A stretch of 64,000 nucleotides of DNA from an uncultured bacterium (GTDB lineage Bacteria; Bacillota_I; Bacilli_A; RFN20; CAG-826): assembly GCA_949285665.1 (NCBI GenBank), contig CASDYC010000001.1:768107-832106 (forward strand), in the 5' to 3' direction. Under the pieces are notes generated by a model. The model worked only from the letters and a program-made list of their open reading frames with translations. It did not search any database and had not been told where the DNA came from. Position 1 is the stretch's first letter; every line of letters starts with the position of its first letter. A program made the position numbers and the translations under genes. This document shows, in pieces, positions 1 through 64,000 of the stretch.

Positions 1-444
1 TTAAGTTTAATTAATGAATTAAAAGAATATCCATTAACTGATGTTTATCATACATATAATACTTATGGATTTAAAACAGATTATCAAAATTATCGATTTA
101 TTGTTACAAATTTAGCATATGATAAAGGTTGGGATTTAACACTAACTGATAGCAATGGAAATATAACTCATCCAAAAGTTTATAAAACAACTGGTGGTTT
201 CGTTGGCTTTATGTCTGGAATTAGAGAATGTTCTTATGAATTAAATTTTGTTAGCGAATATTTTGTTCCGGGTTTAGGTTTATCAGCTATTGGTTTTGGA
301 GGACTTGCCTTATTTGGAATTTATCATACACTTAAGAAAAAAGCTAAATTAAAAGAAGCAAATAATGCAGATCAACGAGTTAAAATAGTTAAAGAAATAA
401 TTGATGAAGATTTAAAAAAATATATTGACGAAATTAAAAAATAA
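1..444 (+). CDS. C-terminal part of a YfhO-like membrane protein (5' end outside window)
   Basis: The frame is open from base 1 to the TAA at 442-444 (147 codons), so this is the 3' end of a longer gene; the ATG at 211 is internal. A soluble stretch containing AYDKGWDLTLTDSNG and TGGFVGFMSGI is followed by one hydrophobic segment (YFVPGLGLSAIGFGGLALFG) and a charged Lys-rich tail. This matches the end of YfhO-family multispanning proteins, where a GW-containing extracytoplasmic beta domain precedes a last membrane helix. YfhO proteins are thought to act in glycosylation of cell-surface polymers. Family assignment is by pattern only. The gene is convergent with rsmI and shares a terminator with it. 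Confidence 0.6.
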   Translation, partial: LSLINELKEYPLTDVYHTYNTYGFKTDYQNYRFIVTNLAYDKGWDLTLTDSNGNITHPKVYKTTGGFVGFMSGIRECSYELNFVSEYFVPGLGLSAIGFGGLALFGIYHTLKKKAKLKEANNADQRVKIVKEIIDEDLKKYIDEIKK

Positions 445-467
445 CAGCGAATCGCTGTTATTTTTTT
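441..467. terminator. Bidirectional intrinsic terminator between YfhO-like gene and rsmI
   Basis: The stem ATAACAGCG/CGCTGTTAT (441-449 with 453-461) has a 3-base loop, a T run on the plus strand (461-467) and an A run on the other side (about 435-440) that gives a T run on the minus strand. It overlaps both stop codons of the convergent genes. Confidence 0.8.
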
Positions 468-1294
468 ATGTCAAGTGATAATTTATAGACAATATTTTTA
501 TTTATATTATAATCTTTTGATATTTTTAAAATTGCTTCTTTATTAGTCAATTTTTCCTCTTTAATTAGTTTTATTAATTTTTCTTTTATTTCATCATCAC
601 TCATATTTTCTTTAGATATTTTATTTTCAATTAAGATTACAAATTCACCTTTTACTTTTTCTTTATCTAGTGAAATATTTGCAATTTTATCTCTAATATA
701 TTCTTCATGAATTTTTGTTAATTCTTTTGCAATACAAATATTTAAATCATTATTAAAGGTTTGTTTTATATCTTTAATTGTATCTAAAATTCGATGAGAT
801 GATTCATAAATTACAAGTGTTGAATTTATCTTACTTAATTCTTTTAGTTGATTTAATCTTGTTCCACTTTTATTAGATAGAAATCCAACAAAAGTAAAAT
901 TGAAGATATTTAAACCACTTCCAACAAGTGAAGTTAAAATTGCACTTGCTCCTGGAATTACGGATACTTCTATTTTTTCTTTAATTGCATTGCTAACTAA
1001 AATTTGTCCTGGATCTGAAATACAAGGAGTTCCAGCATCAGAAATATAGGCAATATTATTTCCATTCTTTAATAGATTTAAAATATTTGAAGTATTATTT
1101 TCTTCAATAATTGCATTTAATTGGATTAATTTTTTATTGATGTTGTAGTGATTTAAAAGTTTTTTTGAATTATTTGGATTTTCGCAAACAATATAATCAA
1201 CACTTTCTAAAACTTCAATCGCTCTAAAAGTTATGTCTTTTATATTTCCAATTGGAGTTGAAACAATATATAATTTTCCAAAATTATTTTTCAT
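458..1294 (-). CDS. rsmI: 16S rRNA (cytidine-1402 2'-O)-methyltransferase RsmI
   Basis: SAM-dependent tetrapyrrole-methylase-fold enzyme that 2'-O-methylates C1402 of 16S rRNA. Numbered from the ATG at 1294: STPIGN at 12-17, SDAGTP at 85-90 and IPGASA at 113-118, all family landmarks, and the 278-aa length is normal. The open frame runs back to 1324, but three consecutive ATGs at 1300/1297/1294 lie just before the conserved N-terminus and overlap the end of ricT, so the start is here. No clear SD; translational coupling to ricT is likely. Odd: the segment normally read as EDTR after the first beta-alpha unit is ENPNN here (about residues 38-42). Last gene of the dnaX operon, as in Bacillus, where rsmI also lies downstream of ricT. 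Confidence 0.93.
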   Translation of the reverse strand: MKNNFGKLYIVSTPIGNIKDITFRAIEVLESVDYIVCENPNNSKKLLNHYNINKKLIQLNAIIEENNTSNILNLLKNGNNIAYISDAGTPCISDPGQILVSNAIKEKIEVSVIPGASAILTSLVGSGLNIFNFTFVGFLSNKSGTRLNQLKELSKINSTLVIYESSHRILDTIKDIKQTFNNDLNICIAKELTKIHEEYIRDKIANISLDKEKVKGEFVILIENKISKENMSDDEIKEKLIKLIKEEKLTNKEAILKISKDYNINKNIVYKLSLDIKK

Positions 1295-2138
1295 CATCAT
1301 TATTAGTTTTATCTTTTTTTTCAAGTTTTGCTTGTTTTTTGATTAATGTTTTGACCTCATTTAATGGAAGATATAATTCTCCTTCAAGATTATTTTTTAA
1401 TTTAATTACTTTTGAAAAAACATTATAACCTGCAACTAAATATTTAACGCCTTCCACATAAACTTCAGATTTAAGTGGCGGAAAGTCTTTTTTTGCTTGA
1501 GAGTAACCTTCATTTTCAAATTTTAAACAACATAATAATTTATCGCAAAGGCCACTTAATTTTGAAGTATTTCCAGATAACATTTGATTTTTTATCATAG
1601 AAGTAGTGATACCTTCAAATTCTCTTAAAAATAATGAGCAACAAGTTATTAATCCACATGGCCCAATTCCGCCAATTTTTTGAGCTCTATCTCTAGCTGC
1701 GACTTGTCTCAATTCAATTTTACATTTTATTTTAACAATTAAATTTTTTAACAAATCTCTAAAATCTACTCTTTGATCAGAAACATAAGAAAAAACAACT
1801 TTACTTTGATCAAGCATTAATTCAGTTGATAATAGTTTCATACCTAAATTTAGCTTTTTTTCTTCTTCCATAAAGATTTTTCCATATTCAGCAGCTTTTA
1901 TTTTATTAAGTTTATATAGTTTTATATCGCCTTCATCGGCTTTTTTTAAAATTGGTTTAAGTTCAAATTTTAATTTATACTTATTCATTTCTTGAGGTTC
2001 TTTTGAAATTTTTCCAATTTCTAAACCTCTTGTTGTGTCGCAAACAACAAAATCACCAACTTTTAATGTATTATCTTGGCATGAAAAGCAATATCCTAAT
2101 GTATTATCTTCAAATTTAACAGTTATAAAATAATCCAT
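1284..2138 (-). CDS. ricT: RicT/YaaT-like PSP1-domain protein
   Basis: 284 aa, PSP1 superfamily. In Bacillus subtilis RicT (YaaT) forms the Y-complex with RicA and RicF, carries Fe-S clusters and affects RNase Y-dependent RNA processing, competence and sporulation. Visible here are Cys161, Cys166-167 (CGLITCC), Cys198 and Cys203-204 (CDKLLCC), the cluster-ligand cysteines of the family, plus an N-terminal VCDTTRGLEIGKI segment. SD AGAGG lies just before the ATG. It lies between holB and rsmI, the Bacillus order, but the intervening yabA and trmN6 of Bacillus are absent. No ricA/ricF is seen in the window. Confidence 0.92.
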   Translation of the reverse strand: MDYFITVKFEDNTLGYCFSCQDNTLKVGDFVVCDTTRGLEIGKISKEPQEMNKYKLKFELKPILKKADEGDIKLYKLNKIKAAEYGKIFMEEEKKLNLGMKLLSTELMLDQSKVVFSYVSDQRVDFRDLLKNLIVKIKCKIELRQVAARDRAQKIGGIGPCGLITCCSLFLREFEGITTSMIKNQMLSGNTSKLSGLCDKLLCCLKFENEGYSQAKKDFPPLKSEVYVEGVKYLVAGYNVFSKVIKLKNNLEGELYLPLNEVKTLIKKQAKLEKKDKTNNDDEK

Positions 2139-2146
2139 AACACCTC

Positions 2147-3118
2147 TTAATGAATAAGAAAATCGATATGTTCAAACAATAATGTGGTATTAATATGAAT
2201 GTTTATATATTTTCTTATTTTGTATATTTCTAACAAACATTGGTTAATGTTTGTAATATTATTATATATTTTTATTAATATATTTTCATAACTTTTTAGA
2301 TATGTTTGATTACTTGAATGATATGAAATTGATTCACTTAAAAATAAAGTTAATAAGTCTATTTCAAATCGAGCATAAAAATCAGTTTTTGTTAGTGGAA
2401 TTATATTTGTTAATAACAAATATCTAGTTTTATTTTTATCATCAATATTTTCTAAATATTCAATTGTTTTATCAATTAAATTTATAATATTTTTATCTTG
2501 ATAATAACTTAATAAATCTTTATTAGATATTGAAAAATTAACAAGGATTTGCAGGTATTTTTCATCAATTTCTTTATTATTTAGATATGAAATTAACCTA
2601 GTTTTATCTTCAGATTTTATTTTTAAAATTTGACATCGAGAAACAACTGTTTGAATAACTTGGTTAATATTTTTACTTGTTAATATTGCATAAACATTTT
2701 CATTTGGTTCTTCTAAAAACTTTAATAATGAATTGATTGCTTCTTTAGTCATGTGTTCTGCAAGATTAATTATATAAACAAATTTTTTATTTTTTTCAAT
2801 TGAAGTTTTGGAAAATCTTTCTTCAATTTGTAATATGTCATCTTTAAGGATTGTTTTTTCATTTCCATCAATAATAATTAATGATAACAAAGAATTAATA
2901 TTTGTATTAATTTTTTGACAAGAATCACAAGTATCACAATCAAATTTTTTATTTTGGCATAAAATAAGTTTTGCAATAAAAATTGCTATATCTAATAATG
3001 GAGAATTAAAATTTCCTGATAATAAATATGCATGAGAAAAATTATTAGATTTTAAATTATTATCTAATAATGTATATATATTTTCTTGGAAAGTCTTTAT
3101 ATAGGTTAATATATCCAT
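2147..3118 (-). CDS. holB: DNA polymerase III delta' subunit
   Basis: 323-aa clamp-loader subunit of the AAA+ family that pairs with DnaX and HolA to load the beta clamp. A zinc module of four cysteines (C54, C61, C64, C67) follows a degenerate P-loop (SGNFNS), as expected for delta', which does not hydrolyse ATP. LLKFLEEPNENVYAILTS and VVSRCQI are the sensor-1/SRC-like segments. The ATG overlaps the tmk stop by one base (TAATG), so the two are coupled. The C-terminal domain is poorly conserved and AT-biased (Asn/Ile-rich). Confidence 0.9.
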   Translation of the reverse strand: MDILTYIKTFQENIYTLLDNNLKSNNFSHAYLLSGNFNSPLLDIAIFIAKLILCQNKKFDCDTCDSCQKINTNINSLLSLIIIDGNEKTILKDDILQIEERFSKTSIEKNKKFVYIINLAEHMTKEAINSLLKFLEEPNENVYAILTSKNINQVIQTVVSRCQILKIKSEDKTRLISYLNNKEIDEKYLQILVNFSISNKDLLSYYQDKNIINLIDKTIEYLENIDDKNKTRYLLLTNIIPLTKTDFYARFEIDLLTLFLSESISYHSSNQTYLKSYENILIKIYNNITNINQCLLEIYKIRKYINIHINTTLLFEHIDFLIH

Positions 3119-3738
3119 TATTTATTTAATATATTTTCAATATAATTCAATGTTTCTTTACAAACTTCATCAAATGGTTTTGATGCATCAATTATATGAT
3201 ATCTGTCTTTATAAATATCGGCTAGTTTTAAAAATGATTCTCTAACTTTATTATGAAATTCAAGTTTTTCTAAATCTAATCTATTAACTTCTCGTTGAGA
3301 ATTTTGAGCTATTCTTTTTAATCCCAGTTTTGGATCAATATCAAATAATATTGTTAAATCTGGGAATGTTTTATCAGTTGCAAAATTATTAATGTTTAAA
3401 ATTTCATCAATTCCTAGGCCTCTTGCTCCACCTTGATAAGCTAGAGAAGAATCTAAATATCGGTCACATAAAACAATATAGCCATCTTTTAAACTAGGCC
3501 AAATCTTTTCAACTAAGTGTTGTCTTCGACTTGCAGCATATAATAAAGCCTCGGCTTTTGGATCAAGAGCGGTATTTGATTTATCTAAAATAATATTTCT
3601 AATTTGTTCTGAAATTGGAGTTCCGCCCGGCTCTCTTGTTTTAATTACTTTATATTTTTTTTCTTTTAATTTTTCATAAACATAATTTAAAACAGATGAC
3701 TTTCCGCTTCCTTCAGGTCCTTCAAATGTTATAAACAT
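3118..3738 (-). CDS. tmk: Thymidylate kinase
   Basis: 206 aa. Phosphorylates dTMP to dTDP with ATP. P-loop GPEGSGKSS at 7-15, the REPGGT substrate loop at 35-40, DRY motif at 92-94 (CDRYLDSSLAYQGG) and an RRQH lid segment at 71-74. Good SD (AAGGAG) before the ATG. In operon dnaX-recR-tmk-holB-ricT-rsmI, as in other Bacilli, but darA and yaaR, which separate tmk and holB in Bacillus, are missing. Functionally linked to the ThyX-like gene at 18970. Confidence 0.96.
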   Translation of the reverse strand: MFITFEGPEGSGKSSVLNYVYEKLKEKKYKVIKTREPGGTPISEQIRNIILDKSNTALDPKAEALLYAASRRQHLVEKIWPSLKDGYIVLCDRYLDSSLAYQGGARGLGIDEILNINNFATDKTFPDLTILFDIDPKLGLKRIAQNSQREVNRLDLEKLEFHNKVRESFLKLADIYKDRYHIIDASKPFDEVCKETLNYIENILNK

Positions 3739-3754
3739 ATTAATTTATCTCCTT

Positions 3755-4336
3755 TTATATTTTATTTCTTCCAGATATTGCCTTTTCAAGAGTTAATGTA
3801 TCTAAATATTCAAGTTCACTTCCCATTGGAAGTCCATAGGCAAGACGTGTTACTTTAACTTTATTTTCTAAGATATTTGATAAATATCTTGCAGTTGTTT
3901 CTCCATCAAGAGTTGAACTTGTAGCAAGAATAATTTCTTTGATATTTTCTATGTCAATTCTTGTTAAGAGAAGTGGAATATTTAATTTATCTGGTGTTAT
4001 ATTTTTTAAAAGTGAAATATTTCCATTTAAAACAAAATATTTATATTTTTTTGTCGCTTTTTCAATTGCTAGGGCATCTTTTGTAGAACTTACAACGATT
4101 AATGTATCATTAATTCTGCCTTTATCTTTACAAACATCACAAATGTCACCATCACAATACATTCCACAAATTTTACATCTTTTAATTTTTGTTTTAGCAT
4201 CAATTAAATTTTGGGCAAATTCTTTAACATATTCATCGTCTAAATCAAGAACAGAATATGCTAGTCTTTCTGCGGTTTTTGGCCCAATTCCAGGTAATTT
4301 TTCAAAAGATTCAATTAAATTTTCTAATATTTTCAT
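3755..4336 (-). CDS. recR: Recombination mediator RecR
   Basis: 193 aa. RecR forms a DNA-encircling ring that acts with RecO/RecF to load RecA at gaps. HhH segment LPGIGPKTAERLAY at 14-27, a zinc finger with C54, C57, C66 and C69 (plus an extra C61), then a Toprim domain from about 78. Immediately follows dnaX (stop and start two bases apart). The small DNA-binding protein EbfC/YaaK normally encoded between dnaX and recR in Bacillus is absent. Confidence 0.96.
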   Translation of the reverse strand: MKILENLIESFEKLPGIGPKTAERLAYSVLDLDDEYVKEFAQNLIDAKTKIKRCKICGMYCDGDICDVCKDKGRINDTLIVVSSTKDALAIEKATKKYKYFVLNGNISLLKNITPDKLNIPLLLTRIDIENIKEIILATSSTLDGETTARYLSNILENKVKVTRLAYGLPMGSELEYLDTLTLEKAISGRNKI

Positions 4337-4338
4337 AA

Positions 4339-6279
4339 TTAAAATAACTTTCCAATTTCACTTTTCTTAGGCAATTTATTAACTTGTCTTAAATTATAAT
4401 AATACATCGTTAAGCGATTTGCTTCGTTTAATGTAATTGCATAAATTCTTACTTTTCTTCCAAGCAATTTTGAAATTAATTCAACTACTAGGGCATTATT
4501 TTGTTTTTGATTAATTGTTTCAACAACTGAATTATATTGAGTTTGTAAAATCAATAATTCATCACACAAAGAAAACAAAGTAGTAGTTTGAATTTTTGAA
4601 ATAAGTGGAGCAAATTTTGGCTCAATTCGATAATCGTCTAATAAATCCCATTTTTCATAAAGTTGAACTTTTTCTTCTTTAGAACTTTTTACAATTGCCT
4701 TAATAATTAAATCATCTGATAATGAAATAATTTCTTTTTTGTCATTATCTGGTGCAATATTTGGTTTATTTTGGTCAATGTTTTCTTTATAATCGCTTGG
4801 TTTATAAGTGTTTGCCATTTCTAATTCTTTAGAATGACTTAAATTAGAAGTTAATTTTTCATTTTCATTTTCTGTTTTATTTTCTAATTCTTCTTGGTTT
4901 ATTTGATTTATTGAAGGTTTATTTTCTTCAATTTTATTGTTTTGAGTTGTTTCGTTTATAAATAAATTAATAGAATTTTGAGTCGATTTTTCTAAATTTG
5001 ATTTATCTAAATTATTTAATTCATCTTCAATATTTTGTTTATTATCTTGCACTTTTTCTTCTTTAATAATTTCTTTTTTTATAGAAGTAGAAGTATTATT
5101 TGCATGAATTTTTTCTTGTAATTTATTTTTATTTTCTTTTAATTGTTTTTCAATTGGATTTTCTTGTTGTTTTAAAATAACTTTATTTTCTTCATAATTT
5201 ATTTCTTTACTTGTTGCAACATCAAGTAAGACAATTTCATAAAAAGAATTGAGATCTGCAATGTTTTTGAATTCATTATTAGCATCAATTAATTTATTTA
5301 TGATAATTTTTAAATCAGAAATAGTAATTAAATTACTTAATTTAATTAATAAATTTTCATTAATATATTTAACATTTATAGTATCTTTTGTAATTTTATA
5401 AATTAATAAATCTTTTAATATATTTATTAAATCCCCATTAAAGTGTTTAACATCAACTCCTTTTTGAATATATGATATAAATTTATTTAATACTTCATTA
5501 ATTTGTTTATTAAAAACATCTTCTAAAAAATTAACTTTTTCTTCTTTAGAAATTAATCCAAAAATATTTAAAATATCAGAATATTTAATATTATTTCCAC
5601 AATATGCAATAATTTCATCTAATAAAGATAAAGCATCTCTAATTCCGCCATCTGCTAAACTTGCTAATTCATTTAATGCCTCATCTTCAATTGAAATATT
5701 TTCTTTTTTACAGATATCTTGTAATCTTGATTTTATTGCTTCATTATCAATTTTTGTAAAATCAAATCTTTGACATCTTGAAATTATTGTTGGTAAAACT
5801 TTATAAGGTTCTGTAGTTGCTAAAATAAAAACAACATTTTCTGGTGGTTCTTCAAGTGTCTTTAATAATGCATTAAATGCACTATTTGAAAGCATATGAA
5901 CTTCATCAATTATATATACTTTATATCTAGCTTTTATTGGAGCATATTTAACTTGCTCAATAACGTTTCTAATTTCTTCAACTCTTGAGTTACTAGCAGC
6001 ATCAATTTCAATTATATCTGGATGAGCATTAGTGGAAATCAATTTACAAGATTCACATTCATTACAAATATGTCCAATGCCTTGTTCACAGTTTAAAGCT
6101 TTAGCTAATAGCCTTGCAATCGAGGTTTTACCAGTTCCTCGAGGTCCAGTAAATAAATAAGCATGAGCAATTTTATTATTATTTAAGGCATTTTTTAGTG
6201 TTCTTACAATGTGCTCTTGGCCATAAACTTCATCAAAGTTTTGTGATCTATATTTTCTATATAATGCTTGATAACTCAT
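4339..6279 (-). CDS. dnaX: DNA polymerase III subunits gamma/tau
   Basis: 646 aa. AAA+ clamp-loader motor and replisome organiser. Walker A GPRGTGKTS at 45-53, zinc ligands C64, C72, C75 and C78, Walker B IDEVHML near 124-130, sensor-1 and an SRCQRF arginine-finger segment. Residues about 370-520 are a low-complexity linker rich in Asn, Glu, Lys and Gln; the tail beyond is the tau-specific part that contacts polymerase. The ATG lies seven bases from a TATAAT and has no SD, so the mRNA is probably leaderless. An A7 slippery run at codon 402 with an immediate -1 stop may yield a shorter gamma form (see findings). Confidence 0.95.
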   Translation of the reverse strand: MSYQALYRKYRSQNFDEVYGQEHIVRTLKNALNNNKIAHAYLFTGPRGTGKTSIARLLAKALNCEQGIGHICNECESCKLISTNAHPDIIEIDAASNSRVEEIRNVIEQVKYAPIKARYKVYIIDEVHMLSNSAFNALLKTLEEPPENVVFILATTEPYKVLPTIISRCQRFDFTKIDNEAIKSRLQDICKKENISIEDEALNELASLADGGIRDALSLLDEIIAYCGNNIKYSDILNIFGLISKEEKVNFLEDVFNKQINEVLNKFISYIQKGVDVKHFNGDLINILKDLLIYKITKDTINVKYINENLLIKLSNLITISDLKIIINKLIDANNEFKNIADLNSFYEIVLLDVATSKEINYEENKVILKQQENPIEKQLKENKNKLQEKIHANNTSTSIKKEIIKEEKVQDNKQNIEDELNNLDKSNLEKSTQNSINLFINETTQNNKIEENKPSINQINQEELENKTENENEKLTSNLSHSKELEMANTYKPSDYKENIDQNKPNIAPDNDKKEIISLSDDLIIKAIVKSSKEEKVQLYEKWDLLDDYRIEPKFAPLISKIQTTTLFSLCDELLILQTQYNSVVETINQKQNNALVVELISKLLGRKVRIYAITLNEANRLTMYYYNLRQVNKLPKKSEIGKLF

Positions 6280-6310
6280 ATTTAAAATTATACTTTTTTT
6301 GAGTATAATT
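6277..6310 (-). promoter_or_regulatory. dnaX operon promoter with leaderless start and inverted repeat
   Basis: On the minus strand TATAAT (6292-6287) is followed by 7 bases and then the dnaX ATG (6279-6277), with no SD. The -10 box lies in the left arm of a perfect inverted repeat, AATTATACT (6286-6294) and AGTATAATT (6302-6310), separated by TTTTTTG. The right arm is itself a TATAAT on the plus strand. Confidence 0.6.
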
Positions 6311-6360
6311 TTTAAGATATAAGTAAAAATAAAATTATAAAAATTAAAATAACTTTTGAT

Positions 6361-6382
6361 TTCTAGTATAATATTTAAGGTA
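6361..6382 (+). promoter_or_regulatory. prfA promoter, leaderless configuration
   Basis: TATAAT at 6367-6372 is followed by 9 bases and then ATG at 6382. The expected +1 falls within a few bases of the start codon. The 14-mer TCTAGTATAATATT recurs at the secG promoter (about 17830). Confidence 0.65.
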
Positions 6383-7461
6383 TGGAAAACGAGTTAAGAA
6401 TTAGATTAAATCAAGCAAGAGAAAAACTAAAAGAAATAGATGAAAAATTAATGGATTCAAATATAATGTCTGATATTTTAGTTTTTAAAAATTTATCAAA
6501 AGAAAAAGCGAATTTAGATCCAATTATTGAAACTTTTGATAAATTTGAAAAATTAGAATCAGATTTAGAAGATGCAAAATTAATGTTAAATGATTCAGAT
6601 GAAGAAATTGTTAAATTTGCAAAAGAGTCTATTATAAATTTAAATGAACAATTACAAAAATTAGAAGAAGATTTAAAAGTTTTATTAATTCCAAAAGATC
6701 CAAATGATGACAAAAATATTGTTGTTGAAATAAGAGGTGCTGTCGGTGGGGATGAAGCAAATATTTTTGCTGGCGACTTATTTAGAATGTATGTAAAATA
6801 TGCCGAGAAAAAAGGCTGGAAATTACAAATGATTGAAGAATCATATGGAAGCGTTGGAGGTTATTCTTTAGTTTCATTTATGATTAAAGGGCATGGTGTA
6901 TATTCTAGATTAAAATTTGAAAGTGGTGCTCATAGAGTTCAAAGAGTTCCAAAGACTGAAGCAAATGGAAGAATTCATACTTCAACTGCTACAGTTTTAG
7001 TTATGCCAGAAGCAGAAGATATCGATATTCAAATTAATCCTGCTGATTTACATGTTGACACATATAGATCTCAAGGTGCAGGTGGTCAAAATGTTAATAA
7101 AACAGAATCTGCTGTTAGAATTACTCACATTCCAACAGGTGTTGTTGTTTCTTGTCAAACAGAAAAGAGTCAAATTCAAAATAGAGAAATTTGTATGCAA
7201 ATGTTAAGAGCGAAATTGTATGCTTTAAAAGAACAAGAACAAGCAGAAAAAATTGGAAATGAAAGAAGATTGAAAGTTGGAACTGGTGAAAGAAGCGAAA
7301 AAATAAGAACTTATAATTATCCTCAAAATAGAGTTACCGATCATAGAATTGGTTATACAGTTCAAAAATTAGATCGTATTATGGAAGGCGATTTAGATGA
7401 TTTATTAGATGCTTTAATCGCTTATGATTTAAAAGAAAGATTAACTAGTGAAACTAAGTGA
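6382..7461 (+). CDS. prfA: Peptide chain release factor 1
   Basis: 359 aa. Reads UAA/UAG and triggers peptidyl-tRNA hydrolysis. The catalytic GGQ is at 234-236 ([12 protein letters not shown]), and the anticodon-like tripeptide region and coiled-coil N-terminus (acidic, Lys/Glu-rich, residues 1-95) are normal in length. Starts the plus-strand cluster prfA-prmC-tsaC-rpiB. It terminates in TGA, showing that UGA is a stop here. The GGQ glutamine is the target of the methyltransferase encoded next (prmC), whose start overlaps the prfA end by 14 bases. Confidence 0.97.
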   Translation: MENELRIRLNQAREKLKEIDEKLMDSNIMSDILVFKNLSKEKANLDPIIETFDKFEKLESDLEDAKLMLNDSDEEIVKFAKESIINLNEQLQKLEEDLKVLLIPKDPNDDKNIVVEIRGAVGGDEANIFAGDLFRMYVKYAEKKGWKLQMIEESYGSVGGYSLVSFMIKGHGVYSRLKFESGAHRVQRVPKTEANGRIHTSTATVLVMPEAEDIDIQINPADLHVDTYRSQGAGGQNVNKTESAVRITHIPTGVVVSCQTEKSQIQNREICMQMLRAKLYALKEQEQAEKIGNERRLKVGTGERSEKIRTYNYPQNRVTDHRIGYTVQKLDRIMEGDLDDLLDALIAYDLKERLTSETK

Positions 7462-8296
7462 AATTTATAAAAAATATCTTATAAAATTTAAAGAAAATAA
7501 CATTGAAGAAATTTCATTAAGAATTTTATTATGTTATTTTTTTAATTTTAAAGACATGTCTGAATTTTATATTGAGCAAGATAAAGATTTTAATTTAACT
7601 GAGGAAAATTTATATTCAATTCAAAGAGTTTTAAATGGAGAGCCAGTTTATTATGTAATAAATGAATGTGAATTTTATAATTTTAAATTTTATGTTGATA
7701 AAAGAGTTTTAATTCCACGTATAGAATCAGAATTTGTTTTAAAAAAATGCATAGATAAAATAACTGAAAAATTTAAAAGTAATGAGGAATTAAAAATATG
7801 TGATTTAGGGACTGGTTCTGGATGTATTGCAATCATTTTAGATAAATTATTAAATTATAAAAAAGAAATATATGCCGTAGATAATTCAAAAAAAGCTTTA
7901 GAAGTTTGTAAAATTAATAAAGATAAATTTAATTCAAATATTAATTTAGTAAAGAGTGATATGATTAAATTTTTAAATAATAATTCAAATTTTAATGTTG
8001 TTTATGCAAACCCACCATATATTTCAAAAAAATATGAAGTTGATAAAAGTGTTTTGATTTACGAACCTAAAAATGCTTTATTTATTAGCCCATCTTATTA
8101 TTATTATGAAAAAATAATCGAGAATCGCAGACTTTTTTTAAATGAAAAATACATTATTGTTTTTGAAATTGGTTATGATCAAAAAAATATTCTTGAAGGA
8201 TTTTTAAAAATTGTATTAAATTTTAAAAAAGAAAAGTATGAATTTTATAAAGATTTAGATAATCGTGATAGAATTTTAGTTGTAGAAAGTTTATGA
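7448..8296 (+). CDS. prmC: Release factor glutamine N5-methyltransferase
   Basis: 282 aa. Methylates the Gln of the GGQ motif in RF1/RF2 using SAM. The catalytic NPPY is at 188-191, and the SAM-binding CDLGTGSGCIAI segment is at about 117-128. The start is GTG at 7448, overlapping prfA; no in-frame ATG lies near the conserved N-terminus. Coupling to prfA matches their substrate-enzyme relation and is the conserved bacterial order. Confidence 0.94.
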   Translation: MKLSEIYKKYLIKFKENNIEEISLRILLCYFFNFKDMSEFYIEQDKDFNLTEENLYSIQRVLNGEPVYYVINECEFYNFKFYVDKRVLIPRIESEFVLKKCIDKITEKFKSNEELKICDLGTGSGCIAIILDKLLNYKKEIYAVDNSKKALEVCKINKDKFNSNINLVKSDMIKFLNNNSNFNVVYANPPYISKKYEVDKSVLIYEPKNALFISPSYYYYEKIIENRRLFLNEKYIIVFEIGYDQKNILEGFLKIVLNFKKEKYEFYKDLDNRDRILVVESL

Positions 8297-8913
8297 AAAC
8301 AGAATTTATTGATTTTAGTCAAAAAGAATTAATTAAAAAAGTTCTTTATAAAAATGAAGTAATTGCTTTTCCAACTGAAACTGTTTATGGTTTAGGTTGT
8401 CTTTCAAATAGTGAAATTGCTTTTAACAATTTAGTTAAAGTTAAAAATAGAGTTCCTAATAAACCATTTACAATGATGATATCTAATGTTGATATGATTA
8501 AAAATTATTGTGAATTAAACGAACTGTGTTTAAAAATTGTAAAAAAATTTATGCCTGGTTCAATTACTTTATTAGTCAAACGAAAAAATAATATTCCTCA
8601 TTATTTATATTTAGAAAGTAATTATATTGGTTTTAGAATTCCAAAAAATAAAGATTTAATTGATTTAATTGAATTTATTGGAGAACCATTATTAGTTCCT
8701 AGTGCAAACAAATCAAATGAAAAACCTTGTTTAAAGGCACAAGAAGTATATGATGTTTTTAAAAATGAAATATCATTAATTATTAAAAAAGATGATGATT
8801 TAATTGATGATGTTCCATCAACAATACTACAAATTGATGGAAATGATATAAAACTAATTAGAGAAGGAAAATTAAAACTAGAAGAAATTAAAAAGGAGTT
8901 AAATTTATTATGA
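8293..8913 (+). CDS. tsaC: Threonylcarbamoyl-AMP synthase (TsaC/Sua5 family)
   Basis: 206 aa. Makes threonylcarbamoyl-AMP from Thr, bicarbonate and ATP for the t6A37 modification of ANN-decoding tRNAs. YrdC-domain landmarks: FPTETVYGLGC, KNRVPNKPFTMMIS, PGSITLL, GFRIPKN and the VPSANKSNEKP signature. The length corresponds to the short YrdC form without the Sua5 C-terminal domain. ATG overlaps the prmC stop (ATGA). In many Bacilli tsaC/ywlC follows prmC. Confidence 0.92.
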   Translation: MKTEFIDFSQKELIKKVLYKNEVIAFPTETVYGLGCLSNSEIAFNNLVKVKNRVPNKPFTMMISNVDMIKNYCELNELCLKIVKKFMPGSITLLVKRKNNIPHYLYLESNYIGFRIPKNKDLIDLIEFIGEPLLVPSANKSNEKPCLKAQEVYDVFKNEISLIIKKDDDLIDDVPSTILQIDGNDIKLIREGKLKLEEIKKELNLL

Positions 8914-9356
8914 AAATTGTTCTTGGTTCTGATCACGGTGGAGTTGATTATAAATCACAATTAAAAGATTTTTTAATTGAAAGCGGATATGAAGTAATTG
9001 ATATCGGAACAAATTCAAAAGATCCAGCAAGCTGGAGCGAATTTGGTTTAAAGGCTGCAATGTGTATAAAAAATAAACAAGCTGATGCTGGAATCGTTTT
9101 TTGTAAATCTGGAGAAGGTGTATGTATTGCAGCTAATAAAGTAAAAGGTGTCTATTGTGGAATTGCATATAACGATGAAACGGCAATTAAATGCAAAACC
9201 CATGACGGATGCAATATGATTGCTTTTGGATGTGAATATATGTCTATTGAAGATGTAAAAAGAAGAACAATTCTCTTCTTAAATTCAGAATTTGAAGGCG
9301 GTCGTCATTTAGAAAGATTAAATTTTTTAAAAAATTTTGAAAATAGTTCAAATTAA
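8910..9356 (+). CDS. rpiB: Ribose-5-phosphate isomerase B (RpiB/LacAB family)
   Basis: 148 aa. Interconverts ribulose-5-P and ribose-5-P. SDHGGVDYKSQL at 7-18 holds the substrate-binding Asp/His; CKSGEGVCIAANKVKG carries the catalytic Cys and anion-hole region. SD AAGGAG lies in the end of tsaC and the genes overlap by four bases (ATGA). The order tsaC-rpiB near prfA is common in Bacilli, where glyA and upp usually follow; here glyA is 25 kb away. LacA/LacB isomerases are an alternative, but context favours RpiB. Confidence 0.9.
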   Translation: MKIVLGSDHGGVDYKSQLKDFLIESGYEVIDIGTNSKDPASWSEFGLKAAMCIKNKQADAGIVFCKSGEGVCIAANKVKGVYCGIAYNDETAIKCKTHDGCNMIAFGCEYMSIEDVKRRTILFLNSEFEGGRHLERLNFLKNFENSSN

Positions 9357-9385
9357 TTACGACTTATTTAGTGTAAGGGTAATTA

Positions 9386-10528
9386 ATGTCTTATAGATGT
9401 CCGATTTGTGGAAATACAAATCCTATTTATATAGGTTATTTTAAAAACACGCCGTATTGTAGACGATGTTTAAAATTTATTGCTAAACAAGAAGTCGAAA
9501 ATATTAATTTTAATAATGAGATAGTATTAAATTTAAATTACGAATTAACTCAAAAACAAGAAGCAATATCTAATCAAGTAATAAATAATTTTAAAGGTAG
9601 AAAAAATACACTAATTCATGCTGTATGCGGCGCTGGGAAAACTGAGTTAACTTTTAAATTAATTCAATATTGTCTTAAAAATAATCTTAAAGTAGGATTT
9701 TCAATACCAAGAAAAGATGTAGTAATTGAATTATATAATAGATTAAAAGATGTATTTATTAATTCAAAAGTTATTTGTTTATATGGAGGAAATACCAATG
9801 ACTTAGAAGGAGAATTAACTGTTTTAACAACGCATCAACTTTATAGATATAAAAAGTATTTTAATTTATTAATTTTAGATGAAATAGATGCATTTCCATT
9901 TAAAAATAATCAAGTTTTGCATAGTTTTTTAAATAGATCATTAAAAGGGAATTTATTATTGATGACTGCCACAATCTCAGATTATGAAAAAGAAACATTT
10001 AGAAATAATAAATTTGAAATAATTGAACTATATCAGAGGTTTCATGGATATAAAATGCCTGTCCCTAAAATTGTTTTAAAAACTGGAATATTTAAATTAT
10101 TATACCTATTAAAAAAAGTTAAAGAATTTGTGGATAACAAAAAACCTCTTTTAATATTTGTTGGTTACATCAAAGATTCTATAAACTTATTTACCTTTAT
10201 AAATATTTTTGTGAAAGGAGGTGCATATTTAAATTCAAAAGTTGAAAAAAGAGAAAATATTATCAATGAATTTAAAAGAGGTGAACTAAAATATATTGTT
10301 ACAACTAGTGTTTTAGAAAGAGGTGTAACATTATCTAATTTACAAGTAATTGTTTATGATTCTTATAAAAATGTATTTGATTCACAAACTTTAATTCAAA
10401 TATCTGGAAGAGTTGGAAGAAAAAAAGAATTTCCAAATGGAGAAATAATTTTTTTATCATACAAAAAAACAAAAGAGATGGAAAATGCAATTAAAACAAT
10501 TATTGAAGAAAATAATATCCGAGGATGA
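9386..10528 (+). CDS. comFA: ComFA-like DNA helicase (competence)
   Basis: 380 aa. DEAD-like superfamily 2 ATPase that drives uptake of transforming single-stranded DNA in Bacillus. An N-terminal zinc finger (C5, C8, C25, C28) precedes Walker A CGAGKT at 81-86 (the ComFA hallmark AVCGAGKTE), Walker B DEIDAFPF at 165-172, TATIS motif III and a QISGRVGR motif VI near the end. Shorter than B. subtilis ComFA (about 460 aa), mostly at the N-terminus. No other competence pilus genes are in the window. Confidence 0.9.
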   Translation: MSYRCPICGNTNPIYIGYFKNTPYCRRCLKFIAKQEVENINFNNEIVLNLNYELTQKQEAISNQVINNFKGRKNTLIHAVCGAGKTELTFKLIQYCLKNNLKVGFSIPRKDVVIELYNRLKDVFINSKVICLYGGNTNDLEGELTVLTTHQLYRYKKYFNLLILDEIDAFPFKNNQVLHSFLNRSLKGNLLLMTATISDYEKETFRNNKFEIIELYQRFHGYKMPVPKIVLKTGIFKLLYLLKKVKEFVDNKKPLLIFVGYIKDSINLFTFINIFVKGGAYLNSKVEKRENIINEFKRGELKYIVTTSVLERGVTLSNLQVIVYDSYKNVFDSQTLIQISGRVGRKKEFPNGEIIFLSYKKTKEMENAIKTIIEENNIRG

Positions 10529-11150
10529 TATTTACTGTAAAGTTTGTTTTAAAAGAATAACAAATATATCCTTACATAAGTTATTTGGGAATCCATTAAT
10601 TTGTGATAATTGTTTTAAAGAAATGGATCCGAAATTTATAAAGTTTAAAATTAAAGATGTTTCTTGTCTTGCGATATATGAATATAATCAAAAAATTAAA
10701 GAGTTATTATATCAATTTAAAGGATGTAAAGATTATGAGTTAAAAGATGTCTTTTTTGCAAACTTTAAAACCTATTTAAACATAAAATATCAAGGTTTTG
10801 TTGTAGTTTTTGCACCATCTTATAATGAAAGTGAGTTAGAAAGAGGTTTTTCACATCTTCAAGAAATGTATTCTTTTTTAAGGTTTAAAAAAATAAATAT
10901 ACTTGAAAAAACAAGTAATATTAAACAGGCAAATTTAAATTTTGAAGAACGAAAAAATATTTTTAAATACATTAAATTAAAACAAAATAATGATGTTTTA
11001 ACTAATAAGAAAATATTACTAGTTGATGATGTGTATACAACCGGAAATACAATTAAAGCTTGTATTAAAGAATTAAAGAAATTAAATCCTAAAAAAATTT
11101 CTATTTTGGTTATGTCAAAAAGAATAATAAAAAAAGACGAAATAAGATGA
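10485..11150 (+). CDS. comFC: ComFC-like phosphoribosyltransferase-fold protein
   Basis: 221 aa. ComFC/GntX family, needed for natural transformation and thought to act on incoming ssDNA with ComFA. Zinc-finger cysteines C18, C21, C40 and C43, then a type I phosphoribosyltransferase domain with the PRPP loop VDDVYTTGNT at about residues 183-192. The ATG used here overlaps comFA by 44 bases; a later non-ATG start is possible but would cut into the zinc-finger region. Confidence 0.88.
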   Translation: MQLKQLLKKIISEDDIYCKVCFKRITNISLHKLFGNPLICDNCFKEMDPKFIKFKIKDVSCLAIYEYNQKIKELLYQFKGCKDYELKDVFFANFKTYLNIKYQGFVVVFAPSYNESELERGFSHLQEMYSFLRFKKINILEKTSNIKQANLNFEERKNIFKYIKLKQNNDVLTNKKILLVDDVYTTGNTIKACIKELKKLNPKKISILVMSKRIIKKDEIR

Positions 11151-11205
11151 GCTTTATTCAAAAATTTATAGTAAATATGTTATTTTATATTTATATAAAT
11201 AAATA

Positions 11206-11244
11206 TATAATATTTAGAGTGTTTAGAAACGGAGTAATTATAAA
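11206..11244 (+). promoter_or_regulatory. Putative secA promoter and RBS
   Basis: TATAAT at 11206-11211, then an SD-like ACGGAG about ten bases before the secA ATG at 11244. No convincing -35 is seen. Confidence 0.5.
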
Positions 11245-13721
11245 TGGCAAATATTATTGATAAAATATTTCAATTTGACAAGATAAGATTAAATAAATAT
11301 CGAAAAGAATCATTAAAAGTTCTTGCATATGAAGACGAAATGGCAAAATTATCTGATGAAGAATTAAGAGCAAAAACTCCATATTTTAGAAATCGTTTAG
11401 CAAATGGAGAAACACTTGAAGATATTAAATATGAAGCTTTTGCAGTTGCAAGAGAAGCTGCAAAAAGAACTTTAAATCAATTTCCATTTCAAGTCCAAAT
11501 TATTGGTGCTTTAGTTTTAAATGATGGTGATGTAGCTGAAATGAAAACAGGTGAAGGTAAAACCTTAACCGCTACTATGTCAGTTTATTTAAATGCCCTT
11601 GAGGGAAAAGGCGTTGATGTTGTTACAGTAAACGAATACTTAGCACAAAGAGACGCTGAATGGATGGGACAAATTTATAGATTTTTAGGATTAACAGTTG
11701 GTGTTAACTTAAGAGAGAAAAATACCACTCAAAAACAAGAAGCACATAATTGTGATATTACATACACAACAAACTCTGAATTAGGTTTTGACTACTTAAG
11801 AGATAATATGGCTCCAACAGTTCAAACCCGTGTTTTAAGAGGTCTTAATTATGCTGTTATTGATGAAGCCGACTCTATTTTAATTGATGAATCAAGAACT
11901 CCTTTAATTATTTCTGGTGGCGCAAAAGCAAGTGCTAGTCAATACACCGTAGCAGATAGATTTGTAAAAACTTTAAGAAGAGACAAAGATTTTGTTGTTG
12001 ATATAAAAACAAAAACTTGTAATTTAACTGATGAAGGTAATTTAAAAGCTGAAAAAATGTTTGGTATAAAGAATTTATATGATCCTGAATTTAGTGATTT
12101 AGTTCATAGAATTCACCAAGCATTAAAAGCAAACTACATCATGACAAGAGACGTTGAATATCTTGTTGATAAAGATAATGAAATCCAATTAATTGATCAA
12201 TTCACTGGCCGTGTATTACACGGAAGAGAATATAGTGATGGTTTACAACAAGCAATTCAAGCAAAAGAAAATGTAAAAATTAAACAAGAAACTGTAACAT
12301 TAGCTACAATTACTTATCAAAACTTCTTTAGATTATTTAAAAAGTTATCCGGTATGACTGGTACTGCTAAAACCGAAGAAGAAGAATTTAGAAAAATTTA
12401 TAACATGAGAGTTGTAAGTATACCAACAAATAGACCTATTCAAAGAGTTGATGCAGTTGATTTTGTTTATGAGAGTAAAGAAGCAAAATTAAAAGCATTA
12501 ATTAAAGAAGTTATTGAAAGACATGAAAAAGGACAACCAATTTTAATTGGTACAACTAGTGTTGAATCAAGTGAAGAAATTTCAAGACTACTTGATCAAG
12601 CTGGTTTAAAACATGAAGTTTTAAATGCTAAAAACCACGCAAGAGAAGCTGAAATTATTTCTCATGCTGGAGAAAAAGGACAAATTACTCTTGCTACAAA
12701 TATGGCTGGAAGAGGTACCGATATTAAAATTAGTGATGAAGTTAAAAAATTAGGCGGTCTTTGTGTATTTGGTACCGAAAGACACGAATCAAGAAGAATT
12801 GATAACCAATTAAGAGGTAGAAGCGGAAGACAAGGTGATCCGGGTTTTTCAAGATTCTATGTTTCTCTTGATGATGAATTAATGGTTAGATTTGGCGGTG
12901 ATAATCTTAAGAAAATCTTTAAAGGTTTAGGCGATCAAGCAATTGAATCTCCAATGATTATGAAAGCAATCACTTCAGCTCAAAAGAAAATTGAAGGTAA
13001 AAACTTTGATATTAGAAAAACATTACTTGATTATGATGATGTTTTATCAAAACAAAGAAAAATTATTTACACAAAAAGAGATAATATTTTATTTGCGAAA
13101 GATATTAAAGATTTATTAAATGAAATGTTTGATACTGCTGGATTAGCACTTGCTAAAAAAGCAATTGATCCTCAATCACCTGATAAATTAATTTCGGGTA
13201 ATATTCTTGGAAAAATTTTAATGCCTAGATTTTTACCAGATGGAAGTTTTGATTATAAAGCATATGATTTAATGTCTGTTGATGATGCAAAAGGTGATAT
13301 TACTGCATTATTAAAACAAATGTATGAAATACATTCTAAAGATTGGCCAGAAGATATCAAAGAAAGAGTTGAAAGACAAATTATTTTAAGATGTATTGAT
13401 AGAAACTGGACAAATCATATTGATGCTATGACAAGTTTGAGAGAAAACATTTATTTAAGAAGTTATGCTCAAACAAATCCTTTACAAGATTATGTTAATG
13501 AAGGTTATCAAATGTTTTCTGATATGCTTGAATTAGTTGCTATTGAAGTTGTTTTAAACCTTGTAAACGCTCAATTAAGAATTAACCCATCAGCCGCAAA
13601 ACAAACTGATGATAATTCTCAACCTCAAGAAACCGAAACTAAAATTGAAAGCAAAAATAAAGAAGATGAATCTTTAATTGATACAACTAAAACTCCAACA
13701 ACTACAACAAAGGAAAATTAA
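11244..13721 (+). CDS. secA: Preprotein translocase ATPase SecA
   Basis: 825 aa. Motor that pushes unfolded preproteins through SecYEG. Walker A GEGKT at 103-107, DEAD at 207-210 with the IDESRTPLIISG segment after it, TNMAGRGTDI and the QLRGRSGRQGDPG motif VI, then helical scaffold/wing domains. The C-terminus is a low-complexity Thr/Lys/Glu tail ending TTTTKEN; the zinc-binding SecB/ribosome module (CxCxSG) found at the end of many SecA proteins is absent. Followed closely by prfB, as in Bacillus. Confidence 0.97.
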   Translation: MANIIDKIFQFDKIRLNKYRKESLKVLAYEDEMAKLSDEELRAKTPYFRNRLANGETLEDIKYEAFAVAREAAKRTLNQFPFQVQIIGALVLNDGDVAEMKTGEGKTLTATMSVYLNALEGKGVDVVTVNEYLAQRDAEWMGQIYRFLGLTVGVNLREKNTTQKQEAHNCDITYTTNSELGFDYLRDNMAPTVQTRVLRGLNYAVIDEADSILIDESRTPLIISGGAKASASQYTVADRFVKTLRRDKDFVVDIKTKTCNLTDEGNLKAEKMFGIKNLYDPEFSDLVHRIHQALKANYIMTRDVEYLVDKDNEIQLIDQFTGRVLHGREYSDGLQQAIQAKENVKIKQETVTLATITYQNFFRLFKKLSGMTGTAKTEEEEFRKIYNMRVVSIPTNRPIQRVDAVDFVYESKEAKLKALIKEVIERHEKGQPILIGTTSVESSEEISRLLDQAGLKHEVLNAKNHAREAEIISHAGEKGQITLATNMAGRGTDIKISDEVKKLGGLCVFGTERHESRRIDNQLRGRSGRQGDPGFSRFYVSLDDELMVRFGGDNLKKIFKGLGDQAIESPMIMKAITSAQKKIEGKNFDIRKTLLDYDDVLSKQRKIIYTKRDNILFAKDIKDLLNEMFDTAGLALAKKAIDPQSPDKLISGNILGKILMPRFLPDGSFDYKAYDLMSVDDAKGDITALLKQMYEIHSKDWPEDIKERVERQIILRCIDRNWTNHIDAMTSLRENIYLRSYAQTNPLQDYVNEGYQMFSDMLELVAIEVVLNLVNAQLRINPSAAKQTDDNSQPQETETKIESKNKEDESLIDTTKTPTTTTKEN

Positions 13722-13724
13722 AAA

Positions 13725-14850
13725 ATGAGAGAGTTATTTGAATTAAAAACTGTTCTAAATAATTTAGGCCATGTAGTCAAACAACTCGGAGACTCTCTTT
13801 GACCTAGATAAAAAGAAAAAAAGAATTGATGAATTAGATAAAATAATGAATGAAGATGGTTTTTGGAATGATAAAAACTCATCTTTAAAAGTGGTCAATG
13901 AATTAAATAATTTAAAATATTTATATGATAATTTAATTAGCATTAAAAAAAATTATCAAGATTTGCAGGACTTTTTAGTAGCTATTGATAATAATGATCC
14001 AGAAATGATCAATCTTTTTGATGAAGAAGTTTCTCAATTTGAAAAAAGAGTCAATGCATTTAATAAAGAAATTCTATTTTCTGGAGAATACGATTCATTA
14101 AATGCGACTGTTGATATACACCCTGGAGCAGGTGGTACAGAATCACATGACTGGGCTAGTATGTTATATAGAATGTATTTAAGATATTGTGAAAAAAATA
14201 ATTTAAAAGTAATAGTTGTTGATTATTTAGATGGTGAAGAAGCTGGTATTAAATCAGTTACCTTTCAAGTTAAAGGAAGAAATGCTTATGGACTATTAAA
14301 ATCTGAAAAAGGAGTCCATAGATTAGTTAGAATTTCTCCTTTTGATGCAAACAAAAGAAGACACACATCATTTGCTAGTGTTAATGTTGTTCCAATTTTT
14401 AATGATGCAAATAATATTGAAATCAATGATAAAGATTTAAAAATTGATACATACAGATCTGGTGGTGCAGGTGGTCAAAATGTTAATAAAGTCGAAACCG
14501 CTGTTAGAATTACACACCTACCAACTGGAATTGTTGTTTCTTGCCAAGTTGAAAGAAGCCAATTATCTAATAAAGAAATGGCTATGCAAATCTTGAAAAA
14601 CCAATTATATCAAAGACAACTTTTAGAAAAACAAGCTAAAATGAAAAATATTATTGGTGAGCAAAAAAATATTGAGTGGGGATCGCAAATTAGATCATAT
14701 GTATTTTGTCCATATACCTTAGTAAAAGACCATAGAACTGGTTATGAAGAATCCGATGTTTTCAAAGTTATGGATGGAAATATCGAAGGATTTGTCAATG
14801 CTTATTTAGAAAAAGAAGTTAAGGAGAGACAAAATGAAGCTCAAAATTAA
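13725..14850 (+). CDS. prfB: Peptide chain release factor 2, with programmed +1 frameshift
   Basis: Starts at ATG 13725; frame 0 runs 25 codons to CTT TGA (13797-13802). A +1 shift on CTT at 13797-13799 resumes with GAC at 13801 and reads to 14850, giving a 374-aa protein. The continuation [19 protein letters not shown] matches the RF2 N-terminal region, confirming the join. An SD-like GGAG (13788-13791) precedes the shift site, as in the classical autoregulated prfB. GGQ is at 249-251 ([12 protein letters not shown]). RF2 reads UGA/UAA, so its own UGA serves as sensor of RF2 level. An annotation starting at 13846 would lose about 40 residues. Confidence 0.95.
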
Positions 14851-15826
14851 TATGACAAAAACTCAATTAATGCATCTTATTAATAAATATTTAGTTTTGT
14901 TATTGGCCAACTTAATTTTAGTTTTTGCGACTGTTATTTTCTATAATGGTTTTAATATTGTTGCGGGAGGTGTAAGCGGTGTTGCAATTATAATTAATAA
15001 TTTTTTTGATGGATTTCTTGATGTAACAGCTTATGTAATAACCGGAATTTTATTAATAGCCTCCTTTTTTACATTAGGTAAAAAAGTAACGGTGAGAAGT
15101 TTATTTTCAACTTTAATGTATCCAGTTTTATTAACTATTGTTTATAGAATTTTTGATTGTTTTAGTTTTGATGAATGGTTTACTGCAAATATTGCAGCAA
15201 TGGGAAGCGAATATTATTTAATAAATTATTTTCTTTGTGCAGTGTTTGGAGGACTTTTATGCGGTCTATCTGTAGGTTTGGCTTTTCTTGTAGGAGGAAC
15301 TACTGGCGGCTTTGATATTTTAGTTTTAATTATTAAAAAATATTACAAAAACTCCAACGAATCCTTAATAAATTTCATTGTTGATGGAACAATTATTGTT
15401 GCTGGAATAGTAGTGTCAATTTTAAAACCAATTTTTTATGATGGTGTTGAAGCATCATCTCTTAATTATGGAATTATATTTGCTGAATCTGGTTTAAATA
15501 TTTTAAGCGCTATTTGTTGTGCTGCAACAATTCAAATTGTTTATATTACAAGAAATAACTCAATTTCATGTGAAATAATTACTGACAAATGGGAAGAATT
15601 GAATAAATATTTTATTAATGAGCTTGAAAGAGGAACAACAATTTATGATGTAACTGGTGGTTATAAATTTGAAAAAAGAAAATTAATTAGAGTTGTTATA
15701 CATAAAAAAGAATATGAAAAAGTCATTGAAAAAGTTCGAGAAATTGATCCAAACGCATTTTCAACATTTACTTTTACTAAACAAGTTCTTGGGAATGGAT
15801 TTAGTGTTAACAATCCATATGAATAA
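14834..15826 (+). CDS. YitT family membrane protein (DUF161/DUF2179)
   Basis: 330 aa. Five to six hydrophobic helices in the first 230 residues, starting with the YitT signature [18 protein letters not shown], then a cytoplasmic DUF2179 domain (about 240-325; [36 protein letters not shown]). The biochemical role of YitT proteins is not settled. SD AAGGAG sits 8 bases before the ATG inside the prfB end, so the start at 14834 overlapping prfB is well supported. Confidence 0.88.
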
Positions 15827-15828
15827 AA

Positions 15829-17808
15829 ATGGAATATAGAAAATTTGAATTAATTAGTAAATATAAACCAACTGGCGATCAACCTCAAGCTATTGCAAAA
15901 CTAGTTGAAGGTTTAAATGAAAATAAAAAATTCCAAGTTTTATTAGGAGCAACTGGCACTGGAAAAACTTTTACAATGGCCAATATTATTGCAAAAGTTA
16001 ATAGACCAACATTGGTTTTAGTTCATAATAAAACTTTAGCCGGACAATTATATACAGAATTAAAAGAATTATTTCCAAATAACAGAGTTGAATATTTTGT
16101 TTCTAACTTTGATTTTTATCAACCTGAAGCATATATTCCAACAACTGATACATATATTGAAAAAAACGCTGTTATGAATCAAGAAATTGAAATGTTAAGA
16201 ACTGCTGCAATAAATTCTATTCTTGAAAGAAGTGATACAATTGTTGTCGGTAGTGTTGCATCAATTTATGGATTAAGTGATCCAGATGAATATTATAGAT
16301 TAGTTTTTGAAATAAGAGTTGGAGAAAAGATAAATATAAAACAATTTTTTAAAAAACTTGTCGATGCTCAATATCAAAGAACTAATATGGATTTGGAAAA
16401 AGGATATTTTAGATCAAGAGGCGATATAATTGAGTTAATGCCCGCCAATTCTAATGACACATATATTAAAATCGATACTTTTGATGATGAAATTGAAAGT
16501 ATTAAAAAATGTAATTATGTAACTGGTGAAGTATTAGAATCTTTTAAAACTTTCCCTATTTTTCCAGCTTATGATCATGTTGCAACTCATGAAAGAATAT
16601 TGAAGGTTTGCGATAAAATTTTAGATGAATTAAAAGAAAGACATCAATATTTTTTAGATAATAATAAACCTCTTGAAGCTGAAAGAATAGATATGAGAAC
16701 ACGACAAGACGTTGAATCAATGAGAGAGTTTGGCATGTGTCCTGGAATTGAAAATTATTCAGTTTATATTGATGGAAGAGAAAGAGGCTCAAGACCGTTT
16801 TGTTTAATTGATTATTTTCCAAAAAATTTCTTATTATTTATTGATGAATCGCATGTTACTTTTCCTCAAATTAAAGGAATGTATTTTGGAGATCGTTCAA
16901 GAAAAGAAAATTTAGTTGAATATGGATTTAGATTACCAAGTGCATTAGATAATAGACCTTTAAAATTTGAAGAATTTGAAAGTTTAATTAATCAAGTTAT
17001 ATGCACATCTGCAACTCCTGGAGATTATGAGCTAGGAAAAACAAATAATGAATATATTGAGCAAATTATAAGACCTACTGGATTACTTGATCCAATTATT
17101 GATGTTAGAAAAACAGAAGGTCAAATTGATGATATTATGTCAGAAGTCAATTTTAGAATTAGTAAAAACGAAAGAACAATTATCATCACATTAACAGTTA
17201 AAATGGCTGAAGATTTAACGTCATATCTAAAAGGCAAAAGTTATAAAGTTGTTTATTTACATCATGAATGTAAAACTCTTGAAAGAAGTCAAATTCTTTA
17301 TGAATTTAGAAAAGGCAAATATGATATTTTAATTGGTATCAACTTATTAAGAGAAGGATTAGATATTCCTGAAGTTTCTTTAATTTGTTTATTAGATGCA
17401 GATAAAGAAGGATTTTTAAGAAGTTCTAGAAGTTTAATTCAAATTGTTGGCCGTGCTGCTAGAAATGAACATGGTATGGTAATTATGTATGCTGATACAA
17501 TGACTGATTCAATGAAATATTGTATTAATGAAACTTCAAGAAGAAGAGCTATTCAAGAAAAATATAATCTTGAAAATGGAATTGTTCCAACAACAATTCA
17601 AAAACCAATATATGAACCAATTAGAAACAGCGAATCATTAATCAGTACTTTTAAAAACAAGAAGTCAATGTCTAAGAATCAATTAGATATGAAGATTAAT
17701 GAATTACAAAAAGAAATGAAAAGATATGCTGATGAATTCAATTTTGAAAAAGCGATTGAAATTAGAGACGTTATTTTTGAACTTAAAGATAAATATGGTA
17801 AAAAATAA
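15829..17808 (+). CDS. uvrB: Excinuclease ABC subunit B
   Basis: 659 aa. Damage-verifying helicase of nucleotide excision repair. Walker A GATGTGKT at 40-47, the beta-hairpin region YQPEAYIPTTDTYIEK, DESHVTFPQ Walker B, motif VI QIVGRAARN, and a C-terminal UVR motif (about 620-655) for UvrA/UvrC contact. The ATG follows the yitT-like stop by two bases and has no SD of its own, suggesting coupling. uvrA, usually adjacent in Bacilli, is not in the window. Confidence 0.97.
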   Translation: MEYRKFELISKYKPTGDQPQAIAKLVEGLNENKKFQVLLGATGTGKTFTMANIIAKVNRPTLVLVHNKTLAGQLYTELKELFPNNRVEYFVSNFDFYQPEAYIPTTDTYIEKNAVMNQEIEMLRTAAINSILERSDTIVVGSVASIYGLSDPDEYYRLVFEIRVGEKINIKQFFKKLVDAQYQRTNMDLEKGYFRSRGDIIELMPANSNDTYIKIDTFDDEIESIKKCNYVTGEVLESFKTFPIFPAYDHVATHERILKVCDKILDELKERHQYFLDNNKPLEAERIDMRTRQDVESMREFGMCPGIENYSVYIDGRERGSRPFCLIDYFPKNFLLFIDESHVTFPQIKGMYFGDRSRKENLVEYGFRLPSALDNRPLKFEEFESLINQVICTSATPGDYELGKTNNEYIEQIIRPTGLLDPIIDVRKTEGQIDDIMSEVNFRISKNERTIIITLTVKMAEDLTSYLKGKSYKVVYLHHECKTLERSQILYEFRKGKYDILIGINLLREGLDIPEVSLICLLDADKEGFLRSSRSLIQIVGRAARNEHGMVIMYADTMTDSMKYCINETSRRRAIQEKYNLENGIVPTTIQKPIYEPIRNSESLISTFKNKKSMSKNQLDMKINELQKEMKRYADEFNFEKAIEIRDVIFELKDKYGKK

Positions 17809-17834
17809 CATATTCAATTTATTTTTAAATCTAG

Positions 17835-17864
17835 TATAATATTACGAGTAAGGGAAATTAGTTA
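17835..17864 (+). promoter_or_regulatory. secG promoter and RBS
   Basis: TATAAT at 17835-17840 inside TCTAGTATAATATT, identical over 14 bases to the prfA promoter box, followed by an AAGGGA SD about 9 bases before the secG ATG. Confidence 0.65.
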
Positions 17865-18094
17865 TGGATTGGTATGATTACGTATTATTAATAGTCTGCG
17901 CTGTTATTATTGTCTTATCATTACTTCAAGGTGGTAAATCAGAAGGTGCTTCTGGTGCTATTACTGGTGGTGGTATGAATATTTTTGCTAAAACTAAAGA
18001 AAGAGGCAGTGATTTAGTTGTTTCTTATATGACTCTTGGTTTTGGTATTGTATTTTTATTCATTTGTATTTTGATGAGTGTAATGGGGTTATAG
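17864..18094 (+). CDS. secG: Preprotein translocase subunit SecG
   Basis: 76 aa. Accessory subunit of the SecYEG channel. Two hydrophobic helices (about 5-20 and 52-73) separated by a loop with GGKSEGASGAITGGG, the SecG hallmark. It has its own promoter and SD and ends at a strong terminator, so it is monocistronic. Many Bacilli have secG-rnr-smpB; here smpB is at 52848 with other partners. Confidence 0.92.
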   Translation: MDWYDYVLLIVCAVIIVLSLLQGGKSEGASGAITGGGMNIFAKTKERGSDLVVSYMTLGFGIVFLFICILMSVMGL

Positions 18095-18115
18095 TTTTTA
18101 GTCTCCTTATTATAG

Positions 18116-18145
18116 AAAAAAAGAATTCATTTGAATTCTTTTTTT
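18116..18145 (+). terminator. Intrinsic terminator of secG
   Basis: A7-GAATTC (18116-18128), loop ATTT, GAATTC-T7 (18133-18145). Confidence 0.85.
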
Positions 18146-18170
18146 AATATAAATATATAAAATTTTAATA

Positions 18171-18186
18171 TATAATTTTCTTATTA
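18171..18186 (+). promoter_or_regulatory. folD promoter, leaderless configuration
   Basis: TATAAT at 18171-18176, nine bases, then the ATG at 18186. No SD in the pyrimidine-rich interval TTTCTTATT. Confidence 0.6.
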
Positions 18187-18980
18187 TGTTAGACATTAAA
18201 TCTTATGTAGTAATTAAAAAACAAGAAATAAAAGAAAAAATAAGTAAACTTGTTATCAAGCCATGTCTTTGCGTTGTTCAAGTTAATGATGATGAAGCAA
18301 GTTGTGCCTATATTAGAGGCAAGAAAAAAGATTGTGAAGAAGTTGGAATTATTTTTAAACTTATAAAATTAGATGTAAATACAAGTGAAAAAGAATTAAT
18401 TGGTTTAATTGATAAATTAAATTTGAATGATGAAATTAATGCAATTTTAGTTCAAATGCCACTTCCAAAACAAATTAATGAAGATAAAATTAAACAATCA
18501 ATAATTCCTAGTAAAGATGTTGATGGATTTAATAAATTATCAAATTATATTCCTTGTACCCCAAAAGGAATTATTGATTATTTAGATTATTTAAAATATG
18601 ATTTTAAGTCAAAAAATGCTGTTATTATTAATAGAAGTAATATTGTAGGAAAACCTTTAGTTAATTTATTATTAAATAAAGATTGTAATGTTGTTGTTTT
18701 ACATTCAAAAACAAGCAAAAAAGATATGCAATATTATTTAAATAATGCTGATTTAGTTATATCAGCTATTGGAAAAAAATATATTCTTAGTGAATATAAT
18801 TTTAAAAAAGATGCAGTTTTAATTGATGTTGGTATATCAAGAGTTGATGGGAAATTATATGGTGATTTTTTACCAAATTTAGATGTAAAACTTCAAACTC
18901 CAGTACCAGGCGGTGTTGGATTATTAACTAGATTAAGTTTATTAGAAAATGTAATGGAGGGAGTAAAAGATGGAATTTAA
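18186..18980 (+). CDS. folD: Bifunctional methylene-THF dehydrogenase/cyclohydrolase
   Basis: 264 aa. Interconverts 5,10-methylene-THF, methenyl-THF and 10-formyl-THF using NADP. Y42 and K46 (CAYIRGKKKDC) are the catalytic pair, then VQMPLPKQI, the DVDGF signature, PCTPKGI, the nucleotide-binding segment NRSNIVGKP (usually GRSxIVGKP) and TPVPGGVG near the end. Slightly shorter than the usual 280-290 aa. Overlaps the next gene by 11 bases, so the two form an operon; the product methylene-THF is the carbon donor for thymidylate synthesis. Confidence 0.95.
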   Translation: MLDIKSYVVIKKQEIKEKISKLVIKPCLCVVQVNDDEASCAYIRGKKKDCEEVGIIFKLIKLDVNTSEKELIGLIDKLNLNDEINAILVQMPLPKQINEDKIKQSIIPSKDVDGFNKLSNYIPCTPKGIIDYLDYLKYDFKSKNAVIINRSNIVGKPLVNLLLNKDCNVVVLHSKTSKKDMQYYLNNADLVISAIGKKYILSEYNFKKDAVLIDVGISRVDGKLYGDFLPNLDVKLQTPVPGGVGLLTRLSLLENVMEGVKDGI

Positions 18981-19560
18981 TATTTCTAATACATTTGTTT
19001 ATGGATTAGATCATGCAATTAAAGCAAGTGGAAATCCAATGAGAACAGTTATTGATGTAAGTGGAGTTACTGAAAAAGATATCAAAAGAGCTGTTAATTT
19101 AGGAAATTGTCGACAAGGTGAAGGCCATGATAACTACCTAAAAGGAATTCTAGTTCAATTAGATGTTACTGCTCCACTTTATTGGTGGAAACAAGCTCAA
19201 AGATATCACTGGTTTGACTATATATCAAGTCAGTCAACAATGCACTGTTTATTAAAATTTGATATTGAAAAACAATGTGTTAGTGAAACAAATAAAGAAA
19301 TACTTGGTATTCTTAAAAAATTAGTTGATGGATACAATCAAATTAATGATGATGATTCAAACAAAAAAACAAAATGGAGAGAATTAGTTGCAAGTCTTCC
19401 ATGCGGATTTTGTCTTGGGGCTTCAATGACAACTAATTATCAACAATTAAAAACAATGTTTAATCAAAGAAAATATCATAAATTAAAAGAGTGGCATATA
19501 TTTTGTGAGTGGTGTTTAACTCTTCCAAGATTTTCTGAATTAACTGGATGCAAATATTAA
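18970..19560 (+). CDS. ThyX-like protein (divergent flavin-dependent thymidylate synthase fold, putative)
   Basis: 196 aa. The segment TAPLYWWKQAQRYHWFDYIS followed by SQSTMH resembles the ThyX core, where a Q..RHR...N..S motif binds FAD and dUMP; aligned by the Q and first R, this protein has RYH instead of RHR and lacks a clear N..S.R. Similar proteins with PLYWWKE and NSxSTMH are widespread in gut Firmicutes and phages as hypothetical proteins; I infer kinship from pattern only. N-terminal GLDHAIKASGNPM and a Cys-rich end (CGFCLGA, FCEWCLTLPRF) are conserved-looking. It overlaps folD by 11 bases, which fits a role using methylene-THF. Whether it makes dTMP is unproven. Confidence 0.55.
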   Translation: MEFNISNTFVYGLDHAIKASGNPMRTVIDVSGVTEKDIKRAVNLGNCRQGEGHDNYLKGILVQLDVTAPLYWWKQAQRYHWFDYISSQSTMHCLLKFDIEKQCVSETNKEILGILKKLVDGYNQINDDDSNKKTKWRELVASLPCGFCLGASMTTNYQQLKTMFNQRKYHKLKEWHIFCEWCLTLPRFSELTGCKY

Positions 19561-19578
19561 TATTAGGAGGAATTTAAA

Positions 19579-20808
19579 ATGGTTAGTAAAACTTTATTAA
19601 AAAAATATGCAAATTTATTAATTAAAACTGGAATTAACGTTCAAAAAGGACAAGATGTCTTAATTTTTGCAGATGTCTGTGCAGTTGATTTTGTTCGTTT
19701 ATTAGTAAAAGAGGCTTATAAAGCAAAAGCAAATGAAGTAAGAGTTATTTGGGAAGATGATGAAATAACAAAAACTAGAATTAACATGGGACCATTAAAA
19801 ACTTTAGAAGAATTTACTTCAAGAGATAAGGCTGAAATGGATTATAGGGTTGAAAAAGTTCCATGTATGTTACATATTTTATCTTCATCCCCAGAATCAT
19901 TAAAGGGCCTCAATCAAGCAAAAAGATTAAAAATTATTCAAAAAAGAAATGTCTTTTTAAAACCTTATCGAGATGAATTAGATAATAAATATCAATGGTG
20001 TATTGCAGGATATCCAAGTAAAGAATGGGGCAAAGTTGTATATCCACATTTAAAAGCTAGTAAAGCTCAAGAAGAATTATTAAAACAAATATTGTTTGTT
20101 TCTAGAGTTTATGAAGATCCAAATTTAGAATGGGAAAAACATAATAATAATTTAATTAATCAATGTGAAAAATTAAATGCCTTAAATTTAGTATCACTTC
20201 ATTATAAATCAAGTAATGGGACTGACTTTAAAGTTGGTTTAATGAAAGAAGCAAATTGGCTTGGCGGAATGGAAATTACAAAAGATACTAAAATTAAATT
20301 TAATCCTAATATTCCAAGTGAAGAATGTTTTACTTCTCCAAAAAAAGGTGTTGCAGAAGGTATTGTTTACGCAACGAAACCACTTTCTTATAATGGAGAG
20401 TTAATTGAAGATTTTTATATTAGATTTAAAGATGGTAAAGCAGTAGAATGGGATGCTAAAAAGAATAAAGATTTATTAACTCATTTATTAAATGTTGATG
20501 AAAATGCTAAATATCTTGGAGAATGTGCTTTAATTCCATATGATTCTCCAATAAATAATACAAACATTTTATTCTATAACACTTTATATGATGAAAATGC
20601 ATCTTGCCATTTAGCTGTTGGAAGAGGATTTACAAACGTTATTAAAGATTATGATAAATATACAAATAAAGAATTAGAAGAAATGGGTGTTAATTCTTCT
20701 TCAAGTCATGTTGATTTTATGATTGGAAGTAAAGATTTAAGTATTATTGGAACAGACATCAATGGAAAAGAAATTGTAATTTTCAAAGATGGAAATTGGG
20801 CAATTTAA
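19579..20808 (+). CDS. M29 family aminopeptidase (AmpS/PepS-like)
   Basis: 409 aa. Leucyl/broad-specificity metallo-aminopeptidase with two metal ions. Family landmarks: LLIKTGINVQKGQDVLI at the N-terminus, SEECFTSPKKGVAEGIV (metal-ligand Glu residues), the AxCHLAVGRGF segment where most members have ASxHIA, and SSSHVDFMIGS near the C-terminus. Strong SD AGGAGG. It lies 18 bases after the ThyX-like gene and probably shares its transcript. Its 3' end overlaps the convergent yolD-like gene by four bases, and its terminator lies inside that gene. Confidence 0.92.
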   Translation: MVSKTLLKKYANLLIKTGINVQKGQDVLIFADVCAVDFVRLLVKEAYKAKANEVRVIWEDDEITKTRINMGPLKTLEEFTSRDKAEMDYRVEKVPCMLHILSSSPESLKGLNQAKRLKIIQKRNVFLKPYRDELDNKYQWCIAGYPSKEWGKVVYPHLKASKAQEELLKQILFVSRVYEDPNLEWEKHNNNLINQCEKLNALNLVSLHYKSSNGTDFKVGLMKEANWLGGMEITKDTKIKFNPNIPSEECFTSPKKGVAEGIVYATKPLSYNGELIEDFYIRFKDGKAVEWDAKKNKDLLTHLLNVDENAKYLGECALIPYDSPINNTNILFYNTLYDENASCHLAVGRGFTNVIKDYDKYTNKELEEMGVNSSSSHVDFMIGSKDLSIIGTDINGKEIVIFKDGNWAI

Positions 20809-21116
20809 TCAATAATATCGGTAATATCTGAAAATTTAATTTTTAAATTATCACTATATAAAAGAATCGATTTGTTTACAACATCGATTCTTTTTATTTT
20901 GTCAGTTACATTATATAAATAACCATCTTTAAAAAATTGAATTGTTAATTCCTGGTCGTGATAATTTGTTAAAATGTAATTAATTTCTTGTATTTTATCA
21001 TCAAAAAGAATTGGTTTTTCAACTTTTTCTTTATTAACTCTCATCTTTTTTAATTCAACTTCTTGTTCAATTAAAGAAGCATAAGGTTGCCATTTTTTCA
21101 TTGTATTATCCTTCAT
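20805..21116 (-). CDS. YolD-like protein
   Basis: 103 aa. YolD family, small proteins almost always encoded beside Y-family polymerases in Firmicutes and plasmids and proposed to be UmuD-like in function. MKKWQPYASLIEQE, EKVEKPILFDDKIQEIN and a short beta-rich C-terminus match. It starts at 21116 with GGAGG nine bases upstream, overlapping the polymerase stop by four bases (ATGA), or at 21101 with AAGG. Encodes an intrinsic terminator for the opposite strand within its codons. Confidence 0.85.
   Translation of the reverse strand: MKDNTMKKWQPYASLIEQEVELKKMRVNKEKVEKPILFDDKIQEINYILTNYHDQELTIQFFKDGYLYNVTDKIKRIDVVNKSILLYSDNLKIKFSDITDIID
20860..20895 (+). terminator. Terminator of the folD-aminopeptidase transcript, inside the yolD-like gene
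   Basis: The stem AAAAGAATCGAT/ATCGATTCTTTT (20860-20871 with 20883-20894) is perfect over 12 pairs with an 11-base loop and a following T run on the plus strand. It is embedded in the coding sequence of the convergent yolD-like gene. Confidence 0.75.
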
Positions 21117-22363
21117 TTATTATGGCCTCCAATTTGTTTACTTCTTTCAATAAAAGTTGACTCATCTAATAAACTTTCAGCATAAAATATCTTATCTTTG
21201 CCGTACTTTTCTTGTAAATATTCAAGAGTAATAGAAGCATTTCTTGATTTAATATCTTCTTCCTCGTTTGTAAATAAACTTAATTGAACTTTGTTCCTTT
21301 TTATTAAATTATTAAATGATAAATATAATCTTCTAATTGGAAAATCTCTGACATTTTCTTGATAAATTTTGTAAACTATTTCAAAAATTCGCTCATTAAT
21401 ATCAGTTGGATTTATTAATTTTTGTTGTTTTGCAAAACCATGAGTTTCTTTAATTCTTAAAGAATACATAACACAAATTGACACACAAGAAGTTAAATAA
21501 TTAGCTTTATGTAGTCGTTCACATAAATTATTAACCATTTCAAAAATTAAAGTTTTACATTCTTTATAATTGTAATCTCGATATAAAGTCTGCCCATTTG
21601 AAAAAGATTTTGCCATTGGTATATATTTATTTTGAATTAGTGAATAATCTTCACCATTTGCCATATCATGAAGGGTTAAACCAACTTGACCAAAATTAAG
21701 TTTTAAATAATTTATATCAGCTTTAGCTAAATCCTCCATTGTATTAATTCCCATTTGATCAAGACGAGATTTATAACCCGTAGAAATTCCCCAAACAGAA
21801 GATAAATCCTTTATTTTCCATAATTTATTTTTAACATCATCTCTTGTCCAAACACATCTATATGGTGAATTCTTTTTTGCTTCTAAATCAAGGCAAACTT
21901 TTGCCATAAATACATTATAAGAAATTCCACAAGTAGTTACTAATTTTAACTTTTCATAAATTTTATCTTGTATTTCTTTAACAATTTCAATTGGTGATTT
22001 ATTATAAAGCATTAAATATGGAGTTAAATCAAAAAAACATTCATCAATTGAATAAATATGTAAATCTTCTTCGGCAACATAATTTAAAATAATTGAAAAT
22101 ACTTCACAAGATCTTTTCATATATAAAGCCATACGAGGTTTTGCAAGAATTAAACCTTTTATATATGGTAAATCTCTTCTTCTACAAACAGATTTTACTC
22201 CTAATGATTTTAAATAAGGAGTACAGCTTAAACAAATTGTTGACATACCTCTTGTTGTATCACAAACAACAAGTGGAGTTTTAAATATATCTAATCCTCT
22301 TTCAACACATTCAACCGAGGCATAAAATGATTTTAAATCTAAAGCAGCAATTACTCTATCCAT
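21113..22363 (-). CDS. Y-family translesion DNA polymerase (UmuC/UvrX-like)
   Basis: 416 aa. Error-prone lesion-bypass polymerase. Catalytic acidic residues D9 (ALDLKSFYASVE) and D107-E108 (SIDECFFDL), palm/finger residues VCRRRDLPYIKGL, HhH segment VWGISTGYKSRLDQMGI, and the little-finger domain with SFSNGQTLYRDYNYKE. The class matches YqjW/UvrX rather than DinB Pol IV. Paired with YolD, a normal SOS-mutagenesis arrangement in Firmicutes. The ATG lies 11 bases from a perfect 12-bp inverted repeat that covers the likely promoter. Confidence 0.92.
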   Translation of the reverse strand: MDRVIAALDLKSFYASVECVERGLDIFKTPLVVCDTTRGMSTICLSCTPYLKSLGVKSVCRRRDLPYIKGLILAKPRMALYMKRSCEVFSIILNYVAEEDLHIYSIDECFFDLTPYLMLYNKSPIEIVKEIQDKIYEKLKLVTTCGISYNVFMAKVCLDLEAKKNSPYRCVWTRDDVKNKLWKIKDLSSVWGISTGYKSRLDQMGINTMEDLAKADINYLKLNFGQVGLTLHDMANGEDYSLIQNKYIPMAKSFSNGQTLYRDYNYKECKTLIFEMVNNLCERLHKANYLTSCVSICVMYSLRIKETHGFAKQQKLINPTDINERIFEIVYKIYQENVRDFPIRRLYLSFNNLIKRNKVQLSLFTNEEEDIKSRNASITLEYLQEKYGKDKIFYAESLLDESTFIERSKQIGGHNK

Positions 22364-22374
22364 AGATAATATTC

Positions 22375-22404
22375 TATCATAAATAACTTTGTTTATTTAT
22401 GATA
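22375..22404 (-). promoter_or_regulatory. Candidate operator/promoter of the Y-family polymerase operon
   Basis: Perfect inverted repeat TATCATAAATAA (22375-22386) and TTATTTATGATA (22393-22404), spacer CTTTGT. On the minus strand it contains a TTATCA (-35-like), an 18-base gap and TATGAT (-10-like), so a bound repressor would cover the promoter. It does not match the Bacillus LexA box (GAAC-N4-GTTC). A transcribed hairpin is an alternative reading. Confidence 0.5.
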
Positions 22405-22481
22405 AGAATTAAAATAATTTCTATTAAATTATGAACTTTATTTTAATTATTATTTAATACAACTATTTTTTAATTTAAGGT

Positions 22482-22487
22482 ATAATA
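22482..22487 (+). promoter_or_regulatory. Putative -10 box of the CvpA-like gene
   Basis: TATAAT in AAGGTATAATAAATGCG; it implies a roughly 45-base leader that contains copy A of the dispersed GGTTTTGCARAG repeat. Confidence 0.5.
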
Positions 22488-22512
22488 AATGCGCTTAAAG
22501 TAAGCAAGAAAT

Positions 22513-22540
22513 AAAAAATATTGAGGTTTTGCAAAGAAAA
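22513..22540 (+). repeat. Dispersed intergenic repeat, copy A
   Basis: AAAAAATATTGA then GGTTTTGCAAAG (core 22525-22536). It matches copy B at 23 of 24 positions. It lies in the presumed 5' leader of the CvpA-like gene and its end runs into the ATG. Confidence 0.7.
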
Positions 22541-23661
22541 TGGAATTTTTAAATAGCCCTATTACATTACCAAATTATTTGCCAGACTTAGTAATAGCAA
22601 TTTTTTTATTACTAGGACTTGTATTTGGATTTTTATTTAGAAGTAAATTTGTTTATATAAATTGCTTCATATTTGGCGGATTATTAATTGCGTGCTATTT
22701 TACAGTTTATCCATTTTTAAGAAATTTAGTTGATGTTGAATTAATAAAAATGATTAATTCAAGTGGTGAAATAAGTGTATCAGAAGTAGGAATTACTCTT
22801 GACACCTCGTCACTTCAAAGTTTGTTTGGTTCAGTATATGACAATTTATTAAATATTAGTTTTCAAATTGGTTCAACTCTAAATCTTTCAAGAGAAGCTT
22901 TTGTTGCAAATATTGAAAGTTTATCTGGTGGTATTTGCATGTTTGTAATATTTATAGCTGATTTTATCGTTTCATTTTTATTAACAATTATTGTTTATAT
23001 ATTTGTAAAAATATTTGAAAAAAAGAAAACTGGAAAGAAAAATTCTGTTTTAGTTGGTGGTTTTGTTAATTTAGTATTTGTTTTTGGAGTGATATCAGTT
23101 GCAATGTATTTTGTCTATGGAATTTCAAATTGTGCAGTTGAATTAAGTCATGTTGGGGATGGATTAACTGATCGATTAGATACAATTTCTAAATTAAGTG
23201 ATTCAATTACAAAATTAAGTGGTAATTTAAATACTCTAAAAGATCATTATTCATATTATTTATCAAGGGATTTAACGACTCAACTTAACAATATAGATGG
23301 ATTATTAAAACAAGCCGGTGATTTAATTACAAAATATACATCTAAAGATAGTCAAATTTATCAAGCTATTGTAAATATAAATACTCAAATGGGAAACCTT
23401 AGAGATACAATTAATTCTGTTGTTATGAAACCAACTTATTTAACATTCATGCCTGATATTGATTATGGATTTTTAAAAGTTAGTTTATCAAATGGTGAAA
23501 ATTTATCACTAGCTGAAAATATATCAAATTCAATTGACGCAATTAAGAATTTAATTTTAAAACCTGTTGATTCAATTGCTTCAAATGCTGATTCTTTATT
23601 AGATTTTGCAAATGATTTCTTAGTGGATGTTGATCAACAATTCCAATCAATGGGTTTATAA
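22540..23661 (+). CDS. CvpA-like multispanning membrane protein
   Basis: 373 aa, not firmly recognised. Helices at about 15-33, 37-58, 133-158 and 172-195 resemble the four-helix CvpA fold (LVFGFLFRSKFVYINCFIFGG), with an extracytoplasmic insert between helices 2 and 3 and a long Ser/Leu/Asn-rich amphipathic C-terminal region (about 200-373; repeated heptad-like KLSDSITKLSGNLNTLKD) suggestive of a coiled coil outside the membrane. CvpA proteins are linked to colicin V production and envelope stress tolerance. No SD closer than the GAGG 13 bases upstream, which belongs to repeat copy A. A tRNA gene follows. Confidence 0.55.
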   Translation: MEFLNSPITLPNYLPDLVIAIFLLLGLVFGFLFRSKFVYINCFIFGGLLIACYFTVYPFLRNLVDVELIKMINSSGEISVSEVGITLDTSSLQSLFGSVYDNLLNISFQIGSTLNLSREAFVANIESLSGGICMFVIFIADFIVSFLLTIIVYIFVKIFEKKKTGKKNSVLVGGFVNLVFVFGVISVAMYFVYGISNCAVELSHVGDGLTDRLDTISKLSDSITKLSGNLNTLKDHYSYYLSRDLTTQLNNIDGLLKQAGDLITKYTSKDSQIYQAIVNINTQMGNLRDTINSVVMKPTYLTFMPDIDYGFLKVSLSNGENLSLAENISNSIDAIKNLILKPVDSIASNADSLLDFANDFLVDVDQQFQSMGL

Positions 23662-23670
23662 TATTTGTGT

Positions 23671-23746
23671 GGGACATTAGCTTAATTGGTAAAGCGTATC
23701 CTTCGCAAGGATAAGACCGTGAGTTCGATTCTCATATGTTCCACCA
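23671..23746 (+). tRNA. tRNA-Ala, anticodon CGC
   Basis: 76 bases with encoded CCA. The acceptor stem GGGACAT/ATGTTCC has a G3:U70 pair, the alanine identity element. D stem GCTT/AAGC with GG at 18-19, anticodon stem TATCC/GGATA with loop TTCGCAA (anticodon CGC at 34-36), 5-base variable loop, T stem GTGAG/CTCAT with loop TTCGATT, discriminator A73. All invariant positions (T8, A14, A21, T33, T54-T55-C56, A58) are present, so it looks functional. It reads GCG, a rare codon here that tRNA-Ala(UGC) would normally cover. Confidence 0.93.
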
Positions 23747-24074
23747 TCTTCGAAAAACGCCTATAATGCCTAGTTATTATAGGTTATTTGTTAATAAATC
23801 TTACTGATTTATGCTCACTATGTCATAACCTAAAATTTTAGGATTCTAGCTCTAACATTAAAATTAGTCAAAAATACCACTAAAATTTAGAACCACCACA
23901 ATACGCACACCTCAATAGCGCAACGGGTTCGAACATTTGCAATTTATAAATATGAATATAGGGAGAGATAATAGGGTTGGTCGTTTAAAATTTATATTTC
24001 AAAAATTTTTGGATTTTCGACAATTTAGCCAAAACCTTGGTTGAATCTAGATTATATGTAACAAAAAGTCCTAA
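23747..24074. other. Non-coding stretch rich in short palindromes, probable mobile-element debris
   Basis: No ORF is supported. Three inverted repeats follow the tRNA: CCTATAAT/ATTATAGG (23760-23767, 23776-23783), AATAAATC-like/GATTTATT (about 23794-23812) and the perfect palindrome CCTAAAATTTTAGG (23829-23842). A T-loop-like GGGTTCGAAC sits at 23925-23934 but no tRNA can be folded round it. Base composition is locally richer in GC (23880-23935) than the neighbourhood. No second copy of the tRNA 3' end is visible. Confidence 0.45.
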
Positions 24075-24341
24075 ATCATCGATGTAGTAATCACGTTTAA
24101 TAGAGAAGGTTTTGATAAAACAACCAGAAAATCAACCACAATACAACCTGAAAACATAGAAGAAGAAATAATTCAATTAATTAAAAATAATGAAAAGATC
24201 TCTAGAAAAGATATAGCTATTGTTTTGCGTAAAACAGAAGGAAGCATTAGGCACCATTTAAAAAAATTACAAGAAAAAAAGATTATAAAGCATTCAGGAC
24301 CACACAAAGGTGGATACTGGGAAATAATCAAATCAAAATAA
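24075..24341 (+). pseudogene. 3' remnant of an AlbA_2/winged-helix transcriptional regulator
   Basis: The frame opens right after a TAA (24072-24074) and runs 88 codons to TAA at 24339-24341, without a usable start. The decoded protein has a TFNREGFDKTTRKST linker, then a winged-helix module: IEEEIIQLIKNNEKISRKDI, SIRHHLKKLQEKKIIKHSG and the end PHKGGYWEI. This is the usual C-terminus of divergent-AAA/AlbA_2 (RecG-C-like) regulators, whose N-terminal 350 or so residues are missing. Interpreted as a truncated relic of a laterally acquired gene next to a tRNA. Confidence 0.65.
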
Positions 24342-24488
24342 GAACAGAATGTTTTTGTCGAAGAAATAAAGTCGTTCCCTTATCGATTTCAAAGGCATTT
24401 CCCCAGCACGTTAAATTTATTCATTTGAATATCATTTTAAAAAAAGGGAGTTGAACTCCCGAAATTTCTTAAACTAGGAGTTAAAAAC
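24342..24488. other. Spacer before the GNAT-Nudix gene with a minus-strand terminator-like hairpin
   Basis: GGGAG-TTGAA-CTCCC at 24446-24460, preceded by an A run (24439-24445) that forms a T run on the minus strand. It could stop antisense transcription from the ABC operon to the right. The SD TAGGAG for the next gene is at about 24475. Confidence 0.45.
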
Positions 24489-25442
24489 ATGAGAAAAATA
24501 TACATTGAAACAAAAAGAACTATATTAAGAAACATTACTTTAAATGATGTACATTCTATATTTAAAAATTATGCTACTAATTCTAATGTAACAAAATATT
24601 TAACTTGGGACAAATATGATAATGAAAAAGACTTATTTAACTATATAAACGAACAAGTTTTGCCAAGCTATGAAAAGAATGATGAATTATATTTACATTG
24701 TGGTATTGAATTAAAAGAAATTGGTGAAATAATTGGTGCGATTAATATTGTTAAATTAGAAAATAATATACCTGAAATTGGTTATGTACTTTCTCAAAAA
24801 TATTGGAATAAAGGAATAATGAGTGAAGTTTTAAAAGCATTTTTAGTTCAACTTTATATTGATGGGTTTAAAATTGCTAGAGCAAGATATGTTAAAGAAA
24901 ATATTGGATCAAAAAAAGTATTAGAAAAATTAAATTTTAAGTATTTGTTTACTAAAGAAGAAATTCAAAAAGGCAAAAAATGGCAAATAGAATACACTCA
25001 AGTTGATATACCGGCCGTTATTTTTAAATATATGAAAAAAGAACAATTCTATGGAGCAGTTATTTTTAATAAATTTGGCGAAATTTTAATTGAAAAAATG
25101 AAATTAGGACATATTTCTTTGCCAAAAGGACATATGGAAGACAATGAAACTCCACTTCAAACTGCTTTAAGAGAAATAAAAGAAGAAACAAATTTATCTG
25201 TTAAAATAGATACTAATTTTTCATATTCATTTTCTTATTGTCCTTATGAAGGTATTTTAAAAGATGTAACTTTCTTTATTGGATTTGTTGATGATATAAG
25301 GAACATAATTCCTCAAAAAGAAGAAGTTAGTGAAATAGAATTTTTAGATTATAAAAAAGCATTTAATATTTTAACTTATGATGGAGATAAAAAAGCATTA
25401 AAAGGAGCATATGAGTACTATAAAAAATATTACAAGAAATAA
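24489..25442 (+). CDS. Fusion of GNAT N-acetyltransferase (RimJ/RimL type) and Nudix hydrolase
   Basis: 317 aa, two domains. Residues 1-170: GNAT of the RimJ/L-like type (RTILRNITLNDVHSIFKNY; acetyl-CoA loop YWNKGIMSEVLKAF; NIGSKKVLEKLNF). Residues about 175-317: Nudix, with G214-x5-E220-x7-REIKEET-N235-L236; the box is canonical apart from Asn where Gly is expected near the end. The Nudix part (VIFNKFGEILIEKM, LPKGHMEDNE) resembles diadenosine/NTP-cleaving bis(5'-nucleosyl)-tetraphosphatases. Substrates are unknown. Good SD. Its position downstream of the tRNA island suggests an accessory gene. Confidence 0.88.
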   Translation: MRKIYIETKRTILRNITLNDVHSIFKNYATNSNVTKYLTWDKYDNEKDLFNYINEQVLPSYEKNDELYLHCGIELKEIGEIIGAINIVKLENNIPEIGYVLSQKYWNKGIMSEVLKAFLVQLYIDGFKIARARYVKENIGSKKVLEKLNFKYLFTKEEIQKGKKWQIEYTQVDIPAVIFKYMKKEQFYGAVIFNKFGEILIEKMKLGHISLPKGHMEDNETPLQTALREIKEETNLSVKIDTNFSYSFSYCPYEGILKDVTFFIGFVDDIRNIIPQKEEVSEIEFLDYKKAFNILTYDGDKKALKGAYEYYKKYYKK

Positions 25443-25499
25443 TTTTTAATTTTATTTTTATTATTGTTAATATTAGATACTATTTATGCAATTTTTTAG

Positions 25500-26693
25500 C
25501 TATAAATGTTCAATTGTGATGCTAGTTATAAAAATACAACAATTTATTAAACTTATTGAACCACCAAATATTAGATCATATTTTTTAATTTTAAATGATT
25601 TATTTAAACTAGCTAATAAACAATAATACATAACAAAGAATACTAAGAAAACAACGATTTTTGAGGTTGTATCATATCTTGTGATTGTATATAAAGAGAA
25701 AGCAATAAGCATCATTGTAAGATGAGGTAATAAATAATCAAAAATAGTATTATTTCTTTTTCTGCCATAGTTTTCTTTATATTTATCTTTTATAAAAAAG
25801 ATATAGAGAGCAGCAAAAATTCCAATCATTATAATAAATGTAAATGATATTACATATCCTACATATTGATATTTATATGAATTTGAAATGAAAATATCTT
25901 TTGTATCAAAATATCCAAGAGATATTAAAGAGCTAAATACCGCCAATATAAAAGATATGACTGGCATGATAGTTAAACTCCAATTAAAAATATTAAAATC
26001 ATATTCTATAATATTTAAATTTTGCATAAAATATTGAGGAATTGCATATAAAATTAACATTCTGAAAATAAAGAATAAAGAAATGTAAATTAAAGCATCA
26101 ATTGTATTATTTGCAAAATTAGCAGCAAATGAGTTTAAACTATATTCAATAAATACCATGAATAATATAAAAAACATAAATAATATTAAATAACCATAAT
26201 TGTAATAAAACGTAATATGGGAATCATAAGTCATACCAGGATTTTGAGGTACTACAACAACATGATATGGATTATTAATTAATTGTGTTATATAAGTTGT
26301 TAATAAACCAATTAAGAAAATAACTATAAAAGGTAAAGTAAGACATAAATATCCAAGAATAAAATTAGTAATTTTTAAATTATTATTTTTAAATGGAGAT
26401 TGTACATAGGTATCTGCTTTTCTAATTGAATATTTATAAGAAAATACAAATAAAGGAACAAAGAATGTTAAACATAAAACACAACAAGATGTAATTATAA
26501 GCGGATTTTGATAAGAAACATTTGATTTGAGTGTTTCGTAATAATGATAATTCATTGGATCTTTTGAAAAAATAAGATCAATAATTAAAGTTATTATTAA
26601 TATACCACTAATAATACCAATAAGAGGTAACCACTGTTTAATTTGATACTTAATATATTTTTTATTCATGTCTAAATTCCTCCATTTTTGCAT
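25500..26693 (-). CDS. ABC transporter permease-like membrane protein
   Basis: 397 aa with about ten hydrophobic segments and no soluble domain, e.g. WLPLIGIISGILIITLIIDL, then PLIITSCCVLCLTFFVPLFV. Typical of the poorly conserved membrane subunit of GntR(YtrA)-ABC exporters. The ATG used overlaps the ATPase gene by about 30 bases; an internal ATG (MNKKYIKYQIKQW, 26669) is the more likely start, with SD GGAGG before it. Partner: the ATPase just upstream. Possible role in export of peptides or lipids under cell-wall stress, by analogy with Ytr-type systems. Confidence 0.7.
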   Translation of the reverse strand: MQKWRNLDMNKKYIKYQIKQWLPLIGIISGILIITLIIDLIFSKDPMNYHYYETLKSNVSYQNPLIITSCCVLCLTFFVPLFVFSYKYSIRKADTYVQSPFKNNNLKITNFILGYLCLTLPFIVIFLIGLLTTYITQLINNPYHVVVVPQNPGMTYDSHITFYYNYGYLILFMFFILFMVFIEYSLNSFAANFANNTIDALIYISLFFIFRMLILYAIPQYFMQNLNIIEYDFNIFNWSLTIMPVISFILAVFSSLISLGYFDTKDIFISNSYKYQYVGYVISFTFIIMIGIFAALYIFFIKDKYKENYGRKRNNTIFDYLLPHLTMMLIAFSLYTITRYDTTSKIVVFLVFFVMYYCLLASLNKSFKIKKYDLIFGGSISLINCCIFITSITIEHL

Positions 26694-27600
26694 CTAACAT
26701 TTGTAGAGTAATAATTTCATTATATGTTAAAGGAATTTCTTCTAGTAAAATTGGATCTAAATTATCTTTAATTATTTGATATGAATTAATATTTTTATCA
26801 ACTTTTATTACAAGTTCATAAACTGAACCAATTTTATTTAACGAGACAACATGCAAATCTAATTTTTTAAATAAATCTTCATTAATTTCAATATATAATT
26901 TATTAGAAGTGCTTAATTTTAAATTTTTTAAGTTAAAAATAATTTGATATTTAACAAAAATATGTGACATAGATGCTTCATCACCCTGCGCAACCATTTT
27001 TCCATTTGAAATGATAATAAATTTATCACAAAGTTTTTCTAAACTTTCAATATTGTGTGAAGCAATAATTAAAGTTTTATCATTATTAGAATATTTTTTA
27101 ATAATTTCTTGTTTAATTAAATCAATTGCAAGTGGATCAATCCCATCAAAAGCTTCATCAAGTAATAAATATTTAACATTTATACTTAAAGCTAAAGAAA
27201 TAAAAGCCTGCCTTTTCATACCTTTTGAAAAGCTTGATAATTGTTTATTAACTGGTAAATTAAGTGTTTTAAGTAATGAATTTAAATATTCTTCATCTAT
27301 TTCATAAAAGCATTTATAAAATTCAGTCAAATTTTTTAATGTTGAGAAATTTGCATAATAAGGATCGTCTTGTAAGAAAAATAAATTTGATTTAATTTCT
27401 TTTTCATAATTTGGTTTACCGTTAATTAAAATTTCACCTTCATCTTGGGAATAAACATCTGATAGTAATCTAAAAAGAGTTGATTTTCCTGCTCCGTTTT
27501 GACCAACTAATCCATAAATTCCATTAGTTATAAATAAATTTAAATGATTAATTGCAATTGTTTTATCTAATTTTTTAGTTAAATTAATTATTTCAATCAT
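26662..27600 (-). CDS. ABC transporter ATP-binding protein
   Basis: 312 aa from the ATG at 27600, which has GAGGAGG nine bases upstream; the frame continues to 27624 but without an RBS. Walker A GQNGAGKSTL at 33-42, signature FSKGMKRQ, Walker B YLLLDEAFDGID, H-loop ASHN. A C-terminal ~90-residue extension after the nucleotide-binding domain is typical of the CcmA/YtrB group. Part of the gntR-ATPase-permease operon, each start overlapping the previous stop. Confidence 0.9.
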   Translation of the reverse strand: MIEIINLTKKLDKTIAINHLNLFITNGIYGLVGQNGAGKSTLFRLLSDVYSQDEGEILINGKPNYEKEIKSNLFFLQDDPYYANFSTLKNLTEFYKCFYEIDEEYLNSLLKTLNLPVNKQLSSFSKGMKRQAFISLALSINVKYLLLDEAFDGIDPLAIDLIKQEIIKKYSNNDKTLIIASHNIESLEKLCDKFIIISNGKMVAQGDEASMSHIFVKYQIIFNLKNLKLSTSNKLYIEINEDLFKKLDLHVVSLNKIGSVYELVIKVDKNINSYQIIKDNLDPILLEEIPLTYNEIITLQMLDAKMEEFRHE

Positions 27601-27925
27601 TTTTGTAAACCTCCTCAAGAGCATTAATTATTTCTTCTTTTGTATATCCTTCTTTTTTAATAACATCTAATTCATTTATTAAATTTTGATCTTTATTATT
27701 TTTTGTAGAATAAATAACTAAATATCCTTTTTTATTAATTGCTTGAATTAATCCATCGTTAATTAATAAGTTATATGCTTTAACAACAGTATTAGGATTT
27801 ATTTTTCTTGCTAAAGCAACTTCTCTTACAGAAGGTAGATATTCATCTTTTTTTATAACACCTTTATAAATTAATTTTTTATAAAAATTATAAATTTCTT
27901 CAAATAAATTAACTGTTTTATTCAT
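27593..27925 (-). CDS. GntR-family (YtrA subfamily) transcriptional regulator
   Basis: 110 aa. Short GntR protein with only the winged-helix domain (YLPSVREVALARKINPNTVV at about 28-47, AYNLLINDGLI, KGYLVI) and a ~35-residue tail, the YtrA architecture. Such regulators repress their own ABC exporter operon and are relieved by cell-wall-active antibiotics in several Firmicutes. Immediately upstream on the minus strand lie tandem CTGTATCAT/CTGTATTAC 9-mers (plus-strand reading, about 27935-27952) and a TATAAT only two bases from the ATG. Autoregulation is inferred. Confidence 0.85.
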   Translation of the reverse strand: MNKTVNLFEEIYNFYKKLIYKGVIKKDEYLPSVREVALARKINPNTVVKAYNLLINDGLIQAINKKGYLVIYSTKNNKDQNLINELDVIKKEGYTKEEIINALEEVYKND

Positions 27926-28014
27926 ATATTATAACTGTATCATCTGTATTACTAATTTTCAACTAAAAATTTCCTAATTTTACTATTAAAAAAATGCTAA
28001 ATATTTACTAAATT

Positions 28015-28051
28015 AAAAAATATTGAGGTTTTGCAGAGTTTTTGAAAATAA
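28015..28051 (+). repeat. Dispersed intergenic repeat, copy B
   Basis: AAAAAATATTGA, core GGTTTTGCAGAG (28027-28038), then TTTTTGAAAATAA. It lies between the gntR upstream region and the ferredoxin terminator, with no plus-strand gene upstream. Confidence 0.7.
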
Positions 28052-28074
28052 AAAAAGCGCTATAATTAGCGCTT
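28047..28074 (-). terminator. Intrinsic terminator of the ferredoxin gene
   Basis: Stem AAGCGCTA/TAGCGCTT (28055-28062 with 28067-28074), loop TAAT; the plus-strand A run before it gives a T run on the minus strand. Confidence 0.8.
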
Positions 28075-28098
28075 ATTTTATTAAATTTAAATTAAAAT

Positions 28099-28293
28099 TT
28101 ATTCAACTTTAATTGCTTCAACTGGGCATTGGCTTGCTACATCTTCAGCAGTAGCTTCTAAATCACCATCAACTGTTGCAACAACTGGTTCTGATTTTCC
28201 TTCGTCATTCATTGCGAATAAATCAGCATTAACAGCAGCGCATAATCCACAACCAATACATGCTTCTTGATCTACGACGAGTTTTTTTGCCAT
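28099..28293 (-). CDS. Single-cluster [4Fe-4S] ferredoxin
   Basis: 64 aa. Four cysteines C12, C15, C18 (CIGCGLC) and C56 (QCPVEAI) bind one 4Fe-4S cluster; the second cluster motif of clostridial 2[4Fe-4S] ferredoxins is absent and the intervening region is acidic. Small soluble electron carrier, partner unknown. SD GGAGGG, own terminator, monocistronic. Base composition is somewhat richer in GC than its neighbours, as expected for a highly expressed gene. Confidence 0.93.
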   Translation of the reverse strand: MAKKLVVDQEACIGCGLCAAVNADLFAMNDEGKSEPVVATVDGDLEATAEDVASQCPVEAIKVE

Positions 28294-28415
28294 TTTTTAA
28301 TCCCTCCACTTAAATAATATACAACTTAAACAAAAAAAGCAATTTTAGTTTTAATTATTTTTTAATGGAAAAGAAATATTAAAATTAATAATATTTAAAA
28401 TGTTAAGGAGGTTTT

Positions 28416-28994
28416 ATGGAAAATAAAGTTTTAATAACCGTTAATAATGATAAACCAACTGCATTAATAGTATTGGGAATTATATTTTGTATTACTATTG
28501 TTTTATCAATTATTGGAATTCCATTATTGGTGCTAGCGTTTAGTAGAAAAGAAACGTTAACAATTTCAACTTGTTCAATTCAAGGAGAAGGGAGATTAAA
28601 AGGAAATAATATTGGAACAAAAGTTGCTAGTAGTAATTATGTTATACCTGTATCCTATATTTCATACATATCATTAAAACGAGAAAAATCATTATTTAAA
28701 AAAGCTAAAGGTACAATAATAATTGGCTGCGATTCTAAAACTGTATATTTTGGTCCAACAAAAAAATGTGATGAGATATATAGAGTTTTAAATGAATTAG
28801 TAAATAAAAAACATTTTGTAAATACTAATAATAATGAGAGTATAGAAAACGACACTATCAAAATTGATGTAGATAATACACCTATTGAAAATACTGAAAT
28901 TAATGAATCATCTAATGTTGAAATTGCTAATAAAATTGAAACAAATCAACAAAAGATAAACGAAAAAGTAGCAAACGGGGAGGAAAATGAATAA
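28416..28994 (+). CDS. Membrane protein with bPH-like domain (first of a pair)
   Basis: 192 aa. One long hydrophobic region (about 16-45, ALIVLGIIFCITIVLSIIGI) followed by a beta-rich domain (about 50-130) containing VIPVSYISYISLKR, GTIIIGCDSKTVYFGPTKK and a terminal helix, then a low-complexity acidic tail (about 140-192). The domain pattern matches bacterial PH (YdbS-like/bPH2) proteins and is repeated in the next gene (IGCSSITVVFGPGKK), so the two are paralogues. Good SD AAGGAGG. Function unknown. Confidence 0.6.
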   Translation: MENKVLITVNNDKPTALIVLGIIFCITIVLSIIGIPLLVLAFSRKETLTISTCSIQGEGRLKGNNIGTKVASSNYVIPVSYISYISLKREKSLFKKAKGTIIIGCDSKTVYFGPTKKCDEIYRVLNELVNKKHFVNTNNNESIENDTIKIDVDNTPIENTEINESSNVEIANKIETNQQKINEKVANGEENE

Positions 28995-29525
28995 ATGGAA
29001 CCAAAATTAGAATTACTAGAAAACGAAAAAATATTAGCGCAAGATAAAATTAAAGGACAGATTGGTACAATTGTTGCAGGAATTTTTCTATTTATTTTTG
29101 GAATAGTTGTTTTTGCATTATATTTTGCTGAAATTTTACCAAAATTTAGTTTTGATTATATTTACTACATATTAGCTAGTTTATTCTTTTTAATTGCGAT
29201 AATTCTTATAGTATTTGGCATTATAAAGTATCTCCAACAACCACGTTTATATGTAACTAATATGAGAGTTTTTGGAGAAACATATTTAAGTCAAGGAATG
29301 TCTAAGTATTTTGCTACTTTTTCAATTCCTTTATCAAAGATCAGTTATTTATCAACTTCATCATTTAAAAATGGAGCTTTTAGTAAAACTGATTCTTCGC
29401 TTTCAATTGGTTGTAGCAGCATCACTGTTGTTTTTGGTCCTGGCAAAAAAACAGCAGAATTATATACCAAATTATTATCATTAATTAATGATATTGAATT
29501 GAAAAAATATGGAGAAAATCAATGA
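28995..29525 (+). CDS. Membrane protein with bPH-like domain (second of a pair)
   Basis: 176 aa. Starts at the base after the stop of its paralogue (TAA-ATG contact), so translation is coupled. Two hydrophobic helices (about 25-46 and 53-77) precede a beta domain with RLYVTNMRVFGETY, PLSKISYLSTSSF and SIGCSSITVVFGPGKKTAEL. The topology (two helices, then PH-like domain) is that of YdbS/bPH2-family proteins. Likely a heteromeric complex with the preceding protein; role unknown. Confidence 0.62.
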   Translation: MEPKLELLENEKILAQDKIKGQIGTIVAGIFLFIFGIVVFALYFAEILPKFSFDYIYYILASLFFLIAIILIVFGIIKYLQQPRLYVTNMRVFGETYLSQGMSKYFATFSIPLSKISYLSTSSFKNGAFSKTDSSLSIGCSSITVVFGPGKKTAELYTKLLSLINDIELKKYGENQ

Positions 29526-29582
29526 TTTTCTTTACTTTTGTGTCAAATATAGTAAAATTTAATTAAATAAGGAGAAAAAAAC

Positions 29583-31523
29583 ATGAAAAATAAAAAATTA
29601 TTTTGTGCTTTATCATTAGTTACATTGTTATCATTAGGATTAGTATCTTGCTCAACTGATGTTCAAACTACTGTAATTACTGGTGAAAAAGGCGAAACTG
29701 GAGCTACCGGTCCAAAAGGCGATACCGGTCCAAAAGGTGATCCAGGTGAACAAGGTGAACAAGGTCAACCTGGAAAAGATGGCCAAGATGGTGAAAAAGG
29801 CGATACCGGTCCAAAAGGTGACAAAGGTGAAACTGGTGAAGCCGGAAAAGATGGAGAAGATGGACAAACTGCATGGGGAAATACAATTTTAAGTACTGCA
29901 AATGGTACTGTTAGTGTATCTCAAGGTAGTGCATTTGTTGGTAGTGAATTTAGTTTCATAATTATTCCAGATGAAGGATATTATTTACAAACACTTTCTT
30001 TAGATGGAAAACTTATTGAAACAAATGATACTACATTAAAATATGATTCTGAAGCAAAAACATATTCATATACTGTTAAACAAAAAGAAAATGGTTATGT
30101 TGTAAGAGCTACATTTAATAATGCATCTATTGAAGGTGGTTATGTTGATGGTGTTAAATATGACACAAAGAAAGTTGATCCATGGGGCAATTTAATTGCA
30201 GTTGGAACAAAAGTTGAAGGTTCAGTTGAATTTGCTAGCGGAACTGGAACAAAAGAAGATCCTTTAGTAATGAAAGAAGATTCAGTTGCGAAAGATGTTT
30301 TAACAAATCAAGATTTAGTCGATGCTGATGTTTATATTAAAGTCGTTGATGAAGATGGAACTGAGCATGTTTTAAAACCAATGGAAGCTGTTGATGCAAA
30401 AAACCAAGATGTAGAAATGGTTGTTTATGAAGCAACAGATTTAGAAGAAGTACTTCAAGGAAAAGAATTTTTAGAAGTTATTGGAGAAGAAACTGGTATT
30501 GTTACTTCTAATGATGGTTATATAATGAATGATTTAGAAGGATTAACAGTTGATGAAGAGGGAAATTATACATACACAGTCGATTCACTTGATGATTTAT
30601 TAACATATAATGGTTTAAGAAATGTAACTAAAGGAACTGATACTGTTATTAATGTTGTATTACCAGAAAACAATGAATTTGTTTTACAAGATGATGTTAA
30701 TTTAGATAAGATTGAGGATTCTGGCTATGGTTTAAACATTAAATTAGGTGAAGCATTCAAAGATGGAGATAAAGTTAGCATTGATTTAAATGGTCATTCA
30801 TTAATAATTTCAAATGGTGTTGATTTTAACTCTACAGAATCTACATTTAGTCAAGTTGATATTGATGTAACAATTTCAAATGGTGAAATTGTTAATAAAT
30901 ATAAAGTCGGTGGAACTTTTAGAGTAGATAATTTTGGTGATTATACATTTGATAATGTTACATTTAACTCACCAGATTCATTTAATTCTTCTATGTTTAA
31001 GTTCTATAGAGGTGATAAACTTGAAAAACCAACCGAAGAAGGATTCTCATATAGCAACTTCTTATTCAATGACTGTAAGTTTATTAATGCTGGTTTAGAT
31101 TTCTCGCAAACTGCTGAAATGTTATATCAATTAGATTTAAATGTTAAATTTGATGGTTGTTCATTTGAAACAAGTGAAGGAATGAATACTGGAACAGCAC
31201 CTAGATTTATTACTCTTGATGGTCGTGCACTTAACATGATTGTTGATGTAATTGATACCGATTTTACATTCTCTGCTACACGTAGTATTTATCTTATTGA
31301 TATTGGTGGTATGTATTCCGATGCTGAAGATTCAGTTAATTCATCATTAAAAATTAATCTTGATAAAGTATTTGCAGTTGGTACAGCTGCAACGAGTGCT
31401 TATGGGGTTTATATTGATGATTATTATTTAGATGGATTTGATCGAAAAACTTCTGTTACCGAATCTAAATATAATGCATTTGTTTTAAACGGCGAAGCTA
31501 AAGATTTAGTAACTATTAGATAA
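29583..31523 (+). CDS. Collagen-like lipoprotein with beta-rich C-terminal region (1)
   Basis: 646 aa surface protein. Lipobox LVSC gives lipid-modified Cys23. Residues 34-96 are 21 uninterrupted Gly-X-Y triplets (GEKGETGATGPKGDTGPKGD at the start), able to form a collagen triple helix. Next comes an ~85-residue beta domain (NTILSTANGTVSVSQ to VVRATF), also present in the lipoprotein at 46427, then a long beta-rich region with repeated NGxS/DNxTF units (VTISNGEIVNKY, DNFGDYTFDNVTF) suggestive of a parallel beta helix. A trimeric stalked adhesin or binding protein is a reasonable inference. SD AAGGAG; strong terminator follows. Confidence 0.88.
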   Translation: MKNKKLFCALSLVTLLSLGLVSCSTDVQTTVITGEKGETGATGPKGDTGPKGDPGEQGEQGQPGKDGQDGEKGDTGPKGDKGETGEAGKDGEDGQTAWGNTILSTANGTVSVSQGSAFVGSEFSFIIIPDEGYYLQTLSLDGKLIETNDTTLKYDSEAKTYSYTVKQKENGYVVRATFNNASIEGGYVDGVKYDTKKVDPWGNLIAVGTKVEGSVEFASGTGTKEDPLVMKEDSVAKDVLTNQDLVDADVYIKVVDEDGTEHVLKPMEAVDAKNQDVEMVVYEATDLEEVLQGKEFLEVIGEETGIVTSNDGYIMNDLEGLTVDEEGNYTYTVDSLDDLLTYNGLRNVTKGTDTVINVVLPENNEFVLQDDVNLDKIEDSGYGLNIKLGEAFKDGDKVSIDLNGHSLIISNGVDFNSTESTFSQVDIDVTISNGEIVNKYKVGGTFRVDNFGDYTFDNVTFNSPDSFNSSMFKFYRGDKLEKPTEEGFSYSNFLFNDCKFINAGLDFSQTAEMLYQLDLNVKFDGCSFETSEGMNTGTAPRFITLDGRALNMIVDVIDTDFTFSATRSIYLIDIGGMYSDAEDSVNSSLKINLDKVFAVGTAATSAYGVYIDDYYLDGFDRKTSVTESKYNAFVLNGEAKDLVTIR

Positions 31524-31556
31524 ATCAATTGTTATAAATTTTAAATTTATATGATT

Positions 31557-31584
31557 AGAGCATTAGTTAACTAATGCTCTTTTT
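31557..31584 (+). terminator. Intrinsic terminator of collagen-like lipoprotein 1
   Basis: Perfect palindrome AGAGCATTAGTT/AACTAATGCTCT (31557-31580) followed by a T run. Confidence 0.85.
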
Positions 31585-31651
31585 ATATAAAGTAATGTTT
31601 TTTATAATTAAGAGAAATAATTTATAATATTACTAATAAGGAGCATAAGCT

Positions 31652-32161
31652 ATGGAATTTAATGATGTAATTTATAAAAGAAGAAGTATTAGAAAATACT
31701 TAAATAAAGATGTTGAAGATTCTAAATTATTAGAATTAATGAAATATGCAATGGCGGCTCCATCAGCTATTAATAAAAAACCAATAGTTTTTTATATTAT
31801 TAAAAATAATGAAATAATAGAAAAATTATCTGATGGAGTGTTATTTTCAAAAATTATATCTCCAATTATGATTTTAGTTGCCGTTGACTTAACAAAAAGT
31901 ATATCAACAAATCCAAATGATTTTTATAATCAAGATGCATCAGCTTGTGTTGAAAATATCTTATTAGGCGCGACAAATTTAGGTTTATCAACTTGTTGGA
32001 TTGGAACTTATCCAAAAAAAGAAAAAGTAAATAGAGTTAAAGAAGTTTTAAATCTAAATGAAAATATATTACCATTTGCTTTAATTCATGTTGGTTATGG
32101 GGATGAAATAAAAGAATCAAGAACTCAATATGAATCAAGTAGAGTTACAATAATTAAGTAA
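31652..32161 (+). CDS. Nitroreductase family protein
   Basis: 169 aa. FMN-dependent NAD(P)H oxidoreductase fold. RRSIRKYLNKDVED at 10-23 is the flavin-phosphate segment, MAAPSAINKKP binds substrate/FMN, and LLGATNLGLSTCWIG is the conserved core. Short single-domain type, probably a homodimer. SD AAGGAG. No metabolic partner nearby, and the substrate cannot be told from sequence. Confidence 0.9.
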   Translation: MEFNDVIYKRRSIRKYLNKDVEDSKLLELMKYAMAAPSAINKKPIVFYIIKNNEIIEKLSDGVLFSKIISPIMILVAVDLTKSISTNPNDFYNQDASACVENILLGATNLGLSTCWIGTYPKKEKVNRVKEVLNLNENILPFALIHVGYGDEIKESRTQYESSRVTIIK

Positions 32162-32186
32162 TACCATAAAATTTTATATTTGTATT

Positions 32187-32202
32187 TATTATTTTGTTTG
32201 TA
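32187..32202 (+). promoter_or_regulatory. Leaderless promoter of the ABC-F gene
   Basis: TATTAT at 32187-32192, nine T/G-rich bases without SD, then ATG at 32202. Confidence 0.5.
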
Positions 32203-34121
32203 TGTCATTAGTTTCTTTTAATAATGTTAGTAAATATTATGGAAGTGATCTCATTTTAGATCATATTTCTTTTGTTATTAACAAAAATGAAAAAATTGCA
32301 TTAATTGGAAATAATGGCGAAGGCAAAACAACTATTTTAAAATTATTATTAAAAGAAGAATTACCAACTTTAATTTCAAAAGAAGATAAGCCTGGAGAAA
32401 TATCAATTATTAAAAATCTCAAAATTGGTTATTTAAATCAGAATTTAATTTCTGATTTAAATAACACGGTTATTGAAGAATTATTATTAGCTTTTAAAAA
32501 TACTATTAAAAAAGAACAAGAATTAAACGAATTTTTAAAAATATTAAATGCTAATCCAAATGATTTAAAATTAATTGAAAAATATAATAATTTATTAGAA
32601 GAATTTAAAGAATTACGAGGTTATACATATAAATCTGATATTAAAAATTATTTAGCAAGATTTAATTTTGACGAATCATATTATAATAAAAAAATCTCCA
32701 CCTTATCAGGTGGAGAAAGAATGAAAATTGGTTTTATTAAGTTATTGTTATTTAATTATGATTTATTATTATTAGATGAACCAACTAACTATATAGATGT
32801 TAGTAGTATTGAATGGTTAGAAAACTTTATTAAATTATATAAGGGCACTGTTTTATATATTTCTCATGATATTTATTTTATTAAAGAAACTGCAAATAAA
32901 ATATTAGAATTAAATAATCATAAATTAACAACATATAACACTAATTACGCTAACTATATAAAATTAAAAGAAGAAAGATACAAAAATTTATTAAAAGAGA
33001 GCAAAAAACAAGATGAAGAAATTGAAAAACTACAGCGATTCATAACTTTTTATAAACCAAAACCTAGATTTGTATCAAGAGCTAAAGATAAAGAAAAGAA
33101 ATTAGAAAAAATATTAAATAATAAAGTAATTATCGAAAAAGAAAACCACAAAAATATAAATATAAAATTATCATCAAATAATTTAACAAATAAAGAAATA
33201 TTAAATGTAAAAGATCTTGTTGTTGGCTATGATAATAAAGCTTTATTAAAAAGTATCTCATTTGATTTATATTCTAATGATAAATTAGCAATTATGGGAG
33301 ATAATGGAATTGGAAAATCAACATTATTAAAAACAATTGCTAAAAAAATAAACCAAATAAGTGGTGATGTAATTTATAAAAGAAAATTAAATATTGGTTA
33401 TTTTGAACAATTTGATATTGATCAAAAATATTATACTTACACAATAATTGAATACTTAAGAAGTCAAAATATTGATGTTAATGATAATAATTTACGAGCA
33501 GCATTAGGTAAACTTTATTTTAAAGGCGACGATATAAATAAAAATATAAGTTTATTATCAAATGGCGAGAAAAAAAGAGTAATGTTATGTGATTTAACAC
33601 TAAAAACATATGATTTATTACTATTAGATGAACCAGCAAATCATTTAGATTTAGATACAAAAGAATCATTAATAAATTCTTTAAAAAATTATAACGGTGC
33701 AATAATTTTTATTTCTCATGATCGTTTTTTTGTAAATGAAATTGCAAATAAATTATTATTTTTAACAAATAAAAATAATTATTATATAGATGGAAATTAT
33801 GATGATTTCTTATTACAAAAAGAAAAACTTGATAATATTTATAATAAAGAAAAAAATCATGAAGTAAAAATTAAACAAGAATTTCAAAATGTTGAATTGC
33901 AAAACGATAACCAAACTAATAAATCAAAACTATCAAAAAATTCGATAAATAAAATAAATAATGAAATAAAAGAAATAGAAATTAAATTAAAAGAAATTGA
34001 AGACTTTTTAAATAATGCAAATTATAATGATTATGAAAGAATAAAAAAATTGCAAGAAGAAAAAAATGAACTTGAAGAAAAATATGTAACATATTTAGAA
34101 GATTTAGAAAAAAATACTTAG
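32202..34121 (+). CDS. ABC-F family ATPase (ribosome-associated)
   Basis: 639 aa with two ABC domains and no membrane segment. Walker A1 GNNGEGKTT at 36-44, signature LSGGERMK, Walker B LLLLDEPTNYID; Walker A2 GDNGIGKST at about 366-374, signature variant LSNGEKKR, Walker B LLLLDEPANHLD. A Lys/Glu-rich linker (about 245-320) and a C-terminal coiled coil (about 570-639). ABC-F proteins act on the ribosome, as translation factors (Uup, EttA type) or antibiotic-protection proteins; the linker does not let me choose. The last codons lie in copy C of the dispersed repeat. Confidence 0.9.
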   Translation: MSLVSFNNVSKYYGSDLILDHISFVINKNEKIALIGNNGEGKTTILKLLLKEELPTLISKEDKPGEISIIKNLKIGYLNQNLISDLNNTVIEELLLAFKNTIKKEQELNEFLKILNANPNDLKLIEKYNNLLEEFKELRGYTYKSDIKNYLARFNFDESYYNKKISTLSGGERMKIGFIKLLLFNYDLLLLDEPTNYIDVSSIEWLENFIKLYKGTVLYISHDIYFIKETANKILELNNHKLTTYNTNYANYIKLKEERYKNLLKESKKQDEEIEKLQRFITFYKPKPRFVSRAKDKEKKLEKILNNKVIIEKENHKNINIKLSSNNLTNKEILNVKDLVVGYDNKALLKSISFDLYSNDKLAIMGDNGIGKSTLLKTIAKKINQISGDVIYKRKLNIGYFEQFDIDQKYYTYTIIEYLRSQNIDVNDNNLRAALGKLYFKGDDINKNISLLSNGEKKRVMLCDLTLKTYDLLLLDEPANHLDLDTKESLINSLKNYNGAIIFISHDRFFVNEIANKLLFLTNKNNYYIDGNYDDFLLQKEKLDNIYNKEKNHEVKIKQEFQNVELQNDNQTNKSKLSKNSINKINNEIKEIEIKLKEIEDFLNNANYNDYERIKKLQEEKNELEEKYVTYLEDLEKNT

Positions 34122-34147
34122 GTTTTGCAGAGTTTTTAAAAAAATAA
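34109..34147 (+). repeat. Dispersed intergenic repeat, copy C
   Basis: AAAAAATACTTA, core GGTTTTGCAGAG (34121-34132), then TTTTTAAAAAAATAA. The stop codon of the ABC-F gene (TAG, 34119-34121) lies inside it; the glyA SD follows. Confidence 0.7.
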
Positions 34148-34167
34148 TAACTTTTGGAGGATAAATT

Positions 34168-35424
34168 ATGTCATATAACGCAATAAAAAAAGAAGATAAA
34201 GAAATATATAACTTAATAAAAGAAGAAGAAAAAAGACAAAATAAATATAATGCAGAATTAATTGCTAGTGAAAATTTTGTATCAAAAGCTGTTTTACAAG
34301 CACAAGGCTCCATATTAACAAATAAATATGCTGAAGGTTATCCTAGCAAAAGATATTATGGAGGTTGTCAATATATTGACCAAATTGAAAATCTTGCAAT
34401 TGAAAGATTAAAAAAATTATTCAAAGTTAAATATGTAAACGTTCAACCTCATTCTGGAAGCCAAGCAAATATGGCTGCAATTAGAAGTTTAATTAATCAT
34501 GGAGATGTAATTTTAGGAATGTCACTTGATTCAGGTGGTCACTTAACTCATGGTTATAAGTTATCATTTTCTGGACAAGATTATATTTCTTATACATATG
34601 GAGTTAATAAAGATACAGGTTTAATTGATTATGATGAAGTTTTAAAAATTGCAAAAGAAGTTAAACCAAAATTAATAATATGTGGTGCAAGTGCATATCC
34701 AAGAAAAATATCATTTAAAAAATTTAAAGAAATAGCTGATGAAGTTGGTGCATATTTAATGGCTGATATTGCACATATTGCCGGACTTATTGCAACTGGT
34801 TTTCATGAATCTCCAGTTAATTACGCTGATATTATAACAAGTACAACTCATAAGACTCTAAGAGGTCCAAGAGGCGGTATTATAATGACAAATAATGAAG
34901 AAATTGCAAAGAAAATGAATAAAATGTTATTTCCAGGCTGTCAAGGTGGACCTCTTGAACATGTAATTGCTGCAAAAGCTATTTGTTTTAAAGAAGATTT
35001 AATGCCAGAATACAAAACTTATATTAAACAAGTTATTTTAAATGCAAAAGCAATGGCCGATGAATTTATAAAATTGGGATATAGTATAATAAGTAGTGGG
35101 ACTGATAATCATTTATTTTTAATTGATATTAAAAAATCAAAAAATTTAACTGGTTTACAAGCTCAAGAATTGTTAGAGAGTGTAAACATAACTTGCAATA
35201 AAAATTCAATTCCAAATGATCAAGAAAAACCAGCTTATACAAGTGGTTTAAGAATCGGAACACCAGCTTTGACAACTCGAGGTTTTAAAGAAAAGGATTT
35301 TATTAAATTAGCTCATTTAATTGATGAGACTTTTAATAATAAAGATAATAACGAAAAACTAAAACTTATTAAAAAAGAAGTAATTAAATTAGTTAAATCC
35401 CATCCATTAAGATATAAATATTAA
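34168..35424 (+). CDS. glyA: Serine hydroxymethyltransferase
   Basis: 418 aa. PLP enzyme making glycine and 5,10-methylene-THF from serine and THF. N-terminal [40 protein letters not shown], and the PLP-lysine motif [14 protein letters not shown] near residue 228. Strong SD GGAGG. In many Bacilli glyA follows rpiB; here it is alone, after the ABC-F gene, and ends in a terminator. Feeds the folD/ThyX-like and folC steps in this window. Confidence 0.97.
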
Positions 35425-35450
35425 AAAAGCGGATTAATATCCGCTTTTTT
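35425..35450. terminator. Bidirectional terminator between glyA and ldh
   Basis: AAAGCGGAT-TAAT-ATCCGCTTT with a T run on the plus strand and an A run (35423-35428) giving a T run on the minus strand; glyA and ldh converge here. Confidence 0.85.
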
Positions 35451-35468
35451 TCATCTCTTTATATTTTA

Positions 35469-36425
35469 TTAATCTTTAATTTCTAATTCTTTATAAGTTT
35501 CTTTTAATTTATTAGCACTTATAATTAATTTTAATACTTCTTCATAAGAATATTCTAAATGTAGTCTTGTTATAATTCCATTTCTTCCAACAACACATGG
35601 AAGTGAAATATAAACTCCATCAATTTCTCCATCAAATTCATTTTCAACAAGTGTAGATACTGTTAAAACTGATCTATTATTGTTTAAAATAGTTGATACA
35701 ATTTTTGCAGTTGCTAATCCAATTGCATAATATGTAGCACCTTTTTTCTTAATAATTTCATAGGCTGCATCTTTAACTTTATCATGAAGTGAAGATAAAA
35801 GTTTTAATCCTTCAGATCCTTTTTCTTTTAATAAATATTCTTTTAAAGGAATTTGAGCAATATTTGATACTGAAAAGGCGCTAACTTCACTATCACCATG
35901 TTCTCCAATTACATAAGCGTGAACATTTCTTGGATCGACATCTGCAACTTCTGAAATTAAATATCTTAATCTTGAACTATCTAATACAGTACCAGATCCA
36001 ATAACTCTATTAGGGCTAATACCTAATTTCTTATATGTATAATAAGATAATACATCAACTGGATTTGAAACAACTAAGACAACTGCATCTTCATCTAAGT
36101 TTGGTTTAATTTGATCTAATATAGAATCAAATATTTTCATATTTCTTTTTAATAAATCAAGTCTAGTTTCTCCTGGTTTTTGAGCAGCACCAGCTGTAAT
36201 TATAATAATATGAGCATCTTTTACATCATTATAATCTCCAGCTTTAATTAATTTTGGAGAAACAAATGGAACTCCATGCATCATATCAAGAGCATCACCT
36301 TCAACTTTTTCTTTTACAATATCAATAATTACTATTTCATTAACATAATCTTTCATCATTAATGTATAAGCAATCGTACTTCCTACCATACCATCGCCAA
36401 TAATTACTACTTTTCTATTATCCAT
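35469..36425 (-). CDS. ldh: L-lactate dehydrogenase
   Basis: 318 aa. Reduces pyruvate to L-lactate with NADH. NAD-binding GDGMVGST at 10-17, the specificity loop QKPGETR with Gln (lactate rather than malate type), the VSNPVDVL segment, and catalytic GEHGDSE. SD AAGGAG. Single gene facing glyA. Implies lactate fermentation as a main route for NADH reoxidation. Confidence 0.95.
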   Translation of the reverse strand: MDNRKVVIIGDGMVGSTIAYTLMMKDYVNEIVIIDIVKEKVEGDALDMMHGVPFVSPKLIKAGDYNDVKDAHIIIITAGAAQKPGETRLDLLKRNMKIFDSILDQIKPNLDEDAVVLVVSNPVDVLSYYTYKKLGISPNRVIGSGTVLDSSRLRYLISEVADVDPRNVHAYVIGEHGDSEVSAFSVSNIAQIPLKEYLLKEKGSEGLKLLSSLHDKVKDAAYEIIKKKGATYYAIGLATAKIVSTILNNNRSVLTVSTLVENEFDGEIDGVYISLPCVVGRNGIITRLHLEYSYEEVLKLIISANKLKETYKELEIKD

Positions 36426-36520
36426 ATGAATCTCCTTTTTATTTACAAAGATATAATAACATTTTTCTTTTTATTTATAAAAATAAATGGTAATAAAAAA
36501 ATAATAAATTTTAAAAAAAA

Positions 36521-36593
36521 TTAGCACTTTAGTATTGACAGTGCTAAATATAGATATATAATAATATTAGCATTCGAGATAAGAGAGTGCTAA
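36521..36593 (+). promoter_or_regulatory. hsp20 promoter flanked by two CIRCE (HrcA) operators
   Basis: CIRCE1: TTAGCACTT-N9-CAGTGCTAA (36521-36547), two mismatches to consensus. CIRCE2: TTAGCATTC-N9-GAGTGCTAA (36567-36593), one mismatch. Promoter TTGACA (36535-36540), 16-base spacer, TATAAT (36557-36562). CIRCE1 overlaps the -35 box and CIRCE2 covers the start of transcription. Confidence 0.9.
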
Positions 36594-36620
36594 AAAGATT
36601 AATTTAGGAGGATTTAAATT

Positions 36621-37043
36621 ATGTCAAGATATTTACCAAGAAAAAATGATTATTTAGGATTATTCGATGATGAGGATTTGTTCCCAGATTTCTTTGGAGA
36701 AAATAATTCAAGTTTAATGAGAACAGATATTCATGAAACTGATAGTGCATATAACTTTGAAGTTAACTTACCAGGAGTTAAAAAAGATAATATTAAAGTT
36801 TCATTAGATGATGGATACTTAGTTATTCATGCTCAATACAAAAATAATGTAGATGAAAAAGAAAAAAGACGCTACATTAGAAAAGAAAGATTTGAAGGAA
36901 GCTATACAAGATCATTCTATGTTGGTGAAGATATTAAACAAAATGATATTCAAGCTGAATTCAAAGATGGTGTATTAAACGTTTCTATTCCAAAGAAAGT
37001 TGAAGAAAAGAAACAAGAAAGACAATTCATTGATATTAAATAA
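36621..37043 (+). CDS. Small heat-shock protein Hsp20
   Basis: 140 aa. ATP-independent holdase. Short N-terminal arm with FDDEDLFPDFFGE, then an alpha-crystallin domain (about 33-125; DSAYNFEVNLPGVKKDNIKV, YTRSFYVGEDI, FKDGVLNVSIPK). The usual C-terminal IxI tail motif is not obvious (ends QERQFIDIK). SD GGAGG. Repressed by HrcA through two CIRCE elements, as is clpB at 41521, so the two are co-regulated chaperones. Confidence 0.95.
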   Translation: MSRYLPRKNDYLGLFDDEDLFPDFFGENNSSLMRTDIHETDSAYNFEVNLPGVKKDNIKVSLDDGYLVIHAQYKNNVDEKEKRRYIRKERFEGSYTRSFYVGEDIKQNDIQAEFKDGVLNVSIPKKVEEKKQERQFIDIK

Positions 37044-37066
37044 TTAATAAATTGATTATTAAGTAA

Positions 37067-37091
37067 AGAGGGTTGAAAACCCTCTTTTTTT
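37067..37091 (+). terminator. Intrinsic terminator of hsp20
   Basis: AGAGGGTT-GAA-AACCCTCT then T7. A TTG start at 37073 for the next ORF would fall inside this stem and is rejected. Confidence 0.88.
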
Positions 37092-37095
37092 ATTG

Positions 37096-37109
37096 TTTAA
37101 TAAAAAGTA
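37096..37109 (+). promoter_or_regulatory. Leaderless promoter of ABC fusion transporter 1
   Basis: TTTAAT at 37096-37101, seven bases, ATG at 37109; no SD. Confidence 0.45.
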
Positions 37110-39289
37110 TGGAACTTAAAAACTTGTCAAAATCTTTTAATCGAACATTATTTAAAGATGTTTCACTAAAAATAAATAAAGGAATTCTTGAGTTTTATGG
37201 ACCTTCTGGTTGTGGAAAATCAACTTTAATAAACATTATTTTAGGAATTGAAACATCAGACACAGGTGAGGTTATTTTTAATAAAGATAAAGTTGTTTTT
37301 TCTTATTGCGGACAAGATAATTCTCTTTTTTATGATTATTCTTTAGAAAAAAATTTAAAAATATATGATATCAAAATTGATAATTTTGCAAAAAAAGTAA
37401 TTAAAGATTTTAATTTTAATAAATTTTTTTCTAAAAAAATTTTATATCTTAGTGGCGGAGAAAGAAGAAAAGCTGAAATTATCTTTTCATTATTAAAAAA
37501 ATCTAATATTTATATTTTTGATGAGCCATTTTCATCTCTTGATGAGAATTCTAAAAATATAATGAGAGATTATATTAATAAAATTAGTAAAGATCATTTA
37601 GTAATTTTAGTTAATCATGATGAAAATATTGATAATTTAAATATTTCTTTAAGAGTAAATTTTGATGGTTTAGGAAATCACAACATAGAATATTTGAATT
37701 TTAATGATTCAAATTTAGAAAGTGATAATTCTGTAATTATTGAAAAGAAAATTAATTACTTTTTCTTAACATTTAGAAGTTATTTAAAAAGAAATAAATT
37801 GGATGTAATTTTAAGGTTTGTTTTAAGTAGCATTTTAATTACTTTTTTTGCTTTAACAATTGTCACTATGTATAGAATTGAAAGTGATGAAACAAATATT
37901 TCCTTGCAAAACGATCCTTTTACTTATCAAAGATATTTAACAACTAATAAAGAATCCATTAATTCTGATCTTTTTAACTTTATTGAAATTAACGACGATA
38001 AATCATATCAATATCTATTATTAAATGGAATGGATAAATTAGGAGAAGATTATCAATATACAGAAGTAATGTATATTGGATTATTGGATGATGATGTTAA
38101 AGATTTTTATGTATTTCATAAAGAAGATACTCAATATAATCTTTTAGATAATTTATCTAATACTAATCAAACAAATTCAGCAAAACCAATACTTGTTGCT
38201 GGCGAAAATACATATAATTTAAATCAAATTTCAATAGATGAAGCAAAAAAAGTAACCGAAGATAAACAAGATATATTTTTAAAAAGCTATTTAGATGATG
38301 AAGATACAAGAACGGGTTTATTTAATCAATATGAATTAGAAAGATTTAACATTGTATTATGTAATGATAAGTTTATTGATGAGGTTATTCTTCAAACTCC
38401 TGAATTAACATATGCTACCATAAGTAGTAATAAATTAAATAACCTTAATGAAAGAAATTCTATTAATTTTTCTTATATTGATCCTTTGATTAAAACTTAC
38501 TTAAACAAAATTAAGGTTATTAATAATAATTCAAATGAATTTTATTTTGCAACTAACGGATTAAATATTGGAGAAAAATATAAATTTGAATATGAAACTA
38601 CTGATTTTCTAGCGGATAATACAGTTGAATATATCAAAGTAACTGATAATTTAAAGGATACTACTTTAAATAAATTTGTTATGAATCTATCTCAGTTTAA
38701 GGATTTGATGTGGCATTCTAACTATTGTGAACCGATGTTGAAATATTCTTATGGATATTCTTTTGATAAGGAATTATATTTAGATGTTCAAAAATATTAT
38801 GATTTTGAAGTATTAGATATAATAAGGCCTTTTAATATGGAAAATTCGTATTTGAATTATATTTACTTAATTATTTTTTCAATATTTACTCTTTCATATA
38901 TGATTTTTACTTTAGTTTCATTTAAAGGAAAAATTAAATGGGCTTATTCAATTAAAAACACATTATTGCATAACCAAGTAAAAAAGAAATCTGTGTTAAT
39001 ATATTTTCTATCATTTAATTTTATAGAAATATTCATTCAAAACGTCGTTGTTTTATTTACTTATATTTTTTATATGATACCTTACTATAACACGACTATT
39101 TTAGGAATTTATAAGGAGGCTAATTCTTATAGTCAACTTCTTTATAATTCATTTTATGAAAACGTTAATTTTCCAATAAAATTTATTCATTTTCAGTCAA
39201 TTTATTTATTAATAGTTTTCTTTTTTATATTTGTCAGTTTATTACTTGGATTTTATTTATATAAAAAAACTAATAAAAAATTAGTTTAG
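37109..39289 (+). CDS. ABC transporter, N-terminal ATPase fused to FtsX/MacB-like permease (1)
   Basis: 726 aa from ATG 37109. Residues 1-205: ATPase with Walker A GPSGCGKSTL at 31-40, signature LSGGERRK, Walker B YIFDEPFSSLDE and H-loop NHDE. Then one helix (about 228-252, VLSSILITFFALTIVTMYRI), an extracytoplasmic domain of about 330 residues, and three C-terminal helices. This helix-large ectodomain-three helices plan is that of FtsX/MacB-type mechanotransmission exporters. A second, similar fusion follows, suggesting a heterodimer. Substrate unknown. Confidence 0.8.
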   Translation: MELKNLSKSFNRTLFKDVSLKINKGILEFYGPSGCGKSTLINIILGIETSDTGEVIFNKDKVVFSYCGQDNSLFYDYSLEKNLKIYDIKIDNFAKKVIKDFNFNKFFSKKILYLSGGERRKAEIIFSLLKKSNIYIFDEPFSSLDENSKNIMRDYINKISKDHLVILVNHDENIDNLNISLRVNFDGLGNHNIEYLNFNDSNLESDNSVIIEKKINYFFLTFRSYLKRNKLDVILRFVLSSILITFFALTIVTMYRIESDETNISLQNDPFTYQRYLTTNKESINSDLFNFIEINDDKSYQYLLLNGMDKLGEDYQYTEVMYIGLLDDDVKDFYVFHKEDTQYNLLDNLSNTNQTNSAKPILVAGENTYNLNQISIDEAKKVTEDKQDIFLKSYLDDEDTRTGLFNQYELERFNIVLCNDKFIDEVILQTPELTYATISSNKLNNLNERNSINFSYIDPLIKTYLNKIKVINNNSNEFYFATNGLNIGEKYKFEYETTDFLADNTVEYIKVTDNLKDTTLNKFVMNLSQFKDLMWHSNYCEPMLKYSYGYSFDKELYLDVQKYYDFEVLDIIRPFNMENSYLNYIYLIIFSIFTLSYMIFTLVSFKGKIKWAYSIKNTLLHNQVKKKSVLIYFLSFNFIEIFIQNVVVLFTYIFYMIPYYNTTILGIYKEANSYSQLLYNSFYENVNFPIKFIHFQSIYLLIVFFFIFVSLLLGFYLYKKTNKKLV

Positions 39290-39301
39290 AAAATATTGTG
39301 A

Positions 39302-39307
39302 TATAAT
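39302..39307 (+). promoter_or_regulatory. Putative -10 box upstream of the small ORF and ABC fusion 2
   Basis: TATAAT in GTGATATAATAAAA, giving a leader of about 120-130 bases before the second ABC gene. Confidence 0.45.
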
Positions 39308-39333
39308 AAAAAAAGAAGTTGTCAGGTTTGTTT

Positions 39334-39411
39334 ATGGAAAATAAAAGTTTGTTCATACATTTACAAATAGAGCATGGGAAAACTATTGGTGGGAACAAAG
39401 CAAGCCTATAA
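39334..39411 (+). CDS. Possible 25-aa peptide between two ABC exporter genes
   Basis: ATG at 39334 to TAA at 39409-39411. The product is MENKSLFIHLQIEHGKTIGG followed by NKASL. It has a Gly-Gly pair five residues before the end, an AGG SD-like triplet about 6 bases upstream, and a TATAAT about 30 bases further up. Not recognised. It could be a leader or attenuator peptide, a signalling peptide exported by the flanking transporters, or chance; this AT-rich leader has few other open frames. Confidence 0.3.
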   Translation: MENKSLFIHLQIEHGKTIGGNKASL

Positions 39412-39438
39412 GTAGTATTAATCGAACATTTATGGTGA

Positions 39439-41424
39439 ATGATTAAAATGAATTGTAAATTAAGTGTTTCAATAAATAAATATTCATACAATTCTTTGCT
39501 TGATGATATTTTTGATAATCTCAAAGTCGATTTTAATATAGGTATTAATATTATTACAGGACCTAATGGATCTGGTAAAACCACTTTATTAAATTTAATA
39601 AGTGGTAATTTATTAACTAAGAAAAACAGCAAAGATATAAAAATTAATTTTGATAATAATGATATTAATTATAAAAATAAAAATGAATATTTTGCGGATT
39701 TTGTTAATTATGTACCACAAGATCCTCTTATTATTGATAATATGAGTGTTTTGGATAATTTATTGTTACCATTTTTAGATAAAAATAAACAAAAAGCAAT
39801 TGATATCTTAAAAAAATTAGGTTTAGAAAATCAAATTGATAATAACGCAAGCGCTCTATCTGGTGGAGAAAAACAAAGGTTAAGTTTTGCAAGAACTTTA
39901 TACAAAACAAAAAAAATAATATTATTAGACGAAATAATTACTTATTTAGATAAGGAAAGTAGAGATATAATTTTTTCTGTTTTGCAAGAACTATCAAATA
40001 ACCACATAATTATTTTAGTTACACATGAGGAAGTCGATGATTCTATTTTTAAAAATTATTTCCTATTTAAATTTGAAGATAAAAAATTAATTGAAACAAA
40101 AAAAAGTAATGTCATTAAAGAAAACACTAAAATAGAAGAAATGAATTTTAAAAAAGGCAATATTTTTATAACATTAATTAATATTTTTAAAGAAAAAAAA
40201 CTATTAAATATTATCAATGCTATAGTTATTTTTATTTTAGTAACACTAAGTAATGTTTTTTTCACTTTTTATTTTTCAGTAGGTAATGATAAATTAAATG
40301 ATTTATCTTTTGATACTTATAAAAACAGTGCGCCTGCATTTTTCCTTAATCGAATGGAATCAAACGATTACGAAGAAAACACAGTGTTTCCTTTTGAAAA
40401 AACTGATTTTGACATAAAGTTTCAAGATGATGATTTAAGTTTAAGTAATAAAGAAACTAGTTTTGAAAATCTTAATATAGGTGCTGTTTATGCTACAAAC
40501 GAGCAATTAGAAGATACTTTAAATATTGAATTAATTAATTTTAATGGATTAGATTTTGATTTTGCTAAAACTGAAACTGGTAAACAAGGGTTTTTAATAT
40601 CGGACTTAACTTTTAATTTCTATTTTAACGCTTTAAAAGAAAAGTATCCTAAATACGAAAGTAATGAAATTATTTTGATGATTAAAAATAATCTTAAATA
40701 TAAAGTATATGATAATATTTATGATTTATGTGGCATCTATAAATCTTCGATAAATGAAATTTATAAAGATAATTTTAATGTTATTATAGATAATATCCTT
40801 ATGCGAGAAGCGCTTTATAGTTATGGATTTATGTGTCAAAACGTTTTTATACCATATGATGAAGCTAATGCTAATAACCATTTTTATCATATTGTTCTTA
40901 ATACAGAATATAATAGAAAAGTACTTCAAAAAGATATTCATTTTGAAATGTTTTCTAATTTTACTTTATTGAATAATAATGGAACTAGTGATTTTTGGAT
41001 TTTATATAAAGCTAATAGTAATTTGGATTTTGCAATTACTTTTGTTGTAGCGGTAATTGTTTATTTAATTGTAGTTTCTACTGGTTATTATAATGGTGAA
41101 AATAAAAGATTTTTAGTATCAAGAATTGCTGGACAATCAAGAAGTAGTCAAACTAACAAATATTTATTATTCAATTCAATATGGGTTTCTATTTTTTATT
41201 TTATATCTGCAGCAATTAGTAGCCTAATTGTTTATATATGTCAAATTTTAATTACTAATTCGACAATTTTTTCAATAACAAATATATTTATTTTTAGCCC
41301 ATATTTAATTTTAATATATGTGCTATTAATTGGGTTTTCAGCATTAATTTATTATATTTTATATTATAAATTGTTATCTCCAAAAGATATTTCAAAACAA
41401 TTATATAAGATAAAACAAAAGTAA
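39439..41424 (+). CDS. ABC transporter, N-terminal ATPase fused to FtsX/MacB-like permease (2)
   Basis: 661 aa (or 658 from the ATG at 39448). ATPase with Walker A GPNGSGKTTL at 41-50, Q-loop region VPQDPL, signature LSGGEKQRLSFART, Walker B IILLDEIITYLD (Ile where Pro is usual after DE), H-loop THEE. One helix at about 257-275, an ectodomain of about 260 residues, then three helices (about 534-550, 579-605, 615-640) ending SPKDISKQLYKIKQK. Same plan as the previous gene but little sequence identity. Overlapping GGTGA may act as SD. Confidence 0.8.
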   Translation: MIKMNCKLSVSINKYSYNSLLDDIFDNLKVDFNIGINIITGPNGSGKTTLLNLISGNLLTKKNSKDIKINFDNNDINYKNKNEYFADFVNYVPQDPLIIDNMSVLDNLLLPFLDKNKQKAIDILKKLGLENQIDNNASALSGGEKQRLSFARTLYKTKKIILLDEIITYLDKESRDIIFSVLQELSNNHIIILVTHEEVDDSIFKNYFLFKFEDKKLIETKKSNVIKENTKIEEMNFKKGNIFITLINIFKEKKLLNIINAIVIFILVTLSNVFFTFYFSVGNDKLNDLSFDTYKNSAPAFFLNRMESNDYEENTVFPFEKTDFDIKFQDDDLSLSNKETSFENLNIGAVYATNEQLEDTLNIELINFNGLDFDFAKTETGKQGFLISDLTFNFYFNALKEKYPKYESNEIILMIKNNLKYKVYDNIYDLCGIYKSSINEIYKDNFNVIIDNILMREALYSYGFMCQNVFIPYDEANANNHFYHIVLNTEYNRKVLQKDIHFEMFSNFTLLNNNGTSDFWILYKANSNLDFAITFVVAVIVYLIVVSTGYYNGENKRFLVSRIAGQSRSSQTNKYLLFNSIWVSIFYFISAAISSLIVYICQILITNSTIFSITNIFIFSPYLILIYVLLIGFSALIYYILYYKLLSPKDISKQLYKIKQK

Positions 41425-41449
41425 AAAATAAAAATATATGACAAAAATA

Positions 41450-41500
41450 AAATATTTAGCACTCTCTATTGACAAGTGCTAAATATTTTTTTATACTTAT
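41450..41500 (+). promoter_or_regulatory. clpB promoter with CIRCE (HrcA) operator
   Basis: CIRCE TTAGCACTC-N9-AAGTGCTAA (41456-41482), one mismatch to consensus; the arms extend to 15 bases (14 paired). TTGACA at 41469-41474 lies within it, then 17 bases and TATACT at 41492-41497. Confidence 0.88.
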
Positions 41501-41520
41501 ACTTGATTGGAGGTGATAAT

Positions 41521-43638
41521 ATGAATAACTATAATTATCAAAATAACAATCAACAAGAACAAGACTGTTTTCATAAGTATGGAAGAATCGTCAATGAAGA
41601 TGTAAGAAATAATAAAATCGATCCTATTATTGGACGAGATGAAGAAATCAGAAAAGTTATTGAAGTGTTAGCTCGAAAAACTAAAAATAACGTTATTCTT
41701 ACAGGTGAAGCTGGTGTTGGTAAAACAGCTATCGTTGAAGGTTTAGCTCAAAGAATTGAAAATGAAGATGTTCCAACAAGTTTAAGAAAGAAACAAATTT
41801 TTGAACTTGATATGGGTTCTTTAATCGCTGGTGCTAAATATCAAGGCGAATTTGAAGAAAGATTAAAAGAAGTATTAAATAAAATTAAAGATTCAAATGG
41901 GGAAATAATTTTATTTATTGATGAAATTCACTTAATTATTGGAGCCGGAAGAACTAGTGGTGCCCTTGATGCTAGTAATATGTTAAAACCAATGTTAGCA
42001 AGAGGTGAAATTCACTGTATTGGTGCAACAACAACTCAAGAATATAAGAAATATTTTGAAACTGATAAAGCATTAGTTAGAAGATTCCAAACTGTTTTAG
42101 TTAAAGAGCCAACTGTAGATGATACAATTTCTATTTTAAGAGGATTAAAAGAGAGATTTGAAACTCACCATGGTGTTAAAATTACAGATAGTGCTTTAAT
42201 TAGTGCTGCAACTTTATCTAATAGATATATTACAAATAGATATTTACCAGATAAAGCAATTGATTTGGTAGACCAAGCATGTGCTTCAATTAGAGTTGAT
42301 ATGGAAAGTATGCCATTTGAACTTGATGAATTAAATAGAAAGATTAGACAACTTGAAATTGAAAAAGTTGCTTTAAGTAAAGAAAGCGATGAAGCAAGTC
42401 AAAAAAGATTAAATCAATTAGAATTTGATTTGAGTGATTTAAAAAAAGAAAATGATGATTTAATGGCAGAATGGAAAAAAGAAAAAGAAAATTATGCCAA
42501 AATTAACGAAATCAAAAAAGAAATCGATCAAAAGAAATTTACTTTAAATAACGCTTTATTACAACAAGATTACAAAACCGCTTCTGAACTTCAATATGCA
42601 GTAATTCCAAATCTTACAAAACAATTAAAAGTATTAGAAGAAAATACAAAAAGAGATAAAATTATCTCTCAAGTTGTTGATGAAGATGAAATTGCTCAAA
42701 TTGTTTCAAAAAATACTGGAATTCCAGTTTCTAAATTAATGAAAGGTGATCGAGAAAAAGTCTTAACTCTTTATGATACATTATCTAAGAGAGTTATTGG
42801 ACAAGATGAAGCAATTAAATTAGTTTCAAACGCTATTATTAGACAAAGAGCTGGTATTCAAGATGCTAATAGACCAATTGGTTCATTCTTATTTTTAGGT
42901 CCAACTGGTGTTGGTAAAACAGAAGTTGCAAAAGCACTAGCTGAAGCTTTGTTTGATAATGAAAATAATATTATTAGACTTGATATGTCTGAATATATGG
43001 AAGACTTTACCTTCACTAGATTAATTGGATCTCCACCAGGTTATGTTGGTTTTGATCAAGGTGGTCAATTAACAGAACCAGTTAAAAGAAATCCATATAG
43101 TATTGTATTATTTGATGAAATTGAAAAAGCTCATCCTCAAATATTTAATATATTATTACAAATTCTTGATGATGGAAGATTAACTGATAGTCAAGGTACT
43201 GTTGTTGACTTTAAAAATACTATTATTATTATGACTAGTAATATTGGAAGCCAAGAAATACTTGATGGTCATAAAGAATTAGTTGATGTGTTATTAAGAA
43301 AGAAATTCAAACCAGAATTTTTAAATAGAATTGATGAAATAATATACTTTAACTATTTGAATAAAGATGTTCAAATTAAGATTGTTGATAAAATGCTTAA
43401 TCAATTAAAAGAAAGATTAAAACAACAATATTATTCAATTGATTTCTCACCAGAAGTTAAAAGATATATTATTGACAGTTCATATAATGAAGATTTTGGT
43501 GCAAGACCTATTAAAAGATTTATACAAAATGAGATTGAAACATATATCGCAAAAGAAATCTTGAATCAAAATATAAATACAACAAGCGCTTATATTTTAG
43601 ATTATAAAGATAACAAACTTTGTATAAATAAAAAATAG
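41521..43638 (+). CDS. clpB: ClpB-type disaggregase lacking the N-terminal domain
   Basis: 705 aa from ATG 41521 (SD GGAGG); the upstream in-frame ATG at 41476 lies within the CIRCE and is rejected. Two AAA+ modules: Walker A1 GEAGVGKT at 62-69, Walker A2 GPTGVGKT at 460-467, arginine-finger and sensor segments, and a coiled-coil middle domain (about 320-440) as in ClpB. The usual ~145-residue Clp_N domain is replaced by a ~20-residue Asn/Gln-rich start. Resolves protein aggregates with DnaK. HrcA-controlled. Confidence 0.92.
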
Positions 43639-43667
43639 CTGGGTTTTGCAAAGATTTTTAAAATAAA
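43630..43667 (+). repeat. Dispersed intergenic repeat, copy D
   Basis: AAAAAATAGCTG, core GGTTTTGCAAAG (43642-43653), then ATTTTTAAAATAAA. The clpB stop TAG (43636-43638) lies inside; the clpB terminator follows. Confidence 0.7.
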
Positions 43668-43671
43668 TTAC

Positions 43672-43698
43672 GGCCTTATGTTAAATAAGGCCTTTTTT
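43672..43698 (+). terminator. Intrinsic terminator of clpB
   Basis: GGCCTTAT-GTTAA-ATAAGGCC followed by T6. Confidence 0.88.
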
Positions 43699-43763
43699 AT
43701 TATTTTTTTATATACAATTTTTTAATAATTGATATAATTAAAAACAATTGGGAGAAAAAAATC

Positions 43764-45590
43764 ATGGCAAATAATGATTACATGGAATTTAATCCAGTAA
43801 AATTTTATAACACTGTTGGAAAAAAAGAATTTAGTGATAATGCTAAAGCTTATTTTGAAGAATTAACAAAAAGATCTAATATTAATGTTGACGAGAATAA
43901 AGCAACTGTTAAAAAAATAAAATCATTAGAAGAAAAATTAAATAAATTATCAAAAAAACTTAATAAATTAAGAGGTTTTACAGCATTTTTTATAGTTTTG
44001 TGTGTTGTTTCATTTATCGTTGCAGCAATTGGCATTGTTATGTTAGTTGGTGATGGTGATTTATTAACTGGCGTATTAATGATAGTTTTTGGAATTTTAT
44101 GTGGTATTGGTTTTATTTTATTAATTGTTTTATATTTTAATAAACAAATTAAAAACAATAGTAGTATCGAGGCAAATTTAAAAAAAGAATTTAATACTCA
44201 ACTTTTAATTGCTAAAAATCAACTCGCTCCATTAATTAATTCTTTTACATTTAAAGATTTTGTTAATGTTGTTAATAAAACAAATAATAACTTTACCCTA
44301 GATGATCAACTTGAACCAGAAAAATTATTAATGCTTGATAATTTATTTAATTTTAATCCGAAATTACAAGATAATGATTCTTTATTCGAAGTTGAATCAG
44401 GAAATATTGAAAAAAATCCTTTTATAAGATTATTAATTTTAGAAGAAGTTACAAGAGATAAAGTTTATACTGGAACAAGAGTTGTATCTTGGGCAGTTAC
44501 TGTATCTGATGGAAAAGGTGGCACATATACAACAACAAGAACTCAAACTCTGGTTGCTCATTATAGTGCTCCAGCGGCATTTTATGGAAAGTGTTCTTAT
44601 GTAATTTATGGAAATGAAGCTGCTCCAGATTTAAAATTTTCTAGAAATCCAAGTGGTTATAATTACAATAAAGGGGAAAAAGACTTAAAGAAATTTATTA
44701 AAAGTAGAAGTAAAACAATTCAAGATAAATATAGTGATTCTATGTCAAAAGGTGGATCATTTACTCCAATTTCTAATATGGAATTTGAATCATTATTTTA
44801 TGCATTAGATAGAAATAATGAACAACAATATAGATTACTTTTTACTCCACTTGCTCAAAGAAATTTAGTTGATTTAATTTCAAAAGAAACTCCTTATGGT
44901 GATGATTTTAGTTTCCAAAAATTTAAAAAATTAAATATTGTTAGTTGTAAACATTCACAAACCAAGATTTCAATGAATTTAGATCAATATATTGGTTATT
45001 GGGATTATGAAGTTTTAAAAAATGATTATTTAAGCGAAATGAATAAAGAACACACTTCTTTATATTTTGATTTAGCTCCACTACTTTGTATTCCATTATA
45101 TCAAATGAGTGAACCAAGCGTCTTTAATCCAATGGAAAATTTAACACATATTTCAATATATGAAGCAGAAGCATTTGTTAATCATATGAAAGAAGAATTA
45201 TTTATTCATCCGGATGCAAAAACCCCTCAAATTTTAAAACTTAACTTTATAAATTCAAAAAATAATACCGATGTATTTGAAGTTTGTTCATATGCATTTG
45301 ATAAAATTCAGCGAATTGCTGAAGTTCCGGTAGTAGCAGGTAACGGTTCTACATATTTAGTTCCAGTTGTTTGGTATGAATATATTCCTGTTAGTAGAAC
45401 TACAAAAGTTGCAATTGCTAAGATTCCTGAAAAAACTGATGAAGTTGAAGCTTATTCTGATGATAATATAATTTCATATAGATATAAAAACTTTGCAAGT
45501 TTATATTTGGGTGATGAAGAAGATTTAGATGATACAAAAGAATCTATCTTTGAGAAATTGATAAAAAATAGATATAATTTATTTAAGTAA
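43764..45590 (+). CDS. DUF3137-like membrane protein, partner of LemA
   Basis: 608 aa. A predicted coiled coil (about 46-70, Lys/Leu-rich), two helices (about 72-95 and 101-125), then a large cytoplasmic region. Near residue 340 the segment EFESLFYALDRNNEQQYRLL followed by FTPLAQRNLVDLI matches the core of DUF3137 proteins, which are commonly encoded next to lemA; assignment is by pattern. SD GGGAG. The lemA gene follows after 25 bases, so the two are an operon. Probably forms an envelope-associated complex with LemA; function unknown. Confidence 0.65.
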   Translation: MANNDYMEFNPVKFYNTVGKKEFSDNAKAYFEELTKRSNINVDENKATVKKIKSLEEKLNKLSKKLNKLRGFTAFFIVLCVVSFIVAAIGIVMLVGDGDLLTGVLMIVFGILCGIGFILLIVLYFNKQIKNNSSIEANLKKEFNTQLLIAKNQLAPLINSFTFKDFVNVVNKTNNNFTLDDQLEPEKLLMLDNLFNFNPKLQDNDSLFEVESGNIEKNPFIRLLILEEVTRDKVYTGTRVVSWAVTVSDGKGGTYTTTRTQTLVAHYSAPAAFYGKCSYVIYGNEAAPDLKFSRNPSGYNYNKGEKDLKKFIKSRSKTIQDKYSDSMSKGGSFTPISNMEFESLFYALDRNNEQQYRLLFTPLAQRNLVDLISKETPYGDDFSFQKFKKLNIVSCKHSQTKISMNLDQYIGYWDYEVLKNDYLSEMNKEHTSLYFDLAPLLCIPLYQMSEPSVFNPMENLTHISIYEAEAFVNHMKEELFIHPDAKTPQILKLNFINSKNNTDVFEVCSYAFDKIQRIAEVPVVAGNGSTYLVPVVWYEYIPVSRTTKVAIAKIPEKTDEVEAYSDDNIISYRYKNFASLYLGDEEDLDDTKESIFEKLIKNRYNLFK

Positions 45591-45615
45591 TTAACTAGAA
45601 AAGGAGGAATTAAAA

Positions 45616-46290
45616 ATGGCTAATGAATTAGATGAATTAAGAGATCCAGTTAATGAACAAGGAAGAGATGTTGGAGTAATTGAAAAACAAGTACCAGTAA
45701 GTTATGGACTTGGAACAAAAATCTTCATTGTTTGTATGTGGACAATACCAGGATTTATTGTTGGTGGTTTAATTCTTGAATACTACAAAATGAGAGCAAA
45801 GCAATACCTTGCTCAATTACAACAAAAAATCCAACACGATGCATCACAAATTGATAACTACTTAGAACAAAGAGTTATGATTTTACAAAATGCTGCTAAA
45901 TTACTTGATAAAGCAATTGATTTAGACAAAGATGTTATGACTAAAGTTGCTCAATATCGTGGTGGTAATAATGCTGAAAGCGATAATGCAAGAAATCAAA
46001 CAAGCCAAGCTGTTGACAGATTATTTGGTCAAATTAATGTTGCTTTTGAACAATATCCAGATTTAAAAGCTCATAATGAAATCGAAGAATGTTTAAAACA
46101 AAATAGTTATCTTCAAAAAGAAATTACTGCAGCTAGAGAACTTTATAATGATACTGTTTATCAATGGAATGCTGCTATCCAAGAATGGCCAGCAAAATTA
46201 ATTGTTGCTACTAAAAAAGGCTATACAACAAGAGTTCCATTTTCAACTAGTAAAGAAATTAAAGAACAAGCAAGAGGTACATTTTTTTAA
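45616..46290 (+). CDS. LemA family protein
   Basis: 224 aa. One membrane helix (about 35-55, IFIVCMWTIPGFIVGGLIL) followed by a long helical bundle with LemA landmarks: NYLEQRVMILQNAAKLLDKA, FEQYPDLKAH, and AARELYNDTVYQWNAAIQEW with the C-terminal FP-like WPAKLI. Strong SD AAGGAGG. Has an N-terminal ~30-residue cytoplasmic extension not usual in LemA. Paired with the DUF3137-like gene. Members have been linked to envelope stress and two-component signalling, mechanism unclear. Confidence 0.9.
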   Translation: MANELDELRDPVNEQGRDVGVIEKQVPVSYGLGTKIFIVCMWTIPGFIVGGLILEYYKMRAKQYLAQLQQKIQHDASQIDNYLEQRVMILQNAAKLLDKAIDLDKDVMTKVAQYRGGNNAESDNARNQTSQAVDRLFGQINVAFEQYPDLKAHNEIEECLKQNSYLQKEITAARELYNDTVYQWNAAIQEWPAKLIVATKKGYTTRVPFSTSKEIKEQARGTFF

Positions 46291-46426
46291 AAAGTAAAAA
46301 AGATTTTAATTGTATTAACTTTTTGTTATACTGAGCGAATTTTATTGAATATTATATAATATATAATATAATTTTATTTGTATACGCAAAAAGTTATACT
46401 TTTAATAAACTAAAGGAGATAAAAAT

Positions 46427-47800
46427 ATGAAAAAAAGTTTATTAGCATTAAGTCTATTAGCTTTTGTCGGATTAGGATTAGCTTCTTGTTCACCAAGTGA
46501 TTCCACAGCAACTAGTGTTAGTGCTCCTCAAGGTGATAAAGGTGACACAGGTCAAAAAGGTCCAACAGGCGACAAAGGTCCAGTAGGCGATACCGGTCCA
46601 TCAGGAAGCCAAGGATTAGATGGACAAGATGGAAGCAAAGGTCCAACAGGCGACAAAGGTCCAACAGGTGAAACTGGTGACAAAGGTCCAGATGGTTCAG
46701 ATGGTGTTGATGGAGAAAAAACATATTCAACAACAGTATTAGGAAACGAACATGGTTGGATTGATGTTAGTGTTGCAAGTGCAACAGTTGGAACTGATGT
46801 AACTTATACAGTCCATGACTATGATACAACTGATGTATGGCAATTTAAATCATTAACATTAAATGAAACAACATTTACATTTGATGATATGGAAAAAGCA
46901 GAAGATGGAACTTACAAAACAACTGTTAAAATGGTTGAAGGTGGTTATCTTGCTTCTTGTGAATTCGTAGAAGTTGAAGCAACCGCTGCTGATGTTCTTG
47001 AAGCTTTAGGTTCATTAAAAGAAGGTGAAAATGTTATTAATTTAAAGAGTGATTTAGTACTTGGAAAACCAGAAAGTGGAACAACTGTATTAAATATTAC
47101 TACAACTGAAAATCAATCACTTGTTTTAGATGGTAATGGCGCAACTATTGAAGTTGAAGAATCTACTGAAGCAAGCGCTGGTTATAAATACATTGATTTA
47201 GCTAATGCAAAAGGTGATGTTACGATTAGAAATATTAACTTTGTAAAAGATACACAAGGTTCAGGTTATGATGATTATGGTATCTATATGGGTGCTAACA
47301 CAACTGGTGATATCATAATTGAAAATTGTACATTTGCATCTAAAGGTCAAACAGGAAAATATTTAACTGCTAACATTTGGTTAGATGGTGGCAACACAAA
47401 TAACATCATTATTAGAAATAACGTATTTAAAAATAGAGTTATTAATATGCATGGTGGAACAGGCACAGTTAATAACGTAACTATTGAAAATAACGACTTT
47501 ACTGGTATTTCATTAGTTGGTTATAACTCAATTACAGTTTCTAATTATTTACACAATACTAAAATTGTAAACAACACTTATTCAAGTGACACATCTACAT
47601 ATGATGATGGTTGCTTCATTTTATTCCATAAAGATTTTGCACTTGTTGCAGATGAATCTGAATCATTCAAAGATACATTAATCTCTGGAAACGTTGGAAA
47701 TCCTGAAGCATTATATGTTGTCCAAAATAACCCAGATTCAGTATTCGACGATGCATTAAATTACAAGATCTTAATTCAAGATGGCATCGTAATCGAATAA
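46427..47800 (+). CDS. Collagen-like lipoprotein with beta-helix region (2)
   Basis: 457 aa. Lipobox LASC, lipid Cys21. Residues 36-98 are 21 Gly-X-Y triplets (GDKGDTGQKGPTGDKGPVGD at the start), the same number as in the lipoprotein at 29583. Then the same ~85-residue beta domain (TTVLGNEHGWIDVSVAS to LASCEF) and a right-handed beta-helix-like region (VTIRNINFVKDT, DIIIENCTFAS, NIIIRNNVFKN, VTIENNDFTG: one rung per ~20 residues). Likely a trimeric stalk holding three beta helices at the cell surface; ligand unknown. SD AAAGGAG. Confidence 0.88.
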   Translation: MKKSLLALSLLAFVGLGLASCSPSDSTATSVSAPQGDKGDTGQKGPTGDKGPVGDTGPSGSQGLDGQDGSKGPTGDKGPTGETGDKGPDGSDGVDGEKTYSTTVLGNEHGWIDVSVASATVGTDVTYTVHDYDTTDVWQFKSLTLNETTFTFDDMEKAEDGTYKTTVKMVEGGYLASCEFVEVEATAADVLEALGSLKEGENVINLKSDLVLGKPESGTTVLNITTTENQSLVLDGNGATIEVEESTEASAGYKYIDLANAKGDVTIRNINFVKDTQGSGYDDYGIYMGANTTGDIIIENCTFASKGQTGKYLTANIWLDGGNTNNIIIRNNVFKNRVINMHGGTGTVNNVTIENNDFTGISLVGYNSITVSNYLHNTKIVNNTYSSDTSTYDDGCFILFHKDFALVADESESFKDTLISGNVGNPEALYVVQNNPDSVFDDALNYKILIQDGIVIE

Positions 47801-47887
47801 AATAAATAAAATAAAAAATTAGTTTTACGGAATTTTCTAATCAAAAAAATTCTACCTCACACATATAAAAAATACACGCATACATAC

Positions 47888-47919
47888 AAAAATGTACGGG
47901 ATTAATCCCGTACATTTTT
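47888..47919. terminator. Bidirectional terminator, perfect 32-bp palindrome
   Basis: AAAAATGTACGGGATT/AATCCCGTACATTTTT, with T and A runs on the two sides, between convergent lipoprotein 2 and the metal ATPase gene. Confidence 0.9.
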
Positions 47920-47945
47920 TGCTTTACACTTTCTGGGTTATTTTA

Positions 47946-49874
47946 TTATTTGTTATTTTTTATTAGTCTAATAGTTAGTGCAAATAATAGAGATAAAATT
48001 AAAATACCAACATCTCCAAATATTGCAAGCCATAAACTGACATCACTTACAATTGCTAATATCATAATAATTACTTTTACTAAAATACTAACAATAATAT
48101 TAGTTATTACGACAAAATAATTGTATTTTGCAACTTTTTTTAAGAATGATATCTTAGATATTTTATCATCTGTAATTGATATATCACTAGATTCTATTGC
48201 AATATCGCTTCCAATGCTTCCCATAGATATTCCAACACTAGCTAGTGATAAACTTGGAGCATCATTAATTCCATCTCCAACATAAGTTACATATTTATCA
48301 TTATTTTTAATTTCTTTTAGTTTATTAACTTTTTCTTCTGGTAATAATTCATAATAATAATTGTTAATATTTAAATCATGAGCTAAATTACTAACAGCAT
48401 ATTTATTGTCACCAGATAATATAAATGTATTTTTATAACCAGATTTATATAAATTATTAATATCTTCTTTAATATTATCTTTATATTGATCTTTTAATGA
48501 TATATAACCAATTAAATTATGATTTTTAAATACAAATACATAAGTAGAATCAAGATTTAGTTTTAAATTGCTAAGTTGATTGCTGTCTAATAATTTTTTA
48601 CTACCAATTTCATATAAATTATTATTTTCATCACTAGCTTCTATTTTAATACCAGCTATTTCTTTAATATTTAGTTTTAGTTCTTTAATGCTTTTATTTT
48701 TTGAATAATTTTTAATAGCTTTTGCAATAGGATGATTACTATTTAATTCTAATGAATAAATAATATTATTAAATTCATCAATATTATTAAAATTATTAAC
48801 TAATTTTACATCATTAACATATAATTCACCTTTAGTTAATGTCCCGGTTTTATCAAAAACAATCGATTTTGATTTTCTAATAATATCTAAATAATTACCA
48901 CCTTTTATTAATATTCCATTTTTAGAACATTTAGCAATACTTAACATATAAGCTAGAGGAATTGAAATTACCATTGAACAAGGACAAGAAACAACTAATA
49001 ATTCGCAACCTTTATAAAACCAACTACTCCAATCACTTGGATTTAAACTAGATCCAATAACAATTAATAATATTGCACCAAATATAACAATAGGAGTGTA
49101 AAATTTTGCAAAAGTGTGAATAAATTTTTCTGTTTTTGCCTTATTTGAAGTGGATTCTTTAATTAAATTTATAATTCTTGTAATTGTAGAGTCTTTATTT
49201 TCTTTAATTACTTTTCCTTTTATTGTATTAGTTAGGTTAAGGCTTCCAGAATATATTTCATCATATTTATTTTTTTCTACCGGTATTGATTCACCAGTTA
49301 AGTTTTTTTGATCAATTGAAGCAACATCTGATAATAAAATTATATCAAGAGGTATATTTTCTCCTGCAAATACGTATATTTCTTGATTAACTTTAACTTT
49401 ATTTATATCTATTAATTTATATTCATTATTTTCTTTAATTCTAGCATTGTATGATTTTAATTTAACTAAACTAGATATATCTTTTTTACTTTTATTTATT
49501 GCATAATCTTCAAATTCTTCACCGAGTTTATATAATAAAATAACTGCTAAACCTTCGGCATATTCTCCAATAATAAATGCTCCAATTGATGCAATTACCA
49601 TTAAAGTGTTTTCATTAAATATATCTTTATTTATTATTCTTTTAATTCCTTGATAAATAATATCATAAGATAATAATAAATAAACAATAATACATATTGG
49701 TAAGATTACAGCATATTTATAATTGATATTAGAATCATCAATTATTCCATTTTCAAATAATTCATGTGTATAAGGAATAAAAGATAATATTATATAAACA
49801 ATAATAAATATTGCAGAAAATATCATTACAGAATATTTAAAAAATTTTTTATTAAATTTAAATTTCATAATCAT
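47946..49874 (-). CDS. cadA: Heavy-metal P1B-type ATPase (Zn/Cd/Pb class) without N-terminal metal domain
   Basis: 642 aa. P-type exporter with TGES at 193-196, the membrane metal site CPC at 297-299 (VVSCPCSMVISIP, as in CadA/ZntA), phosphorylation motif DKTGTLT at 341-347, the SNHPIAKAI histidine-proline motif and GDGINDAPSL near residue 540. Helices before residue 120 and after 580. Unlike most CadA proteins it starts directly at the first helix; the HMA domain is encoded as a separate upstream gene overlapping by four bases. Exports Zn(II)/Cd(II)/Pb(II) by class inference. Confidence 0.9.
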   Translation of the reverse strand: MIMKFKFNKKFFKYSVMIFSAIFIIVYIILSFIPYTHELFENGIIDDSNINYKYAVILPICIIVYLLLSYDIIYQGIKRIINKDIFNENTLMVIASIGAFIIGEYAEGLAVILLYKLGEEFEDYAINKSKKDISSLVKLKSYNARIKENNEYKLIDINKVKVNQEIYVFAGENIPLDIILLSDVASIDQKNLTGESIPVEKNKYDEIYSGSLNLTNTIKGKVIKENKDSTITRIINLIKESTSNKAKTEKFIHTFAKFYTPIVIFGAILLIVIGSSLNPSDWSSWFYKGCELLVVSCPCSMVISIPLAYMLSIAKCSKNGILIKGGNYLDIIRKSKSIVFDKTGTLTKGELYVNDVKLVNNFNNIDEFNNIIYSLELNSNHPIAKAIKNYSKNKSIKELKLNIKEIAGIKIEASDENNNLYEIGSKKLLDSNQLSNLKLNLDSTYVFVFKNHNLIGYISLKDQYKDNIKEDINNLYKSGYKNTFILSGDNKYAVSNLAHDLNINNYYYELLPEEKVNKLKEIKNNDKYVTYVGDGINDAPSLSLASVGISMGSIGSDIAIESSDISITDDKISKISFLKKVAKYNYFVVITNIIVSILVKVIIMILAIVSDVSLWLAIFGDVGILILSLLFALTIRLIKNNK

Positions 49875-50092
49875 TGCCCTTCTATAGAAATAAGAGTTAC
49901 TCCACCCTCAAATTTATCACAAACCTTTAAAATATCTTGCAAAACTTCCATATTTTCTATATCTAAATCAATTGTATTCATAAAATAATTAATATTTACA
50001 TTATTAACACCTTTAATTTTCTTTAATTTATTTTCTAATGAATTAGCACAATTTATACAATCAATTCCTTCAAATAAATAATTTAATATCAT
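49871..50092 (-). CDS. Stand-alone HMA metal-binding protein
   Basis: 73 aa. Ferredoxin-like HMA fold with the metal pair C12 and C15 in GIDCINCANSLE, then beta strands VNNVNINYFMNTIDLDIE. It overlaps the ATPase gene by four bases (ATGA) and follows arsR by two. Looks like the N-terminal domain of CadA split off as its own protein; it may pass metal to the ATPase. The acidic C-terminal half (DLDIENMEVL) favours divalent metals over copper. Confidence 0.88.
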   Translation of the reverse strand: MILNYLFEGIDCINCANSLENKLKKIKGVNNVNINYFMNTIDLDIENMEVLQDILKVCDKFEGGVTLISIEGQ

Positions 50093-50094
50093 TA

Positions 50095-50424
50095 TTATTT
50101 TTCCTCCTCATTAAATAAGTGGTCATAAGCTAAGTCTAATATACTTTCAACATGTTCATCATCTAGTGTATAAAATACTTTTACACCTATTTTTTCCCAC
50201 TTAACAATTTTATTTAATTTTAAAATTGTTAATTGATGAGATAAGTTTGATTTTGTGATATTTAATAAATCACATAAATCATTACCACATAATTTTTGAT
50301 TTCTTAATGCATATATAATTTTTAATCTTGTCGGATCTTTAAAATTAGAAAAGAAATTCCCCATTGCGTTCAATTTATCAAATTGGTTTAATTTTTTTCT
50401 AGTTAAATCTAATGAATTGCCCAT
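50095..50424 (-). CDS. ArsR/SmtB-family metal-sensing repressor (CadC/SmtB-like)
   Basis: 109 aa winged-helix homodimer. Recognition region LCDLLNITKSNLSHQLTIL. C46 and C51 in helix 3 (LCGNDLC) resemble a CadC-type thiolate site, and D89, H91 and H102 in helix 5 match the SmtB alpha5 spacing (D-x-H-x10-H), so Zn/Cd sensing is likely. First gene of the operon; a perfect inverted repeat lies just upstream of its ATG. SD AGAGGT. Confidence 0.9.
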   Translation of the reverse strand: MGNSLDLTRKKLNQFDKLNAMGNFFSNFKDPTRLKIIYALRNQKLCGNDLCDLLNITKSNLSHQLTILKLNKIVKWEKIGVKVFYTLDDEHVESILDLAYDHLFNEEEK

Positions 50425-50434
50425 ATACTACCTC

Positions 50435-50462
50435 TAATAGTTGAATAGTTGTTCAACTATTA
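50435..50462 (-). promoter_or_regulatory. Operator of the cad-type operon
   Basis: Inverted repeat with 11-bp perfect arms, TAATAGTTGAA (50435-50445) and TTCAACTATTA (50452-50462), spacer TAGTTG. Ten bases upstream of the arsR start codon; has the TTGAA/TTCAA centre usual for SmtB/CadC boxes. Confidence 0.8.
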
Positions 50463-50642
50463 ATATATTAGTAAATTTTAATATTTTTTCAATATTTTTT
50501 TTAAAAATTTAGTAATAAAACGAAAAAAAGATAAATATTTTTAAAAATTTAGTTTAGCCAAGAATTAATATAAGGATACAAGATAACAGATAAGATAACA
50601 TACAAAATAATTTTTTAAATAACTTTTAAAAATATTTGTATT

Positions 50643-50670
50643 AAAAAAGATAGCAAATTTTGCTATCTTT
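50643..50670 (-). terminator. Intrinsic terminator of the 50708 membrane protein gene
   Basis: AAAGATAGC/GCTATCTTT (50646-50654 with 50662-50670), followed on the minus strand by a T run (50643-50648). The rest of 50463-50642 is AT-rich with nothing recognised. Confidence 0.75.
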
Positions 50671-50707
50671 AAAAATTTATCTTAAATAGATGTGTATTTT
50701 ATCTTTT

Positions 50708-51424
50708 TTAAAGCGTCTTATTTTCTGAATCTATATTTTCTTTTGTGTCTTCTTTAACTTCTTTTGTATCAGTATTTTGATTATTTTCAATTGTATTAAT
50801 GTTTTCTTTATTATTTACAAATACAAAATCAAATAAAGTATTAAATATACATAAAGTAACATCAACAATTAATAATAAAACAATTGCAACAATAGTAAGC
50901 ACAGTATTGATCATAATTAAGTAACAAATACTAGTAATTAAAAATATTACAGTTGAAATAATTTTAATAATATTTCTTGCATGATCATTAACTTTTAAGA
51001 TATTTGGAAATGAAGTAATAAATAATAAAATTGAGAATATCATTGTAAATACTGAGGCAACTACAACAGAAGTTGTATTATAAAAGGTTGTAATTGCTAT
51101 AAATGCTACAACAAACATTAATAAAGCCATTAAACTTTTAACTAAAATTGAAATAAAATATTCTTTTTTTAATTCTTTTTTATTGACTAATGAAATAACA
51201 TAATAAATAACAAAAGCTATTATAGAACAAGAAACAATTAATTCCATTATTCCAAGAAATAAAGTGAGCATTCCATATGGTACAAAACTTTCTCTTAAAA
51301 ATTTAATACCATTAATTAGATTAGCAAAGCCATCAATAAGTAGTAATATTGAAGCAATACTTGCAAATGAGACATAAACAATATCTAATATTGTTTTTGT
51401 CAATTTAATTTCGTTTTCTTTCAT
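50708..51424 (-). CDS. Multispanning membrane protein, unknown function
   Basis: 238 aa, not recognised. Six to seven hydrophobic helices fill residues 10-205 (e.g. FASIASILLLIDGFANLI, MLTLFLGIMELIVSCSIIAF), followed by a hydrophilic Asn/Glu/Lys/Thr-rich tail of about 30 residues. It has a TATAAT (about 51451), an SD AAGGAG and its own terminator, so it is monocistronic. No conserved motif allows a function to be proposed. Confidence 0.65.
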   Translation of the reverse strand: MKENEIKLTKTILDIVYVSFASIASILLLIDGFANLINGIKFLRESFVPYGMLTLFLGIMELIVSCSIIAFVIYYVISLVNKKELKKEYFISILVKSLMALLMFVVAFIAITTFYNTTSVVVASVFTMIFSILLFITSFPNILKVNDHARNIIKIISTVIFLITSICYLIMINTVLTIVAIVLLLIVDVTLCIFNTLFDFVFVNNKENINTIENNQNTDTKEVKEDTKENIDSENKTL

Positions 51425-51483
51425 AAATAAAATAATCTCCTTGATTGATAATATTATATCATTGTTAAAAACTAATGATTAAT

Positions 51484-52221
51484 TTAATTAAGTTTTGAAA
51501 ATACTTTTCCAACTTTATCTTTAATAAATAGTTTTACTTTTTTATTACCTATATTTAATTCATCATTATTAATAACTACAATATTATCTCCAAAAAAGTA
51601 ATTAATTAACCCATTTGCCGGGTATACACTTAAAGAAGTGCCTGCAATTATTAATAAATCTGCTTCTTGTAAGGCAATAATTGCTTTTGTTAATACCATT
51701 TCATTAAGTGGTTCTTCATATAAAACAACATCTGGTTTAATAATTCCATTACATACACTACATCTTGGGACCCCATTAGAATTTAAAATATAATCTAAAT
51801 CAAAAAATCTCCCACAGTTTTGACAGTAATTTCTATAAATTGATCCATGTAATTCAATTACGTTTTTACTACCAGCTAATTGATGTAAGCCATCAATATT
51901 TTGAGTAATTATTTTAATATTTTTACCTTCTTTTTCTTTTTTTGCTAAGTATAAGTGAGCATTATTTGGTTTGGCATCTTTTTTAATCATAAAAGATTTA
52001 TAAAATTCATAAAAAGTCTCTGTATTATTTTTAAAATAATGATGAGATAACATCTCTTCATATGGTTTATCATAAATTGATTTTAATTTATATAAACCAT
52101 CTTTACTTCTAAAATCTGGAATTCCACTTTCAGTTGATACTCCAGCTCCACCAAAGAATACTATTTTATTAGCATTATTTATTAAATCTTGTAATTCTTG
52201 TATTTTTTTATCTTGTATCAT
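51484..52221 (-). CDS. NAD-dependent protein deacylase (sirtuin)
   Basis: 245 aa. GAGVSTESGIPDFRS at 25-39 (NAD), TQNIDGLH at 106-113, catalytic H125 (IELHGS), zinc ligands C133, C136, C154 and C157, and GTSLSVYPA near 195. Full-length CobB/SrtN type. Deacetylates or deacylates lysines and releases nicotinamide. No SD; a TAAAAT-like box lies 6 bases before the ATG, so a leaderless start is possible. Diverges from the flavodoxin-smpB operon. Confidence 0.94.
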   Translation of the reverse strand: MIQDKKIQELQDLINNANKIVFFGGAGVSTESGIPDFRSKDGLYKLKSIYDKPYEEMLSHHYFKNNTETFYEFYKSFMIKKDAKPNNAHLYLAKKEKEGKNIKIITQNIDGLHQLAGSKNVIELHGSIYRNYCQNCGRFFDLDYILNSNGVPRCSVCNGIIKPDVVLYEEPLNEMVLTKAIIALQEADLLIIAGTSLSVYPANGLINYFFGDNIVVINNDELNIGNKKVKLFIKDKVGKVFSKLN

Positions 52222-52285
52222 ATTTTTATTTTAAATTTATATGGAAATTTTGTAAATATAAATAAAACATATTAATAACTTGGTT

Positions 52286-52301
52286 TATAATATTCTTTAT
52301 A
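52286..52301 (+). promoter_or_regulatory. Leaderless promoter of the flavodoxin-smpB-folC-folT operon
   Basis: TATAAT at 52286-52291, nine bases, ATG at 52301. The in-frame ATG at 52280 lies upstream of this -10 box and is rejected as start. Confidence 0.6.
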
Positions 52302-52855
52302 TGAAAACAATAATTATTTATCACTCTGAATGCGGTCATACAAAAAGATATGCTGAAGATTTAAAAATTAGAATTGCCGCCGATGAATTAATAGAAGTTA
52401 AAAAAATGTCATTTAAGAAATTAAAACAATATGACACTATTTTTTATGGTGGAAACATAAAAAATAATGAAATTGTTGGATTAAAAAAATTAATGAAATA
52501 TTATGATAAATTAACTAATAAAAACATATTTATCTTTGGAGTTGGAATGACTGCTCAAAATAATGATCCATATGTTAGAAATTTAGTTATTACAACTAAT
52601 GATTTAGATGATAAACATGTTAGATTATATTTATTACCTGGCGGAATTAATATTAATTTATTTTCTCCATTAAAAAGATTTATGTTTAAAACTGCTTTAA
52701 AAGTTGCCAAAAAGAATGATAAAAATTTAGGTGGAAATTCTAGTCAACAAGATATGGCTTTTAATATGTTATTAAAAGATGGAATTGACTTAGTTAATAT
52801 TAATAACTTAGATAAAATGGTTATTGTTTATAATAAGGTAAAAGATAATGGATAA
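52301..52855 (+). CDS. Flavodoxin-domain protein
   Basis: 184 aa. N-terminal MKTIIIYHSECGHTKRYAED is the FMN-phosphate loop of flavodoxin-like proteins (YxSxxGxT pattern), followed by YDTIFYGGNIKNNEI and IFIFGVGM. Resembles the Flavodoxin_5 group (HemG-like, menaquinone-linked protoporphyrinogen oxidase relatives), but the second half is divergent. Role unknown. First gene of the operon, overlapping smpB by eight bases. Confidence 0.8.
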   Translation: MKTIIIYHSECGHTKRYAEDLKIRIAADELIEVKKMSFKKLKQYDTIFYGGNIKNNEIVGLKKLMKYYDKLTNKNIFIFGVGMTAQNNDPYVRNLVITTNDLDDKHVRLYLLPGGININLFSPLKRFMFKTALKVAKKNDKNLGGNSSQQDMAFNMLLKDGIDLVNINNLDKMVIVYNKVKDNG

Positions 52856-53315
52856 TATTAAAATAATATCAACTAATAGAAGAGCAAATCATGATTATTT
52901 TTTATCTGATTTTTTAGAAGCTGGAATTGCCTTAAAAGGTACTGAAATAAAATCATTAAGACATAATAATGTTAGTATTAAAGAATCGTATGTCTTTTTA
53001 AAAAATAATGAAGCTTATATTATTAATATGAATATTCCAATTTATGAAAAAGGAACAATTTTTAATCACGAACCAAAAAGAGATCGAAAACTATTACTAC
53101 ATAAATCAGAAATTTATCGCTTACAAAGTAAAATTAAAGAAAAAGGTTATACAATAATTCCAACTAAAGTATATTTAAAAAAAGGCAAAGCTAAAGTTGA
53201 AATAGCACTAGCTAAGGGTAAAAAATTATACGATAAACGAGAAACAATTAAAAAGAATGAATCAAAAAGAGAAATAGATAAATTAATGAAGGAAAAAAAT
53301 AATGAAAAACGATAA
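52848..53315 (+). CDS. smpB: SsrA-binding protein SmpB
   Basis: 155 aa. Carries tmRNA to stalled ribosomes. OB-fold core with STNRRANHDYFLSDFLEAGI, LKGTEIKSLRHNNVSIKESY, NHEPKRDRKLLLHKSEI and the decoding-centre tail (AKGKKLYDKRETIKKNESKR). The tmRNA gene ssrA is not in the window. Overlaps folC by 14 bases; the usual partners secG and rnr are not adjacent. Confidence 0.96.
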   Translation: MDNIKIISTNRRANHDYFLSDFLEAGIALKGTEIKSLRHNNVSIKESYVFLKNNEAYIINMNIPIYEKGTIFNHEPKRDRKLLLHKSEIYRLQSKIKEKGYTIIPTKVYLKKGKAKVEIALAKGKKLYDKRETIKKNESKREIDKLMKEKNNEKR

Positions 53316-54531
53316 AAACTTATTAGAATTCTTAAATAATAACTTAAATTATGAATATGATAATTATAACTTTTTATCATTTTTAGATAAGATTAATTTT
53401 ACCCTAGATATTCCTTTTATTCATGTAACCGGAACAAATGGTAAAACAACACTATCAAAATTACTAAATTATGTTTATTTAGAAAATAATTATAAAGTAG
53501 GATTATTTTCTTTTAATGAATTTAATTTAATTAACTCAATAAATATAAATGGAAAAACAAAAAATATTGAGGAATTGCAAGGAATTTATGATGAATATTA
53601 TAAATTAATTAATAAATATAACTTAAATTCTTATGAGGTTTTATTCTTTATTTCATTAGTGTTGTTTAAAAAAGAAAAACTAGATTTAGTAATTATTGAT
53701 ACATATATGGGTGGAGAATATGATTTTACAAACATCGATGAATCTCCAATTCTTGCAATAATTAATAATGTAGAATTAGAACATAGTGATATCTTAGGAA
53801 GATCAAAATCAGAAATTGCTTATACAAAAGGTGGAATTATAAAACCAGATTCACAAGTTTTAATTAATGTACTTGATGAAGATTGTGAATTTGCAATTAA
53901 AGAAATTGCTAAAAAATATAAAATAAATGTTCATAAAGTTAATGAATACTATAATTATGATGTTAAAGATGAAAAATTACATGTTTCATATTTCCCATTT
54001 AAAGAATTAACATTTAATAATGCTGGTTTATATAATAGATATAATATTGCATGTTTATTAGAAGCATTATTAATATTAAAAGATAAATATAATTATGATG
54101 AAGATTTAATTCAAAAAGGAATTAATCGCTTTAATGAAATTGGCTACTATAATATTTTTAATGTTAATGATAAAAAAATAATCCTAGATAATGCTCATAA
54201 TCCGGCAAGCTTAGAAGTGCTTGGAAAAACACTAGCTTATACTATAAATCAAGATATAAAAGCAATTGCAGCGGTTGATAATTCTAAAAATATTGAAAAA
54301 ATGCTTGGAATTATTCAAAAAAGAGTATCTAAATTATACCTAACAACATATGATGATATAAATGCACGAGATAAAGATGGATTTATATTATTTTTAGATG
54401 ATTATGAATATTTTCAAGATTATCAAGAAATATATGATAAACTAATAAACGATGAAGAAACTAAATTTATATTATTCACTGGTAGTGAAAAATATATATA
54501 CCAAGTTTATAACAAACTATTTAAAAAATGA
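53302..54531 (+). CDS. folC: Folylpolyglutamate/dihydrofolate synthase
   Basis: 409 aa. Mur-ligase family; adds Glu to folates. P-loop VTGTNGKTT at 42-50, the omega-loop/Ser segment FSFNEFNLINSI, IDTYMGGEYDFTN, an ELEHSDILG histidine-type motif, LDNAHNPASL in the C-terminal domain. A His-Asn-Pro pattern agrees with FolC. Overlaps smpB upstream and folT downstream (four bases), so folate retention and uptake are co-expressed. FPGS versus DHFS activity cannot be told apart by eye. Confidence 0.9.
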   Translation: MKNDKNLLEFLNNNLNYEYDNYNFLSFLDKINFTLDIPFIHVTGTNGKTTLSKLLNYVYLENNYKVGLFSFNEFNLINSININGKTKNIEELQGIYDEYYKLINKYNLNSYEVLFFISLVLFKKEKLDLVIIDTYMGGEYDFTNIDESPILAIINNVELEHSDILGRSKSEIAYTKGGIIKPDSQVLINVLDEDCEFAIKEIAKKYKINVHKVNEYYNYDVKDEKLHVSYFPFKELTFNNAGLYNRYNIACLLEALLILKDKYNYDEDLIQKGINRFNEIGYYNIFNVNDKKIILDNAHNPASLEVLGKTLAYTINQDIKAIAAVDNSKNIEKMLGIIQKRVSKLYLTTYDDINARDKDGFILFLDDYEYFQDYQEIYDKLINDEETKFILFTGSEKYIYQVYNKLFKK

Positions 54532-55397
54532 TTGAAAAATTTGAACTAACAAAAATCCAAAAATTAACAATAAGCGCCTTTTTTATTGCTCTTGTAATAA
54601 TATTTTCAAAATTATTATCTATTGGAAATATACCTGGTGTTCCATTTTTAAGAGTATCACTTGGACCAACGCTATTAATCTTTGCAAGTTTATTACTAGG
54701 TCCAATTTATGGAGGAACAATTGGATTTTTATCTGATTTAATTGGATATTTCACACTTGATAGAACCGGTTATGCATATAATCCATTATTTTCAATTACT
54801 TATATTTTATATGGAATATTACCAGCAATTCTTGTATATATCTTAAAATATAATAAAAAATTTAAACTTCCTATAATTCAAGTTATTATATTTTCTATTT
54901 TAGATATTTTTATCTTATATTTTATATTAACAACAAGTGAATTTAAGTTATATGGTAAAACTTATAATGTTGATTTAATTATGAAAATAGTTGTGATTTG
55001 CGTTACTTTTTTATTTACTATATTATATTTTTTAATATATTTCTTCTTATACAAAAAATTTAAAACTAATAAAGAAAACCTAGTTCTATTAAATAACATA
55101 TCAATAATTAACTTCATTGTTTTATTTATAGTTCAATTAGTTATTGGAATATTAATAAAACTATTTACATATGATGTTGATGTTTTAGTATTACTAGCAA
55201 CTCAAATAATTGCTACAATTGTTGAGATTTTTATTTCTAACTATATTGTAATCTTATTATATAATGCATGTTTGAAAATATTTAAAACTACTACAAATAT
55301 CAAACTAAAAAAATCTCAACAATTAAAACAAGAAAAAATTGATAAACTAAAATCAATAATAAAAGAAGAATTAAATGACTATAAAATAAATAAGTGA
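54528..55397 (+). CDS. folT: ECF transporter substrate-binding component, folate type (FolT-like)
   Basis: 289 aa. Membrane S component of an energy-coupling-factor transporter. N-terminal KLTISAFFIALVIIFSKLL, then VPFLRVSLGPTLLIFASLLL and GPIYGGTIGFLSDLIGYFTL match FolT/S-component patterns (loop 1 and the G.x.D.IG.. helix). Six helices are usual in about 180 aa; this protein has a C-terminal extension with additional helices and a Lys-rich tail (about 255-289). Co-transcribed with folC, which supports folate uptake. EcfA/EcfT are not in the window. Confidence 0.85.
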   Translation: MIEKFELTKIQKLTISAFFIALVIIFSKLLSIGNIPGVPFLRVSLGPTLLIFASLLLGPIYGGTIGFLSDLIGYFTLDRTGYAYNPLFSITYILYGILPAILVYILKYNKKFKLPIIQVIIFSILDIFILYFILTTSEFKLYGKTYNVDLIMKIVVICVTFLFTILYFLIYFFLYKKFKTNKENLVLLNNISIINFIVLFIVQLVIGILIKLFTYDVDVLVLLATQIIATIVEIFISNYIVILLYNACLKIFKTTTNIKLKKSQQLKQEKIDKLKSIIKEELNDYKINK

Positions 55398-55528
55398 TTA
55401 ATATTATATCACTAAAATTTAGTAATTAATATCTTTTATTCTTGTTTTAAAAATAAAGTATTTATTGATTTAAAATTATATTTTAAAACTTTAAAATATT
55501 AATAAAGGAAAAACGGAGGAGTTTTATA

Positions 55529-58447
55529 ATGTTTAAGAAAAAGTTAATCCTTATTCCTGCGTTATTGCTTGTGTTAAGTGCTTGTGGTCCTACAGATACT
55601 ACATCTGGAACTACTACAACAAACACAACTACAACAACGGATACAACAACTACAAATCCTACAACAACAAACACAACTACAACCACGACTACTACAACAA
55701 CTACAACAACTACAACAACAGTAGCCGAACTTGAAAGTTTAACAATCTCTAACAAAGATGAACTTCTTGCTCAAATGTCAGCTGGTTGGTCAGTAGGAGA
55801 TGCAGATTTAACACTTGAATATACTGCAGTTCCATCAAGCATTGATACATATGATACAATGCTAACTTCTGGTGATACTTCAATTGTCACAACAATTGGA
55901 AATAGAATTCATGCTGTTGGTGTTGGAACAACTACAGTTACTGCAGAATTATTAGGTAAAACAGATACATTAACTGTTACTGTCAGTGAAAGATCAATGA
56001 AAACAGTTACTGTTAGTGAATTAGTTGATGCTCCAGCAAATGCTGCTCAACTCTATCAAGTAACTGGTATTATCTCAAGATGGCAATATGATGATAGCGA
56101 AGGCCCTGGATCATATGGAAACTTCTATTTAAAAGATTTAGTAACAGAAGATGAAATTTTAGTATATGGTTTAAGTAAAAACGAATCGTCTCTTCAATTT
56201 GATGAAGCAACTGGAAAATATACATTTAGAAATGACCAAACTGCATTACAAATTGATAACTTATATTTAAATAACAAGTTAACAATGATTGGTTTTAGAT
56301 TAGATTATAATTCAACAAAAGAATTCAATGGTTACTGTGTAAGTATTGAAGTCGAAGAAAGAGATGAAGTTACAAGTATTGAAGATACAAGTAATTTAAC
56401 AAATCTTGGTGTTGGCTCTTCTTATGATTTAACATTCAAAGATTCTAATGGTGATACACAAGTTGGAAGATATGGAAACTTTGAATTAGTAAGTGGCCAA
56501 GAATATGCAACTTTAGAAGGTAAAACATTAACTGGTAAAGCAGTAGGTAGTGTTACATATAAAGTTACATCTGCTACAAAACCAGAAATTTCTGATGAAA
56601 CAACAGTTCAAATTGTTGAACAACCAGATCCAAAAGATTCAACATTAGCCGATGTTATTGCTTTAACTGGCGATGCTATGAATTCAGATTTATATAGAAT
56701 TGATGTTACAGTTAAAGGATATTCTGATAATAAAGGAACTATCGTAACTGAACCATCCAATTATGGAAATATGATTGTTACAGATGATTCTGGTAATGAA
56801 ATCATGGTCTATGGATTAAATAGATATGTTGATGATTCATTTAGATATTACAATAGTCACTTCTCATTTACAAATGCTAAAAACTTTATTGTTGATAATA
56901 CTCCAGCATTAAAAGTTGGTGATAAATTCACAATGTTAGCAATTAGATCTGACTATCAAGGTACAAAACAAATTACTGGTAGTATCGATCAAGAAAGACC
57001 AGAAGTTCAATACTCAACAATTGCAGAAGTTTGTGAAATGGGTAAAGGCGCATCTGCACAAACTCAAGGTATTATTGTTGCTAAAAACCAAAGAAGTTTA
57101 TTAATTAACGATGGTACTGCTTCAATTTTACTATTTGTTTATGAAGATGCTGCAAATTGGGATGTTGGCGACTTTATTAATGTTTCCGGTACTTTAGATG
57201 TTTATAATGATCTTCCACAATTTGTTGAAGGTGCAAAAATAGAAGAAGCAACAGGAACTAAACCAACAATTAATGAAACTGTCACTACTTGGACAGCAAC
57301 TGAATTTGATGCATATAGTTCAGATAGAACTTATGGAAACTCAAAAGTAAGACTTGAAAACATCACATTAAAAATGAGTGGTAATTATCCATTCTTTACA
57401 GTTCCTGGTGCTACAACTGAAGGAAGAATTGCATATCCTGAATCAATGTATGGATTTGATTCTGCAAATGATGGTAGACAATTTAATATTGAAGGATATA
57501 TGATTGGTTATGCTGTAAATGATGGTAATATTTCAAGAAACTTAATCATTGTTACAAAAGCAGAAGATGCAAATACAGCTACTCCAACTGGTATTGAAAT
57601 CACTGGACAAACTAGTGTTGTAGTTGGCGATACATTACAACTTACAGCAAACGTTGCTCCTTCAAATGCAGATAGAAGTGTTACTTGGGAAAGTAGCGAT
57701 ACATCTGTTGCAACAGTTGATCAAAACGGTTTAGTTAGTGGTCTTAAGGTTGGAACAACTACAATTAAAGTTACTTCTAAAGTTGTTGCTACAGTAACAG
57801 CAGAATTAACAATAAATGTTATCGAAGGTGAAATTATTCCTTTTGATAAAATAGAAGAAGTTACTCAAATGTCAAATGACTCTACATTTACAACTAGAGG
57901 CTATTGGATGGGAAGCTGCTTATATTCAACTCAATATGGCAACTACAATGCTTCATACATCGCTGATGGTGAATTTGGTTATCAATTATATAGACTCACT
58001 GGTTCACAATTAAATGGATTAAACTTAGTAGTTGGTGAAACAATTGTTGAAGTTACAGGTACAGTTGCAAATTATAATGGTTTATATGAAGGAGAAGTAA
58101 GCTCAATTAAAGTTATTACTGATGATTCTCATTTAGAAAAACCAGTAATTCTTGAAATTAATGCAGCTAATCCAGATTATACTTTAACAAATGCTGATCA
58201 AAATAGGATGGTTAAAATTGATGACGCAGTTGTCACAAATGTAAGTGTTGCAGATTTTGATAACACAACTATTACATTTAAAGTTGGAACAGGTTCAATC
58301 CAATATACACTTTATCTTGATTCAAGATATTCTGATATGGATTTAATTTCTGGTTTAAAAGCTGGAGATACATTCTCTTGTACAACTTATGTTGGTTATC
58401 ATTATGGATTCCAATTCACTTATATTTCAGAATTTAGCATTAAATAA
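55529..58447 (+). CDS. Large lipoprotein with Thr-rich stalk and Big2 Ig-like domain
   Basis: 972 aa. Lipobox LSAC, lipid Cys19. Residues 22-64 are a Thr-dominated stalk, ending in 16 consecutive Thr encoded by mixed ACN codons. Then a Big2-type Ig module (SVTWESSDTSVATVDQNGLV, about residues 686-770) and weaker ones near 75-155, plus several OB-like beta modules of the DUF5689 sort that share the phrase TxAEV...QxxGI...LINDGTASILLFVY. Probably a surface glycan- or nucleic-acid-binding protein; no catalytic motif seen. SD GGAGGAG. Thr stalk is a candidate for O-glycosylation. Confidence 0.8.
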   Translation: MFKKKLILIPALLLVLSACGPTDTTSGTTTTNTTTTTDTTTTNPTTTNTTTTTTTTTTTTTTTTVAELESLTISNKDELLAQMSAGWSVGDADLTLEYTAVPSSIDTYDTMLTSGDTSIVTTIGNRIHAVGVGTTTVTAELLGKTDTLTVTVSERSMKTVTVSELVDAPANAAQLYQVTGIISRWQYDDSEGPGSYGNFYLKDLVTEDEILVYGLSKNESSLQFDEATGKYTFRNDQTALQIDNLYLNNKLTMIGFRLDYNSTKEFNGYCVSIEVEERDEVTSIEDTSNLTNLGVGSSYDLTFKDSNGDTQVGRYGNFELVSGQEYATLEGKTLTGKAVGSVTYKVTSATKPEISDETTVQIVEQPDPKDSTLADVIALTGDAMNSDLYRIDVTVKGYSDNKGTIVTEPSNYGNMIVTDDSGNEIMVYGLNRYVDDSFRYYNSHFSFTNAKNFIVDNTPALKVGDKFTMLAIRSDYQGTKQITGSIDQERPEVQYSTIAEVCEMGKGASAQTQGIIVAKNQRSLLINDGTASILLFVYEDAANWDVGDFINVSGTLDVYNDLPQFVEGAKIEEATGTKPTINETVTTWTATEFDAYSSDRTYGNSKVRLENITLKMSGNYPFFTVPGATTEGRIAYPESMYGFDSANDGRQFNIEGYMIGYAVNDGNISRNLIIVTKAEDANTATPTGIEITGQTSVVVGDTLQLTANVAPSNADRSVTWESSDTSVATVDQNGLVSGLKVGTTTIKVTSKVVATVTAELTINVIEGEIIPFDKIEEVTQMSNDSTFTTRGYWMGSCLYSTQYGNYNASYIADGEFGYQLYRLTGSQLNGLNLVVGETIVEVTGTVANYNGLYEGEVSSIKVITDDSHLEKPVILEINAANPDYTLTNADQNRMVKIDDAVVTNVSVADFDNTTITFKVGTGSIQYTLYLDSRYSDMDLISGLKAGDTFSCTTYVGYHYGFQFTYISEFSIK

Positions 58448-58474
58448 TTAAAATAATTATTTAATATATTAGTT

Positions 58475-58505
58475 AAAAGGAAGTTGAAAAACTTCCTTTT
58501 TTATT
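58475..58505 (+). terminator. Intrinsic terminator of the Thr-rich lipoprotein
   Basis: AAAAGGAAGTT-GAAA-AACTTCCTTTT followed by T residues. Confidence 0.88.
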
Positions 58506-58556
58506 TACTTATGATAAAATAATTTTAGCCATTATTTTATTAAAGGAGGCTTTTAT

Positions 58557-61019
58557 ATGAAAAAATTACTAACTTTAACAAGCAGTGTTGTATTATTATC
58601 TGCTTTATTAGTTGGATGTGATAATACAAGTGTCGAAGTTAATAGTATTAAAATTGATGAAAGTAGTATAAATACTAGCTATACCCTCGGACAAGAAATA
58701 ACTGATGTGTATTATTATGATTTATTAATTACTTTAAATAAATCAGATAATACAACTCAAAATTTATTGTATAGAGATAATAAAAATTCAATTAAAATAA
58801 CAAAACCTATTTCTACTGAAAGTGTTGGTGAATTTGATTTTGAAGTTAGTTATACATATACGTTAGATAATGTAGAAACAACTTTAACAGATTCAATTAA
58901 ATATAGTGTAAAAGAAAAAACAAATACTGATGAAGCAATTCCAACAAACTGGACTTATAACATAAATTACGCTAATTATTTATCTAAAAAAGAAAATGCT
59001 TCCTTTGAAAATGATGGAACATCATCATTTATATCTAATGAAGGTAAGTTTTATATTGGAAATTATAATGCTGTTAATTTATTACCAACTATAAACTGCA
59101 TTATTCCATCTACTGGTAGTGTATCTACACTTAGTGAATTACCAGATGGAGTTGAAATATCTCTTGAATCTCAAGATACTACTCCAAAACAATTAAATCT
59201 AACTGATTATTTTGCTCAAGATGCCATTGATAATTTAAAACCAAGTTTAAGTATTAAATTTAAAGATGAATTAGATACTAGCTTAACAAGAGACGTTACT
59301 TTAGTTTTAAAATATACTAATTCAAGTGATGAAGATAGTTTCCCTGAATTAAGATATAATATAACAATTGTTGATGGTTATAACATAACTGATGCTAAAG
59401 AATTAATATTAATTGATAATTATTATAATGATGAAAATACTCTTAGTATGAAAAAAGAAGTATTAAATAATAATTCTTTAGAAGACGCAAAATTTTCATT
59501 TGAAAATTTTGTATTATTTAATGATATTTCAATTGAATTAGAAGATTTACCTGAAAGATTAATATACAAATCTGAAAATTATGTAAGTTTACCAAAAGAA
59601 TTAAATAATACTCTAAAAGATTGGCAATGGGTTTATGCTCACACTCCAACTTTAGCTACTGGAAATTGTACAATTTATGGAAATTACAACCATATTGCAC
59701 TTGGTGAAACATTTCCATATATATTAACAGAAACAAAAAATTATAGTGCACCAACTCTACCAGATTCAAGTGCAACAGCTATTAATTCTCATACGACATT
59801 ATTTGGAAATCCTGTAATAAGTCCAGAAAATTGTAATTATCAATTTAGATTCTTTGATATATCAATTACGGGTAATCAAGGTGTTTTAGAAACAGATCAA
59901 AGAAATGAAGAAACAGGATTACTTGAAGGTGGTTTATTATTAACTAAATTTAAAAATAACTTATTATTTAATAATACTGTTGTAAATAATTTCTTTACAA
60001 TTAATGTTAATGATGGTCCTGGTGATAAAAATTCTCTTGGAGAAAATGGATATCAACCAACAACAAGTATTAAAGATTCTAAGATGTTTGATTGTTTCTC
60101 AACAATGTTATTTAATTTTTCTGAAACAAAAACTGAAGTTGAACATTCAATTTTATCAAATAGTGGTGGTTTCTTATTTCTTAATCAAGCAAATCCATAC
60201 GGAGATAGTAATAATAAAGATTGGTATGGAACTGATTCAAGTAAAATTAAAGGAACTATTATTAACATTGATGAAACTACAATTCTTGATAATTATGTAA
60301 CAGGTCAAGGCGGATGGTTCCAAATTTACGGCGCACAAAGTGCAATTGCATTATTAAAGAGTTTAATTAATCCTGGATTTAAAAAATATGGAAAAACATT
60401 TACAAAAGCTGAAGGTGATTATGAATTATTTAATGCAATTGCATTAAATATGAATTCGAATATGGAATCAGCCAAACCACTTGGTAGTGGTATGGTTGCT
60501 CAAATTAATATTGGAGAAGATATTTCAATTGATACAATCGGTGATAAAGATAAAGTTGATAGTGATTATAAGAGTGTAAATCCATCAGATCCAATGACAA
60601 TGTTAGGATTTGCTCAAGATTTATACAACACTGAATATGGGGCATTATATTTTTCAAAATTAATGACTGAAGGTATTATATTTAAAACTCATGGTACAAG
60701 TGATTTATATTTAGCTTTAGCACCAGCTGATACTCAAATGACACTTTCTCCAGTTGTTAATTTAATTAGTGGAGCAATTAAACAAGAATATCCAGAATAT
60801 GCTAGCATTTTAGATAGTATAATAACTCCAGTTGATGATCTTAAAAATTATAGTGATTTTAAAGATTCTAAATATTTAACAATTTATTTTGATATTAATG
60901 CTGTATCAATGGAAAGTGAAGCGACTTCAAGAGCTGGTGTTAATGATTTAATTACTGGTTATGCTAACTTTACTGGCACTAATTCTTATGGGTTAATTGT
61001 CGAATTATTAGATGAGTAA
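58557..61019 (+). CDS. Large lipoprotein, unknown function
   Basis: 820 aa. Lipobox LVGC, lipid Cys21. A short beta domain (about 25-120) similar to bacterial Ig-like pre-domains, then an extended beta-rich region with repeated aromatic/Asn turns, including a block with ISITGNQGVLETDQ, TKFKNNLLFNNTVVNNFF and SILSNSGGFLFLNQ that suggests a beta-helix fold (about 440-620). No motif of a known enzyme. SD AAAGGAGG. It lies between the Thr-rich lipoprotein and the YwaF-ABC gene, in the same direction. Confidence 0.7.
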   Translation: MKKLLTLTSSVVLLSALLVGCDNTSVEVNSIKIDESSINTSYTLGQEITDVYYYDLLITLNKSDNTTQNLLYRDNKNSIKITKPISTESVGEFDFEVSYTYTLDNVETTLTDSIKYSVKEKTNTDEAIPTNWTYNINYANYLSKKENASFENDGTSSFISNEGKFYIGNYNAVNLLPTINCIIPSTGSVSTLSELPDGVEISLESQDTTPKQLNLTDYFAQDAIDNLKPSLSIKFKDELDTSLTRDVTLVLKYTNSSDEDSFPELRYNITIVDGYNITDAKELILIDNYYNDENTLSMKKEVLNNNSLEDAKFSFENFVLFNDISIELEDLPERLIYKSENYVSLPKELNNTLKDWQWVYAHTPTLATGNCTIYGNYNHIALGETFPYILTETKNYSAPTLPDSSATAINSHTTLFGNPVISPENCNYQFRFFDISITGNQGVLETDQRNEETGLLEGGLLLTKFKNNLLFNNTVVNNFFTINVNDGPGDKNSLGENGYQPTTSIKDSKMFDCFSTMLFNFSETKTEVEHSILSNSGGFLFLNQANPYGDSNNKDWYGTDSSKIKGTIINIDETTILDNYVTGQGGWFQIYGAQSAIALLKSLINPGFKKYGKTFTKAEGDYELFNAIALNMNSNMESAKPLGSGMVAQINIGEDISIDTIGDKDKVDSDYKSVNPSDPMTMLGFAQDLYNTEYGALYFSKLMTEGIIFKTHGTSDLYLALAPADTQMTLSPVVNLISGAIKQEYPEYASILDSIITPVDDLKNYSDFKDSKYLTIYFDINAVSMESEATSRAGVNDLITGYANFTGTNSYGLIVELLDE

Positions 61020-61082
61020 TAACTATTAATTTAAAAAATTATTTATTAATTTATTTAAACTTAATTAAATTTATTAAAAAAA

Positions 61083-63530
61083 ATGAATCTTATTGCAAAT
61101 ATAAAGAAGTATTTAACAAAAGAAGTTTTATTTATAAGTATTTCAAGCTTTATTATACTTATATCTTTAATTTTACTTACTTCTTTATATGGAGCAATGA
61201 GATTTTTTTATTTAGCTAGTTTTATTATTTTTATAATTTATTTAGCTAGTTTTTTATGTTTAGATTATTTTTTAAAAGACTCAAATCCTAATTTTAAAGA
61301 ATCCAAATATCGATTAATTAATAAAATAAAAGCATATTTTGTTTTTAAAAAGAACAAAATTGCTTTTATTAGAAAAGTTTTAGTTGTAATTTTAGGTTTA
61401 TTTTTACTAGCTAGAGTAATTGGTGGACAAGATTATTTTAGATATGTAAATAATTTTGATTCAACCTTTATGAACTCAATTGAAACAGGATTTGCAGTGT
61501 TTTTTAATCAGTGGTATATCGCATGTATTATTTTAGTTATCATAAATGAGTTTATAAATTCAGAATTATTTAATAAAATCATTAAATATATAGTTACACC
61601 TCTTATTATTATCTCAACTTTTATTATGCCTTATATGGTTGAAGGAATAATTGGAAATATATATGATTTAGCAAATAATAATTATGATCCATATGGATTT
61701 CGAGTTATTTTACTTGGATTTGAATATGGAATATTATTAAGTTATTTAGTTTATACATGGTTTAAATCTTTTAAATGGGATTTTAATAAATCATTTTTAT
61801 ATACATTTTTTATAACTATCTTTTTAATTTTAATAACTGGAATTAATGCTTATACTCCAAAAACAATATTTCCAAGTTCTTTATATTTTTTAGAATTACC
61901 ACTTGATTTAAACTTTACTCATCGATTATTAGTTTATATTTCATTTATTTTACCAATTATATATTTTGTTATTTTGTATCGTTATGATATAAAACATAGA
62001 AGAGCATTTCTATTATTTATATCTTTAGCAGTCTTTTTCTGCTACATTGGATTTAGAAGATATGATAATACTTGGAGTAGTGTTTCTGGTTTACCACTGC
62101 ATTTATGTAATACTGCAATGTATATCATTCCATTAACATTAATATTTAAATCACATCAAGTATTTTACTTTACAATGTTTATTAATGTTATCGGGGCATT
62201 TTTGGCTTTATTAATGCCAAATTATTCAGAATCTCTTGGTATTTTTTCAATGGAAGTCAGTGAATTTTATATAAATCACTTATATGCATTCTTTATGCCA
62301 ATTTTAATCGTGCTTCTAGGAGTATATGAACGACCTAAAATGAAATATTTCTTTTATTCAATGGTCGGATTTTTATTATATTTTATTTTATGCGTTATTA
62401 TAAATGCTTTCTTTGATACAAATTTCTTCTTCCTAAATGATGATTTCATTGTATCTAAATTAGGTACTTTGGCAGAGGATATTTTTGATATATCAATAAT
62501 TATAAATACTAGTGATAAAGAAATTATCTTTAGGCCATATTATTTATTAACATTTTATTTAGTTTATGTAATTCTAGCCTTATTTATGTGGTATATCTAT
62601 GAATTATTATTTAAAATTGTTGATGGTTTGGTGTTACTTCATGAAAAAAATATTGTATATAACAAAACGTATTATGAATTTATTAATTCTCAAAAGAAAG
62701 AAGGTATAGATATGAAAAAAGATAAAAACAAAAACAATTCAAGCATTGATTATAATAATTTAGTTATATCTTTAGATATCGAACATTTAAAAAAGAAATA
62801 CGGAAATAATAAATTCTATACAATAAATGATTTTTCACTCCATCTTGATGGAGGAAAAATCTATGGATTCTTAGGTAAAAATGGTGCTGGAAAATCAACA
62901 ATTATTAAATCAATTGTTGGAATGCATACCTTCGATGGTGGAAGTATTAAAATTTGTGGATATGATAATAAATTCCAAGAAGTTGAAGCTAAATCATTAA
63001 TTGGATTTGTTCCAGATCATTATGCTTTATATGAATCATTAACTGGCCGAGAATATATTAATTATATTGCAGACTTATATAATGTTAGTAAAAAAGACCG
63101 TGATGAAAGATTAAATAATTTACTAGATAAACTTGAACTTAAAGATAAATTTGATAAACAAATTAAAACTTATTCTCACGGTATGAAACAAAAAACAACA
63201 ATAATAGCTGCATTAATTCATGATCCAAAAATTTGGATTTTAGATGAACCTATGACTGGGGTTGATCCAATTTCTATTTTCCAAATTAAAGAAGTTATGA
63301 AAGATCACGCTAAAAAAGGTAATATTGTCTTTTTCTCATCACACTTAATTGATGTTGTTAAAAATTTATGTGATGAAGTTATTATTATTAAAAAAGGTGA
63401 ATTTATATATCGAGACACTTTAGTTAACTTAAAGAAAAATAAAGTTGATTTAGAAGAGTTATTTATTGAAAAAACTGCGGATAGCCAAGAAGAAGTAAGG
63501 GAGCTAATTAATGCAGAAAGTAAACAGTAA
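61083..63530 (+). CDS. Fusion of YwaF-like membrane protein and ABC transporter ATPase
   Basis: 815 aa. Residues 1-540: about 12 helices, with the YwaF/TMEM164 signature SGLPLHLCNTAM at about 332-343 and a second YwaF-like block (SLGIFSMEVSEFYINHLYAF). Residues about 565-815: an ABC ATPase with Walker A GKNGAGKSTI at about 595-605, signature YSHGMKQK, Walker B WILDEPMTGVDP and H-loop SSHL. The junction contains ATG codon 544 (62712) with AGAAGG nine bases upstream, so the ATPase may also be made alone. No SD for the first ATG. The permease follows. Confidence 0.8.
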   Translation: MNLIANIKKYLTKEVLFISISSFIILISLILLTSLYGAMRFFYLASFIIFIIYLASFLCLDYFLKDSNPNFKESKYRLINKIKAYFVFKKNKIAFIRKVLVVILGLFLLARVIGGQDYFRYVNNFDSTFMNSIETGFAVFFNQWYIACIILVIINEFINSELFNKIIKYIVTPLIIISTFIMPYMVEGIIGNIYDLANNNYDPYGFRVILLGFEYGILLSYLVYTWFKSFKWDFNKSFLYTFFITIFLILITGINAYTPKTIFPSSLYFLELPLDLNFTHRLLVYISFILPIIYFVILYRYDIKHRRAFLLFISLAVFFCYIGFRRYDNTWSSVSGLPLHLCNTAMYIIPLTLIFKSHQVFYFTMFINVIGAFLALLMPNYSESLGIFSMEVSEFYINHLYAFFMPILIVLLGVYERPKMKYFFYSMVGFLLYFILCVIINAFFDTNFFFLNDDFIVSKLGTLAEDIFDISIIINTSDKEIIFRPYYLLTFYLVYVILALFMWYIYELLFKIVDGLVLLHEKNIVYNKTYYEFINSQKKEGIDMKKDKNKNNSSIDYNNLVISLDIEHLKKKYGNNKFYTINDFSLHLDGGKIYGFLGKNGAGKSTIIKSIVGMHTFDGGSIKICGYDNKFQEVEAKSLIGFVPDHYALYESLTGREYINYIADLYNVSKKDRDERLNNLLDKLELKDKFDKQIKTYSHGMKQKTTIIAALIHDPKIWILDEPMTGVDPISIFQIKEVMKDHAKKGNIVFFSSHLIDVVKNLCDEVIIIKKGEFIYRDTLVNLKKNKVDLEELFIEKTADSQEEVRELINAESKQ

Positions 63531-64000
63531 TAAAACTAGTGATTTTGTACTAAATTATGGAATAAGCTTTAAAAAATTATTCATTTTAACCTCAATGTTA
63601 TTAAAGGATAAAATGAAAATTTCTTTTAAAGCTAACAAAAAACAATCACTTGTTAAAATTATTTCATTAGCTATTTTATTTATTGTTTTGTGTGCGGTTT
63701 CAAATGTATTTTATCAAGTGGCAGTTATGCTTAATATTTTTTCTGTTTTAAAATATATTCCATTAACAGTTCCTAGTTTAATAATGTCATTTTTATTAAT
63801 TTTTGGTTTCTTTTCTTTACTAATTAATTTAACAAAAGCGTTGTATTTATCAAAAGATAATCAAATAATGATTACATATCCATGTAATGGAAGTACGATA
63901 TTTTTTGCAAGATTATTAGTCTATTTTATTAATGAATATATAAGAAATATCACAATTCAAATTCCATTATTAATTGGTTATATGATAGTTATGAATGCTC
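63511..64000 (+). CDS. ABC transporter permease (3' end outside window)
   Basis: ATG at 63511, SD AAGGGAG seven bases upstream; overlaps the preceding stop by 20 bases. 163 codons visible to the window edge: a short cytoplasmic start (MQKVNSNKTSDFVLNYGISF), then hydrophobic segments IISLAILFIVLCAVSNVF, LIMSFLLIFGFFSLLINL and the beginning of others. This is the N-terminal part of a multispanning ABC-2-like permease (the YLSKDNQIMITYPCNGSTIF loop is typical of Firmicutes CcmA-partner permeases). Partner of the ATPase domain upstream. Confidence 0.75.
   Translation, partial: MQKVNSNKTSDFVLNYGISFKKLFILTSMLLKDKMKISFKANKKQSLVKIISLAILFIVLCAVSNVFYQVAVMLNIFSVLKYIPLTVPSLIMSFLLIFGFFSLLINLTKALYLSKDNQIMITYPCNGSTIFFARLLVYFINEYIRNITIQIPLLIGYMIVMNA

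Follow-up and report, generated by a model that had tools for sequence, protein, structure and literature searches.

The window analysed here, a stretch of 64,000 nucleotides, carries on its plus strand an open reading frame (ORF) for a 196-aa protein that overlaps the 3' end of folD. The following features bear on its interpretation.

18186-18980, plus strand: folD, methylene-tetrahydrofolate (methylene-THF) dehydrogenase/cyclohydrolase, the overlapping upstream partner (NCBIfam FolD models, Pfam PF02882, conserved neighbourhood)
18956-18963, plus strand: Shine-Dalgarno-like sequence GGAGGGAG, 6 bases 5' of the ATG of the 196-aa ORF and within the 3' end of folD (read from the sequence)
18970-19560, plus strand: divergent protein of predicted ThyX fold, proposed thymidylate synthase, 196 aa (ORF list, predicted structure, residue alignment); in protein numbering, RYH (78-80), S87, S89, H92, N156 and R167
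19579-20808, plus strand: next gene 3' of the 196-aa ORF, presumably an M29-type aminopeptidase (ORF list; no NCBIfam match)

The 196-aa ORF starts with ATG and overlaps folD by 11 bases, as the preliminary description had stated and as the coordinates confirm, and translational coupling of the two genes is inferred only. Because stop-free homologs with 61-75% identity over almost the full length occur in other genera of the host's family, the ORF can be regarded as a real gene. The best NCBIfam FolD model matched the upstream gene with an E of 6.5e-67, and Pfam PF02882 matched at the corresponding place of the genome with an E of 2.0e-42; since the best NCBIfam score reached only 225.7 bits against a cut-off of 423, and all 25 of those shown scored below their cut-offs, the FolD of the window is itself divergent. 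An A/T-rich inverted repeat followed by a run of T, read by eye without a scan at 18121-18147, lies 5' of folD and resembles a terminator, which suggests that folD starts its own transcript. A tmk gene, which had also been claimed, lies on the minus strand near position 3735, identified by motif only (P-loop, REPGGTP and DRYLDSS).

The family of the 196-aa protein has no name in Pfam, NCBIfam or PHROGs. The protein gave no match at E<=10 in Pfam (PF02511 and PF00303 included) or in NCBIfam (TIGR02170 included), and it matched PHROG 6721, a phage family of unknown function, with an E of 2.2e-59 over residues 3-194; five other members scanned matched the same PHROG (E 2.4e-38 to 1.3e-82). Among the matches listed from the open-access literature, there was no published description of this family. 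The protein had been described as ThyX-like with RYH in place of the canonical RHR-x7-S motif, and this reading of the motif was borne out, with TAPLYWWKQAQRYHW and SSQSTMH present and RHR-x7-S absent.

As judged from profiles, the links between the family and ThyX are weak. Pfam Thy1 matched 12 of the 44 members of set A6 weakly (best E 4.6e-4) and was the sole family common to more than two of them among the weak Pfam matches; in another set, it matched 3 of 11 members (best E 9.5e-5), and TIGR02170 was matched by 1/11 (E 0.12). When sets A3, A2 and A6 were aligned by hhalign with a profile of 14 ThyX proteins, the probabilities were 1, 10 and 22%, respectively, with an E of 0.056 for A3 (over 33 columns), 0.0033 for A2 and 0.001 for A6. 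The N-terminal register for both A2 and A6 did not place RYH on RHR, and all three sets aligned the C-terminal block (P144, N156, R167 or equivalents) as in our manual register. A PDB sequence search with A2 found ThyX at an E of 0.057 or worse, ranked below chance primase matches, and no ThyX was found at E<=1 with A3 or A6. A single Pfam match of one member to the anti-DarT factor AdfA (E 0.023) was rejected as chance, and AdfA was not among the 22 Pfam families matched by the 44 A6 members at E<=0.1.

The evidence for the fold comes from structure prediction. Using A3, an alignment of 87 sequences, as input, AlphaFold2 gave a model with a pLDDT of 95.1 and a pTM of 0.88. In Foldseek, each of the best 50 of 154 PDB rows with E<=0.001 was a ThyX entry, with an E from 2.0e-7 to 1.9e-6 and a TM-score, normalised by query length, of 0.54-0.69, and VIA-align gave Z-scores of 11.0-13.8 for the first 47 of its best 50 rows, all ThyX-fold entries (ThyX, the atypical ThyX of C. 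glutamicum, and PolB), and 2.9 for the next row. When the model was compared with predicted viral proteins, the two best matches were uncharacterised, and of the other 15 rows with E<=0.001, the 11 that carry a name were all thymidylate synthases. On the basis of this model, the 196-aa protein is predicted to have the ThyX fold, and the ThyX-likeness suggested earlier is supported at the level of structure comparison.

The active site of ThyX appears to be partly kept and partly replaced in the 196-aa protein. In comparison with T. maritima ThyX, where number agreement over residues 52-84 was read by eye from the letters, G52-H53, A68-P69, Q75 and R78 carry the same numbers in both proteins. 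By the same reading, S87, S89, M91 and H92 stand, after one inserted residue, opposite ThyX E86, S88, R90 and Y91, and P144, N156 and R167 opposite P151, N163 and R174. Against the ThyX set, the C-terminal register was the best of 91 ungapped offsets (z 6.5) and the N-terminal register the second best (best one, z 2.7), so that the alignment supports the former and, less well, the latter. In ThyX, dUMP is activated by R174, with S88 and Y91 as proposed helpers of methylene transfer (PMC8316439), and FAD is held by the RHR motif (PMC6514825). With the roles of T. maritima R174 and R78 taken from these two sources, the dUMP-activating arginine and the flavin/dUMP arginine both have counterparts in the 196-aa protein, R167 and R78, respectively (87/87 in A3). 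ThyX R80, R90, Y91, R147 and R165 are not kept, their places being taken by H, M, H, V and Q; across A3, arginine occurs at the R80 place in 4/87 and at the R165 place in 29/87.

Across the 87 sequences of A3, R78, Y79, S87, S89, M91, H92, P144, N156, R167, H170 and W175 were each found in 87/87, H53 in 84/87 and H80 in 77/87, and position 75 was occupied by E in 46 sequences and by Q in 41; the invariant S89 stands one place later than the serine of RHR-x7-S. Since the A3 and A6 loci were gathered partly with peptide patterns containing Y79, S87, S89, M91, H92, R167 and H170, this conservation is partly built in. In A2, a set of 11 proteins found without residue patterns, S87, S89, P144, R167, H170 and W175 were invariant, Y79, M91, H92 and N156 nearly so, and R78 was present in 7/11; the protein of phage phiKSUM has L-Q-F instead of T-M-H. 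Because the RHR-x7-S motif and the PF02511/TIGR02170 profile tests fail, the protein is not a member of ThyX by definition, and we file it as a divergent ThyX-fold branch serving as thymidylate synthase.

The gene neighbourhood connects the family to folD. In 79 of the 80 related genome loci kept (311 were found), folD lies directly upstream on the same strand, overlapping the gene in 69/79 and 2-16 bases apart from it in the other 10; one relative (L057) has no folD upstream. Eight thyA loci of sister genomes contained no folD, none of six other tested neighbours from the window and no copy of the gene. As 197 of the 224 family genomes gave a folD match and yet none lay near these thyA loci, the pairing belongs to the gene, and the link to folD that the preliminary description pointed out holds across the bacterial family. 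A gene like that at 19579-20808 was present in 45/80 loci at variable distance, in a few on the opposite strand, and is not a constant direct neighbour. In more distant settings, the relative follows nrdD-nrdG in Ilyobacter polytropus and gyrB in Monoglobus (with one further gene before carA), and it lies near a dUTPase gene on Selenomonas plasmid pSRC4 and near nrdD-nrdG and a nucleoside triphosphate pyrophosphohydrolase gene in Desulfovibrio phage ProddE; no nucleotide-synthesis gene stands directly beside it in Cetobacterium or C. difficile phage AR1086-1.

The distribution of the gene also bears on its function. In the host genome, which measures 1.03 Mb and is 98% complete, there was no match to ThyX (PF02511), ThyA (PF00303) or dihydrofolate reductase (DHFR), which answers the earlier question of whether thyA or a canonical thyX is present. 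In a survey of 224 genomes of the host's family, most of which look like metagenome bins, the gene was found in 88 (as a distant copy in G015 and G121 and as a close copy in the other 86, in one of which it is partial), ThyA in 107, DHFR in 107 and ThyX in 4. The gene and ThyA occurred together only in G121, with its distant copy (Fisher p 9.4e-35, ignoring relatedness), and the same genome was the only one with the gene and DHFR; thus, ThyA and DHFR were each absent from 87/88 gene-bearing genomes, and ThyX was found in 0/88. ThyA was accompanied by DHFR in 106/107. Because the genes for ThyA and DHFR lie side by side, the lack of both counts in part as a single event. The absence of DHFR is as expected if dTMP is made in the ThyX way, without folate oxidation; organisms with thyX frequently lack folA, for which PMC9931769 gives an explanation. 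The gene and ThyA alternate within six genera (g7, g12, g17, g22, g24 and g26). In 14 control genomes, the ThyA search recovered its 9 and the ThyX search its 6. When only the 119 high-quality genomes were considered, the gene (63), ThyA (47) and ThyX (2) formed non-overlapping sets, so that 112/119 have exactly one synthase. Among 24 sampled genomes from other families of the order, ThyA was found in 11, ThyX in 12 and the gene in none. A canonical ThyX match instead of the gene was observed in G169, G244, G246 and G247, three of them in genus g53, and in G151 a ThyA match in two pieces lies inside a 562-aa frame (C79) in addition to a normal ThyA.

Thymidine kinase (TK) over the cut-off was absent from 55/88 gene-bearing genomes and present in 33/88 of these and in 5/107 ThyA genomes. 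For example, G240, a one-contig genome of 99% completeness, carries the gene without any match to ThyA, ThyX, DHFR or TK. Bacteria without thyA and thyX are reported to have tdk (PMC1971073). If the 196-aa protein is discounted, the host and many relatives would be left without a known route to dTMP. None of the three synthases was found in 26/224 genomes, 6 of which have TK, and these, together with the 33 gene-bearing genomes with TK, indicate that the clade includes cases of salvage, of gaps or of enzymes that escaped the searches. No synthase was found in seven of the high-quality genomes, and four of them (G093, G098, G161 and G198) lack TK over the cut-off; the presence of DHFR in G198 leaves room for a gap at thyA. 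In the host genome, one TK match fell just short of the cut-off (20.0 against 20.6 bits) and was disregarded; similarly scoring frames of some 340 aa coexist with a full TK in other genomes (G001, G046, G160 and G162), from which it was inferred to be a different protein, and three genomes whose rows were all of this sub-cut-off kind (G000, G005 and G161) were removed before the TK count.

Taken together, we propose that the 196-aa protein is the thymidylate synthase of its host, with a ThyX fold and a rebuilt active site, and we give this reading a probability of roughly 0.78; its activity and use of flavin are inferred. No activity data exist. In a group of gut bacteria with neither of the two known types of the enzyme, thymidylate is very probably made by the product of this gene, which current databases leave unnamed. 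The fold, the replacement of ThyA and the dispensable DHFR make it probable that the protein works like ThyX. Most likely by ThyX-type chemistry, a reduced flavin would take the methylene group from methylene-THF, pass it to C5 of dUMP and supply the reducing hydride, giving dTMP and THF, so that DHFR would be unneeded; formation of dTMP, dependence on methylene-THF and use of FAD and NAD(P)H are all inferred. FolD, from the overlapping upstream frame, would handle the same methylene-THF pool, and Tmk would then convert the product to dTDP. In the rebuilt site, R78 (the first RHR arginine), S89 (ThyX S88), N156 (N163) and R167, the putative dUMP-activating arginine (R174), are kept, while the rest of RHR is changed to Y-H, R90 to M91 and the proposed acid Y91 to H92. 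The role in thymidylate or folate metabolism suggested earlier is thus favoured by the fold, the exclusion of ThyA and DHFR, and the folD pairing, and the alternative offered with it, a flavoprotein without any remaining role in dTMP synthesis, is unlikely given this exclusion over 224 genomes.

Other explanations need to be weighed against this proposal. First, the protein could (hydroxy)methylate another pyrimidine nucleotide, acting like PolB on UMP or in the modification of phage DNA, with dTMP coming from elsewhere. PolB, a UMP/dUMP C5-methylase of polyoxin synthesis, has the same fold (Z 12.6, rmsd 2.6 over 176 residues, 10% identity), the residues of the dUMP site are changed, and the gene is abundant in phages; however, with ThyA in 1/88 and ThyX in 0/88 gene-bearing genomes, and no TK in 55 of these, no known source of dTMP would remain there, and we consider this improbable. 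PolB belongs to an antibiotic pathway (PMC7226160), unlike our gene, which is chromosomal, paired with folD and found in small genomes without ThyA. Second, thymidine may be imported and the protein may have another one-carbon role beside FolD, which would fit the conserved folD pairing, the genomes without any synthase and the higher frequency of TK in gene-bearing than in ThyA genomes. This is again poorly supported, and we think it quite improbable, since the gene replaces ThyA within genera, which is unexpected for a role unrelated to dTMP, and TK is absent from most gene-bearing genomes including G240, with the reservation that deoxynucleoside kinases of other families were outside the search. 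Third, mutual exclusion that merely reflects old lineage splits and says nothing of function can be given very little weight, because both states occur in six genera (without a tree-based count of switches) and no genome has ThyA plus a close copy of the gene, although related genomes are not independent and ThyA and DHFR move as a pair.

Compared with known systems, the proposed thymidylate synthase has several features of ThyX (PF02511 Thy1, TIGR02170): the predicted fold, the size, G-H at 52-53, the initial arginine of RHR (in the window protein's own branch), the LP...T.N...L......R block with the equivalent of R174, and the replacement of ThyA in genomes together with loss of DHFR. It differs in that RHR is replaced by RYH in branch I and mostly by TYK in branch II, R90 by M and Y91 by H, that R147 and R165 are lost, and that the Pfam and NCBIfam models miss it. 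ThyA, of a fold unrelated to that of ThyX, makes the product proposed here for the 196-aa protein, dTMP; it is present in sister genomes instead of the gene and makes dihydrofolate, so that it needs DHFR. Genome annotation reckons with ThyA and ThyX as the two sources of thymidylate, an essential DNA building block, and genomes without these and TK look like impossible auxotrophs; the family would fill this gap. If our proposal is true, the metabolism of many gut Bacilli that are still uncultured can be modelled more correctly, life without DHFR is explained and indifference to trimethoprim is predicted. The family also shows the extent to which the ThyX active site can change, and a likely function can be proposed for a common unknown gut-phage gene, PHROG 6721.

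Relatives are frequent among gut bacteria as well as phages, as had been claimed: they were seen not only in the 311 genome loci but also in viral stretches, at least 573 of 600 (query A2) and at least 581 of 600 (query A5) of which encode relatives; the true number is larger. Phages carry the RYH branch (I) and a second, very common branch (II) with DTYK...ANSTSTMHK (L214-L293, L031 and L019). In branch II (n = 23), position 78 is T in 20, Q in 2 and V in 1, position 80 is K in 23/23, and Y79, S87, S89, M91, H92, P144, R167, H170 and W175 are present in 23/23, a conservation that is partly built in by gathering loci with residue-containing patterns. The model of a branch II phage protein (pLDDT 94.5) matched with Foldseek E-values from 2.7e-8 and with VIA-align Z-scores of 12.0-15.4 for the first 47 of the best 50 rows, followed by 4.7, and this protein is also predicted to have the ThyX fold. 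Because this branch mostly lacks the first RHR arginine, R78 is not universal. Tentatively, and with less than even confidence, the family may be a third functional class among the thymidylate synthases, one that descended from the ThyX fold, with another catalytic set (Y79, S87, S89, M91, H92, R167, H170 and W175) and another way of holding flavin or dUMP, the main maker of dTMP in much of one gut bacterial family and in many gut phages, whose phage branch was able to lose the first RHR arginine. On viral contigs, with neighbour clusters each named after a single representative and near-duplicate contigs retained, RYH-branch neighbours include NrdD (19/80 loci) and dUTPase (10/80), and DTYK-branch neighbours include guanylate kinase (14/80), NrdD (10/80) and dUTPase (8/80). 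Single distant copies of branch II were observed in the family genomes G015 and G121.
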